From positions 36,634,751-36,698,750 of the forward strand of contig NC_037590.1 in the NCBI RefSeq assembly GCF_003073045.1: a stretch of 64,000 nucleotides of DNA. Direction: 5' to 3'. Positions within the stretch are counted from its first letter, which is position 1; each line of letters opens with the position of its first letter. The notes below the pieces were generated by a model that was given only the letters and a program-made list of their open reading frames with translations, made no database searches and was not told the origin of the DNA. This DNA is from Pomacea canaliculata. Taxonomy: Eukaryota; Mollusca; Gastropoda; Architaenioglossa; Ampullariidae. A program made the translations under genes and the position numbers. Below are positions 1-64,000 of this stretch, one piece after another.

Positions 1-3000
1 TGGTTGCCATGCCAACTGTAGTAGCTGCTGGCACTAAAACAGCCAATGCCAAAAAAAAGGCAACAAAAGCAGCAGCAAAAATGATAAAGGCTGCATTAAC
101 GGCATCAGCATCACCTGGGAAAAAAGGCAAAGGAAAACAGGTATCCTAGAATTATTCAGATCATTGCCATTTTCAGTTACTATTAATTGAAGTAGAGTTG
201 GGAAAGTAATAGACGAAGTGTACTGAATTTTCTTTTTTTATCCTGATTGGAGGTGGCCAGAAGTATCTTCTCAGTGTTAAACTCAATAATTATCAGTTTT
301 ATATGAAAGAACTCCAGCTTTTTCTGTTTTTAGTCTTTATCAGTAAAAGGTAGTCCCTTGACCTTAGTCATGGAGGAGTTAGATACCCCACATTTTGTGG
401 CCATCTTTTTTTGTGAGGATAGTGTCCATATTCTTTCCCTTGCTGTCTTTCTCCAATCTTCTAAGGAGTTGGGTTCCCATTCCACTGCTGGGAAAGTACA
501 TTGCGGCACCCAGGTATTGAATTAGTGTGCGCACTTTTGGGTTCAGTACCATTGCTCTAACTACTGTAAGAGTTATTACTATCACATTCTCCTCCATTAT
601 CCATACATATGCAGTTCAAAAAAATCTGTTCTGGTTTTAGGAAGGTTAGTTAATCAAACTCCTGGTAGATGAATGGAAATTAGAAACATATTTCCAGATT
701 TAAAAAATTTTTTTTTTTAAAGTAAAATGGCTTTAACGCCAAAACAAAATTGGCTTATCTCCTTTCATTTTTTTTCCATTTGCCCATGACCCTGGTTCCT
801 TGCACGCATAGATGCCTTTTAAATTTAATCAATATCAGATTGTGCTTATGTTTCTGTTAGGCATCCACCGTTGATGATGATGGTAAACCAGGAAAAGGTG
901 CTACAGCAGCTGGTGGGTTCACCATCTTATCAGAGAAGAAGCTTTTCCTTGGACAGAAGGTGTGTTCCTAGGATATAACCCGATGTTGGAAGAATTACTT
1001 TAGTTTACAAGTAAATACAGCATGCATAAGCTATGAAGAAGTGCTATAAATTTGTTGATGTTTATAAATGTACTTATTCATTTTGTTTCAATTTGAATTG
1101 TAGATATAATTTATTACTAACATGGTTTGTGTTGTATCCTTATATACGTTTGTTATGTAAGCTACTATATTAAGAAGAAACACCAAATATCTACTTATTA
1201 AGATGATGATACTGTTATTGTCTTATACTAATTTGGCGATCTTATTTCAGTTGACAGTCTTGCAGGGAGATATTGTCAAAGTTGCTGCTGATGCAATAGT
1301 CCACCCAACCAATTCCACATACCACATGGGTGGGGAGGTTGGTAAGTATATCACAGACTTGAGAATTGTTCTCTTTACTAATTTTTTTTTTGTGGTTTAA
1401 TTAGATTTGATTTTTTTAAATTTATAATTTTCCATTAATTTTAGGTCAAGCTATTCAGAAAGCTGGTGGCCGAGAATTTCAGAAAGAGATTGACAGCTTA
1501 AAATCTCTACAGCCATCCATAGGCACAGCTGAAGGTTAGTAAAAAAATTTTTTATGTTAACACATGCACTAGTATTCGTATGTATGTACCATACTTATGT
1601 GTGCACAAGATGTGTGTGTGTGTGAGAGAAGGAGGGAGAGGTGTTTGGGAGATAGTAGTATGACCAGTTACCAAAGTACAGTGTGGTCCAAGTAACATGA
1701 AATGCTGCTCTATCTGAGCTCTATAAATCACAGACAGCAATTTTTTATGAGTAAATTTGACAGTTAATACAAGGGGTATTCAAAATTTTACTTCCAGACA
1801 TAATGGCCCTCCCTTAGAATTTTCTGGTTGTTTTTTTTTTTTTTTTTTGTAGTTTTGTCCATTGCCTTCTAAAATTTGGATGGTGATTCATCAATTGTTA
1901 TATATGTATATTGTCAAATTTTCATTGCCTAGATGCAGCCACATTTTTAGCACTTTTTAGTAGATTAGATTAGATTATTGCCCGTTATGCCGGTCGGCAC
2001 GTAGGGCAGTGACAAAGGTCCTCGACTTTGCCTGTCCTGGGCTAGACTCCCCACAGTACCCCAGCTGAGGTTTAGGGTCGTTCGGCGCCAGGTGATCTTG
2101 GGCCGACCTCGCTTGCGTTTTCCTTCCAGTGTAAGGCAGTTTTTATGATGGAGTTGCTCCCGCCTCGAAGGACGTGACCAATCCAGCGCCATCGCTTCTT
2201 CAACAGGATGGTGGCCATACTCTCCTGTCCACACTGGGCAAGTAGTTCTTCGTTGGAGATTGTCCTTGGCCAGAAGATGCCCAGGATTCTTCGCAGGCTT
2301 TTGGTGTGGAAGACTGACAGTTTGTTGAGGTCGCTGTCAGTCATTCGCCAGCACTCCGAGCCATACAGTAGAGTGGACATGACCAGACTCTGGTAAAGTC
2401 TCAGCTTGGTATTGATGCTGTACTGTGTCGACTTCCAGATGTTGCGTAGGCTACAAAAGATGCCCCTGCCTTTGCTCAGTCTGCTCTGGATGTCACGGCC
2501 TGCTCCTCCATCTTGCGTGACCACGCTGCCCAAGCTTTCAACCATCGGCAGGTCTTCTCCCTCTATGCTGATCGGTGTTGGATTGGTGCTGTTCAGGGTC
2601 ATCACTTCTGTCTTTGTCCGGCTGATGTGCAGTCCGACCTGCTGCGCAAAAGTGTGCAGGCGAATTGTCTTCTCCTGCATGTGCCGGTGGGTGTGTGACA
2701 GCAGGGCCAGGTCGTCGGCAAAGTCTAGGTCTTCTAAGTTCGTGGAGAGTGTCCATCGTATGCCCCTTGGTTCATCTTCCGTTGTATGGTGCGTTACCCA
2801 GTCAATGACAAGGTTAAAGAGCAGGGAAGACATCACGCAGCCCTGTCTCACTCCGGTCCCGACCTCAAAGTAGATGTCACTGTTTCCAACACAGCATGAA
2901 AAGTTCGCATAGAAGCTTTTGATCAGAGTACAATTTCCATTGGTATTCATGGATGCTGTCAAAAGCTTCTGGAAATCTACGAAGTTAATATAGAGCTGCC

Positions 3001-6000
3001 TCTGCACTCTGTGCACTGTTCAATGATGTTGCGTAGTGAGAATATCTGGTCGGTGCATCCTCTTCTTCTACGAAAACAGCCTGTTCTTCTCTAAGTTGTG
3101 TGTCCACTGCCTCTGAGATCCTCGCCAGTTGTTTGCATTCCTTTCTTTGGGATTTTGACGATCACTCCTCTGGTCAGTCATCTGGGACTTGCTTCCTTCC
3201 CATACCTGCGGTAAATAGGGGTTGCAGGATATTGGCTGCCAGTTCTGGGTCTGCCTTGGAATAATTCAGCATTCAGATTGTCCTGACCTGGTTCTTCAAG
3301 GACTTATCGCTGTGATGGTCTCAATGGCTTCTTGTATGTCGACTTCTTCGGAAGGTGGATTCTCTCTGAAGTGTTCAGCGTAGCTTCCCTCTATTGCAAA
3401 TAATAAGTCAGGATTGACAGGTATTGCATACAAATGAGCTTGTGAAGAAAGCAACACACAGGCAAGATTAAATGTAGGAGAAATTATGTAACAGTATTAC
3501 ATTTAATAATGAGCAAGGTGAGCAGAAGGCATGGAAAGAAGTCCGATATTGTGGCATACATTATACTAGATATGAGTAAAATTATTTCAATGGTAGGTGT
3601 TTGTTGTATTTAACATTGTGACAGGCAATAAATAAGGCAAATATGGTGAAAGGATATTGCAAACTACAATAAAACAAGTCTCCCAGAAAAAACATTAAAG
3701 GGAGTTATACCTGCCCTGCTGTGCATAATTTTCTTTTATCTTCTCTCTGCATATCATGTAGAGCCAAGGTTTGTTTAGGGTATAGCACTCAGTAAATACC
3801 CCCGAGCACAAAGAATGGAGTTTAGCAAGAACAAACAAAATGCATTAATATGGAAATAACATATATTCCTGATCATATTTTTCCCATGCAGGGTTGCATA
3901 AAAATACAAAATCAAACATGTTTTACTTAAAATGTGAGCAAATAAAGTTAAATCCACTCAGTATCTCAATTTGAGGATATCAGAATATGTTTTATAGTGG
4001 TCCAGAAATCTTTACATGAGTCTGTAAGGTCTGCACTATATGAATAAAGTTTATTACAGTATTTAGTAAAAGAATCAGACATAAGTTAATGTATTTTTTA
4101 TGCAGGATTATAAATCTACACACTTGTGTACACAAACCTTTCAGTAAAATTGCTTAACACAGCGTTTCTGTTGTGATTGTTAGCTCATCAGTCACCTCTT
4201 GTTATGGATCTTTTATTTTCTTCAAGGAAAGTATTTTTGAACATGGGGTTTCCCTCTATTGATGCGTGTTAAACACTGCTTTTATCTCATTTTGTAGATT
4301 CCAAAGGTGCCACTATCCAGTACTTAAGAGATATTGGGGCAGCTTTAGATGTATCAGTCAATATTTGTTATGGTAACGGAAGACTTTACAAGACCAAAAA
4401 AGTGACATGGATTTTAATGTTATTAATTTCTTATATATATTCATTTGGAAACTTCTTGTGCCATTTCAAAATCTTCATAGTGCACAGATTTCTTAATGCA
4501 CATATGAGGCTGGCTGTTGGCATGGGTGTGCTAGCTTTCACTTTGAAAAACTTGTCCTATATTTACAGTCAACCCTGTCCATTTATTTTGATAATAGGCT
4601 AGCATTCCATTCACAAATATACTCTGTGGAAATATTGTTAATATTAATTTTTATCCCCAGAGAATTTTACTTTAAATGGTCTAAAATGATCACATTGTAA
4701 GTGACCTGTGACATTGTAGCTACTACTTGCACTACCCTGAACCATAGCGAAAGGTGGAAATAGCCTCTTTGAAGGCCAGTCAGGAAAGATGCTAATGTCA
4801 AGCATGTCAAACAAAGTGGGAGAACAGATATTTGAAAATGACTTCCCCTTTGTAAACTAAAAAAGTGAACTGATTTTGCTCTCTCAATACTTTAATTATA
4901 GAAATATAAACAGTTGAAAAATATACTACATGTTGACAGATGATTGGTTAGCATTTATCCTAGTTTTACAGAGATACCTTCTGGAAGGCAGGCTCGTTGC
5001 TTGGTGGGTTAACAAATAAATTATGAAATTATATTTAAAAAAAACCTATCCTGAAGATATTTTGTTTTAAAAAAGTCATGTTGTATTGCTGAAGTCATTT
5101 GAGAGGCAGACAACATCCTCCGTTTCAGCTGCAATGTGTCCAGGACAGAAATTCACAGCGAAGTATGTTATTCACGTGAACAGTCCCTCCTGGAGTGACA
5201 CCAACTCACAGCAACAACTGAAATTAGCTGTGGAGAATATCCTCAAGCTTGCTGATGAGAAGCATTTGAAATCAGTGGCTCTGCCCTCTATTAGCAGTGG
5301 AAAGTGAGTACTTCCCTTAACTTACTCTTTTCCACCAGTGTCTGAACATGGCTGTGCCTTCCAGTAGGGCTTGATGTAATGTGCCTTTGGTCAGAGTGAT
5401 CTTTATTTTGCCTTGTCTTTTCTAGTGGTTTCATCATCTTCTAAATTTGGAAACTGAGTCTTTAAGGCCAAGACAGACTCAAAATTGAGCAAAACAGTTA
5501 AATTTAACTGATGTGCCTGCATGCATTTTCCTGATATTCCGACTGCTGCAGTGAGGTCACAGGTATGGCCCCTGGCATTTTCCCATTACATACATAAACC
5601 TTTCCTCCTCATATCAAATAACATTCCATTCCCAGGAAGTTATTGTAATGGAATGTTTTGAGAAGCAAGATGCAAGGCAAATGTTATCATTTCTGGCTAA
5701 AGGCATGATGGTATTTAACATGTTCAGGCAGTCAGGTTATTATTTTTATTGTATCCTAGCAACCATTTGTCCGGGTCATAACTTCCCTGCAAAATTTGTC
5801 ATCTGCTGCAATGGTCCTACGTGGAAGCTTGACAATGCACAAAGCCTTTTGGAGACAGCAATTATTAACTGTCTCAAACTGGCAGATTCCAAAAACCTCA
5901 AGTCTCTGGCTGTACCATCTCTAGGCAGTGGGCGGTAGGTATACTTGCTGGTTTGACATTAGTCCTGATTATTTATTTTCCAGCACAATAGTATAAACTA

Positions 6001-6945
6001 TTTTTGTGTAATCTTCATTTGTTGGCTTGTGTGATGTTGTGTCTGTCTGTCTTAACTGTGGCAACAGATAACAAATTGTTTAAAATGACATGCACTTTTT
6101 GACCATATACTGATGATAAGTGGATAAAACTAATAATTTAAAGTTATCAATCTTATTGAGAAGCACAAGTCTGGGGATAATGATATACAAAAATTATTGC
6201 ACCATTTTAAATAGAAAGAATTTGGCCTTGTGAACGTGCAGACAAAAATTCAAATGTGTATTGTTCCCAATTCTGAAAGTTTGCCTGCATACTGTTTTAC
6301 TTGTTTGCACCACAGTCCAACCATTTTTTTTTATTTGCAAGAATGTCTCTTACAGACTGACAACTAAAACAATCTGAAGAACCAGTTGCTGAACACTTGC
6401 AGGATTTCCTTATCTTTGAAGATTCCTTGCTTTAATCTTTTCAGAGTTTCAACAAAACAACTTTTGTTAGATCTGTTCAATGTCTTTAGGCCTGCACCCC
6501 ATTTGTCATGCAGTCTTTAACAGCGGCTACTGGCAACATAACATATGAAATAGTACAAGTAGTGATGCATTTTGGATGTTATGAGGGCAATATGTGAGTC
6601 TGGTAGTATTTCTGGAGAAATGACTTTTTGGTAAGTCTGTTCTTCCACATCTTGTGGAAAGAGGCATTGTAGGCAAAATAACAGTGAGGTATAGTCCCCA
6701 CTGTATTTGTATCTTCTGTCATACATTAACTAAACTCCCTTTAACATTTTGGTAAAGGCGCACATTTTTTTCTGTGTTGCAGTGGAGGATTTCCAAAACA
6801 AACAGCAGCACAAATCATTTTGCAGTCTATTCGTAACTACTTCAGTTCTACCGCCAGCAGTTCCCTTAAGCAAATCTATTTTGTGCTTTATGATACTGAA
6901 AGTGTGAATGTCTACACATCAGAGCTAGGCCGTTTGGACTCGTAG
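1..6945 (+). CDS. MACROH2A: Core histone variant macroH2A, 3' part (linker plus macro domain), partial at the 5' end
   Basis: macroH2A replaces H2A in nucleosomes of repressed or specialised chromatin; its macro domain can bind ADP-ribose. The histone fold lies to the left of the window. Exons read 1-140, 861-959, 1251-1341, 1445-1534, then either 5129-5303 or 5760-5934, then 6783-6945 ending TAG. The first exon is the Lys/Ala-rich linker. Exon 3 has the macro-domain signature GDIVKVAADAIVHPTN, and the last exon begins GGFPKQTAAQ, typical of macroH2A. Exons 5129-5303 and 5760-5934 are both 175 bp, both enter in phase 1 and leave in phase 2, and encode the same segment, so they look mutually exclusive. 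Intron 1535-5128 holds a minus-strand LINE. Poly(A) signal at 7073. The family call is secure; the isoform arrangement is inferred from phase and similarity. Confidence 0.93.
341..565 (+). repeat. SINE-like dispersed repeat, copy A
   Basis: This intronic stretch starts with AAAAGGTAGTCCCTTGACC and runs through a GGAG...TTAGATACCCC block and a GCGGCACCCAGGTATTGAA block. The same blocks in the same order, diverged, recur near 41474-41745 and 51388-51600. It has no coding potential I trust. Ends are approximate and no target duplication was resolved. Confidence 0.45.
1961..3400 (-). mobile_element. LINE fragment, reverse transcriptase C-terminal half and 3' end (Nimb/RTE-like)
   Basis: A 314-codon frame at 2072-3016 encodes the RT segments VRQGCVMSSLLFN and LDFADDLALLSH, then the post-RT motif LLYGSECWRMT and RRILGIFWPRTISNEELL. 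Upstream, 3017-3400 still reads as the linker before the RT (a PGQDNLNAELFQADPELAA-like string), but in broken frames. The 3' end is at about 1961-1980, a short AATCT repeat tail typical of non-LTR elements. The element is truncated at its 5' end and lies antisense in a macroH2A intron. Clade assignment is tentative. Confidence 0.85.
4298..4372 (+). other. Candidate cryptic cassette exon in the macroH2A gene
   Basis: A pyrimidine-rich acceptor ending TTTTGTAG precedes an open 75-nt block followed by GTAACG. The block is 25 codons, symmetric phase 1-1, and reads DSKGATIQYLRDIGAALDVS onwards without a stop in the macroH2A frame. It could be inserted between the exon ending at 1534 and either alternative exon. 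I recognise no homology; it may be chance. Confidence 0.3.
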
Positions 6946-7072
6946 GTTAGTCCATCAGTTATCACAAAGTACCATAAGGCCATGTTAGAAATTAAATTTT
7001 ATTACTTCACTTTCATTTTTTAACTGTTGATGTATTTTCTACTGTTGATACTTTGGGTTAAAGTGGATATTT

Positions 7073-7078
7073 AATAAA
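7073..7078 (+). terminator. AATAAA poly(A) signal of the macroH2A gene
   Basis: Canonical hexamer 128 nt after the stop codon, followed by a T-run. Confidence 0.6.
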
Positions 7079-10000
7079 ACTGCTCTATTTTTTTTTTAAC
7101 CCGGTCATATTAAAATGCCTTATCATTTAATGTCTTATTCATGTTCCCTTTTTTTTTTATCCCCAAAGGGAATGGGTTTGTTTGGAGTATGAGTCTTCGT
7201 TTCTGGTTAAGAATGATGTTTTTTATAATGTCACTTTCCATTATGTTTTGCCTCTTTGTGAATGATGAATTTCGTTCTAGCATCCATAGCAGTTTTATGA
7301 CAGTTTGTTTTTTCCTTTAGTGATATAAATATTAAAGCTTTTCTTGCAGAGACTTCTTGTTTTTAGAAGTTACACTACATTAAGATGATGATATCCAGAA
7401 ATAGTTTTTCCATATTAACTCCACCAATAAGAAACTAATATCAAGTCACAAATATTTCAAAAGAAGTTGAAAATTAATGGTTCGATGACTTGTGTTTCTG
7501 CTAAAAATTAATTGCAGTGTGTTTAAATCTTGAGTTTATAAAGAATATGCAAAATGAAACTTTCCCAACATTACTTGCCTTTCGTAGAAGAGTTATTGTA
7601 AGACAGTTTACACTGTGAGAGTCAATAAAATGTGAATTATTTCTCTGGATCTTGCCTGTTATGGTGATGTTGCACAAAGGGTTTGTTATTTCTTGTAATC
7701 CAAACATATGTTTACAGTTACTTCCAGCCATGTTAGAACCTTTATAAAAGCTAGATTTTTGCAAAATTTGTTTTAACCCTCCAAGCACAGCATAAAAGTA
7801 TAAACATTACAAAGACTGACTAATAACTGAAAACTGTGAAAACGACGCTAAAGTTTATTTTTTATTATTGCTCTTCTTAGGTAAACATTAGACCAAGAAA
7901 CCTATACATTTATGGAAAAGAGAATGGTTGAACTTTGCAATAAAAGTAATGAAAATCCCCTTCCGTGGGCTTCCCCAGCAAAGCCACAATTGTGACCCAT
8001 CGTGCCCAAAGAGTTAAACAATGAATCCTGCATAATAAGTCTTTGGAGCAAACTTTCAAGAATTTGACGAAGAGAAGCAGCAGGAAGAATTTTACATGTT
8101 CAACATTTTGTACACCATATTGGGGTTATTCTCTTTACAAGATCAACATATCAGGCAAGGTCCCAGTAATTGAAAAAAAAAAAAAGAGAGAGAGAGAGAA
8201 AGAATAAAGGAAAGTAAATGTTTCTTGCTTGTGAAAATTATGCAAAGTATAGAAATATTGATAGCAAATTAGAGGATATATTTGCAGGAGTGTTTTCAAG
8301 TTTTAGCAGGAAGTTCTCTAGTGTGTCTAATACAGAAATGCTTTGGTTCAAAAACAAAATAGGAAACAGTTCTTACTTAATCAGATACATTTTTATGTGC
8401 ATTTGTCTTGAATTGAGTCCCACCACAATTTCTTTTACACCAGATGTACTTGTGACTCTTCTGTGAAACATTTGAATGATTGTCACACTCTGTGAGTGTG
8501 TGTTTTAACCAATGATGTCTCATTGTGTGTTGTAACAATGTGACTGTATTATGTAAAACTTTTAAGTTATTCCTTACACATACAGAAAACTTATGAGAAA
8601 GATGGTGTGACCTTAATCCATAGGTAATGGAAAGATATATTTTGTTGGGTAGATATAAAGTACTTGCAGTGACATATATAGTGAAAAAAATTAGAGAATA
8701 ATGCATGCATAGTTTGATGGTATTAACAGCAGCCCTCAAATAATAGAAACATTTTTTCAAGGGATTCTATTGGTAGTGCTAGTCGAAGAGTGAAATTTTC
8801 TCTTAAAAAAAAAATCACCTTAACAGTCCCTGGAAACTTTCCACTACACTGTATGCAAGTTTGTTTGTTTTTTTTTTGTGTGATATATGTTGAATTGTAC
8901 AAGGAGCAGCAAATGATCAGATGATAATTTGATTTTGATGTCAACATACTTTATGGAGAAAACTTCATATAGCTAAAGTCCTTGGTAGGAATGAGGTGGG
9001 AGTTAATGTTATCACTGTTTTGTTTGAAATTCTGTGCATGGGTTTAGATAGTTTTTTTTTCCTAGCTTATAACTGCGTGGGCTACAGAAGAAGCTGTGAA
9101 TGAAAAGACTATGTAATCTTTCCTTGTTTGTTATTTTTTATGTGATGCATATTGTAAGCCATCAGTACTGTGATTCTGTGCATGTGATTTTGATTTATAA
9201 GACTGTTAATGAATTTTACATGTGATCTAGATTCTTACAGTTATGACTTGGTTACAAATTGTGTGCAGTGATCAAAGTGCATTGTTTGATTTGAGATTTG
9301 TTCGCTGAAAGATCATGCTTCACTGGTCAAAGAGAATACAATTACAATGGGCCATGCAGGCTTGAAGTTGACTATTTAACAAAAAAGCATCTTTGCCTAG
9401 TTGAATGGTGTTAAGTGCATGACAGTGTAGTGTGCTTTTGCTCATTATCCCAGTGTTCAATTGAAGAGATAAAGACTCATTAATTCTGAAAAATTTCTTT
9501 ACATCTAGGATTATTTCATGTATGGCTGCATGAGTCTTTGCTCAGTGCCAAGTCAAGCTGTGGTTATGTTTTAAATTTTTTTAAGGTTACTGATTTGAAA
9601 GGACCAGAGGAGAAGAATCAGTGGACCATCTGTTTACATGTAATTCACAAGCAAAACAACTTTTTAACTCATTAGGCAGCAGTTTCATGGCTGATTATAT
9701 ATCTTAGCAGCCAGATTATAATTTGTATCAAGCTCTGCATTATTTTGAATGAGGCGGAAGATGTGACTGTCATGTATTATGGTATTCTCAGCATTCTACT
9801 ATATATTTTATGTATATGAAATCAGTGAGCCATGTTTCATAGTTTGTCTGGTTTCAAGGTCATCCTTTTGGATTCTAACAAATTTTTCTTACTCTCGAAA
9901 GCTTAAATTAAGGTAATGGATGATTATTAAAAGACAGAATTTGAACATAGTCTTTTAGTTGGGTTTTTTTTTAAAAATTATTTTGTGTGTATGAAGGGGG

Positions 10001-10370
10001 CCATTTAAAACATTTTAAAATTCCCTGTTTAGACATCAGGGAGTTGTTGAATATTAAAAAAGTTTTTAAAATAAGTAGTTAAACATGCGAAGAGGTTGTT
10101 CCCTAAACTTTCAGGAAAAGTACATTTTATGTATAACAAGAAGAGCCATCACAGAACCCTAATAAATATGCACATAATTTTCTGAAAATTTGAGATTTTT
10201 TTTGTTTGACATGTATCCCCCAGGCCTAGTCTTTACAAAACTTCTCTAGACTTTTAAAACTGTTACAAACCCTGTGTACAGTGACCAGAACCTAAAGAGC
10301 AAGTATACAACACATGCAAAATGTACAAATCAAACTTATTCCAAAAGTATAAGAGTACGCAATATAAAGC
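7079..10370. other. Gap between the convergent macroH2A and BLOC1S2 genes
   Basis: AT-rich sequence with only short, incoherent frames. There is a short GA tract near 8185-8199 and several further AATAAA-like hexamers, so part of it could be an extended macroH2A 3' UTR. I see no gene or transposon that I can support. Confidence 0.5.
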
Positions 10371-10377
10371 TTTTACT

Positions 10378-10383
10378 TTTATT
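10378..10383 (-). terminator. AATAAA poly(A) signal of BLOC1S2
   Basis: Hexamer on the minus strand, about 126 nt beyond the BLOC1S2 stop. Confidence 0.5.
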
Positions 10384-10508
10384 TGCCTCAGCAGCAGACA
10401 GTTCACAGGTACACTTACAAATGTTCATCTTATATACATCCTAAGCAACTAATTGCATGCACACACAAACACCTGGATGTGTTCCTTTACCATCAAACCC
10501 ATGAATTT

Positions 10509-13015
10509 TTATCTTCGTTCTAGAGTCTTCAGCTTTGCCTCTGTGTGAAAAAAGGGAACGAACTTAAAAATTAAAAATTTAACAATGTATAGTTTACCAA
10601 TAATTTAAGGTTCTGTTAGTTTAGCAGTTGAGAGATGAATGTTCAAGGAAAAAAAACCAACTCCTTCCCTAATGTCTCGCTAATGCTTACCAAACTGCTA
10701 TAGCTTCCCACCATCCAAAATTTTTCAGCTGACAGATAACTAGTAGGCAGATAGGTAGTTTAGATTGTTTTTTTTTGCTTTTAGAATACTGAAGAATGAG
10801 CAGACAGAAATTGTAGCCATCATAAAAGATCAGATAAACATAACCGTTTTCCTTGTAAATTTGAGTAAGACAGGTAATTGTGTATAAAAACAATTCTGTA
10901 AAACTGGCATACCGAGTCTCTTGGAATACTGGTCAAGACTATAGGCAGCCTGTTCCAATGCTGCAACACTCTCCTCAATGGCATCAATCTGATCCAGATA
11001 AGGTTGGAGACTTTTGTCTACGGTAAACAAATGAGCACTTTACATAAGGCATTTCATGCAATTTAAAATCATCATTACAATAGGTTTATCTCTATGAAAA
11101 TCTTTTCTCTTCAACAGTAATTTGGGGGTGAAGAGGGGGTTTCCGATCAGAAGGACAACTAAGGACAAAAATACTATCACAGCTAAACAGCTGCATAGGG
11201 ATAGGGAAAGACTGCATACCAGTATTGTCATGTATACCAGTGTTGTCATATAAAACGAATAGATATGCAAAATACTGAAACATACATTAGGGATCCAAAC
11301 ATAATTTTTAACATCAGATGAAAATCTTCATGAGCATTAATGCAACCCCGTATATTAAATCTTTGCAGTCAGACATTTAAGATGGATCACGACACCTCTA
11401 GAAGCCACTAATTTGTCCAGAGTCATTTCAAGCTAATGATTAAAACATGTCACACATATCACTTGAGCATTTGGTTACCAATATTTCTCTCTGGCTACAT
11501 AAGCATGCATTTCTAAGGTTATTAATCAAAATGAGAGACATGGTGCATGGTCAGGTAATTGTATGGTTTGGAAGGTGAAATAATCATGGGCTGATTTGTC
11601 CAGACTTTAATTTTAAACAAATTTGAAAAAAAACCAACGAAAGACATGCATTAAAAACAGCTTTATATGGAGGAAAACTCACATTTTTCATTCAAATCAT
11701 GTAATGCGCTTCCAATACTGAGTGCTATGTGCTTCATCTCTGAGTATTTGCAGATGGTCACTTTGTTCATCTTTTCCAAGAGTTTGTAGTCTTCAATAGT
11801 TCCTGGAACCATTTATTTTCAATATATATACTTTTTATTCCACTGTTATTACACACACAGACACCCCAAAAAGTATTAAAAAGTAACAGACATAATGTCA
11901 AGACTGGACTGGTTGTCCTGTACAAGATCTGCTTATATTCACCTAAAATATGCAAGAGTGGCAGGCCATGTCTATCTACTGCCACTCCCAACAACAGGAG
12001 TCCGTCATGGCGACACTGACTGACTTCTATGCTGCTAAATCTTTTATATACATGATTAAATCACTAATAAAGGTTTCAAAGATTATTCTCAATCATATGA
12101 GGTAACATTTCATCTACAAGATTTGAGGGTATAAAAAGATATGTAAGGGTAATTCAAATAAATGCATGTAAATAATAAAAAAGTGGAACGAGATTTCTCA
12201 TTTGTAGCAGATTCAAACTGTCCAGCAATCCTCGCAGGTCGGTGAGTGAAAATCTCTCATTCTGAAGGTGACAGCCGTTTACATTTTTGCAGTATTTCTA
12301 CAAAACCTAGTGCTACTATAGTAACTCACAGGTTGCTTAACAATATAGATTATCAAAACTGCTTACATTCCTGCACACCATTTTATTGTAATCATGTTCA
12401 AAGAATCAAAAATGAGCATCAGACTAAACAATATGTGGAGTGTAACACCTTCTAGCTCTCCTCTCAAGTATTCTGCAGTTTTCTGGAATGTTTCATGACA
12501 AAGCTCGACAACGTCAGCTGGGGGTGGTTCTTTAGCCTCCTCCGATTCTTCAACATCTATTCAAAAATAACGTCAAAATATAATCCACTAATGAATTCAT
12601 CATTATTTCACAAGCGAAATTTCAAGCTTTATATATTCTGATTTATGTCTGCTAGTGTAGTTATTTCCAAAAGAAAGGTATTGACATCTCCTCTGTTAGA
12701 GTGATGTTAAGACAGTTCGTCCTGGAAACAGTGCGTACAGCTAGTAATTATAATAGTCAGAGGGAAAGCAACAAATTCAAGACACACAGTTCAACGTTAC
12801 GGAAAACTGCACTGAGTTCTATCTCGCGTTTTAATGTAGCTAGCGTTTTTATTTAATCTCCTTTGCATATATAGAAGTACATATATTGTCTATGAATTGA
12901 TACTTAGGTTGCAAATAACCGTACTATAACGGAAAAGGACCTATTTTGTGATGGCAGAGGCGCGATAACCCTTACCTGGTGATTTTGGTAAAGTCTGCTC
13001 CGCCTTCTCCGCCAT
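10509..13015 (-). CDS. BLOC1S2: Biogenesis of lysosome-related organelles complex 1 subunit 2
   Basis: BLOC1S2 is a coiled-coil subunit shared by BLOC-1 and BORC, cytosolic complexes that act in endosome-to-LRO cargo sorting and lysosome positioning. Exons on the minus strand: 13015-12976, 12556-12449, 11802-11683, 11017-10913 and 10540-10509. They total 405 nt (134 residues), and every junction is phase 1. Diagnostic strings are [51 protein letters not shown] and the C-terminus [10 protein letters not shown], colinear with vertebrate BLOC1S2 (about 142 residues). The acidic N-terminus is less conserved. The donor of exon 2 is GTGTTA, weaker than usual, but it alone restores frame and family length. 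It shares a 474-bp 5' interval with RNF181. Confidence 0.95.
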
Positions 13016-13489
13016 CTTACTTTTGTTTTTAATAATAACAATGTCGGGCTCATCAAAAAGTAGTGACGGAAGTAAACAGCGTTAACTCTACATCAGTTGG
13101 TTTTTTCAAGTATCTATTATACAGCATATTACAGATTAAACTAACATAATATGTAAAGACAGATTTATCTTATGTTTTAATTTACAAAAAATACAAAGCT
13201 TTAGAACGAGAGTTGGAATATTTCAGTCATATGTGCACTGTCATCGTTGGTCTACGATCTACCACCAGCACGTCCTACCATAGGATGACATTAAGAGCAC
13301 ATGTGTCAGTTTACGGAATACGTTCAGTTTGGATACAACAGCCTCGGGAAAACTGATTCCCCAAGATTCTTTAATGTTTGATTTCGAGGAGCTAACCTCA
13401 AACTGCCCAACACGTCAAGCGAGTTATAAGTACAGGTGCTAACTAAAGCAAAAGTCGAAAAAGTTTATTGAAATAATTACAGTATTGTC
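13016..13489. promoter_or_regulatory. Putative bidirectional promoter of BLOC1S2 and RNF181
   Basis: The two start codons (13015 minus, 13490 plus) face away from each other with only 474 bp between, so both 5' UTRs and core promoters must lie here. No clear TATA box is seen. Bidirectional activity is inferred from the arrangement. Confidence 0.6.
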
Positions 13490-16400
13490 ATGGCTTCTTA
13501 TTTTGATGAACATGATACAAATTCGGGAGATGCACAAACTGAAAACGACGCACTGGCATTGGCGAGGTATTTTATAGATTATTTTTCCAAAATTTTATTA
13601 AATTTATTAACTTACACCAATAAAATAAATACATCATTACAGTATGTAAACATACAAAAAAGCCTTATTGTAATACTCTGTCGTTTGGCGTATCGCAAGT
13701 TATCAAGACTATAATAAGTATATCTCTTAGATTTGTGCCTTGCATATCTACCCAGTTTCTTGACCAAAGGTCAGCAGCTTTTGGTTTCTATTTTTCTTTT
13801 ATCTCAGATGAATAGGTATTAAATCAGATGATTATGCATATTGCTTTGAGAAGATTGTGGTATTGATACGTTTGTATTTGGTTTTAACTGTTTGTACAAG
13901 AGAGAGTCACAAAAGAGGTAATTTATATAGTATACAAAGAAGTACTAATTAATGACACTTCTCTGTCTTATTCAGGTTGTGTATATAATATGTTGTGTAT
14001 ACATACTTATCAGGTGTCTGTCTTCCTTTTGTTGTTTGATACTAACGATTTCAAATGGTAACAGTTTTATCTTTTGCTTCAGAGCAAATTTTTCTTACTG
14101 TTTGTCCATTTTGAACATTGATTTGTAATTGCCTTAAAAGGCATTATATCAATTTTTGTTTTCCATTAATGTTTCCTCTTTTAAGGATGCTTTTGATGAT
14201 GGGCTTTGGTGATGAATGGAATGCAGAATTTGAAAGAATGTTTGGAGGCAACAGAAAAATTCCACCAGCATCAGCAAAATCAATTCAGGATCTAGAAACA
14301 AAGTTTGTTTCTTCAAGTCTTGCAGGTAATTTGACATAATCATTACAATTTTTTAAAGTAAATTATAAAATATATATACACTGTATATACAAATTTGAAT
14401 CTCTGTAATATGCTCTTACAGACAGCATTTTTTTCATCTTTAAAAATAAAATCTTATGCTTAGTTAAAGATGTTTTGGGGTGCTTTTTTAAAGGTGAGAT
14501 TTGATATCTTCCTGATTTCAGTTTTTTAAAATATATTTCGAACAATTTTTATTGATCGCAAGTTTTATATGTTTATCTTTTCATTTCCAATCTGTTACTG
14601 CATCCTTTAGCACAAGGGCTACAATGCCCAGTGTGCCTGACAGAGTTTGATGAAGAAGATGAGCTTAAAGTTCTGCCATGCAACCATCAATTTCATACCA
14701 AGTGCATCATAACATGGTTACAAAAGGTACTTTATACCCTGTAGTTAAAATTTGTGATAAATTTGTTGTTACGTTTTATTCAACATATTTTAAAGTATTT
14801 CACGATGCATGTAATACCAGAACTTTGCTTTAGTCATTATTTCAAATAAAATAATGTTCGAGGTGTTTCTTTGATCAGTGGTTGCTGGGCTTAATAATGT
14901 GCTTTATTTCCACACAGACTCTGGACTCTGTTATCTACTCAGTCTACTCTGTCTTTCCAGATCCTTTGGTCAGAATGCCACTGTCTCTTTAAGAGGGGGA
15001 TAAAAAGTGCAGTGTTGCCATATGATTCTTGCTCATTAGCTTGCTTGCCTCACTCTTCCTGTTATCCTCTTTCATTATGTCCTCAAATTATGTTGTTAAA
15101 ATATACTGTGCATAGTACAGTTGCATCACAATTTGCTCTGCATAGCAATTTTGTTATATTTGGCACCACCAACATCTTAAAATGTTTAAAGTAAACATGA
15201 AAAATAAACACACTCTGGAACAAATTACATAAACAAGACATGTCTATGGCCTACCCATGGAAGAAAGGAGCATTCATGCCAAATTTGGCGGAGATTGCCT
15301 TAATAGTATGGATTTGCAAAAGTCTGAATCATTACCACTAACTACCCACAGACATATCACCAGAATTTCCCTATGTATACGGTTAATGAACATTATTAAT
15401 CTGTACAAAGTGTTCATCATGCTCTCAGTAATTTTTTTTAACTTTATCTGTTCTGGCTTAAACATGAGACAGTTGTTCAAATTGTGAACATTTTAGGTAT
15501 GTTCGTGCCCAGTGTGTCGTCATGAACTTCCAACAGATGATCCAGACTATGAAGCCTACAAAAAAGAAAAGGTATTATGTTGTTAAATTTTATTGAACAT
15601 ATTCTGAAGCATTGCGCGAGGCATATGACAATTTGCTTTAAATTGTAGTTCAAAGCTACTCTAAATAGCATAAATTGCAATCCTCCATAAATTCTAGAAG
15701 GGCTGAACCATAACATAAATATGTTTTATACACGAAGTAATGGTAATGGGATTCTTACAAGCACAACATTGCCCTTTTCAAAAATTAAAAAAATAATTTA
15801 AAATGTCACATGGGTTAAAAACTGACGAGAGAAGGAAATCTTGGGTTACGTGGCTGGTAAACTTGAAGCTGCCTAAACTTTAGTAGTTAGTAAATAATAA
15901 TAGCAGTAATAAAATGTTTATCCGTAAAATGCTTTTCCTATTAATAAAGGTGATTACACAAGCACATATACTTATCAGTAGGCTTCAAATACATCTTACA
16001 AATTTATTTACCATCAATCAAATCATATTTATCTTGCTCTCTTTCTTTCACACACACATACACAAACCTACCCACACACACACATGCACACTCTCACTCT
16101 GAAAGAGAATTGTAGTTAGCTTTATAGCAAATATGTTTTGCTTGTGCTTACATAAATAATAATAGTAATAACACAGATTTATATATTGTACATTTCTCCA
16201 CTGTAAAGTCAGTTCACTTTACCCAAATAAAATTAGACATAGCAACAGGCAGAAACATTTGGCAAAAAAAGAATGCTGCACACAAGCATAACAAAAACAC
16301 TACCTGAAAAGAAAACAGTACGGTTTTGTAGTCATGGCAAAACAGCATCTACAGTCTTTATCAAATTAGTTTCTCCATTTACTTTCCCAGGGTGTTACAT

Positions 16401-16770
16401 TGTCATTTTATATATTTTTTTTTGTTTTGTTTTGTTTTGTTTCTTTACCTAGTAAGAAAGGAATCACGATACATGATCAGGGCTTCTGCTAAGGCTAAAT
16501 TCTTTGGGGTCCCAGGGACCCCTTCTTCAGATTTTTAAGGGGTCCCTGTTCTTCGCCCAAATTTGAATGGGACCCCATTGACGAAAATTGAAGGGGTCCT
16601 CCGAACTTTTAATGCGTACTGTACGCAATTTTGTGAGTAAGCAGAAGCCCTGCATGATACAAAGATTGATTAAGATTCATGATTGTTCATTAACCTTGTT
16701 TTTCTTGCAGGCCAGAGCAAAGCAGAGGGAATTTGAGCTGGAGACTCTCCATAACTCCATGTTTGCCTGA
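13490..16770 (+). CDS. RNF181: E3 ubiquitin-protein ligase RNF181
   Basis: RNF181 is a small cytosolic RING-H2 E3 that passes ubiquitin from an E2 to substrates. Exons: 13490-13566, 14186-14325, 14611-14726, 15497-15571 and 16711-16770 (468 nt, 155 residues; the human protein has 153). The N-terminus MASYFDEHD is identical to that of vertebrate RNF181. The RING-H2 zinc ligands are C78, C81, C96, H98, H101, C104, C115 and C118 ([17 protein letters not shown]), followed by the family motif [12 protein letters not shown] and a basic helical tail. The start is supported by the conserved N-terminus. A short inverted-repeat element sits in the last intron (16478-16652). Confidence 0.96.
16030..16096. 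repeat. CA-rich microsatellite
   Basis: Imperfect CA/CACACA tract inside the last RNF181 intron. Confidence 0.6.
16478..16652. mobile_element. Small non-autonomous DNA transposon (MITE), 175 bp
   Basis: Terminal inverted repeats begin CAGGGCTTCTGCTAAG and end GTAAGCAGAAGCCCTG. The element is flanked by a direct CATGAT on both sides (16472-16477 and 16653-16658). The interior carries GGGGTCCC/GGGACCCC palindromic blocks and no coding sequence. It lies in the last RNF181 intron. The superfamily is not decided: the ends look hAT-like, but the duplication appears to be 6 bp. Confidence 0.65.
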
Positions 16771-16803
16771 TACTGTATATTTCTAAATTATACTTTAAAT
16801 TAT

Positions 16804-16809
16804 ATTAAA
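16804..16809 (+). terminator. ATTAAA poly(A) signal of RNF181
   Basis: The variant hexamer ATTAAA lies 34 nt after the RNF181 stop, followed by T-rich sequence. Confidence 0.5.
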
Positions 16810-16829
16810 CAATTTATTTCTATTTTTTT

Positions 16830-17440
16830 TATTACTGGATCATTAGTTTTGTATGAAACTATGTACAGCCATGACATTTAAGTTAACAGTGGACCGCATA
16901 TACAACAAGGGTCAGTGGTTGCAAACAGAATATCTGAACATTTGTTGGTAGTCGTGTGTGTATGGGTTTGAAGCTACACAGATTTTATTTCTGTCATTAA
17001 TTTGTCAAACTTGTAACTGTGCAGTGTGTGCATGTGCTTTCAGGAGTTCTGACACATGCAGAAAGGAAAGGCGTCTTTCTCCAACTGTCTTTTTCTTGTT
17101 GTATGCAAACAATTGCTGAGAGAAATCAAAAAAAAAAACCTGCATAAAATCAGCATGATATATGTGAATATGCTTTTAGATTAAATGGAGTAAATGACTT
17201 ACTAACATTAAAAATTGTTAGTTTTCCTAATTCTTTAGAGTACAAAAATAAACATGGGAAGGAATACTCTATATACAACAAGAGTCAAACTGAGTACACT
17301 CTGAATACACAGATTTTTAATCATACATATAGATTTTGAATACTCTGGGTACCAGCTTTCTTTTAGAGAAACAAATGTACATGCATCATTTATAAAGTGG
17401 ATGTCTATATGAAGAGAACTGCACATGAAAGCATGCACAT
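16830..17440. other. Intergenic gap after RNF181
   Basis: AT-rich, no frame or repeat that I can support. Confidence 0.4.
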
Positions 17441-17459
17441 TCACATATGGGGCTAACAA

Positions 17460-18045
17460 AGTTCAGAGACTTAGCACAACCAGTTGATCAGTTTGAGTTG
17501 AAAATACATCTGGAGAGCAGCCTACGCCCAATCTGGAACTCCAGAATATTATTCTTCCACAGTAAGACCCGCATCTTCAACACCAATGTGAAAGCTGTCT
17601 TACTGCGTGGTTCTGAAACCTGGAGAGTGACAAACACATAAACAATTACAAGCTCCAGACTTTTCCCAGCCGATGCTTACGCCATATTCTGGGAATAAGA
17701 TGGCCTGGGAAACGATCTCCAACACCAGCCTGTGGAAAAGAACCAACCAGAATGCCCCTAGCGAAGACAAAAAATCGCAAATGGGGTGGATAGGACATAC
17801 CCTGTGCAAACCAGCTGACACCAATGCCAAGCAGCCACTTGACTGGAACCCTCATGGGAAGAGGAGAGTTTGGGAGACCAAAGCAGACTTGGAAAAGAAC
17901 AGCAGAGAGCGAGGCAAAGGACATCGGAAACATAAGGGACGAACTGAAGGGGCGGGCGTGTGTGTCCAAAATCAGGTCCGCTGGCGATGTGTTGCTGCGG
18001 CCCTATGCTCCTCGAGGAGTAACAGAGAACAAACAAACAAAATGT
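17460..18045 (+). mobile_element. LINE 3' fragment (same family type as 51.7 kb)
   Basis: Broken frames read LRPIWNSRILFFHSKTRIFN, NVKAVLL and GSETWRVT. They continue as WIGHTLCKPADTNAKQPLDW with GKRRV...TWKR and the terminal RPYAPRGV, the standard post-RT tail of these LINEs. The 5' part is missing and several frame changes are present. A 13-G run follows at 18075-18087. Confidence 0.75.
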
Positions 18046-18297
18046 CTAAAAACAACTGGAAGATGTTCGGCGTTGGGGGGGGGGGGGTCAAACTCCCTGC
18101 TGACAGTGAACGGCGTTCGCACTCGCACATTTCGTAAAAAAGGATGGGGTACTGCACGCACGCACGCACGATCTGATCGTCTGAGGTGTTAGAGCCTCCA
18201 CTTGCCTCAGGGCCCGCTTTTGTGACGGTGATGACCGTCTCCTCTCTACGTTTTCTTCAGTTCTTTGCTCTTTGTGAGGAATTACGTCTCAAATATT

Positions 18298-18365
18298 GGG
18301 GGGGGGGGCAAAAGGATATTCCTGTCCCCCCCCCCCTGTATTTTCCTTGGGTTCCTACGCCACTG
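18298..18365. mobile_element. G-run/C-run hairpin next to a hAT-like terminus
   Basis: A run of 11 G (18298-18308) and a run of 11 C (18326-18336) face each other across 17 nt. Just beyond, the sequence ends CCTACGCCACTG at 18365; its complement CAGTGGCGTAGG resembles a common hAT terminal repeat. No matching left end or target duplication was found, so this is probably a truncated non-autonomous copy. Confidence 0.35.
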
Positions 18366-18369
18366 TATA

Positions 18370-19696
18370 ATTCAAAATAAAGTCACGTTTACAACTCAAA
18401 AAATCTCACTCGCACACCAATATAACGTACGGTACGTAATTCAGATCGATCTTGTAAACTCAGTAACGTACTCGACTGGTTTGCTTTCAACTGTTATAAA
18501 AGAAAAGTCACTCAATGTCTAAGGCTGGAGGACATTTTAAGATCTACACTTTATTTTGAACGGCAGTTGCAGCGCGCACTATATAGGCTCTGAGAAGTCA
18601 TTACTGATGATTCAACGTCCTTCGAATTTACACACAAATATTTGCACAAAAGCGCGAGCGGGTGCCTTGTTCTGTGGGAACGGGTAACCTTACGCTCATT
18701 TCAACGTGCCGATGTAGCGAGACAACTTTTCCAACCGAGAATATCGTTCCAAGCGAGGTGTGCGTCTTGTTGTAAGGACAGAACTCTTCGGCCAACTGAG
18801 GTAGTCAAGGAAGCTTAATTGCACCTCTGACGTAGCTCTCGTGGCGTGTTAGCTGCCCCTATTTAAAAAAGTTACAAACGATTGTCATGTTCAATTTTCT
18901 ATTGAGTAGGAACATACTCGAGTTTTGGGAGGGATGACAGGGAACAACGTTCACATTCTTGTTTCCTCGGTATCTTTTGTTTTGAGAGGATCGAGGCGGC
19001 GCCACTGATTTTCATTCTTTGTATTCTGTTCACGATGTCTCTATAAGGAGCACCACACAAATCGCTGGATTATAAAAAAGTGCTAGCAATGGGAAAAGTT
19101 TACAATATAATAAAAACATAAATGCTTATAATTTTTACTGTGAAGCTGTATCTATACAAGCGTTTTTTTTTGTTTGCGTGCATGATCTGAAACTGATTTT
19201 AAATGACTAAAACAGTCCCCTGGCCTCCACCAACGAGTGGAAACTGTAATTTTCGTTTGCCCTTAAAGTCATAATTAAATATATATATATAAAGGTATGT
19301 AGAGTTTACAATCCACGTGTGTTCGTCACAGGCCTCCCTCAACAATGAAACCATATTCAAATCTAAGTTCGCGAACAGACTTCCTCTGATTGGAAAGCGT
19401 CGTCAGCTGCATTGTGGTTATAAAAAAATCAAATGTAAGTTTTTAACTTTTGCTATGACAAAATAATTTTAATATAATATTTTTACAATAATAATGCACC
19501 TTTTGAAATTTTGATAAAATATTAGCATTTTAACCACTTCGGACCAATGGAACGATTGCTTGCTGTTCACATGACATATCGCTAAACATTTTTAGCCTCT
19601 TTGTACTCCCGCCGATATCGGGAGCGTTTGTGTGAAAGACAGTTTAATAAAACTGGTTAATTTGGGTGAAAACATTTGCAGTTCGGATATTGAAAT
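18370..19696. other. Upstream region of the hnRNP gene
   Basis: Non-coding; contains a short TATATATATA stretch near 19277-19292 and moderately CpG-bearing sequence closer to the gene. The promoter and 5' UTR of the downstream gene must lie in its last part. No clear element was recognised. Confidence 0.35.
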
Positions 19697-22600
19697 ATGG
19701 CAGACGATCAGCAACAGTTCGATAACGACGACTATACAGGACTTGATGGCCAGAATGGTGAAAACTTTGAGCAGCAAGAACCAACAGAACAAGCACCTGA
19801 CGATGGAGGTGATCAAGCAATGGAGACCGGTGGCGAGGGAGGTCAAGGCGATGATAGAGACAACGAAGATGACAGGTAAATAGTACAACTGTTATTCTAA
19901 TTGCATATTGAATTTCTTTTACGGATATCTATGTTGTCGTTATAGTTCTCAAACACATCTACAGAAAATAATGCATCAATCTTTTACTATCGATCGAGCA
20001 CAAAATGGCGTCAGACGAGACCGCCGCACGTGTGAAGTGACCTATATCGTTAGCTAGTTCCAACGGCATGCAAATTTTTTTTTCTTGTTGCCTTTTTTAA
20101 TCATGCTGGTTGCCGTTGATATATTCGTTTTTGTAATATTGCCGGTGACCTATATTTTACATGCCATAAATTTAAAGTTTTCCTTTTTTTTCAGAAAACT
20201 TTTTGTTGGCGGATTAAGCTGGGAAACAACAACAAGTGAGGCAAAATTTATCCTCTTCTGCACTTTCTTAACTTTATTTTGAAAGAACTAGATTAGTGAG
20301 TCTAAAGTGTACAAAGAATCAAATGTTCGTCTACCTTGCTTTAAGACTTTATTGGGAAAGAAGGGTGTGTAAAAAATAACAAATGTATCCAAGGTGTGAG
20401 GGACACAAAAGAGTGTTGTTTTTTTTTTAGATTGTAAACCATTCTCATGATGCCAGTGTAGCAAGACAGAATCTCCTACTTAGACTCGAACTCTCAGCGA
20501 GAACCAATGGTCTGTTCATACTATAAAATTAAATTTAACAGTTGAGAAACACATAAAGCTTTTAGGTTCAAATTATTAAAGCTTGCAAAGAGATGTGGAC
20601 TATTTTCCTTTGATATCACTGTAGTGGGTGTTTGATCATCTGCTAAAGAGTAACTACAAGTCAAATTTAATTAAAAATAACATGAAAAGGCTAAACACAT
20701 ACAACTCGCGCTTTATTTTTGTTTTTGAAAAAAAAAGTACCACAAAAATGTCTGCTAAACCATTCAGCAACACTAGAAGACCCAGCGTCTGCATAACTCG
20801 CTGGGAGTTCAAGTGTAGGTAGGAGATTCTGTCTTGCTACACCAGAACCCCTGAATGTTCACACCATTAAAAAATTGGCTTAATTTACAATAAAAGCAGA
20901 ATTGAAATGTAGAAGGTTTAACAGCTGTTAGATTTTCTTTTTTAATAATATGCTACTCTAATGCAACATTTAAGGCTAAAGAATATGATAAAGAGAATAG
21001 ACCACATCTGTAGGCACTGATAAGCACTTACATTTTTAATGGGAAAATTCCAGATGTAGATTATGTGGTTTAAAATTTGTAACAATTTTCTTGGCAGTCT
21101 TTTTAAAAATAATCTGCCAGTTTATTTAACAGCATGTTTTGTAGGATGCTAGTGATTAGAATTCCCCAATTGTTTTTTTTTTTTTTTTAAATTCAGCTCA
21201 TCAGATTTGAAGGTTTTATTATCTGTGTTAACAAATATTGACAGATACTCAATAGGGGTTTTTTAGATCTGGTTTGTGCAGTCAGTTAATTTTGTACCTA
21301 TTTCTTTAAAAGCATGTGGATAGTTGTTTAACTTGTAGAAGTTTCCTCTGCGACTGTATTTGCATATGCACATGCAAACACAGGGATCTGCACAAGAGAT
21401 GGGATAGAGATTATTCTGTAACCTTTTATTCCATTTCTGTAAATAGGCAAGTATGTAGAAAAAGTACTGCAGAAATTACTGAAGGAATAATTTTCTTGCA
21501 ATGACTGGTGGTGTTTTTTAAGGGATTGTTTCTGGTTGGTAATTTTCTGCTTGGGTTACAACATTTCCTAAATAACAAGTCAAAAGTGTCTCTTAAGTGA
21601 TTTCGAGAATAAAATGGATGTTTTTGTTGATTATAGCATATGTAACTTTTGACATCTAGATTTGATTTTTGAACAGTGATAAAAATCGGTTTGTTTGTGA
21701 TTGCCTACTTCACGACAGCCTTTCTTACCATTCTGGATATATAACTTTGACAAATGATAAGCTTTAGCTAATTTGGGTAAGAGATTTTTAATTCTAGAAT
21801 GTATTTGATAGAAAAATAAACAGGGCTGCTTTGTCTTGACCAGTTTAAAAAAAATTTTGAAAATAATTAAAGTTCATGCATCTTGAATGAAAAGCATGTA
21901 CTGAAGGGAGGAGACTGTGAGCATACTATTTTGAACAGAGTGCATATTTAAACTTAAGGTCTTGAAATGAGTTGTGTGTTCATGCCCAATTTAGTGAAAA
22001 TCACACAAACTGTATGAATTGTTAATCCACACACATTGCAACTTCGGTTTATTTATGAGGCCGGTGTTAAAAACATAAAGGTTTAGCTGCCTTCTCCTGT
22101 GCCAAAGCATTTCCCAGACCTGGCTGTAGAAGACAAAGTCTTACTGTCATACCCAGCTTTTATTGTGGTCACTTAAGCGATTTATTAGTACATCTAAGTT
22201 TAGAAATATATCTATGGCAAGCTTTATTATGCCAACAAAAAAAAAAAAGTTAATTTTTGCAAGAAATAAGCCTTCTCGTTTGCCTGGGACAGGTTGCAGT
22301 TGGCCATGCAATGTCTTTGAATGTGTTCAGCATGGGATAGTTGCTGCCTTCTCTGACTGCCTCCAAGACTCCATGACAATACCCATAGCTTCAGTGGGTT
22401 GTCAGATATATCAGATTCCTGTTAGGTGTGCATTTTGAATGAATTTTGGGTTTTGACAAATTGAAAGCCATAAAAAATTAAGTTTGGATGGACATCTTTG
22501 TTTTACAGAGGATCTTCGAGAGTATTTTGAAAAGTTTGGTGAAGTCACAAGTTGCACGCTAAAGACAGATCCTGAGACAAGACAGTCTAGGGGATTTGGA

Positions 22601-25600
22601 TTTGTTGTGTTTGCACAGACAGACACAGTTGGAAAGGTAATTATGAATTTAAGTCTGGGTTAGGGTTAGTAGGGCTTTTGTCTTTGTATCTTTTAAAGTG
22701 CAAGACTCATTATTTCAACTGGAAATTTTATTTCAGGTGCTTGAAGTGAAAGAGCACAAACTTCATGGGAGGACAATAGATCCTAAGCAAGCTAATCCAA
22801 GACAGGGCATCAAGAAAATATTTGTTGGAAGGCTAGACCCTGGAGTACCAGAGGAAGAAGTAAAAGAATATTTTGGCAAATTTGGAACGGTGAGTTCTAG
22901 GCACAAATCAGAATAGCTCTGTTAAAATTATTTGTGGTAGTGTTGCAATCATTGGTGATATTAGGGAAAGGCAAGTAAGCTCGAGTGTTTTTATTTTCTA
23001 TTTGCAACTTTGCATGAAGTATAAAGCATAACATATTTTTAAAAAATATAAACTGTTTTCTATTTCAACAGATTGCAAAGATTGACTTCCCATTTGACAG
23101 AACAAAAGATCAGAGACGAGCTTTCTGTTTTGTGGAATTTGAAGCAGATTTGGCTGTGAAGAAAGTTTTAGAACAACAGACCCATAAATTGGGTGGTCAG
23201 GAGGTAAGACATTAATGGTCCTTCTTCTTTTTTTTTTCCCACTGGGACGTACCACTATTTCCCTTTCTCCAAAAATTTGTGGTATTTTTCACATATCATT
23301 GGTTTGCTTTTTGTTCTTTGCAGGCGGTTTTCATTAATGTGTAAGCTTCGAAAACAAACAAAAAAGAAAAGTAAAAGAGGAAATCTTCATTGAGATGTGC
23401 TAAACATCATTTGCTAATGTTGGTCATCGTTACCTGCGAAGAATATCGAGAATAATGGAAGAAAATGGGTAATGCGTAAACCTGCAATGGGATTTGCGGT
23501 GTAAATCATGCAGCGGGAACATATCATGCTGCTGAGGTTGCCCGTTGCCCATGATGAATGACCGTACTTTTCCGCTTTCCTACAGGGGACGGAAATGGTG
23601 GAACAAAGACGCCTAAATACGGCCTGTTGAGGTGAAAGTGGCGCGAGGTACCTCCGCATGTGGCAGTCAGTGATGTTACTAAATGCTAGCCACTTGATTA
23701 AAAGGGAAAGACTATTCCATAGTTCATTCTTCAATCATAAATGATTTTGTGCTGCTTCTACAACTTCCTGTGGCGTGTTCCTTTGTAAATCAACATTGTA
23801 ATCATTTGTTCATTAATTTGTAATTCTTTTTTGCTATCTTCTACAGCTTAACAGGTTTGATTGGGCTCCACTTAATGAATTTGGTCCAGTGAGAACCCCT
23901 GTCCGGTGCAAAGAGATTTTTCTTAAAAAGAAGCCTTTGGCATTAAAACATTACAGGCTTTTTTAAACAAGAAGCCAGCATATGCATCTACTATACAGAA
24001 ACCGGATGTTTTTATACGCAGGTTGACATAAAGAAGGCAACACCAAACAACCAAGTGCAGCAAAGGGGGGGTCGTGGTGGTCGTGGTTGGGGACCTGGTT
24101 TTGGTGGTCGTGGCGGTCGAGGTGGGAGAGGTAAGAAAAATTTATATTGTTGGATCCAAAATAGCTACGTAAATAAGGTAGAAAGTAGTTTTTAAAAAAA
24201 GTAGCTGTATTTGGGGATTGGTCAAAATATTAACACTGCCTGAATATCACATTTTTATATTTTGTTGTCTGATGCTAAATCGTTTTTCGCAACTTCCTTT
24301 GCCAGTTTCTTTTAGAGCCTTGTGCTGATACCAAAAATGAATGTTGTTTAATAATTAATCCCAGTGAAGCTTAAAGAAAAAAATTTTATTTTTCTATTTG
24401 TCAGGTTTTTTGGTTGGTGGGTGCCATGTCTATTTGTTTATAGTTTGTAGACCTCTTGATACCAAAAGGATTTAGATCGGGATTTAGATCATTCGCTTGT
24501 TTACAACAACCCCAAGAGACTTGATTTATATTACTTTTATTTTTCAAGTGCTAACATTTTTTTCTCACTGCAAGTAGTTAAAAAGTTATTTGCACTATTG
24601 TTATTTTATCACTATACAGTGATACCTCGGTTCTCGAACATAATTCGTTCCGGGAGGACGGTCGAGAACCAAATTGTTCAAGAACCGAAGCAATGAAACC
24701 GAAAGGAAATAATAGAAACTGGATTAATTCGTTCCAAGCCCCAGAAAATGCCTATTTTTGTATATAATATGTAGAAAAACATGAGTCTCAACAAGAAATA
24801 AGAAATAAAAGTGTATTTATTTAAAAAAATGAATAAATAAAATGTACTGTACAGTACAGTAAATTGTGTTTCATTTACTGTACCTGTACCAAACTTTATG
24901 GCATGGTTATTGTCACTGATGACGCAAGCAAGGCGCGCTGGCCGAATGAACGCCATTCGGCTCATCTCGGATGTTCGGATGTTCGAGTTCCAAATATTTG
25001 TTCGAATTCCAAGACAAAATTTTCTCGAATTTCCTGGTCGAATACCGATTTGGTCGAAAGTCAAGGCGTTCGAGAACCGAGGTATCACTGTAATAAAACC
25101 CTTTTAAAAAATTCAAACAGATTTTAATGTTTTTTAGTATTCCTGATCTTAATTTTAATCTTTCGCCATAATCTAAGCCGATAGCAGTCAAGTATAAAAT
25201 GATTTCAGTGGGAAGCCGCTCAAAGACTTCAGATTTGTTTTATTTCAAAGATGTGCTGTCATGCTGCAGGTGGCTGGAATCAAGGAGGCAACTGGAACCA
25301 AGGATATGGGGGATATGGTGGATATGGAAGCTATGGGAATTACAATCAAGGAGGTTATGGCAACTATGGAGGTTACGGTGGTTACAGTGGCTATGGCAAT
25401 GACTACTATGGTTATGGACAAGGTGGCTGGGGAGGCTATGATCAGGGCTATGGCTACGGAGGATATGGAGGTAAGTGAATGTATACCTGCTAATTATGTG
25501 AGCTCGTATTAGGACATGCCCCAAGTCTATCAGTTAACTGTTTTACTTAGTGAAGTAGAAGTTCAAATACTCCATTGCATATTCAAAGTCAAAAATAAAA

Positions 25601-27844
25601 CAAGTGTCCCTGTTCTTTTGGCTCACTTTAATATCCTGTCCTTTGCCAAACACCAGATGAGGGTTTTTTTTTTTTTTTTTTTGCAATAGCCACCATTTAA
25701 CTTGAAAGTTCTGCTGAAGATTTGTAGTCAAGACACCACATTTACTTGCCTTTTGACTAAGAATTCTCAAGCTTGAAAAAAAACCAACAACCCTGCTCTT
25801 AAGTGCAGAGATTACATACTGTGTCAAAAAGAATATGCATGTCTTCAGTGCTTGCTTCTTTTTTAAATGTCATGCAAGCATAATTCTTTATTAACAGACT
25901 TGATTTTAAATATTGCAAAAGGCTTTACTAGGTAATGCGTGGCACTAGTAATGTTTATGTGCCTGATGTGATTACAGAATGAACTTTAGATATAGGGTGT
26001 TAACAAAAGTGCAAGAAAAGGTTTCAAAAATTTAGGTATCGAGTATGGAATATTACAAATCACTGAATGTGGTTCCATTCTTTGCAAAGGTTGATATTCA
26101 TGGGAACAATGAGCTTCATGATATTGCCCTAAATTGCTATAATTTATTGGTGTATGTTCGTTGACTTACCTTGCAGTCGTTGGCTTAGAGTAACACTAGT
26201 TTTCTGTAATTTTTAAGGTTATGATTACGGAGGCTGGGGCTATGGACAGGAAGAAGGTGAGTTTTCATCACCACAGGGTAGTTAGAGCCAGGTTCAAGCC
26301 CTAACTGCACTCTCTTCCTTGTTCAGGAGAGCTGCCTGCTGGTAGTTCTAGCCCACCTATAGTGATTTGCATGTTGTCTGAGGCTGATTTATCTGTTAAT
26401 ACATGAATTTCAGTTTGTGGAATGTAAAAAACTTTTGTTTGGCATGTGAGCAAGAGAAAAAAACGCTTTAAATTTGTTTACTATTGGATTATCTTACTCA
26501 TTAAATTTGGTCAACATTTAGCAGAAATACTCTGTATTTTTAAACAAAGCTTGAGATTTTTGGAAATGTTTTATCCCAGTGGTTTCGTTTCTGGGTTTCT
26601 GGGTTGCTTCGTTACAGTAACATCTCATCTCTTATGTGTTTAGTTTAGCTAATGCTTGTTCCATGGTTATTGACCATTTTGATATGTTGTGATCCTGACA
26701 AGAAATGCTATGTGATTTATTTGTACATCTTTCTGAAAATGTGTATGAAATAAAAATTTGGGTTTCTCATTTGATATGATTTTGAAAAGATTCTGTATCG
26801 TGAATGAGGGGGTTAAAGCTAGTACGAAAGCTATGATTTGCACGAGTCCAGTTCATCCATTAGGTTGAAAGGTGTAAAGATGATTAGTCTTTTAAGCACT
26901 TAGTTGTGTGGAGTAGATGAAAGTATGTATGTAAACTGTAAACTTGGATTGTGTATTAGTGTGCTGTGCTTTCTTCAGTTTGGAATCATGTGTTGAGTAT
27001 TCAGAGAACATCTTGATGTTTGTAGATTGAATTTAAGTCTGGCCTCTGTAAGGATGAAATTCTGGTGTGTGCAATGTAAGACTGATGGGCATGTTTATTA
27101 TAAAAATAAATGGAGCCTGCATTTGTTTGCCTCAAATTATTTTTGGGATTTTTTTGGATTTTTTTCCCAGACCATTACTAACTACAGGCAAGATATTTAA
27201 CATTGCACTCTGTGCAGATGAGATGCCACAACTTGTTAAGATCAGTCTCTATGGCAGAATAGTCTTGTTTTTGGGTTATTCATGTTTTGTGTAGGTTTCT
27301 TTGAAAAAAAGAAAATCTGCTGGCAGATTTGAATCAGTTATGTGGGGTAGATTTATTTTTTGACAGTGTGGATAATGTGTGCTGTTTTGTGCCTTGAATA
27401 AGTGTTTCGGCTGAGTAGTCATGGGCTATATCTCATGTTTGCACTACCTGGGCACTATGCTAAACACATTACATGCATACAAAAAGCCTGGTGCTGAAGT
27501 CTCAATACATTTCATTGATGCTTGCTGTCATGGCTTGGGTTTTTTGTTTTTCTAAACATGTACAAATGTGGGCACAGATGTGTGTAAACCTGTACAGCTT
27601 AATCTTAGCACATTTGGATGTGGCAGGATTTGATTAGAGGGTAGAGCCTTTTATAAAAATGTCTTCTAATATCAGTTGACTGTTATACATTAGCATAGAA
27701 AGTTAGGTAACAAATCATTTTAGTATTCCATTAATGTTAAAGGGATGTCATAACTGATGTTTTCCAACAGGAAGCAACAGTTCATATGGCAAGGCACAGA
27801 AGAGAGGAGGGCACTCTGGTGGCTACCACCCCTACAATCGTTAA
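19697..27844 (+). CDS. Two-RRM hnRNP A/B-D (squid-like) RNA-binding protein
   Basis: This is a nuclear pre-mRNA/mRNA-binding protein that acts in splicing, export and mRNA stability or localisation. Exons: 19697-19875, 20195-20235, 22509-22636, 22737-22889, 23072-23203, 24022-24130, 25270-25470, 26218-26256 and 27771-27844 (1056 nt, 351 residues). Residues 1-60 are acidic and Gln-rich. RRM1 has RNP2 LFVGGL (from 62) and RNP1 RGFGFVVF (101-108). RRM2 has IFVGRL (144-149) and RRAFCFVEF (182-190). An RGG box (about 228-248) and a Gly/Tyr-rich domain (about 248-327) follow. The tail [13 protein letters not shown] resembles a PY-type nuclear import signal. The exons at 25270 and 26218 are symmetric phase 1-1, so skipping either keeps frame; the family is known for such isoforms. 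Whether it is squid or hnRNPAB/D is not resolved. Confidence 0.93.
20456..20842. mobile_element. Foldback element with 46-bp inverted ends
   Basis: The left arm 20456-20501 (starting GTGTAGCAAGACAGAATCTC) and right arm 20797-20842 (ending GAGATTCTGTCTTGCTACAC) are near-perfect inverted copies. The 295-bp centre is non-coding. It lies in the second hnRNP intron. No convincing target duplication was seen. Confidence 0.6.
23324..23344 (+). other. Candidate stop-bearing alternative exon of the hnRNP gene
   Basis: A good acceptor (TTTGTTCTTTGCAG) opens onto GCGGTTTTCATTAATGTG and TAA, in frame with the exon ending at 23203. Its use would end the protein after RRM2 with AVFINV, removing the RGG and Gly/Tyr domains. 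A possible donor GTAAGC at 23341 would make a 17-nt frame-shifting microexon instead. Confidence 0.25.
24617..25090. mobile_element. Mariner/pogo-type MITE, 474 bp, TA target duplication
   Basis: It begins CAGTGATACCTCGGTTCTCG and ends CGAGAACCGAGGTATCACTG, a perfect 20-bp terminal inverted repeat, and is bordered by TA on each side (24615-24616, 25091-25092). Further inner GTTCGAGAACC/GTTCGAATTCC blocks are repeated. There is no transposase frame, so it is non-autonomous. It sits in an hnRNP intron. Confidence 0.85.
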
Positions 27845-28017
27845 TGAGTAAGTGAACATAGTTTGAAGACTTAACAAATCTAGCCTGTTGGTATATCATT
27901 AAAGTGAGATGCTTTATAAAAAGCAATTTTAAGATTAGAAAAAAAAAAACTAGGAACAGAATCTTTGTGTCCCACTGCAATTTTTTTACATCACATTTTC
28001 CCTCCTTTCTTATACAG

Positions 28018-28165
28018 GTCTTGCCAAATGGCTGGTCATATCTGCCACCTGATTTCAACATGAATGCTCTCTGTGCACATTAAATTCATCACTGTATAAA
28101 AATCATCTTTTAATATCTTAGACAATGTTGATTACTGTGTAATAAAGATTGAATCTTTTTTTTTC
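28018..28165 (+). other. 3' UTR exon of the hnRNP gene with poly(A) signal
   Basis: Three nucleotides after the stop, TTAATGA is followed by the donor GTAAGT (27848). A pyrimidine-rich acceptor ends at 28017. The exon then carries AATAAA at 28141-28146 and a T-rich downstream element. The intron is too close to the stop to trigger nonsense-mediated decay by the usual 50-nt rule. Confidence 0.6.
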
Positions 28166-28337
28166 AAGTGTGTACCATGTGGTGTCTTGGTATGGTGTTT
28201 GTACACTGAAAACAAAGACCCATCAAGCCTTTTAAACATAACTATGCTGAAGGACTTTTAAAAAAATGTTAATCACTACCGCATCAATGAACATACTTTT
28301 TTGTGTGTTAGGCGTAAATCAACAAGCGTGATATAAT

Positions 28338-31324
28338 TTATTGTGGATGGAAATTCTCCATCCTGGGACCATAAGTTGTGAAGCATTGCCTTGTGATGTT
28401 AACCCAGCATGTTTTACCCCTGGTTCTGGGCACAGCATGGTATCTACTGCTTTTCCTTACATTCCCTACTTTGCCCTGGTGGAACAACTTATTTTGCTTT
28501 ACAGCTGTAGCCCCTGAGAGGGGATGGAATAAACCAAAGAGAAAAATATTGTTAAGTTTAGGGTGAGATGAGGGGGAAGAAGAATGTGGTAGTGCAAATT
28601 TGAAATCAATTTCTGATAGCTGTCACTTCCCCTGACAAGCTGGTGTACTCTAGTGAAAGTTGGTATTGATGGGATATGAAGACAACAAGCAAAAGAAAGC
28701 TGGTTACAGTACATAAAACCAAATGAATTCCTGCGATCATACTGTTTCACTGTGGTGGTCAAACTATCCCGGGCAGCTTTTGAGCCAAGATGGAGGCATT
28801 CAAAAGTTTCATTAACACACTGGATATTTGGTACTAAATCTGTAAACAATGGAAATTAAAACTTAAAAAATAGTAATAACACGGTACAGCAATTGGATCA
28901 AATTTTTCAATGGGATTGGAATATCCTGAGTAGTAAAGGGGCAACCAACCCATCACATCTTTAAGGGGCATGTGGGAGAACAGCTTCGAGATGTGTAAGC
29001 AGTCATGGACCAACGTGAGGTATTTTAAACAAAGTGCACTCCAACCACAGCAACAAAAACATTTACACAGAAATACTCTATATGTGATCTACCAGGTAGA
29101 TGGGAGGTTCCTTCAACTCTGTGGAACCAGGGAGATGTAATAGACAATAACATCTAACACCAATTACCATCACATTGAAATGCAGAAAAGGTTTCTGAAC
29201 CAGAACACTTACCAATTCAGCATCAGTTGCACTTATGAAGCACATTTGCAAAAGGGGAAATGAACTTGGTGCTACTGTTTCTGGGGTGATCAAAGGTGGA
29301 TACAGCCTGAATGTGTCAAAGCGAAATACACGAGTAATGATGTAAAAGAGCACTAAAATCTATCGACTTGAGACTATGTAAAATGCTATTGCCTTGACAC
29401 ACACTGGGTGTGATACAGGTTCCAGAAAGTGGCTACCTGAGACTTCAAAATATCTTGGAAGGGGGTGGGGGATGCAAAACGATCATCGTCAATAAATCCA
29501 GAGACACACCACCAACCTACTACTGGCACACCGGTCAAACCTGACATTCTGCACTGATGACATCTGTAAAAAAAAATCAGAGGTATGGCCACCCACCTAG
29601 AGTAGCAAAATTAAAATTGTTCAATATATGCAGATAGGCAATAACAGCCAAGCCACAAGGTCCAGAAGCAGTCACTAAAAATATCACTGGTGCCATAAGA
29701 AAGCCAATAAAAATAATCCCTCTTTCTAGCAAAAGAAAAGTGCAAGGCACAAGCATAGAACACACCACCTAATGAGTGCCAAAGACAGCTATCTTAAGGC
29801 AGGGTTAGAAGAAAAACCTTTGTTAGTCATGTGACTGAAAGATCCTACTTGGAAAGAGATAACTGCATTGCCATCTGCACCACTTCCTCATATCATAGTC
29901 CTTTGACGAACATAAAGACAAGCTAGAAAACTGGCACTTGCCCTGCTTAGAGAAAAGCACTCTCAAGAAGCATGGATACAAGCATAGGTGGGTTAGCCAT
30001 GGCCACCATCAAACAGCTGCGGTATACATTCAGAACCTGACAGACAAAGGTAGGCAGTAGCCATACCAACAGGCTCTCAATGCACCAACTACAGAGAGCC
30101 AAAGTCAAAACCCTTATCTGCTTGGTGAACAGTGTTGACAGCAAAGCAGGCTCAGACTTGCAGGTCATCTTCCTAATCGATGACATTGGTTTTGCATGCT
30201 GCCAACACTAAAACACTAACCAAGCTGAAACAACAGAACTGAGAAATATCAATGATACTGCAGTGGATTACCTCATACTGTAGTGTTAAATGCAAAGGAC
30301 AGAATGGCAAAACTTGGAGCAAAAGACAGACAAGTTTTGTACCTCATTGTTCATCGGTGGATCTGTCACAATATTAGCTATGTTACTGGATGGGTTTTTG
30401 TCTGCACCACTTTTCATCTTTTCTGGGGCCATTTATTTTTACTGTCATGTCTGCACCATCTTGCCGTTACTTAGATTTTGGATCTGCACATCTGCAGTGT
30501 TGACTACAAACTCTGATTACATTTCTGCAGCTGCTTCAGAAAATTTTGATGTCAGCCATCAGTAAGCTTTGCGGACAGTAAAGTCTGCAATGACTGACAT
30601 CAAGTATCTCCAAGAAACTTAGCTTACAATAACCATTAGCATATTACTCTTACAAAAGTTGTGTTGAAAGAATGAAATTTTTTTCTTCAAAGTTGGGCCA
30701 CTGTACTGAAGATTTCAAGTTGAGCTTACACACAAATGTCATAATAACTTTCAGATATTTTCAGAGGCAGAACTTTATTGACTTATTGAAGATTCCATAT
30801 AATGGCAAGGCTGTACACCGCATCTGTTTGTTGTGCCTATTCATACCTAACCTTCTATTGTCTTCCTTTTATCATTACTTCATCGCTGAGGGTGTGACCT
30901 ATCTTGGTCATGATGCTGCGCATTACAATTGCACAAATTTATTAAATTTCAACCTAAAAGAGATGAAGACTTACCATTCTGGTTCTTCACAGACCACCCC
31001 AGCCACCATCTTCTGTAGAGATCATTTTCCACCTAAGGACAGGCCAGACTAATGGGTTAAAGAACAAATCACGCAACATCCTACAAGAGTGAGGTTCCTC
31101 AAGGAAGTGAGGTGGAGGTCTGTTCTTTCCCAGTGCCCCTCAACATCAAGCTGTTTTGGCCCGTGGATGCTCTGCAGATTATTGATAGATTTGTCTCGAG
31201 ATCTGGCGGATGATAACAACAACGATTCTCTCCTTATCATAACAAAATAATAATCCACTTGTTGGCAAGACCGCTGATCGCAACTTGGAACAGGAAAGAT
31301 TACGAGGTGCACATAACCACACAA
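28338..31324 (-). CDS. Multi-exon gene for an unidentified multi-pass membrane protein (partial model)
   Basis: I do not recognise the family. Minus-strand exons that chain in phase: about 31324-31085 (start unresolved; ends LTSLRNLTL), 31032-30975 (VENDLYRRWWLGW...), 29725-29593 (hydrophobic, GIIFIGFLMAPVIFLVTASG), 29563-29437 (GVPVVGWWCVSGFIDDDRF and SPTPFQDILKSQ) and 29359-29213 (LVLFYIITRVFRFDTFRLYP). Downstream are an open stretch about 29030-28880 (HISKLFSHMPLKDVMGW), an exon from 28839 to about 28690 (DLVPNIQCVNETFECLHLGS) and a terminal exon 28513-28338 (stop TAA), rich in Lys/Arg. At least three membrane segments are visible. The links between 29213 and 28513 and the 5' end are unresolved. 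Continuous phase over four junctions argues that the gene is real. Confidence 0.5.
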
Positions 31325-31384
31325 TACCTTCGTTTACGATCACCTGTCCTTCTGTTTGTAAGCGTAATAATAACAAGTCATATT

Positions 31385-32210
31385 ATGATGTAATTCTATG
31401 CCATGTCCATAACTCAAAATGAACACTTTTTCAATGTTTGGCCATGCCTCACGTCCATGACACAAGATAACCCACGTTTGCCATTTCGCTCTTTCTTGAC
31501 AAGTCTTTCGTAGTGAGAAAGCGAAATATTACCAAAGTAATAGTTACCAAACAATATTACCACAAATTTGTATGGACAGAAATGAAGAAGAATATAATTT
31601 TCTTGATGGCTAAAAATGATAACAAACGTAAGACTGTTGACAAAATGTTGTGTCAACTTTAGTTGCATAGGGGAGATCACTTTCACTCTGTGTACAGGAA
31701 GTTGCACAGCTCATGCGCAGTATCCAAGCAACATTTCAACATCGTGAGGCGCTTTGGTAGCAGCACTGCTGGAGCTGCCTTCTTCACTGATTTGTTCTCT
31801 GGTTTTTGTTAAGGTAAAACGCCATTACAGTTCGCTTAAAAATGAAAGATGAAATACAGAGAGTTCTCTGAAAATCCATAAAGATTGGCACAAAAAACTG
31901 TCGCCATCAACAAGCTAATAAAACTTTAGGGCTGCAAGACACTTTTTACACTGATTTTTCCTAATCATAATAAAGTTGAATGCAAAGTTCTTGTTTTTTT
32001 CTACGATGTTTTTTAATGCTTTTAAAATTACGAATAAAATTGATTTTCGTAGACCTTTTATTTATTCACATTGCCGCTGAAATGATATTTAGCAGACAAC
32101 ATACAACAACTGCCTTTCAAATCCCCTCCACTACAAGCTAATTAAAAAACTAGTTCAGTTACGTAATAAATATTCTAAATGCTATATCCAGTGTGCAAAA
32201 CAAGAACAAT
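31385..32210. promoter_or_regulatory. Divergent 5' interval between the membrane-protein gene and the EF-hand gene
   Basis: The genes on either side are transcribed away from this interval. It should hold the EF-hand gene promoter and possibly first exons of the minus-strand gene. No core element is obvious. Confidence 0.35.
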
Positions 32211-35200
32211 ATGGCGACAGCAGTGAGTGTGCAGTCACCAGTGAGTAATGACATTCGTACACTGGTCCAGACCAGGAGAATTAGAGTTTCTCAGTTCTTT
32301 CAGGACTATGACAAACTTCGCTCAGGCTATGTAACCAGTAAGTACCTTTAAATTATATATTTTTATATATTTAATCGTTTGCATATTCTCATTTTCTCCC
32401 ATTTTATCTTAGTGGGTGTACATACATTTATTCTTTTGGCTATGACCAGATGTGCATATATATTTATACAAAAGATAGAAGGCAGGTTATTCTAAAAATA
32501 GTTATCATTTTCAGCCCCACAGTTTTTCCGCTGCCTGTGGCAGACCATGAATTTAAAACTGTCACCAGAAGAGGAGAAAGACATAATTGAGAGATACGAC
32601 TTGAAAAAAGATGGTCACATAAACTATCGCCTTTTCTGCGAAGACATTGATCTCAGATTTAATCCTAAAGATGTGCATGATGACCCAGCTTCACAGAAAG
32701 TTGAAGCTCCTGAGTTGTAAGTACATGTCGTTTGGTATAATTACAGTTGCAACATAGAAACAAGAGGTGATCATTTGTAAAACTTCCATTTTCCCCACAT
32801 AGATATGGTCAACAAGATGCGGAGAAGCGAGGCAGCAGGTAGAATATCCTAAAGAAGGAGACCATCCAAAAGCCTTTACATCATTCTAGCAGCTGTTCTG
32901 CTTTGCCTTTTTGTTAACTAAATTGACTGTCCATCCTCCCTTTATCTGAACTTTTAGACTTATGACTCATCTATCTTCTCACATCCTTCTATTCATACAC
33001 TTTATTTTATCAACAAGATGCTATCTGTTGACCATCTTTCCTCTGGCACCACTGTGCCTTATTGGCCTCATTGTATTACATGGGCCACGACTAGCACTTC
33101 ATGTTTTCTTCGGCTGGCAGCTATGTCTGGGACATTCTTGACTGCTCATGGCCAGCCAGTTAATGTCCTCCTGTCCAACTATTGTCATCCATAAAATATG
33201 GGGCCAGTCTAAGAGCACCTAACTACATTTATTAGTATAGCCATACTTTACATACAACATCTAGCAACATATTGATTATACAATTACTACAGTTATATTG
33301 AGAAAATGTAATTATCTACACTCATTAGAAGTATTTTCTAAGCGATTAAAAAGTTAATGATCTTATTCTTGTGAATTGGTGAGAAATGCAGTGCTTACTT
33401 ACTATGAACTCCAAACCTAGTACCATCATTAGTTTGCATAAACTCTTCCAAAAGCAGTTATAAAAAGTATAAAAAGGCAATGCAACATTTTTTTCTTAAT
33501 CCTTTTATAAGGTAGATCATTATAGAGTTTATTAAATTAGGAATGAAAATATGTAAATCCTGGCTTTTTCTTTGCTTTTGTTTTGTTTACAAGGTTTCAG
33601 CATTGTCCTCAAACTTGTCAAAACCTAAGTCCATTAGGAAACTGTCTTTCCCTTTATAAACATTTTAATGTATGGAGGAAAAATTAAGTTTAAAATTCCC
33701 AAGTATAATCTGAAACTGCTTTAGAGACCATAAAATGGACTTACCAGATTTTTTCTGTGTTGTTCATAAAAGTCTGGGAACCATTCGTTCAGTACAACCA
33801 TTGACCCAAACCTCAGAAGAGCATTTGCTGAACATACTGCACAGAATGGAGCATTTCTACAATGTTCATGGCATCAGTATTCGTACTGCATATGAAGATT
33901 TTGATGTACATCATATCGGTACAGTTACAGAGAGTCAGGTAGATATTACTGTTTTGATATCCTTTATCATTCAGTACAAACTATTGTTTCTCATCAAGTT
34001 GTTCTCCTAACTGCTGTTGTTCTTTTCATCTTTTGTATTCATTTTTATCATAATTATTATTTATGGAAATGAGATAATTGTTATAATTAATTTAATGTTG
34101 ATACTATTAACTGGTGATAATCACTGACACTAAGCAATTCTTAACATTTTACTAGGTTATAACAATAACAATAACAACCAACTTTATTAATCCCAATGGG
34201 CAATTTAAATGGGATTAATTAAAATTAATATAAAAAATTAAAATTTATAGCTGCTGATACGGAAAATTTAACCATGAAAGAACATGAAGTTTGAATAATG
34301 GTAGTAAATAAATATCATAGAAACAACTTATGATATGCATTTCAAATTAGTACTTTTTTTTTTATTAACTTTTCTTCTTATAGTTCTACCGCAATTTTCC
34401 TGGGCCGTCTAGTGTTAATGACAGCGATATAAAGTTACTGGTGGACAAATACAAGGACCCTGCACAGCCAGGAATGATCAACTATCTAAATCTATTCCAT
34501 GACATTATGGCCATATCAGATTATGTTGCCAAAGAGAAGACATCACCTGGTATAGTGGCAACAAATGTGGACTTTGTTCCACTGATTGTGAGAATTCATT
34601 TTGTTTCATAATTGCTATAGGGATTTATTGTCCATTACTCGACTGTCTCATATTTTATGCATGCCTGCGATGGATGTTGTCAGGTGAAGATGAAGATAAT
34701 GGGAGAAAAATTTGTATAAGGCAATAATACTGAGCATAAACAAAAGAGATTGCTTTACTTAGCAGTGCTGGTTTATCCATGCAAGAGGGGAAGACCAAAT
34801 GCTATTTGGTGACATACAGTGGAAGCTGAATTGAAGAATATAAACTAATCATGAGGGCATGTAATAGAGATGTTTTAAGCTGTATTTTCATGAAAAAGTG
34901 TAAAATGACAGTCTTTGAGTAACATCTGGGGATTGTGATCTTTTCCAGCTTGCTGGTGACCCTGCCCTGAATCAGATTTTTGATAAACTAAGGGTTGCAA
35001 TTTTTAAGAATGGAATTCGATCTTTGGAGTTTTTCAAAGATTATGACAAACTGCGAAGTGGAATCATTACAGAAAACCAGTTTGTCTGTGGCCTTGTATT
35101 GGCAGCAGGCAAAGAGGCCCAGCTGAGTCGTCCAGAAATACAAAAGATTGTTGATTTCTACCGTATTTCTGATGGACGAGTTCGGTACCGGGAATTTTGT

Positions 35201-38200
35201 GACATGCTTGAAAACAGTAAGTTGAAGTCTTTCTCTGTCAGTCACCATTCATTCAATTAAATTTATGCATTTTTTGAATGAATCTTTTGTGTAATTTTTT
35301 TCTTTGGGGTTTATTAATTTTTCAGACTCATTATGGGAGAAAATAATTCATGTCTATATTCATGACTACCAAAATACAGAGATGGCATATGGTTGGGGTA
35401 GGGAGGAGGGGGAGGTGTAAAGATTGAGTAGCTTGTATATATGCCAACTCTTCGGCTTGGACTGTATATTTTAATAGGCAACCAGAACTGAAGATCAATG
35501 AGCTCTGCATCATTTGGAATTAAAAATGTGAACAATCTGATACAAGTTGTTACATAAAGTGGTGATTGAGCTCATTAGAACTGACAATTTTCAGTTATTT
35601 ATTTTTACTTTGTTCCCATCAGCATTTACAGTTCCAGACTTAGAGAAGAAACCAACAGAAATGGTGGTACGGCCATTAAGAGGAAGCCTTTTCAGGGTGA
35701 GGAAATATTGTGGAAGTAAACAAATGCCAAAAAACTGTAATCTTTATGCCCATAAGACTAGTAACTATATCGCTCTCTGAGCTGACTTCATATTTGCTGA
35801 TGGTTTACAAAGTTATGCCTTGTTCATTCTTATCATTCTTATCATTAATCAGATGACAGAATGGGATTGACTGTAAATAGCTTATTTGATAAGTATTATG
35901 AAGTAATAAATATTTTCATGTAGTGATTTAAAACTGGTTTGCTTAAAAACAGAGAGAGAGAGAGCAAGCGGAAGGAAATACAAGAATACAAACTTTATGT
36001 GCAATGAAAACCAATCTTTGTATTAGAAAAATGTTACCAGGTAGAGAGTATAGTTACATCAAAAAACAAAAAAAACATTGTGGTAGTACATTTATTGGCA
36101 TAAATGGTAATATTTTTAGGGTCTGAAACCTTTGAGTAAAGAAGAAGAGGAACGTGTGCTGGTTGTACTTCGTGAACTCAGAGATAAGTGCCAGCAACAG
36201 CGAGTTTTGATGTATCCATACTTTAAAGATTATGACAGGGTGTGTATGCATATTGAATACATTTGTGAATTATTTTAAGTTAAATGTACATGTTGTCATT
36301 CTCTTGATTGCTGAATTATGACTAAGGGCGCTTTAAAACGCTACACATTAATTGGAGTGATCATATGCTTAATTATATCTTTTTCATTGATAAATCACTA
36401 TTCCAGTTTAACTGTGTGCTAGCTCTCTATTTGATTTAACATTTATATTGTGTAGCATCATAAGCCAAGTAGGCTGCACTTTCTGTGCTAATTAATGAAT
36501 ACTAAAACACAAGAAAAAGAGTTATAAACTCTAGCTAAGAATGTTCTGAAACAATATGAATAATACACTCAGCCTCTTAGACAGATTATCAACAAACTTA
36601 AAAGAATAAAGAGAAATAGAATTTGTAGTAAGAAAATGCTCAATATGAAATCTAATTTTCCAAAAAAAAATTTTCTGAAGTAAATTATATTATTTCCCAT
36701 GGGACCATAAAACAATATTATGTTTTCTATATAGAGCTGCGCATACACTCGTGTCGTCACCCCACTACAGTTTGGCCGCATACTACATTTCCTAGGACTG
36801 AATGTAAATCCACAGGACTTAAAATTGCTGGTGGCCAAGTTTCAGGATCCTGCCAGCGGTGATGTGGACTACCCTTCATTTGTGCAGGCTGTTGATGATG
36901 GTATTGTGCTTACTATATTATTTTGGCTGATATAGAGTCCTATAGTCAAGGCAATTTCGATATTCTGCCTATGTAATTCTTCATGCTTTGCTCCTTTTGT
37001 AGTCATTAACAGCATAACATTGAACTTCCAACATAGGAAAAAAAATCTGTTAAGTGAGTTGATTACCCATATTGTGACTAACTTTTCTAGGATTAAAGGG
37101 TTATATTCTATGTGTATGTGTGTGTGTGTTTTTTTCTTTTCCTAAAGAATTTGTGGGTCATGTTCTTGAGATTGAGACTATGGATGAGCTACCACCAGAA
37201 AAGAAAGTACCAGATGTTGTGTTGTCTTTTGATGACCTCATGGCTAGGATACGTCACATTGTGCTCACAAACCGTCTCAGAGTAAGCACACTATACTTTT
37301 AAGGACTGCTTCTTTAGCATTCCGGAACATGGGCATACTTACATTGTCATAACTAGAGCTACTAGGAGGCATAAGTAGCGTAACCATATCCATTGAGCCA
37401 CAGCATTATCACAGTTTTGACCATTTCTGAGCTCTAGGCAGTGACATTTTAACAAATATAGTAACATTTTATGGCTTGTATCTTTCAAACAAAAGAGGGT
37501 TACTCAAACCCATCAATTTAAATAAAAAAGCTTCAAAAAAAAAAATTATCTCAGCAACATGCATAGCTGCTAGGGAATTAAACAGAATGTATCAGTTTCC
37601 AGTGGTAGATTAAATCTTTCAGCTTGAATCTGATAAAATTGTAGGCCCAAAAATTACAGAAGAAAGATAACATTCAAAGATATTTTACTCGTTTAGCAAC
37701 ATTAATTCACAGCAAACAACAGCAATAACAACAACAAAAACCCACAGAAATTTAGAATAAAGTTTTCTTTTCTCCTTTTAAACCTAGCAATTGAAGCAAA
37801 CTATGGAATTTTAAGTTTCCAGTTTTAGTTTCCCTCTCTTAAGATATTAGATACATATGTACATGCATACTGGTCTGCACACAAAAATTTGCACTAATTT
37901 TCACCAGGTGAAGGAGGCCTTTGAAGATTTTGACCATCTACGAAGTGGGTCCATCTCTAAGACACGATTTCGTCGGTGTCTGGCAACGCTGGGGCTGAGT
38001 AAGTTGAGGCACCATGACCTGAATGATTCCCAGTTTGCATTGCTCTGCAGGATGTATCAAAACCCAATGAAAGAGGACCAGGTGCTGTGGGCAAAATTTG
38101 CTGCAGATGTTGAAAGTGGTGAGTGTTTCTGCTGCTTATCTGTCATCATCATTGTTGTCATCATTGTTGTCATCATCATCATCAAGCATCAGCAGCAGCC

Positions 38201-41200
38201 CACATTAATGATTACTACACACATTATGCACAAATATGCAAAAATATGTGCATGAAAGATGAAAACATTTTTAATGTGTACACAGGCTTATCCCTTTTAC
38301 AATAAGGTGACAGCTGTCACATGAGAGAAGGATAAAGGATTTCAGAAAGGTTTTGAAAGAAGAAAGAGTGGGTTTCTGGCAAATATTTAGTGGCAATTTT
38401 TTTTAGATAAGTGGGACAAACACTGAAAAAGTCACAGATGGTAGTGGTACTATTTCTTGGGAGATGATTGGTTGGTGTATTTCATAGCAATGTGCTTTTC
38501 CTTTGTAGTAATTTAACACAAAAAGAGGAAGAAGGAAGGATTGATGAAGAGGCAAGAAATCAGAGAAAATTCCTGTCACCATGTCACATCCAGAGAGACA
38601 AAATCTAAACCCATGAACATAAAATCCCTCTGTCGAGTTGACAAGCTATAGTGCTTCACTAACAGATAATTTTGAAACACTCCAATTTGTTTTAAAACGA
38701 AGAAAAATGCTGCTTAAATACAAACACTGCAACCATTAGAAATCCAAATTTCTTTCTAAATTGTGCTTAAAAATTACTTTCAAACCCCATTTACCAATGA
38801 CTCTGTCAATTCAAATACCAAAGATAAAGCCATGAATAGAAAAATTTCCCTATCAATTATATATAATAAATGGAACAAACACTGAAAGTTTTAACAACTT
38901 TCTGAACACATTGCATACAGTGTCATTTGTCTAGTTTTATGTTACGCTAACATCGATCTATTTCAAAAGAAAACTTGCAAATGCACGCTTGAAAAACTAA
39001 AACCGAGAAGGTCAAATTTATGTGTAGAGGTTGAACAAGCCTAACAAAACAGTGTAATTGCTGACAGTATTAGTTTCATTCATTGAAAACTGTTCTCCAT
39101 TAACGGGGCATAATACATTTTAGTGTACAGATATGAATAGCTTACTTCATCAATGTAAACATCACAAAATTTTCATGCAGATGCTATGTAAACATTAATA
39201 AAGTGTTACTGTTTAGTGTATATCCAAACCAATTACAAAAATGGAGTAATTAAAATGATTTCAAGATTGTAAAAAACACTTTGTAATTTATATTACCCAT
39301 ACTTTTTAGTGACAAAACATTATGTGCCTCATTGACATGTTACATTTCACATTGCTTTTGATCTGTAAAGCACACAATTTTCTACACTTGTGTTTTGATT
39401 GCCTCAATAAGAATACTGGACTTTATAGATCCCAGCAGTTTTCATAACATAGTTTAAATAAAACTTGTTTATCAATGTTTTGCCTTTATTGAGGAACAAA
39501 CCAGTGCCAGTAGCTGGCTGGGAGCTGGAGAAGGTTTATAATTTATATTTCATGGTTGTTTGTGAAGTTAGTAGTACATGTATCACAATTAAATCACTTT
39601 ATAGTTTATTGCAGTTACTTTCCTCCATAAAGTGTAAGGGAAGATTAGCTATTAATAAACAATAAGGTTAACCATTACCAGTAAAGCAAACTTATCAAAA
39701 CTGTTGCTGTAAACACCGAGTAACATAAGATGCAGAGGTAATGACTTTCATTTGCACATCAATTGAAAGGGAGGTAAATATGGCTTAGCATGTCGCTATA
39801 TAACTTTGCCCATGCCATGGAAACAACTGAAATGCAAGAACCATACACCATGGCTGACAGCATTTGCACACTATTGCTTGAAAGACCAGGAGAGCTCATG
39901 GTACCCCAGGTAAACTAGCATAAAGGCATGGACAGTCAGTCTCAGACAATAAGTTCTGTCTATGTTAATCTCTTCTGTTCACTTAAGTCCTTATCAAATG
40001 GAGATGAGAGGGCAGAGGTTCACCTCAACCACACAATGCTCTGTCAATAGCTCCTCTACAACTGGTATAAAGAAAAACCAAGGAAGAAAGCCAGTTATGG
40101 GAATGTCTGGCTAATAAGCTGTTAGCATTTGAAAATAGCATTTCTCTTCATCTTTAGGTTGACAACCTGTCCTATGTAGTGGAGACTACAGTGGATGGCA
40201 ATCACATAGAAGCTAAATACAGCTATTATTTAATAAGCAGTTTGGCTGAGTGCTTTACTCCTATACTTTAGTAATCCATCTAGCAGTGAACTGTGCACCC
40301 AGCTCTTCTGGCACTTCAAGAAAGACTCATCACAAAAGTTGAAATTGTTGTCAATGCAGAGGATGTGTACACTAAATCTGTGTAACAATGAGGAGGCTTT
40401 CATGGTAACCTGGTTATGATAAATTTTCATTAAACAAAAAAGTGTGTTTTCTTGCACAACACTAAGTGTTGGATTTAAAATGCTTGTTTTCTTACACTTG
40501 CTTTTTCTAGTTTTCACAAAGTCTGGCCTGCATAAAGAGCCAACAGCACAGGTCCCTCCACTGGAAACATTCAAGGTCCCAGTTGCAGGCACTATGAATT
40601 TGAGTGATACCAATGAGAATCATCGCCAACTTTTGGATTCAACAATTTCCAGATTACGCCAACGTGTGGAGCAGCGCCGGATACTACTGAGACCTGTGTT
40701 TCAAGATTTTGACCTGTAAGGGCTTCCTTTTAAATATTAAAAATGATCAATGATGCTTGAAGCATTCTATTTTTCATCAGAATAAAAATTTTACTTGTGG
40801 CTCTTAATTGTTTTACTTGTGTATGTTTGCAGTTTTCTTGATAATTCAAAAGGCACCATAAAAATTGCTTGCATGTAATTCTAGTATTTTGTTACAGAAG
40901 ATGGACACTTTTAGCCTCATAAATTGTTGCCATCACTTTGGCTATGAGACATTTTTATTATGGATGGGAAGGTATTACCAACAAAAAATACCAGAATCAT
41001 GATTAACATTTTTAATCATTTTACAATAAGCGAATGTATGATATATGGAAGGAATTTCTTTAGAGAAGTTTAATTCTCTTTCTTTTTTTTTTTTTCTCAT
41101 GCAGCCACAACCATGGTCATGTAACACGGATTCAGTTCCGTCAATGTTTTGCTATGTTAGACATCCACATCAATGATGAGGAGGCAGCAGCACTAGAAGC

Positions 41201-44200
41201 TTACTTTAAAGATGATATTGGCATCAACTACTTAAAATTCCTTCAAATTCTGCAACCTTGCGAACCAGAAGACTATAAGTACATAAAACGCTTGGAGGAG
41301 CTTCAAGAAACCCAGGCAAGGGGTTCTCTGCCAGAAAAAAATGCAGTGGGAGACTTGGAGAAAGTCCTTTTCAAGATAAAGACAAAGGTCAGTTTATGAA
41401 AATTTGATCCTGTTACATGCAGTTTTGTATGACTGAGATTAAATATCTGCAGCTTATGTGATAAAACTGTTTTAAAAGGTAGAGGTAGTCCTGTAACCTT
41501 TTGATCACTGGGGAATGAAGTGTAGGAGACTGACCTTGGGGCCGCTTTTTTTTCTCTCTGCCTTGCTGCATTTTCTCTTCCACCTCGATCCTCCCCCCAC
41601 CCTACTTTTTTGTATCCTAGGGGGTCAAATACCCATTTACCCACTGAATAAACTGCAGAAAGAATGCTGCACCACACAGGTATTGAACAGCTGAAATCAG
41701 ACCTAGTTTGGTAGTCACTAACCCTTGCTTCCCAATTAGAGCATAGTCAATCAGCTGTCCCTTGATCGTCATCTGTCATTGGGAGGAGAACATGGTTAGA
41801 TACAGGACCTGCCAATCTGGCATATTTTGAGTGATAGTGAGCAAGTCCTGTACAGGACGATCAGTCTAATCTTTGACGCTCGTAAGCCAGTTCCTCTGGC
41901 CACCGGAGCATCGACTACCCTCCAAGGTGCCTTGAAGGATGGTCTTCGACAAGCTGTAGTACCAGGTTACATGACCAAAGAAGACCAACTTACGTCACTT
42001 GGCTGTTGAACATAGAGGTTTGTGATGTGGCAATCTTGTTTCATATAAAGTAAGTAAGTAAGTCATTGGTTCTATGATCTCTGTATGAGATCCAGATCAC
42101 CCTCCTCAGGCACTTCTTTTTGAATGCCTGGATTCTGTTTGTTGTTTTGGCGAGTAGAGTCCGTGTGTCTCATCCCTAGAACAGGATCCGCACTTTCAGG
42201 GATTTGTATAGATTGCATTTGGTAGTGAACCTTATCTTATGGCTATGCCAGATCCTCTCTAGCTTAGCCATTGCTATTGTTGCTGTCGCGATACTGAGGC
42301 GGACATCTGGAGTGGAGCTGCATGCTGTCCTTGGAGAGGATAGCTCTGAAGTACTTGAAGCTGTTTGCCTCTTCGAGCTGTACCTAATTCATATATATCT
42401 CTGCTTGAATGTTATCATTGTTCATAACTTTGCTCTTTTCAGTGCTGGTCTCTATTCCATATGCCTTTGAACTGTCAGTCTGTTCGAAGGTCTTACAGCT
42501 CTTTGTTAGTACCTACTAACAGATCTCTGTTGTCAGCAAAGCGTAGGCTGCAGATTGGCCCTCCGCCAATTAAAATGGAAGTGTGATGGTCTTGAAGGGT
42601 TTCGAACATGATGTTTTTCAAGAAGATATTAAACAGCACCGGTGATAGGGTACATCCTTGACATATGCCTGCTGTGGTGCGCAAGTAAGCTATTTGTTTA
42701 TTCAGCAGTACTGAACTTGTACTGAACTTGTTGAGTTGTTATATAGGGCTTTCGTGACTTGAACAAAACCTTCTTTGATAATAAATTTTAAGATCACATA
42801 TCATAACCCCTTGTGCCAGACTCTGTTGAATGCCTTCTCAAAGTCAATGAAGTGGTAAAGGTCTAGCTGATGCTGAAGAAGCTTTTCTGTATGCAACAGT
42901 TGAAGATTTGCTCAACTGTACTTCTACGTGGTCTAAAGCCATCCTATTCTTCCGCAAATCGTAGTACATAAGCGGCTTTCCCCAAGAATCAGAGGACACT
43001 TAATTGTTTAATCTTTTTACACCGCTCTCTCCTGCCTGTTGCACGCTGTCTGAAAGATATAGTCATGAAAAGCCGAGTTACTCTGCACTTTTGTTAGGCC
43101 TATATGTGGTTCCCATGTCCTGTGTCAGTGGATAAAATGACTGACAATATTGCTAACTTCTGTGTACCATTACAATTCAGCTAAAACAGGCTAAACATTT
43201 TTGTTTTTATGTCATTGTGAGCAATGGAAGAGAGATCAAGAAAATCTCTCATCATGTAAGAAACCGAGAAAAGTCGCTTAAAACGAAGGGCGAAACACAC
43301 TTGCTATGTGTCACATTCCGCCCCTGATTCGCAGCTTCCAATGCCCATTGCAAGTCATCGATGATATCCAGAATCTCATGATGTCGAAATCTTAATCTTT
43401 GACCGATCGATCGGATTAGTTCTATCGTGAAATACTATATTTATGCTAAGGTTTCTTTCCGTTTTACGTAGCATCATGCATGCAGCAGCTATCTATAAGG
43501 AGCCTCAAGCTAGTTCTAGGAGGGGAAAGCCTATTCTCTACTTTCGCGGTCGGATCGGCCGCCGAGAAAGAATGAAACTTGAGAGAAGACTCACCCTTTA
43601 CCGTTAATGAAGGTCCGTGCACTTTACTGCACTTAGAGACTTGATCGACCTATGACGACCTCTTAAGTGGCAACGCGGCGCGACGAGACTTCGGCCCCAG
43701 TGGTCCAAGTTTTTTCTAGCGGGCCGGTCTCAAAATTCTGAGTTATGCCAGGTGACTGCACAACAAGCCTAGACAGAGGCGGCGTTAGGACCACGCGGGG
43801 CCTGGGTCCGACCATCCGCGCGGGGCCGGGGTAATGGAGTAAGTGTATCAATATACCTATTGATGTGATGCCGGAAGCACTGATTTACATACAGTTAGAT
43901 AGGCTGGATCAATTTCGCGAAATAACGCACGAATTTAGTGTTTTAATTGTTCGCAACCTTTGCCACTGTTTGTGACAGTAGCGGATTTTTCTTAAAGCGA
44001 AATAATATGATGACGATAACTTAAGGTGCAGAGGGCTGTTGTGTTCAGGTACCTTGGTACAGTGATCGACGGGAGGCTCTCATTTAGTGATCACGTGAAC
44101 CAAGTGTACAGACAGGCCCAGCAACGGCTGTACCATCTGAGGAGACTTCGCAGCTTCCACGTCAGCTCTGGGGTGCTGGAGACTGTGTACAGGTCTCTTG

Positions 44201-47200
44201 TTGAGAGCATCCTCTCATTTAACATCGCTGCCTGGTATGGTCACCTACTAGTCAAAGACAAGACAAGGCTGGCCAGAGTCATCCACCAGGCCAATAAAGT
44301 TATTAGTAAATCACAGGTGCCACTTTCTGACTTGTACCTTCATGCAGTCAGAAAGATGGCACATAAAATCATTTCGGACCTAACGCACCCTCTCCATCCC
44401 AACTTCCAGCTGTTGCCCTCAGGCAGGCGCTACAAAGTGCCATGTGTACTGAAAGCTGCCTACCAGAGGTCCTTCGTGCCAGCAGCCATCACCATCCTAA
44501 ATAAAGACACAAGGATTTAGGAGGAATCAAACACAGTCTGAAGAGAAGAGGGAGCTGACATCCATTACCAGCCATCATCTTGTTGAATGTGCGCTCTCTT
44601 TCGCACAAACAAGACGAGCTCTCAATCTAAATAATTAATGAAATGCAGGGATTTCTGTCACAGGCCAATAGATATCATAGATGACAATTTGTAATGTTGT
44701 TTGCCTACAGGTGATGAAAAGATAATAGTGATTATGTGTGTGTTAAATGTCTGTATAAGTATGCATGCCTGCCCTTGTGAGCAAAAGAAAAATTTCTGTT
44801 TTGGGGTCTCCTCGACAGACAATAAAGTCTGATTTGATTTGATTTGATAAACTGCTTGTTATTATTGCTGGGTTTAAAGTTAAGACATGGGTTCAATAAT
44901 TTGCTTAATTAGAACTTAAAAGTGTTTACTGAACGTCAATTTTTTGGTCACAACTTGTTTAACACAGCTAGCAATAAGTCATAAAGATGACCTCGGGGCT
45001 GAAGCGCGGGGCCCCTTCGAGAGCGGGGCCTGGGGCGGCCGCCCCATTTGCCACCCCCTAACGCCGCCTCAGAGCCTAGTGATAATGGAATGGACAACAA
45101 ATGAGTACATAATGGTGCTCACTTACTGAATCAATTGTGTAAAGTGAATTTGTGTAATTGTGAATTCGTACACTAGAACTTCAAAGCCAGCCTTTCCTTT
45201 GAAGACAGCCGCCCCCGGTGCTCTCAAACGACTCCATCAGACCTGTCAGCCGTGTTGTTTGTTATCTTTTTATCTTGTCTGTGTTAAAATGTTACGGACT
45301 GCCTATTTGTAACCCTGTTAGAATACATGTAAATGGAATAAGGACTGTAGTGGGTGTACCTGTCACTCGCGGAGTGCTGTTCGACAGCTATAGGACAGCT
45401 TAGGGTCTATCGGAATTTCGCATCATCAAGGCTCTATTCGGTCTCTATTAGCTCTGTGAAGGTAAAGGAAGACTATAACTGCTACATATCGTCACCTTAT
45501 TCTTCCTTTACATCGAGCTGTCGTATCCGAGTTGTCACCTTCTGAATTAGGAAGTCATTGTCTGAATGTTAGGTATTTGACCCTACTGTAGTCGAGGTGC
45601 AAGTGTAAGTCAGCGATCTCTCACCTTGGCTTGATTGCGTGGTTACTAGCGGAAATACGCAATGGTTGGAGAAATGATTAGGGTTTGCGATTAGTCGACT
45701 ACAAAAGCAAGTTTTATCTTGTGACAGTATTACAAGTTTAAAATGTTTAATAAATAAACGTGGGAGCAAAGCTAACCACCGTTTTCTTCATTGCTTGAGA
45801 TCTCCCCCTCAAGCACCGAGTGACACTGTGACTCAACATAAAAATACAGAGATTTTATGGAGATTCATCACTCAAAAGGTGGGGTCCTGAATGCAAAGAC
45901 AAATTAAGAACATTAAAATGGAAATATTTACAAGTATATCCAGTGTTCAAAGTAATTCCACATCTGCATATGTAATGCTTGGGTGTTCCTTCCTGAGACA
46001 TTTCTTTAAAAGAAAAAACAAGAGGAAAAAAAAAAAGAAGGAAAACAATCCAGTGACCAAGTTTGGGCCCCTTTCACAGCCTCGGTGCGGTTGCGCCAGA
46101 CCCTCCTGTTCCCCTCCCCCTCTTGCCAGGCCTGCCTATAGACCACCCACACATTTAAGTCACATCCTTACTTGCATGCACAAACATACAAGAACACATA
46201 TACCTAGTCAATCTGCGACAATGATTCATGCCACAGCTAATTGAAAAGAAGTTACTGTTACGTGGGTGGGACTTTCTGGCCTGTTTATGTCTATACCTGA
46301 CCCGAGGAAGTATATGATGAAATGAATTATTGGCTGTGTGTGACTAGTTGCCCACTATCTTCCCCCCTGCTCCAACTGTGCTAGGCATACATTATTCCTG
46401 GTCACGGTCAATAGTTACTTTGTTGAGTTGGAATTTCTGCTGCTGAATTCTGCTGCTGTGTTGATTGAGAACATCGGTATATTTTTTATTACCACCCAAT
46501 AAAAGTGACCATTCTTAGGCTGAACTTCGTCAGCTGGCATAAAAAGTAGAGCAGGACACCATTAATGTCTACTTATGTAACATGAATGTACGAGAAATTT
46601 GATTGCAGCTTTTGTGAGGGAGAAGTGTGAAAACGTATTGTTGCAGCTTATATAATTAAATTGTGACTTAGATATTGAAAATATGCGTAGAATCCAAATT
46701 ACAACAATAGAGTTGCTGCTTGCTATGAAGAACTAATAACAAACCTTGCTTTCATGAACAGGTCAGCAGGGAACGAATACGTTTAGAGGACTTCATGACA
46801 GATTATGACAAACTGAACTCGGGTCGCATGCCAAAGAACACTTTTCGTCGAGCTCTGATTCTGGCTCGTTTAGAGCTGTATGAATCTGAGCTGTCTCTTC
46901 TTGAAGACAAGTAAGTTTCTCCTCTCCCTTCCGTGTCAAGCAATCATTTTATTTAGCTTCATGGATAGATCATGGCATCTAGCTAGATGACATTCCTGCC
47001 TACAACTGGCAGCTAAAGGGCCTTTAAAGGACCAGAAGAGAGGCATTAGTGACAGGCGTAAAGTTTGCAGTTAGGTGTGTGCATGACACTGACTTAATGA
47101 TTTTTCATTGACTTTTTTTTTAATGTTTGCAAATAACAATTGTCTCAAGGTATGAAAGTGAGAGGGACCCCGGCTATGTGGAATACAGACGGTTTTGTGA

Positions 47201-48025
47201 CGAGATAGAATCCATCTTCACAATCAAGCACTTGGAGAAAATGCCACAAGAGGAGGTCTTGCCCTTCAAACCTCCTGTTGAATGGGAACTGAACTCTCTC
47301 ACGCCTGAGGAAACTGAGAAATTCATGCAATGCATGACCAAAATCAAAGAAAAGGTTACACTGATCAGCCTTTCTCAGATGCAATTCTTATTCAGCACCC
47401 TGTACACTCAGTGCATATTTTTTTTAGTTAATATTTCATTCTTTTTCTGTCAGGTATATTCTGCAGTCAAAAATGAAACACAGAATTTCAAATGAATCAT
47501 GAAAGAAATCTAAGGACTAATCGGAAGCACAGTTTCTCTCACCTTTTTTACTGGCTTTTTAGATTAGACATACAGAGTTAATTATTTTCAGTAGACTGAA
47601 GTTTTTCTATCTACTTATTATTCTTTACATTTTCCGACGTTTTGATTTGGTATTTTTAAGTGTTTAAGGTAGAGACTAACCTCATAAAGATTGCATGTTT
47701 TGTTCCCTGCTGCTGCACCTATGACAGCGATGGTTCCTTGGTACTGGTCATCTTTGTGCATGTGAATTGAAACTATGCTCTCCTGTCAGCTGTCAGTTCA
47801 AAACAGCTTCAAAAGCCTTTTCTTTTTATCACCCTCCTTGTCAAAGCTTCCTCGTTTACTTTGATGCTATGTTGTTGTCCCTTCATATGTTTGTTGTTAT
47901 TTATGTGTATTCTGTATGTATGCTAATTTTGAGTCTATATTTGTATATTTGTGTATTTTACTTTTTGTTTAATTTTTTTAAAGCACATTGCACCTACTCT
48001 CAAGTTCGAAAATACGCTGTAAACA

Positions 48026-48089
<64 letters not shown>

Positions 48090-48375
48090 TTATTTCTTAG
48101 TACTATGATCTTGATGTTCACAGGTAAGACAGCATCGCATGCAGCTTTTCCCGCTGTTTGAAGATTATGACAGAGTTCATAATGGATATGTCTCAAGATT
48201 CCAATTTCGACGTGTACTTAGCGAGTTGCAGCTGGAGAGCATGCTCACAGAAATGGACTTTGTGTTGATGTGGAAACAGTTTCATGTCCAAGTTGGCGGC
48301 AGCGACGACATCAACTACATTGCGTTTTGTGAGATGGTCTACCATATGGCTGGCTTTGAATGGCGAAAACCTTAA
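32211..48375 (+). CDS. Eight-unit degenerate EF-hand repeat protein (EFCAB6-like), 921 residues
   Basis: Fifteen exons: 32211-32337, 32515-32716, 33773-33938, 34384-34587, 34949-35216, 35623-35696, 36120-36239, 36735-36900, 37148-37281, 37908-38118, 40511-40715, 41105-41387, 46762-46910, 47150-47354 and 48124-48375. They total 2766 nt with consistent phases. The protein is eight copies of a unit: an EF-like motif F-x-D-Y/F-D-x-L-R-S-G-x-I-T-x-x-Q-F, then about 30 residues later a second half-motif of the type Y-x-(D/N)-x-x-x-G-x-(I/V)-x-Y-x-x-F. First loops include DKLRSGYVTTPQ, DVHHIGTVTESQ, DKLRSGIITENQ, DHLRSGSISKTR, DLHNHGHVTRIQ and DRVHNGYVSRFQ. None has the Glu expected at loop position 12, so calcium binding is probably weak or lost. 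There is no signal peptide or membrane segment. Resemblance to EFCAB6 (a multi-EF-hand protein of testis) is from memory. Poly(A) signal at 49040. Confidence 0.9.
34150..34225 (-). mobile_element. LINE 3'-tail remnant
   Basis: Read on the minus strand, this gives AATTGCCCATTGGGATTAAT, AAAGTTGG and then a TTG/TTA-rich tail, the kind of 3' end seen in CR1/L2-group LINEs. It lies in an EF-hand gene intron and carries no coding part. Confidence 0.35.
38140..38184. repeat. Imperfect TCA/TTG microsatellite
   Basis: Imperfect TCATCATTGTTG-type tract directly after the exon ending at 38118. Confidence 0.5.
41474..41745 (+). repeat. SINE-like dispersed repeat, copy C
   Basis: Starts AAAAGGTAGAGGTAGTCCTG, contains GGAGACTGACCTTGGGGCC and a GGGGTCAAATACCCATTTAC block and ends around CACACAGGTATTGAACAGC. 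Order and blocks match the copies at 341 and 51388. It has an internal T/C-rich expansion. Located in intron 12 of the EF-hand gene. Confidence 0.4.
41820..42970 (-). mobile_element. LINE reverse transcriptase fragment
   Basis: On the minus strand, frames read GICQGCTLSPVLFNIFLKNI, then GGGPICSLRFADNRDLLVG, i.e. the RT QG-LSP and F-A-D-(D) boxes; the second catalytic Asp of FADD is replaced by Asn. Upstream, 42780-42960 reads as the preceding RT palm in broken frames, and 41820-42060 carries the degraded 3' part. Truncated and inactive; inserted antisense in intron 12 of the EF-hand gene. Confidence 0.75.
43774..45072. mobile_element. hAT-like non-autonomous transposon carrying a LINE insertion
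   Basis: The ends CAGAGGCGGCGTTAGG and CCTAACGCCGCCTCAG are inverted repeats. They are flanked by AGCCTAGA (43766-43773) and AGCCTAGT (45073-45080), an 8-bp target duplication with one mismatch, as expected for hAT elements. The outer parts are GC-rich and differ strongly from the surrounding AT-rich intron. The centre (about 44020-44860) is a separate LINE 3' end. No transposase is present. Confidence 0.75.
44020..44860 (+). mobile_element. LINE 3' fragment (Rex/CR1-L2 type) nested in the hAT-like element
   Basis: An intact 164-codon frame (44026-44520) reads FRYLGTVIDGRLSFSDHVNQ, then SLVESILSFNIAAWYGHL and LLPSGRRYKVP, the C-terminal region after the RT of Rex/CR1-L2-group LINEs. The 3' UTR ends in a TGATT repeat (about 44830-44858), the expected terminal microsatellite. 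Strongly 5'-truncated, so not mobile by itself. The still open frame suggests a fairly recent insertion. Confidence 0.75.
48026..48089. repeat. ATT microsatellite
   Basis: About 21 pure ATT units, ending some 35 bp upstream of the acceptor of the last EF-hand exon; length variation here could affect splicing. Confidence 0.9.
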
Positions 48376-49039
48376 TGTTGTCTTTAGTGTAAGTGGAGTT
48401 TTTCTTTGGTGATCTAGACTGGTATCAGCACAGTTTTCTTTGCAGGATCTTGTCAGGAATTTTTAAATCCTATGCCGTATTTAAATCACCTCAAGGCTTG
48501 GGCATATTTAAGATAATATTTGAGATGGTGTTGGATAAATCTTGTCATATTTTAAAAAAGAATTTAAGTAAAAGCACAAACAACTACAAGTCGTTTGTGA
48601 AGAATGTTTAAGCCATCTGCACACCATGTCTTATGATGAATGGCAAACTGGCTGAGAATTAAGAAGACAGACAAGAAAGACAACTTGTTTATGAACATGA
48701 TATATGTAGCATATTATATTGCAGCTAGCAGAAGTATTGCTTTTTGAGTACTTTTGAGATTTTTTTCTGTAGCAGCTAAAGCAGTATCAGCACTGTTTTA
48801 ACGAACCAAACAGAAAAAGTGTGTTATATCAGTATGAATTAGTCTTTTCTTCAAACTTATCTTTAAAGTCTTGAGATTTTAATACAATTTTCAGCTTGGT
48901 GTACCACATGAGTTGGGCCTGAATGCTCTATATTAAGTAAAGGAAGGGTGATGTTCATATACACTACATTACAGTATTTTTGATAATCATGATTTCTTTT
49001 CAATTTTCGAATCATAATGTTTTCCTGTGATATAAAAGA

Positions 49040-49045
49040 AATAAA
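49040..49045 (+). terminator. AATAAA poly(A) signal of the EF-hand gene
   Basis: Canonical hexamer 665 nt after the stop, followed by GT-rich sequence. A second AATAAA lies near 49161. Confidence 0.5.
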
Positions 49046-49249
49046 GTTGTTTTGCTGTGAAAGCATTTCTTATAAGGCTTTGTCATTACGGTGTTATTAT
49101 CTTGTTCAGCATTACTTTTAATTTATTTCTCCTTGCAATAAATCATGAGGACCGGCATTCAATAAAGAATTATTCATATAAAATACATGTGAGATGTTTT
49201 GCTGCCACTTGGATGTATGATTTAAAAAAGCATGTTTGCCAATAAGGCT

Positions 49250-50780
49250 CGTTGTTGCCATTTTAAAACCAGTTGATCATCTGTTAACTGCATCTAGGAA
49301 TACAGTTTTTCTCATAAATTGAGCAGTGTTCAAGTGTTAAGGTGAGATGTGCATGCCAGATTCAACCCCTGTTGATTTGTTTGCACTAAGATGTTTATAT
49401 TGCTATTTTTGTCCATATAGCTCTCGCGTTCAACTCGTTAAATTTATCTCTCACCATCCAATTTTTACTTTGGTCTAACCAGCCATCCAGATTAACATTA
49501 CACCACTTCAATAGACATCTGCTCATCACTGACTGCAGTACTGACTGACTGGGTTTGTGGTACCTGACTTCAACTCATCATCCACTAGTCTAGTGATGCA
49601 TGTTCGTTCGTCGTCCAGCAGTATGTGACTCAAGCTCATCCTCCACTAGCTGCACCTCGCAAGCACATGAACAGAACAGTAGATAATGGGAGAATTCTTA
49701 GAACTGAGCTTATGCACGCGATCAAATTGCAGATTTTCGGACAAATCTGGCTCTTCCCTCAAACTATCTCACTGTAAGTTAATATTCTTACGCTGTTTTA
49801 TTATGATTTTTGTCAGGTTTGTGGAAGAGCTCATTATTTATCTTCACTTCCTAGTGTGAACATATGCAGGTTTTTAAATAGATTTGTAAGTGCCAGCATA
49901 GATGATTACCAAAGGAGACCTAGAATTGAATATATACATTTTATGTTCTTTTAAAGCCCGTGTTGATGTTTTACGTAATATCTTCTGTTACAGACATCAT
50001 GAAAAGGATTAATAAAGATGCTTGTGTTTGTATTTAAATAATCTGCTTTTAAAAATAGTAAATCAAGCTCTTCACCTCCACTAGTCTTTTCTGTAGGTCA
50101 GGAAAATGGGGATGGAGGGAGAACTTTTTCTCTCTAAGGGCCATTTTGGTATTTATAACATCATTCGTCGGCCATACAAAATTAGAAATTAAAAATTAGC
50201 TGGCTGTGTCTGATCAAGCTGTAGTTTCGCCACAGTGTGCTAACATTTTTGCAGCGTGTACAATCCCAGCTTGCCTGACACTGCTGTCCTCTGAGTCACC
50301 TCAATCCGCCTTTCATAGCTAGGTGTGCAAAAAATACGCTCTGCTTCTATGAAAAACATATTGCGAAAGAACTGTTTACCTCTGACATCGTTTTTATTTT
50401 TTATTTAAAGTTCGTGTTCAGCAGAACTGACACGACGTCGTCACGCAAAACTGGTTTTCGATCGCCTTGAGTTCCCTCCGTGTCGGTCCTACTTCCTCCT
50501 GAAGCGCAAGCACATCCAAGACGAGCGTGTCTCCTAGTCTTGAATTTTCCAGTATGTCCAGGGTTCACTTCCTCGTAAAATTACAATTCCATGTACCGAA
50601 AGAGAGTAGAAAAAAAATGCACAACGTTTTTACCCTGACCACAAACAAACAAGAAGCACGCATCAAACCTTAACAGACCTGATAAGTTCCAGGCCAAGAG
50701 TCGTCTGTTTTCCCTTCCATTCGCTGCCCACCGACTAACTTACAGGATTATTTTCTCGTCTTTTTTTCATCACTCACGTT
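49250..50780. other. Gene-poor region right of the EF-hand gene
   Basis: No supported frame. A short CATCCACTAG...CTCATC block occurs twice, in diverged form, between about 49555 and 49655. Otherwise nothing recognised. Confidence 0.35.
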
Positions 50781-50834
50781 TTACGTCATACATATGTCAT
50801 AATTAAAGTGACGTCGGAGCAGTAAGCAGAGAAA

Positions 50835-51048
50835 ATGGTTAAGGAAGCCACAGAAAAGAAAGTAGAAGAGATTTTTTTCGAGAGAAATAACATTAAGCAG
50901 CCAAGGAATGAACTATTGATACCATGCACGGGCGGGTTAGCAGGTGGCACCGACAACCAATACAAAATACCCGCGTGTCTCATGTCAGGCCTACACGCGA
51001 AAAAGAGCCGTGTGCTCACATGGCAGGATGTACAAACCATGAGCTAAG
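50835..51048 (+). other. Candidate first exon with a 70-codon frame
   Basis: ATG at 50835 in good context opens a 70-codon frame (starts MVKEATEKKVEEIFFERNN). One nucleotide after its stop there is a consensus donor AAG|GTAAGT (51049). Upstream are two CRE-like motifs, TTACGTCA near 50782 and TGACGTC near 50810. This fits a first exon, coding or 5' UTR. No homology is recognised and no partner exon was found. Confidence 0.22.
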
Positions 51049-51387
51049 GTAAGTAACCCTAAAAAACTTGTAGTAATGAAGAAAGAAGTGTTGGGCCACA
51101 GTGCGCACTCTAATTAATCACAACACCAGGCATCAACAGCTGCTGTGACAGAATCGAAAGAAGTGGTGCTCGCTGGGATTTGCGAGATTACTGGAATTTA
51201 GCACCGGGATTTGCGTCTCAATGAAGTCTGTTTTCAACGACTGGAGGTCCAGTTAACCATCCTGTGGAGCCAAAGAATGGTAAAGGAAATCAAGTGACCG
51301 ATATACCACCAAAGATAACCCCAATAAAATGATAAAGGGGTTAGTCATAATGAAAAAGGTGTTTCCAGTCAGAAAACTTAACTAGAA

Positions 51388-51600
51388 CAGTAAACGGTAA
51401 AGGTCGTCCCATGATCTTTTTCATGTCTTTACGGAGTAAGGTATTAGACACCCACTTTTCTCGGGGCCAGTTTTTGCACGATAGTTAAGAGTTACCCATT
51501 CTCGCCAGTTGGGTCGACTGGGGCAAGTATCAAGCCGGTGTCCCTTTCAGTTCAAACGCCACGCGGCTATCCGTTCCCCTTGCACCAAAACAGCATCAGC
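51388..51600 (+). repeat. SINE-like dispersed repeat, copy B
   Basis: Starts AACGGTAAAGGTCGTCCCAT, continues GGAGTAAGGTATTAGACACC and TTTTCTCGGGGCCAG, then a TTACCCATTCTCGCC block. Blocks and order match the copies at 341 and 41474. Confidence 0.45.
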
Positions 51601-51653
51601 ATCTGCTGCATTCACGAAACACATGTTCAAGAGAGAAATGCACTCAAAATCAG

Positions 51654-52090
51654 TTAATACCAGGATTTCAGGAGTGACCTACAAGACAGCGTTCGGGAGT
51701 TCCAGATGGGGTGTAGGCTGTTGAAAGCCTGCCTGGCCATGTTGATGCTGCTTTTGGTGTCATCATCCACTCTACCGTCCTTGCTGACAATGCTCCCCAG
51801 ATATGTGAAGTGGTCTGTTTCTAGGATGTTCTCTCCTTGAAGTTGGATTGGGAGTTCCTGCTTCTTGTTCATTCTCATCACTTCGGTCTTCTTTCTGTTG
51901 ACCTTTAAGCTAGTCTTCTCCGCTTCCTCAGCTAGCTTACCGAGTTTGGTTTGTGCATGTTGTTGCCGATGAGATAGAAGACTGATGTCATCTGCAAAGT
52001 CCAGATCCTCTAGCTGTTTGGTGAAGGTCCATTGGATGCCGGTTGTTGTCTTGCGCATAATCCAGTCTACGACTATCAGGAAGATTGTTG
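51654..52090 (-). mobile_element. LINE reverse transcriptase fragment
   Basis: A 134-codon minus-strand frame reads GIQWTFTKQLEDLDFADDIS, LLSHRQQHAQTKL, then FTYLGSIVSKDGRVDDDTKS and HPIWNSRTLS. This is the FADD-containing RT segment and following thumb of the same family type as the 17.5-kb fragment. Truncated at both ends. Confidence 0.8.
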
Positions 52091-52099
52091 GTTAATAAT

Positions 52100-52860
52100 A
52101 TGCAAACCTGTCTTACGCCGGTTTTCTACAAAAGGTTTAGTTACAAACACTGTAGCTGGAAGATACTCCTCCAGAAAAGCGTTCCACAAGGAATCGTTCT
52201 TTCGCCAACCCCTTCACTAAAGATCTTTTTTTTCCAAATTTACCCAAATTCATGCTGCCCTTTACGCAGAAGACCTGGTTCTTTGGTGCTCGGAGGAGTA
52301 TGAAACAACGGCAACGTACAGGAGGCAGCTTGCTGTGGACAAAGATCGCCACTTGGGCAGACAACTGGTGTGTGTCAGTCAACTGATAAAAGACAACAAC
52401 CCTTTGCTTACTCTCTACCAAAGCACATACTCATTAATGAATCTTCAGGCAGGCTCAGAGGATGAAGCTTTGTGTGAGAGAGAGAGACACATGCACTTTA
52501 AAGACAGCACCATAAACGACTTCCTGCGGAAGTAGAGAATTAGGTTCCGTCTACCGATCCTCCTCTATAGGAAGAGACAACGAACCACTTTGCCATGTGT
52601 ACCACAGTCGCCTATTCACAACGAAGGACGATATATAAGCAAGAAAACCCTGACGCTTGCCATGCTAGAAGTTCCCTTAAGAAGTATGGACACGGGCTTG
52701 CACAGATGGGTAAGCGACGGACACCATTCGAAACAGAGGAGCTGGGCTAAACATACAGTTCCGCACTTTTTCACAAGAAACACTGCAGCTGAGTTCAGGG
52801 ACAACAACACTATCGTAGGGCTGTGTACAGCGGTGACACTACTGGATTAATATTTGACGA
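52100..52860 (+). mobile_element. Second, more degraded LINE fragment
   Basis: Plus-strand frames read KSVPQGIVLSPTPSLKIF, and in a shifted frame a YAEDLVLW-like box around 52262-52290 and WADNWCVSVN-like text. This resembles the jockey/CR1-type pattern VPQG-VLSPT-F ... YADDLVLW ... W-WC. The remaining part to 52860 is frame-broken. It abuts the oppositely oriented fragment at 51654-52090. Confidence 0.55.
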
Positions 52861-53334
52861 CCAATAGTTTTGTATTTACTATTGTGACTCATGGTCTTGA
52901 ATATTTAACTTTCTTATATAATTTGTCATTATTTTTGGTTCAGTTGGTGTAATACTCATAATTTGTCAAATTGTAATGTTTGCTTATTTTGATTTATTGT
53001 TATTATCTAAGAGAGCGTCTGTTGGTATACAATTTGAACGGATAGCTTGCTGTTATGCTGTATTGACAGAATATTTGAAATTGGTTATTAAGAGATAATG
53101 CGTATTAAGACCTATAGGCTATATATTTTTCTAGTTTTCAACAAACTTTATCAGGCAGGACACGGAGCAAACGACGTTGGGTATTGGAATGTGTTTGAAC
53201 AGAACCTGGACACCATGATTTACTTTACGGCTCTTTGTATTGTTTGAGTCTCAAAGATTCTCCCTCGTGCCGCCCGCCCGCCCACCTGTCAACATAACTC
53301 ATGGGACAGGAAGGGGCACTGTGATTAGGGTGGT

Positions 53335-53650
53335 CGAAGATGCTAGACCAAACAGCAAAATACGACTAGAGAAAGGTGCTGCAGATTTCTTGTGTGTAGT
53401 CAGTGCGGTTTTACTTGTTGGTTCTTCCGTAAGATGAGAAAGAGAGAAGAGAACGATTGAAAGTACTTGCCGAAGTGCACGGTGGAAAGGCTAGCGACAA
53501 ATGTATAATTCATGACCGCAGTCGGTTCAGATTATCAGGACTGGACAAAGGAGCTGCAGAAAACTTTACGCCGCAGTGACACTTGCTAGTCGTCAGTATA
53601 ACGAGAAAGAGAAAAGAGAAAGATTGAAAAGGCTTGTCGGGTAGATTCAA
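53335..53650 (+). repeat. Diverged tandem duplication, unit about 175-180 bp
   Basis: The block around GAGAAAGGTGCTGCAGA (53370) followed by GAGAAAGAGAGAAGAGAACG (53435) recurs as GACAAAGGAGCTGCAGA (53546) followed by GAGAAAGAGAAAAGAGAAAG (53602). The translated units share EKGAAD/DKGAAE and EKERRERLK/EKEKRERLK, so it may once have been coding. Family unknown. Confidence 0.5.
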
Positions 53651-54559
53651 CAGTGGACACACGTTCCATGATACTACAACCGCGACGCCGTGAGTTTGTA
53701 AATATAAGTGCATGATTTGTATACGCTGTCATATAGCTGTATATATATATTTTTTATTAACATGATTTGTCTCGTTACCCTAATTATATTTCATAATTAC
53801 TTATACATGTATTACTTTTTTTTTTTGCTTGCACGGATGCAAGTGGTTGAGTTAGTGGTGTTTTAAAGCTCAACATTCCATTGCGCGGTCGGATGCATTA
53901 CAGTTCTATGTGTGGTCTTCGTGTCACAGTCACGCCTGGTGTGGTCTGAAGGCGGGAAGGCAAAGAGAAAAAAATCTCAGTGGATAAGCTTGCCTCTGCT
54001 ATTGTGTGGAAGGAATGTTACACGTGATGCATATTCAGCTGGTTTATTATGTTCACTCCTGAGACAGGCCACGACAATCATGAATAGTAATATGTAAGAC
54101 TATTTTTATTGTTTAAATTTTTGAGTTAAGAAAATGAAGTTAAGCCTAAATGTATAATTATTCCAATATTTTTGTTGACAAAAGATTCTCTTTTGGTAGG
54201 CGATGCGATTTGTCTCTCGCCTAGGGCGCAGTGTCTGCCCAATACGATCACGAAAATATCAATTTGACACTCCAATGCCCTCCGACCTCGTGGGTTATAA
54301 CTGTCACTACACTTTACACACTGCAGTGCCATTTTATAATTATTTCCTGTCTTAGGGTCCCAGTTTCCTTTCTTCTATCGACAAGGTGAGCCGGTCGTGT
54401 TGCTCTGCTTGTTTCTCTCGTAATGAAGTGCTTTCCCGTTATGCAAAGTAGGAAGCCACTCCTACGTCAAATAAGTCGAGGGAGGGGAGGGGGTAATGAC
54501 GTTTATAATGACGTATTTTTTTTTCAGTCAGTTGCTATGGCGAAAACGTCCATTTTGCT

Positions 54560-54581
54560 ATGAACACGGATGGACAGGAAG
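54560..54581 (+). other. Candidate short first exon
   Basis: ATG at 54560 begins MNTDGQE and runs into a donor GGTAAAT. Two TGACGT motifs lie 40-65 bp upstream. A T-run plus CAG at 54529-54537 could alternatively be an acceptor, making this an internal exon. No partner exon was found. Confidence 0.2.
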
Positions 54582-55108
54582 GTAAATTTATGACCGCAGA
54601 GAAACTTTAATTCTCTATGATGATGCTCACAGGTTTTGATTCTGGGTTTGTTTTTTTTTCAGTGTCGTTCTTCAATATCACATTATTACCATTGATTTTT
54701 TTTAAAGAATTTCCCTTGAGCAAAACCATTTTCTTATCAGCTTCAGTGACCTTTTGGTCCCACAGGATACCAGGCAGTACTAGTGAAAACATTCAAGCTT
54801 TTGTTACTCCAAAAAATGTAAACTATTATTTGCTATCTTGGAGTTAATCAAGCAATGATTCTTAGCTGGCTCATTTGGAAGCAGGTACTTATATATATAC
54901 ACAAGAAGCTTTTATCATCGCATATCTATACTTTTAGGGAGTCGCTTTAATAACGCTATTCCTTTATTTTTGGTAGTAGCTGTGTCGGTGAACGTCACGT
55001 TTTAGTAGCACATGTTACATAATTAACAGCCTAGTACTCAAAAGTATTTTTAGGCTTCTGTGTTCAACTACCAACACAAAGTTGCTTTTATCTGTTTCGA
55101 ACTGGTCC

Positions 55109-55489
55109 CGGTGTGGGGATCCGAAATCGTTCGTGAGATCGTGCTTCACTCAGTGCCCAAGCGCAGGGGTCATAGGTAACGCATACGCACGCGCGCACAC
55201 ACAATGAAGATATGGGAAGTATCTTTCATGTTTAAGAATGTAAAACTTGTCCATTATTTCTGGGATGAGGGATTCAAGGAATATTACTTTTAATGTGCTT
55301 GTATATTTGACTTGGGAAAGAAAATATGTATTGCATTGCATGGATACAAATACAAATTAAAACTTGTTCAGTGTATGTTAACATAAAATTATAATTGAGT
55401 GTCTGGGCATGCGTTACCTGTGACCCTTGCGCATGTGCCCTCTGTGAGGCAAGATCTCATCTTAAGCACGATTTCGGATCGCCACACCG
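55109..55489. mobile_element. Foldback element with about 87-bp inverted arms
   Basis: The left arm 55109-55195 (CGGTGTGGGGATCCGAAATC...GGTAACGCAT) and the right arm about 55403-55489 (ATGCGTTACC...GATTTCGGATCGCCACACCG) are inverted, diverged copies around a 207-bp non-coding centre. No target duplication is clear. Probably a MITE or foldback DNA transposon. Confidence 0.6.
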
Positions 55490-55539
55490 ATGCTACCTGG
55501 CCGATTGCACACAATGGTAGTTGTAAGCACTGCATCTTT

Positions 55540-56450
55540 GAATTATGAAGTGCCTCGAGGCTCTGTTTTGGAGCCTCTTGTTCACAGTGTACATTTATCC
55601 TTTGATTCCATCATCCGCCACTTGGACCTGCAGTATCACATATATGCTGATGACACTTAGTTGCTAGAGTCTGGCCTCACTTCCGAAGGTCTTTAACACC
55701 ATACACCACAGTAGAATCTGTTTAAGCCTGGTTGTCCAGCAACAAAATGAAAATAAATGATGACAAATCTGAGGTCCTTCGAACAGCCTCTAAAAAAAAA
55801 AAAAAAAAAACCCCCTCAAATTTATGCCATCATCTACTACCTTTTTTTTTCCTCTGGAGCTAACACCTCTATCCTAGACCCTCCGAAACCATGGTGCTAC
55901 CATTCTCTTGAATCTCACATCAATGTGTCCACCTTCCTTGAGCTTCCCATGATCAGTAAAATCCAACTTTTCCTGTCAGTTTCTGTCACCGAAAAAGCTA
56001 TTGTCTGCTTTTGTGTTGTCCGGCTAAACTACTTCAACTCTCTTATTCGTCGATCTCCTTAAATGCCTGCTTCAAACCAGAATAATGCTGGTGCTGTTAT
56101 TTTATACAGGCAGAAAGCAGACCGTACTACACTCCTATTCGCGAGCTTCACTGGCTGCTGGTTTTAGGTCACATTGATCACAAGATTGCTACATTGAGCT
56201 ATCGTTGTCATCAGGGCCTTACCTCAGTATGTCATAACTGATGAAGCCTTACCGCCCAAGTTGGTCTCTTTCGGTTTGCTTATGTTGCCCTCTCTGTGCC
56301 ATGCATCAGACGAGAGAAATTCGTCAGGCGCTCCTTTTCCTAAGTAAAAGTCTCCTTTTCCTTCTTAGGCCCCCTTCTTTTCAACTGTGTCTACTTTCGA
56401 AGCTTTCAACTAAGCACATTCAGTACAGTGCTTTTTTGTGTGTAAATACT
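55540..56450 (+). mobile_element. LINE fragment, CR1/L2 type
   Basis: Broken plus-strand frames read PRGSVLEPLVHSVHLSF, then SIIRHLDLQYHIYADDT (catalytic YADD box), later SLESHINVSTF, ISKIQLFLSVSVTEKAIVCF and RLNYFNSLI. These correspond in order to the CR1/L2 RT palm and thumb. Many frame changes; old. Confidence 0.7.
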
Positions 56451-57569
56451 AATTTCAAAATGTAAATAAACAGCATAATATACAAAAGTTTAAGACAACA
56501 CAACATTTACATTATTTTCAAGTGTTAAGGATTTTTTTTTGACGACCATCCGGATATTTAATGAGCTTTTTTTTTAAAAAAAATATAAACATTTATTTTC
56601 CATTAACACATTAAACTTATTACAGGTTTAACACATTCTATACTTAAACAATTCACACCGTTGCAATATAACATATAACAGACATAAGGTAATGCATGTC
56701 AAAATATATGTACAGAATTAAAGTGTAGTCACTGCTTAAATTCTGGTCCACAAGTTGCATATAAGGTAGAGAATCACACCTTTCCAGCAATGCAATGACT
56801 TTTAGTACTTTCAAGTCGAAATGAACAGTTTCAAAAGAAGTTTTGTCATGCATGTCAACAACTCCTCGACTTAACACAGGAAATATTAAGCTCTGAACCG
56901 TATGAACTTAGCTGTTCACAAACCACATGTATCATGCGTCGTAAGACCATGAATATTCCTTGACTGCTGGCAGACGATTTTTTCCAACTGCTAAAAAAAT
57001 TGTCTGCCAGCAGTCCAGTAATACAATTTCGAGGTAAGACTAGCAAGTAGACTGATCGTTGCTTTTGTTGTTCATATACTGGTCTCACAGAACATGTGGC
57101 AATCAAATACGAAAAACACTTTTACAAAAATCGTAAAATATGGCAAAAGAAGAAAAAAATTTGATATAAAAAATTCGGAAACAGACGAAAATAAATGAGG
57201 CAAACGCAAGCAAGGCAAGAAAGCTTTATTAATATTCACAGCTCAACATAACATACCATAACAATAAACCTTTTATAAGTGTGCTACTTTTGTCGGTAAC
57301 ACCGGTTCAAGGATGTATCCAACAATGATGAAAAAATTAACCAATTTCCCTCTAAATTTACATTTTAATGAACCACTGTAAAGCAGCTAGATATGAAAAA
57401 TCTACGCACCGTTGGTTTATGAGATTAGTAAACGTTTAAGTAAAAGCCCGGCAGTTCTTCAATCAGCACAGGCTATCCTCGTGTTCCAACCATGATGTTA
57501 ATGTTGCTCAGCGGAAACAGGTCATGTGATTCAAAGCGCACTTCTTACTGGCTCACGTGATCATTAAAA

Positions 57570-57668
57570 AAGGCTTCATTTTAGCGCCATGACGATTACC
57601 GTTCCTTTCGCGAAGCAGAAGTAGCGTGATAGGGGTCGAAGTCGACGGATCTAAAACTTCGAGTACCT
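57570..57668 (+). other. Candidate 5' UTR exon of the 61.7-kb gene
   Basis: A moderately GC-rich stretch ends in a strong donor ACCT|GTAAGT at 57669. It holds a short upstream frame (ATG at 57589, 11 codons). It is the nearest upstream candidate for splicing to the exon at 61720. The right and left limits are guesses apart from the donor. Confidence 0.3.
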
Positions 57669-58559
57669 GTAAGTAAAGAATCGGGTTTTTTTTAAAATAA
57701 AGATAATAGTAGGCTACCCTAAATTTGGATTTTTTTTTAAAGCAAATCATCCTGCTCGAGGTGTTGACTTAAATTTGATCCCTCTGGGCTCTTGAGTGCC
57801 TGCACAATGAACTAGTCGCCGAAACAATGACTGAGGTTTCTAAAATGAATGAAATGTATAATTACAAATTCGTTGTTTGACAAATCGTTAATTTGGAGAT
57901 GTATGCACTAGCTTGGCGTTATTTGGTTTTCGTTTGTGTCTTTTTTTTTACGGGGGCCTTTTCATAAGCTTCAGCATGATTGCCACGAGATTGTTGAAAC
58001 CACTGCATGTAGCTTTAGTTCGGCGTAAACAAGGAATCAAACAGAAGAATTTTTGATTGCAAGAAAAGGATTACATATTGAATGAAGGAGTTTGTGACTT
58101 AATTTTCATACCGGACGCATGTAATGTTGCACATCATGAAGGCTCAGTGTTGAATCGTAGTGATACAAAATGATAAAATTGATTTTGGGGATGTGTGGCA
58201 AATAATGATTGAATCATATCACAAATCCGAGCACGGTAGGAGAATTTAGTTTTTTCAAATTGCTGTGTAAGTCTTTTATCACCTGTAGCTTGTTCTTTCA
58301 GCAGCGTTGGCCAAAATTTGCCACATTCATATTCCAGAAGTTAATGTCAGTATTTTTTTTTTATAATTTGCTCATGCCATCATCATGGTAAGAAAGATGA
58401 CAATGATATGATGCAAAGATCTAAAAAGGATATAAAAAGTATATATTCTTAACTGTATTTTACTCAAGTGTATGAAATAACTAAGAATACTGTTATGCTC
58501 CCTAGTCAATGGGCCAAAGTTGTGAGCATCTTTGTCTTCATCTATTTCTGGAGGACATG

Positions 58560-59330
58560 CTCAGATGTTTGGTCTTCTGTCAACTTGAAGAAGGTATTTG
58601 ATATTTCAGTATGAAGGATTGTGGTGTTATAAAAAGTGGGCCTCATTCAAGTCATTATATCTGTACAAAACATTTCTTCAACCAAGAGACTTCTTTCAGA
58701 CAATAGTGAATGTCCGTCAAGAGTTCCTGTGTTGGAGAACATTATGAGAGAAACTTTAGAATCACTGCACCTTTCTCTCCATTTTTGGGAAAGCTGATGC
58801 AACCTGTATTTTGCTGATGACATTGATCCGAAGGCTATGAGACATTACCAACAGACTAACAGTGAGATATTTGCATCCCGATGGCAACATTATGATTAAC
58901 AGCTACAATATCCAGGCTGAGCCACCAAGTTTTCAACCAAGGACAAACTGTACAAGCCTCTCCACCCAAAGTAATAGTTTCCATCCTGACAGACATGTTA
59001 CAGAAAGATATCCCACTCATTCAAGACCATAGGTGCCTGAGAAACTCAAAATTTCCTGCATGCAATGTGGAGCACAGTTGTTATCTATGTGGGCCACCAA
59101 GAACCACATCCTAAAACATCAAGAATGATGTAAAACACAAGACCATCCTTTAGGGTAACTAAGGGAGGCGAATGCTGAGGTGGAGAGAGGAAAAACTGGT
59201 GGGAAAACCTGAAGGAATGGACTGTTCGTACCATGCAGAATATGTTTGCCACCGTTCAAGAAAGGCGAGCCTTGTTTAGCCGCTGTGTCTGTCTAGTTCC
59301 CTAATCAGTTGTGTGGGTTGACCAGCATTA
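58560..59330 (+). mobile_element. Degraded LINE fragment
   Basis: The RT catalytic box survives as LYFADDIDPKAMRHYQQ (about 58793-58850). The 3' end has WWENLKEWT and VQERRALFSRC, matching the usual W-DN-KEWT ... A-DR--WR 3' tail. The middle is frame-broken. Confidence 0.6.
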
Positions 59331-59659
59331 GCCAGCCAGCTCAGTTGAGCTGATTATTTCTGTCTGTATTTCCCTCTTAAAATGTTTTCATAATATCATT
59401 TTGTCCTCAAACTAAAGCTAACTAATGATTGTCATTTAGTGTGGATATGGTGTTTTGAATGAAGATTTTGCTGTGCTCTTTTGCTGTGTGTGGCTTCTGT
59501 TTAAGAGACTACTTTGCCATGCGATTACCGGTTATTTTGCCCCAGTCGGTTCACCCCAGATCATCCCAGCAATGTCCATTTTGTCCTAACACAGAATAGT
59601 CAAATTGTATCAGGCTCAAAAGATGATGACATAACTAGATTAAAGATTTTGTCATTATT

Positions 59660-60160
59660 TTATTGTGAACATGGAAAGCAAAAAACATCAGTCAGAAGAT
59701 CAAGCTGAGAATCTTCAAGTCAAATGTGATCAGCACCCTCCTTTACGGATCAGAATCATGAAATGTGACCAAAACCATCAGTAACAAGCTTGATGTCTTC
59801 CAAAACAGATGCCTCAGGTGCATACGTAACATCTTTTGGCCAAATACCATCACCAATGAAAAACTCCACTGAAGAACTGAAACCGAGTCCATCACCACTT
59901 AGGTTCAACAAAGGCGATGGATTGGACATGTGCTCTGCCAGCAGACAGCAGACCTCTGCAGAGCCGCCCTACGATGGACTCCAGCGGCCGAAGAAAATGA
60001 GGCCACCCCAAGGAAACTTGAAGAAGAGCAGTGGAAAGGGAGATGACAGGAAAGGGCTGGACATGGGGTCACCTGGAGCAGGTTTCAGCTGATCGACATT
60101 GATGGTGGACTCTGTTTGAGGCCTTATGTGCAACCTGATGCACGAAGAGGAATAGATAGA
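59660..60160 (+). mobile_element. LINE 3' fragment
   Basis: Frames read LRIFKSNVISTLLYGSES, then NKLDVFQNRCLRCI and NIFWPNTITNEKLH, then RRWIGHVLCQQTADLC with a Lys/Arg-rich tail. This is the same post-RT region as in the 2-kb and 17.5-kb LINEs. The 5' part is absent; a short AGATAGATA end occurs at about 60153. Confidence 0.7.
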
Positions 60161-60169
60161 TAACTGATT

Positions 60170-61700
60170 CACATACCACTGTTTAAAATAGGCTGATGAG
60201 CTTGTTTGAACAATGTATGGCTCTTTTGGTAATATTTGATGTAAATAGCTTCTTGTGTCATTGGTGATCAATTCTTCTTTTGGGCCTTGGACGATTTGAC
60301 TTTTTGGTGTTGGGAAGAAATGGTCTTACCTGGGATGAAATGGACATAGCTACGACAATTTGACTTAGGCTGTGGGACAAAGAGACTGGCCTTCTTTCTG
60401 GCTTAGTGTTAAACACCTATACCATCCTCCCAACCTTTAAGTATGAAATTTATCATGTCAGCGGTTTTGTCAATTCGTGTATTGTCGACTTTGTGAAGTT
60501 GGTAAATGGTTGACTCATTCAATACGATTGTATCAACACAATTGAGCTATAGCTTTAAAGTGATTTGCAGGTGCTAACTGTATGGGAAGAGTTAAGGTGA
60601 CTTCTTCCCTTTGAGGTTTTAGACTTTTGTTGTACAGCTATAGTCCTTGGTAGTAGCCACTTTTTCATGCCAATACAAGGATCTGATGCTAGTGGAAAGA
60701 CTCTAGTTGGCTGTGCTTGAATCTGACTGGTTGCCATCTTACTAGACATAAGGGAATGCAGTCTAAGTATTTATGCCTTGCTGCTGTATTTTAATGTTGT
60801 TAACTGTTATAATTGCATGTTTTTTATTTTATTTAGTTTACTGATTTAAAATGAGTGTCAATCTGTTCATGCTGGTTTTCATAGTATTGTGAATAGTAAA
60901 ATGACTACATAATAGCCATAGATCTAGATCAGTGTGCATACAGTACAGAATTGTTTACCATCAGTTCAGCTGTTGCAAAGTGGTCTGTGAGACCGGCGAT
61001 AAAACCATTCCAGACTTATGCATATGAAATATTATTTCTGTCGATAAGTGTTTCTTGGTCTAATGTTTACTGGAGAGTAGCAATAAAAAAAAAACTTCAT
61101 CGACTGTTATCTTAACAATCTTCTGTTATTAGTAGATCTTTGTAATACTTATACTTGTATCCAGTGCTCAGAGGATTAACTGAATCTTTCATCAAGATTT
61201 ACTTCTTTGGTATTCTGTAGTACAAAAGGCTCTTGATTCAGCCAAACATGTTCCCAGCAAGTCCTACATTTAAGAACTTTAGGATGAGCATTTAAAACAC
61301 ATCTTGTCAAAAGCTTTTGAGAGATCTGTGCATACAACTGTGACCTTTTCCTTATAGGCATTCTCAGTTAACTGCTGTTTAAGGAAGCTGGTCTTCAGTA
61401 TTTCTGATCTTCCTGTTTGTTGGGGTACGCTTCCAGATGCCACATTATTAATTTTTTGTTGGCTATCCACTTTAAGGTTTTAAGCAGTCCAATAAGCTTA
61501 GGAAGCTGATGGGTCCAGAGCTTCCCCCCTCATTTAGGGGATGATAATGAAAGTTTTCCCCCTCTATATTTCCTGTATAATGCAAAGGTTTGAATTATTT
61601 GTTTCTTCCTTTATGATTATTAACAGTAATTTTCTTAGATTAATTAACATTTAAATTAACATGTACTTGTCATCATCTGATATTTTTTGTTAAATATTGT
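60170..61700. other. Gap before the candidate exon at 61720
   Basis: AT-rich. A minus-strand stretch around 61290-61370 reads EKVTVVCTDLSKAFDK, resembling the D-SKAFD box of a LINE RT, so a further degraded antisense LINE remnant may lie at about 61180-61470. Nothing else supported. Confidence 0.35.
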
Positions 61701-61723
61701 AGTTTCTTTTGCTGTCCAGAATC

Positions 61724-62773
61724 ATGGCAGAGAAAATAAAAAAGCAAGATGGACAATCAGCTAGCTTTAACATTCCTAAAATCAAGAGAAGTGCTAGCCA
61801 AGGTAAGACACTGGCTTAATAATTAAAAATAGTCACAACTTGGTTTTTGATGCATATTAGCCATGTGAATTATTAAAAAGGTTTATTTCAAACAATACAT
61901 TTTTGAATTATAATGATTTTATCAAAAGAAAATGATTTATGTGGTGCACATATTTTAGTGTATTTTGGTGCTTGTAGTTGTAAGAGAAGGAGAGTTATAG
62001 ATCAAGGAGGCATAGGAAAGGTCTAGGGAAGACATGGATATACTATGCTACGTTTGTAGGTATATCCATTATGAGAAAGTGATTTAGCAGTGAGAATGCA
62101 TAGGACAGGAGGTATGTCTGTGTAGGTTATTCCAGTGCTAGGTTATACTTATTAGCTTTCCTTTCTTTTCTTTGCATGAATTGTGGTTAAACCTATTTGC
62201 ACAGAAGCATGATTGAAATTATTCTCTTTTAATATATTGGGCAACTCTTTGGCTGATGAGATGCTGGAGTAAGCATAAACTTTGGAAAAATATATCAAAG
62301 CAAAAAAAAAAAAAGTGTAAGTTATATTTCCAAGGACTAGATTCTGGATCTACAAATACTTCAGATTTCAAAATGATGGCCTTCATAGGGCATTTGTTAC
62401 TCTTTGGATGGTCAAGAAAACTTGTGGCATCTGTTGACACATGTTCAGGTAATGTGATTTTCAGTTGTGTGTTTTTTTTTAAAAAGTTCACATTTGTAAG
62501 AGTAGCATTTGAAAAAAAAGCTATTATTTGAAATCTTTTTCGACTGTAGCAGGCCTTACCTACAATATATTTTTAAGGAAGCTTATGTTAACCTCAAGTG
62601 AGTGATGTTTTTGCTATTTCCATGTAGTTGATTTGCCACGATGAAGTCTTACCATTTTTTTAAAACACACACACACATATATTAGTGTAAAATTCTGAAC
62701 CTGGGAATCTTATTTTATTTCAGGGATTGAAGAACTGTTCATAGCGCCAAAGAGGTGGGCAGAGCTCATTTGA
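61724..62773 (+). CDS. Candidate small or 5'-partial protein gene
   Basis: An exon after a good acceptor (TTTGCTGTCCAG, 61719) contains ATG at 61724 and reads MAEKIKKQDGQSASFN, then IPKIKRSASQ to 61802, followed by GTAAGA. A second exon from 62724 joins in phase 1 and reads GIEELFIAPKR. It then either stops at 62771-62773 (42 residues in all) or splices at GTGGGC (62755) to exons not identified. Basic, low-complexity N-terminus; family not recognised. Supported only by splice signals and phase. Confidence 0.35.
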
Positions 62774-63199
62774 CTGTCAGATGTTTGTTACACATGGGGA
62801 CAGAACTCCTTAAGAAGTTTCAGTACTATTTAACTCTTATTCACCACTGTAAGATATGTTCTTTGCATGTGTATTTTCTGGCACCATCCAGTGGTTAAAT
62901 ACAACATCAGTGGAACTCCCTGCCACACCCGGTGGCACAGTCAAAGAGGATCAGTAAGAGTGACCACTTAGAAAAGTGAAGCTGCGCAGACCGTGGCCTT
63001 GCCTTCCCGTTATGAGGATCAGTGTTGGCATGAGAATGCCTGGTGGTACATGGTGCACTGTGCTGAGTTCACAACTCTCGAATTAAAGGTTTTGCTTTTC
63101 CTATAGATGAAGAGAGATGAGTTAATGGCATTTCCTTTCCTTAGTAGATTTAGCAGTTTACATTTATCTTTGGTTTTGTCACATATGCTGCTGCTGCTT

Positions 63200-64000
63200 A
63201 GCAGTTTCACTGGTCTTGTGTTGTCATTTTCATAGATGTAAGAAGCAGGTGCAGAACTGCTGATGAAGCGGTCTGTTACAACAGCTTACATCATATTTGC
63301 ATGTAAACTGTGCTGTCTGCTCTGACCATTTTGAATGAAGCCACTTCATGAAACCCTAAAACAATGCCTGCTGATCTTGTGTGCATTTCCTACCATCTTT
63401 GATGTACTGAATCCACCTGTTCCACTAAATGTTAATCCAAAACTACCACAACAAAATGATATTTCAGCAAAAGGAGCAAGTGGAAGAAAAGCAAATGAAT
63501 TGTGATAAAATAGGTAAATATTATAAATAATAAAATTACCCCCATCTAAGCTAACAATGTTCATCAATTATATTTAACATATCACTGCAATGTCTGGAAA
63601 AAACACAGTCGTGTTCCCCTGAGCCATCCACTTCACCTGCGGAACAGACTAATGTGAAAGAAACGTTGCCTTCAAAACGAGCCCTCAAAGTGAGAGTAAA
63701 AACTCTTAAGCAGAAATTTGACAACTGCTTAAGAGAAGGAATGGTACTGCAAAACACTCAGGAACCGCAAAGATTTGTTTGCTTAAAGATTTTAAGAAAT
63801 ATCTTCTTGCTGCAACAGTTACCATTGTTCCTTCGCAAGTAAGGTTGTCTGGAAGGACGAACAGAGGAATTGATGGACTGTCAATGAGAAATCCCTGGAA
63901 CTTGCACTCCTGTATGCAAGCCAAAGACATAGAATGCTGGAAAAAACTGTTTAGCGGGTACCTTATAAAAACAAAAGGGCTAGTAGTCCCAAAAGCTCAG
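63200..64000 (+). pseudogene. Degraded THAP-domain, P-element/THAP9-like sequence, runs off the window
   Basis: Separate frames read NCAVCSDHFE, the C-x-x-H part of a THAP zinc finger (about 63300-63345), and FPTIFDVLNPPVP (about 63387), like the AVPTIF motif ending THAP domains. Then comes a basic helix KRALKVRVKTLKQKFDN (about 63671-63723), as found after the THAP domain. The frames are interrupted between these parts. It may be a host THAP-gene remnant or a P-type DNA transposon. The 5' zinc ligands were not found. Confidence 0.4.

What the first reader, a model, noticed from the sequence alone, without database searches (positions are those of the whole stretch)
5129..5934. Mutually exclusive macro-domain exons in an invertebrate macroH2A gene
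Two exons 456 bp apart have exactly the same length (175 bp) and the same phases, and encode the same macro-domain segment with different residues. The upstream one joins to give the loop PSISSGN-GGF, the downstream one PSLGSGR-GGF. Vertebrate MACROH2A1 makes the ADP-ribose-binding form 1.1 (loop PSIGSGR) and the non-binding form 1.2 with such an exon pair. Here the downstream exon keeps the Gly of the 1.1-like loop and the upstream exon replaces it with Ser. Either the exon switch is ancient or it evolved in parallel. I do not know whether it has been described in molluscs.
Basis: partly seen in the sequence, partly recalled or inferred. Interest (0 to 1): 0.75.

Follow-up and report, generated by a model that had tools for sequence, protein, structure and literature searches.

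The report
Snail macroH2A with a swappable exon
The macroH2A histone gene of the golden apple snail carries two alternative versions of one ligand-pocket exon, apparently an independent invention of a splice switch that vertebrates place on a different exon of the same gene.

Summary
The window lies in Pomacea canaliculata, and a complete 390-residue macroH2A gene can be read. Exons D1 (5129-5303) and D2 (5760-5934) are both 175 nt, have the same phases and encode the same piece of the macro domain (31 of 59 residues identical). Their differences fall 23/12/40 on codon positions, which 0 of 4000 neutral simulations matched. Both exons together, or neither, shift the frame, so exclusive use is the only full-length coding outcome. 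No transcript was seen.

Human 1.1 and 1.2 share PSIGSGR and differ in a segment equal to snail exon B, two exons upstream; B is single and 1.1-like here. The snail pair is therefore on a different exon and most likely independent. "Gly to Ser = non-binding" is also unsupported: the change is at 312; glycines 224 and 314, reported as essential, remain in both forms. Ser fills 312 in 16 of 23 other macrodomain loops read in this genome, and in PARP14 and E. coli YmdB. The switch more likely tunes the diphosphate loop and an outer helix than turns binding off.

The parts
1..140 (+). 3' part of exon 3 of macroH2A (alanine/lysine-rich linker); this exon begins 5' of the window at L009:9868, exons 1 and 2 at L009:8289-8463 and 8991-9097
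   Evidence: GT-AG borders, one open frame of 390 residues; H2A fold, best PDB match macro-H2A.1
861..959 (+). exon A, end of linker and start of macro domain (FTILSEKKLFLGQK)
1251..1341 (+). exon B, LTVLQGDIVKVAADAIVHPTNSTYHMGGEVG: same extent as the segment by which human 1.1 and 1.2 differ; single copy, 1.1-like (Gly224 kept, no three-residue insert)
   Evidence: (no second copy found in 960-7500)
1445..1534 (+). exon C, leaves one base of the next codon
5129..5303 (+). exon D1, upstream alternative exon; joined loop PSISSGN-GGF
   Evidence: Pfam Macro 56.1 bits for the stretch over it
5304..5759 (+). 456-nt intron between the two alternative exons
5760..5934 (+). exon D2, downstream alternative exon; joined loop PSLGSGR-GGF
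   Evidence: Pfam Macro 49.1 bits for the stretch over it
6783..6945 (+). exon E, last coding exon with stop; supplies GGFPKQTAAQ and YFVLYD

Best explanation
This is the only macroH2A gene that I found in Pomacea canaliculata. It has a mutually exclusive pair of exons (D1/D2) for the stretch of the macro domain that ends in the diphosphate-binding loop. The pair arose by tandem duplication of one exon, most likely after the lineages to molluscs and vertebrates separated and independently of the vertebrate 1.1/1.2 pair, which duplicates a different exon. One exon is taken per transcript; both or none shifts the frame. Both isoforms keep the glycines reported as essential, so I expect both to bind ADP-ribose-type ligands, with affinity, ligand preference or partner surface tuned by Ser312/Asn315 and a re-written outer helix (D1) against Gly312/Arg315 (D2). 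Shown: gene, exon pair, phases, selection on the pair, position relative to the vertebrate switch. Inferred: exclusive use in RNA, independent origin, effect on binding.
For: Complete histone-linker-macro protein with either exon (domains for the D1 form). Frame arithmetic for one, both and no exon. Codon-position differences 23/12/40 of 57 codons; 0 of 4000 neutral simulations reached 40 third-position changes, and 30 of 57 residues identical exceeds the maxima of 26 and 24 in the two sets of 2000. Intron flanks unalike, 22% and 38% over 40 nt, so the duplication is old. Human 1.1 and 1.2 differ only in the segment of snail exon B. Gly224 and Gly314 are named as required for PAR binding (PMC6277393, passage); both isoforms keep them. 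Ser at 312 in 16 of 23 loops of this genome, in the first macrodomain of PARP14 chain 3vfq and in E. coli YmdB; the second of 3vfq has GTGN, Asn at 315. PARP14 macro1 and macro2 are listed as active ADP-ribosylhydrolases (PMC11920425, passages). Macro domains score 112.2 (D1) and 108.0 bits (D2). Ten-row tree: D1 and D2 sisters, 78/85.
Against: No RNA seen; no second mollusc examined. The tree is weak: the 18-row tree left D1, D2 and the human pair unresolved, and in the ten-row tree D2 with human (p 0.32), D1 with human (p 0.16), D1 with human macroH2A2 (p 0.086) and D1 with L037 (p 0.27) are not rejected. No splicing motif or RNA pairing exceeded chance, so the choice mechanism is unexplained. 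D1 is less like human (29 of 59) than D2 (34 of 59), and of six acceptors measured it has the shortest AG-free stretch (17 nt) and lowest pyrimidine share (0.60). Against human 1.1 the D1 form loses 21 bits relative to the D2 form, against macroH2A2 only 3. No binding data.
Confidence: 0.72

Rival explanations
1. An on/off ligand switch as in vertebrates, but at another site: D2 binds ADP-ribose and D1 does not, because the changes at 312 and 315 or the altered helix close the pocket, much as human macroH2A2 lacks binding with an altered loop.
For: The exon ends in the loop that is altered in human macroH2A2, PPFPSGRNCF, described as altering the loop that binds the distal phosphate (PMC8232725, passage). 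D2 is closer to human 1.1, and D1 loses 21 bits against 1.1 but 3 against macroH2A2.
Against: Gly314 kept and no proline; Ser312 and Asn315 each occur in other macrodomains; D1 scores slightly higher than D2 against Pfam Macro; in absolute terms the D1 form is no closer to macroH2A2 than the D2 form (159.5 and 162.5 against 162.7 and 165.8 bits).
Confidence: 0.2
2. One exon (more likely D1) is dead or almost never used: a relic of an old duplication.
For: D1 has the weaker acceptor by simple measures. Residues shared by human and one copy only: D1 departs at 9, D2 at 5.
Against: Open frame, canonical GT-AG, donor stronger than that of D2 (5.14 against 2.97 on recalled consensus weights); the third-position excess excludes neutral drift of either copy since the duplication as modelled; 56.1 bits to Pfam Macro over D1. 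Recent loss is not excluded.
Confidence: 0.08
3. The duplication of this exon predates the protostome-deuterostome split; vertebrates lost one copy and separately gained the exon-B pair.
For: Placements of D1 or D2 with human are not rejected (p 0.16 and 0.32). D1 shares YVIHVNSP and a Ser at 312 with a bacterial outgroup, L037.
Against: The ten-row tree joins D1 and D2 (78/85, not firm); seven residues are shared by D1 and D2 and not by human, though they were not formally polarised.
Confidence: 0.2

Closest known systems
Vertebrate MACROH2A1 mutually exclusive exons (isoforms 1.1 / 1.2)
   Same: Same gene family, same macro domain, mutually exclusive exon choice touching the ligand pocket
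   Different: Different exon: the vertebrate pair covers the adenine/ribose side ([12 protein letters not shown]...GGEVG against LNLIHSEI...), equal in extent to snail exon B; the snail pair covers the segment ending in loop 309-317. Human 1.2 has a three-residue insertion and loses Gly224; neither snail exon has an indel against the other or human, or loses a reported essential glycine
Human macroH2A2 (separate gene)
   Same: Differs from macroH2A1.1 in the same loop that the snail pair alters
   Different: A separate gene, not splicing; its loop is PPFPSGRNCF, unlike either snail exon
Tandem duplicated exon substitution events that arose independently in orthologous genes, such as voltage-gated calcium channels (PMC9741552, passages)
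   Same: Same kind of event: orthologous genes acquire duplicated alternative exons at different places in different phyla
   Different: Neither H2AFY nor MACROH2A1 occurs in the main text of that paper; here the protein is a histone variant

Membership tests
macroH2A | H2A histone fold plus linker plus C-terminal macro domain in one gene | tested here: met
   390 residues in one frame with either exon; D1 form: Pfam Histone 56.3 bits, Histone_H2A_C 29.4, Macro 110; best PDB match of the H2A part is macro-H2A.1
Mutually exclusive tandem exon pair | Homologous, adjacent, same phases, frame-incompatible when joined | tested here: met
Mutually exclusive tandem exon pair | Transcripts use one or the other, not both | not testable with these tools
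   no RNA data held; joined and skipped forms run into early stops
Vertebrate 1.1/1.2 exon switch | The duplicated exon encodes the segment between FLGQK and NTLEKK (with GGEVG in 1.1) | tested here: not met
   that exon (B) is single in the snail within 960-7500; human isoforms are identical in the segment of exon D
Vertebrate 1.1/1.2 exon switch | One form loses Gly224 and gains a three-residue insert | tested here: not met
   exon B carries GGEVG in both forms; D1 and D2 have no indel relative to each other or human
ADP-ribose-binding macroH2A1.1-type macrodomain | Gly224 and Gly314 present | tested here: met
   requirement taken from PMC6277393 (passage)
ADP-ribose-binding macroH2A1.1-type macrodomain | Measured binding of ADP-ribose or PAR | not testable with these tools
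   needs expressed protein

The most novel reading that the evidence does not exclude
Molluscs independently built a second splice switch over the macroH2A ligand pocket, on the diphosphate-loop side rather than the adenine side, so that chromatin can be loaded with histones that read different ADP-ribose forms (for example free or O-acetyl ADP-ribose against PAR ends) by tissue or state, without a non-binding form.
Probability: 0.3. Interest if true: 0.8.

Novelty: new variant of a known kind. Interest (0 to 1): 0.6.

Why it matters
In vertebrates the macroH2A1 exon switch decides whether a histone senses NAD metabolites and PARP activity. A second, independently placed switch in the same domain would suggest that splicing control of this pocket is favoured more than once, and gives a natural pair of macro domains differing in one segment with which to ask what the diphosphate loop does in chromatin. 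It also warns against transferring the 1.1/1.2 labels to invertebrate macroH2A isoforms.

Tried and rejected
Homology to the vertebrate exon pair: rejected by position. Gly-to-Ser as the mark of a non-binding form: not supported. Assembly duplicate or recent copy: rejected by 56% nucleotide identity and unlike introns. Second macroH2A gene: of 33 matches to the D1-form macro domain in the genome (a lower bound by the tool's note), 5 are exons of this gene (52-98% identity, D2 being the 52%) and 28 lie on C5 at 24-41%. Further exon copies: no third D and no second B found in 960-7500. Splicing regulation: seven recalled motifs (RBFOX two ways, QKI, MBNL, PTB, CELF, NOVA) in three intron regions against 200 shuffles each; the lowest share of shuffles reaching the count was 0.12, for GCATG in the D1-D2 intron. 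One TGCATG lies at 5518 in that intron; 23% of shuffles have one. Intron pairing: ten inverted repeats listed in 4700-6800 without a chance figure; duplex energies that would loop out D1, D2 or both were reached by 83%, 52% and 32% of 60 shuffles (a first run, timed out and printed nothing). Relatives in viral contigs and genome contigs: 2 loci each; L035 and L037 went into the tree, L036 and L038 gave no segment by my pattern and were dropped; no animal macroH2A was recognised. Plasmids: no match to D1. Papers: Rivera-Casas 2016 and Guberovic 2021 (DOIs recalled), Kustatscher 2005 and Novikov 2011 are not held under the ids given, so a prior description there cannot be excluded.

Full report
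What it is. The window is 36,634,751-36,698,750 of contig C1 of a 440,159,624-base genome in 24 contigs. C6 is 31,531,291 bases, exactly the scaffold N50 printed for Pomacea canaliculata in PMC6129957, and C1 is 45.4 Mb, the printed length of its longest scaffold (passages). The printed total, 440,071,717, is 88 kb smaller than here. The species is therefore the golden apple snail.

The gene. With 10 kb fetched upstream a complete macroH2A gene can be read: exons at L009 8289-8463, 8991-9097 and 9868 to window 140, then A 861-959, B 1251-1341, C 1445-1534, D1 5129-5303 or D2 5760-5934, and E 6783-6945. With either D exon it gives 390 residues and one terminal stop. For the D1 form Pfam finds Histone (56.3 bits), Histone_H2A_C (29.4) and Macro (110); the best PDB match of the H2A part is macro-H2A.1. 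Both macro domains match human macroH2A1.1 best (224.5 bits for the D2 form; 203.5 for the D1 form) and 1.2 less well (195.6 and 174.6). A genome search with the D1-form macro domain gave 33 matches: 5 are exons of this gene, 28 lie on C5 at 24-41% identity. At this sensitivity there is one macroH2A gene.

The pair. D1 and D2 are 175 nt each, enter after one base and leave after two bases of a codon, and have GT-AG borders. They share 31 of 59 residues without a gap; 2000 shuffles never exceeded a score of 14 against 162 observed. Nucleotide differences fall 23, 12 and 40 on codon positions 1, 2 and 3 of 57 codons. In 2000 neutral simulations from each copy to the same 75 differences, none put 40 on third positions, 18% (from D2) and 10% (from D1) stayed free of stops, and the highest residue identity was 26 and 24 against 30 observed. 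That simulation lets all change fall on one copy, so it argues against a long-dead D1 or D2, not against recent loss. Intron flanks are unalike (22% and 38% over 40 nt): the duplication is old.

Mutual exclusion. One exon keeps the frame. Both give a frameshift with a stop six residues after the junction codon; none gives a frameshift with a stop inside exon E. A survey of human exon pairs counts steric exclusion only when donor and branch point lie under 50 bp apart (PMC5740500, passage); with 456 nt between, and only 22 nt free of AG before D2, that is unlikely here, though I located no branch point. Borders are ordinary GT-AG. No regulatory motif or intron pairing exceeded chance. Exclusivity is inferred from frame, not observed.

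Not the vertebrate switch. Reading the printed PDB alignments, human 1.1 (1zr3) and 1.2 (1zr5) are identical from NTLEKK to the end of the match, PSIGSGRNGF included; they differ only in [31 protein letters not shown] against LNLIHSEISNLAGFEVEAIINPTNADIDLKDDLG. PMC8232725 agrees: a three-residue insertion in the adenine site and replacement of G224 in 1.2 (passage). That segment coincides with snail exon B, which is single and 1.1-like; no second B was found in 960-7500. I did not see human intron positions. The snail pair is on another exon, so one common exon switch is excluded by position. Independent duplication of different exons in orthologous genes is a known pattern (PMC9741552, passages).

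What the switch changes. Numbering from 1zr3, anchored on Gly224, makes the loop P309-S310-I311-G312-S313-G314-R315-N316-G317. PMC6277393 names Gly224 and Gly314 as required for PAR binding (passage); it also says that 1.2 and macroH2A2 lack these glycines, which for Gly314 does not agree with the 1.2 chain. Both snail isoforms keep both glycines; D1 has Ser at 312 and Asn at 315. I read 28 macrodomain loci of this genome, chosen from the 64 Pfam matches (two pairs of them overlap, L003/L016 and L006/L024). By one loop pattern 5 loci gave none and the rest 23 distinct loops, with Ser at 312 in 16 and Gly in 7; a looser pattern adds one Gly loop, PALGTGN in L008. The first macrodomain of PARP14 chain 3vfq has PAISSGVFG, the second PAIGTGNLG, E. 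coli YmdB PAISTGVYG. PARP14 macro1 and macro2 are listed as active ADP-ribosylhydrolases (PMC11920425, passages). A Ser at 312 is therefore ordinary for macrodomains. On the other side, D2 has Cys where D1, human macroH2A1 and the 16 of 23 relatives with that strand readable all have His (VIH). Neither exon is simply the intact one. Human macroH2A2 altered the same loop by prolines (PPFPSGRN), so this loop has diverged elsewhere in the family. Against tuning: relative to the D2 form, the D1 form loses 21 bits against human 1.1 and only 3 against macroH2A2.

Age and origin. The 18-row tree left D1, D2 and the human pair unresolved. A ten-row tree (PARP14 macro2, a long branch, and seven snail loci left out) makes D1 and D2 sisters, 78/85, not firm; D2 with human (p 0.32), D1 with human (p 0.16), D1 with macroH2A2 (p 0.086) and D1 with L037 (p 0.27) are not rejected. 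Origin after the split from vertebrates is favoured, not shown.

Literature. Ten searches of held papers, nine of them on this question, were seen as listings with abstract starts; several lists were capped (one search showed 15 of 5,380, 15 of 161, 20 of 65 and 66), and one search found none. I saw passages of twelve papers and looked in a thirteenth without a hit. In what I saw, no alternative macro exon in a mollusc is reported. The annelid study PMC12153100 kept one transcript per histone gene (passage), so it would have missed such a pair. Two key papers on macroH2A beyond vertebrates are not held.

Verdict. Observation confirmed; interpretation half right. A probable, independently evolved exon switch on the loop side of the macroH2A pocket, with tuning of ligand or partner more likely than on/off.

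Noticed in passing
window 4298-4372: A 75-nt stretch with AG before and GT after that fits the phase between exons C and D and keeps the frame; one match in the genome, itself. Possible cassette exon or chance.
   Followed up: partly
window 2072-3019 (minus strand): Reverse-transcriptase fragment (RVT_1, 50 bits) of a retroelement in the intron between exons C and D1.
   Followed up: partly
window 44020-44517 (+) and 51654-52091 (-): Further retroelement-like frames: RVT_1 at 51654-52091 (33.7 bits), and a frame matching ALKBH8_N, a model that I recall as hit by retroelement ends, at 44020-44517.
   Followed up: no
window 34919-35257: A reading frame with weak EF-hand matches, below the Pfam cut-off; similar-looking frames further on may be exons of the same gene, but 47124-47492 matched no family.
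   Followed up: no
G000 contig C5: 56 of 64 Pfam Macro matches in this genome lie on C5, many close together near 3.43-3.69 Mb: a macrodomain gene expansion.
   Followed up: partly
L037 (Sarcina sp. DSM 11001): A bacterial macrodomain with YVIHVNSPKW, close to the strand sequence YVIHVNSPSW of exon D1, and Ser at 312.
   Followed up: partly
window, whole: TGCATG occurs 86 times on both strands against 52 expected; 0 of 100 shuffles reach it.
   Followed up: no
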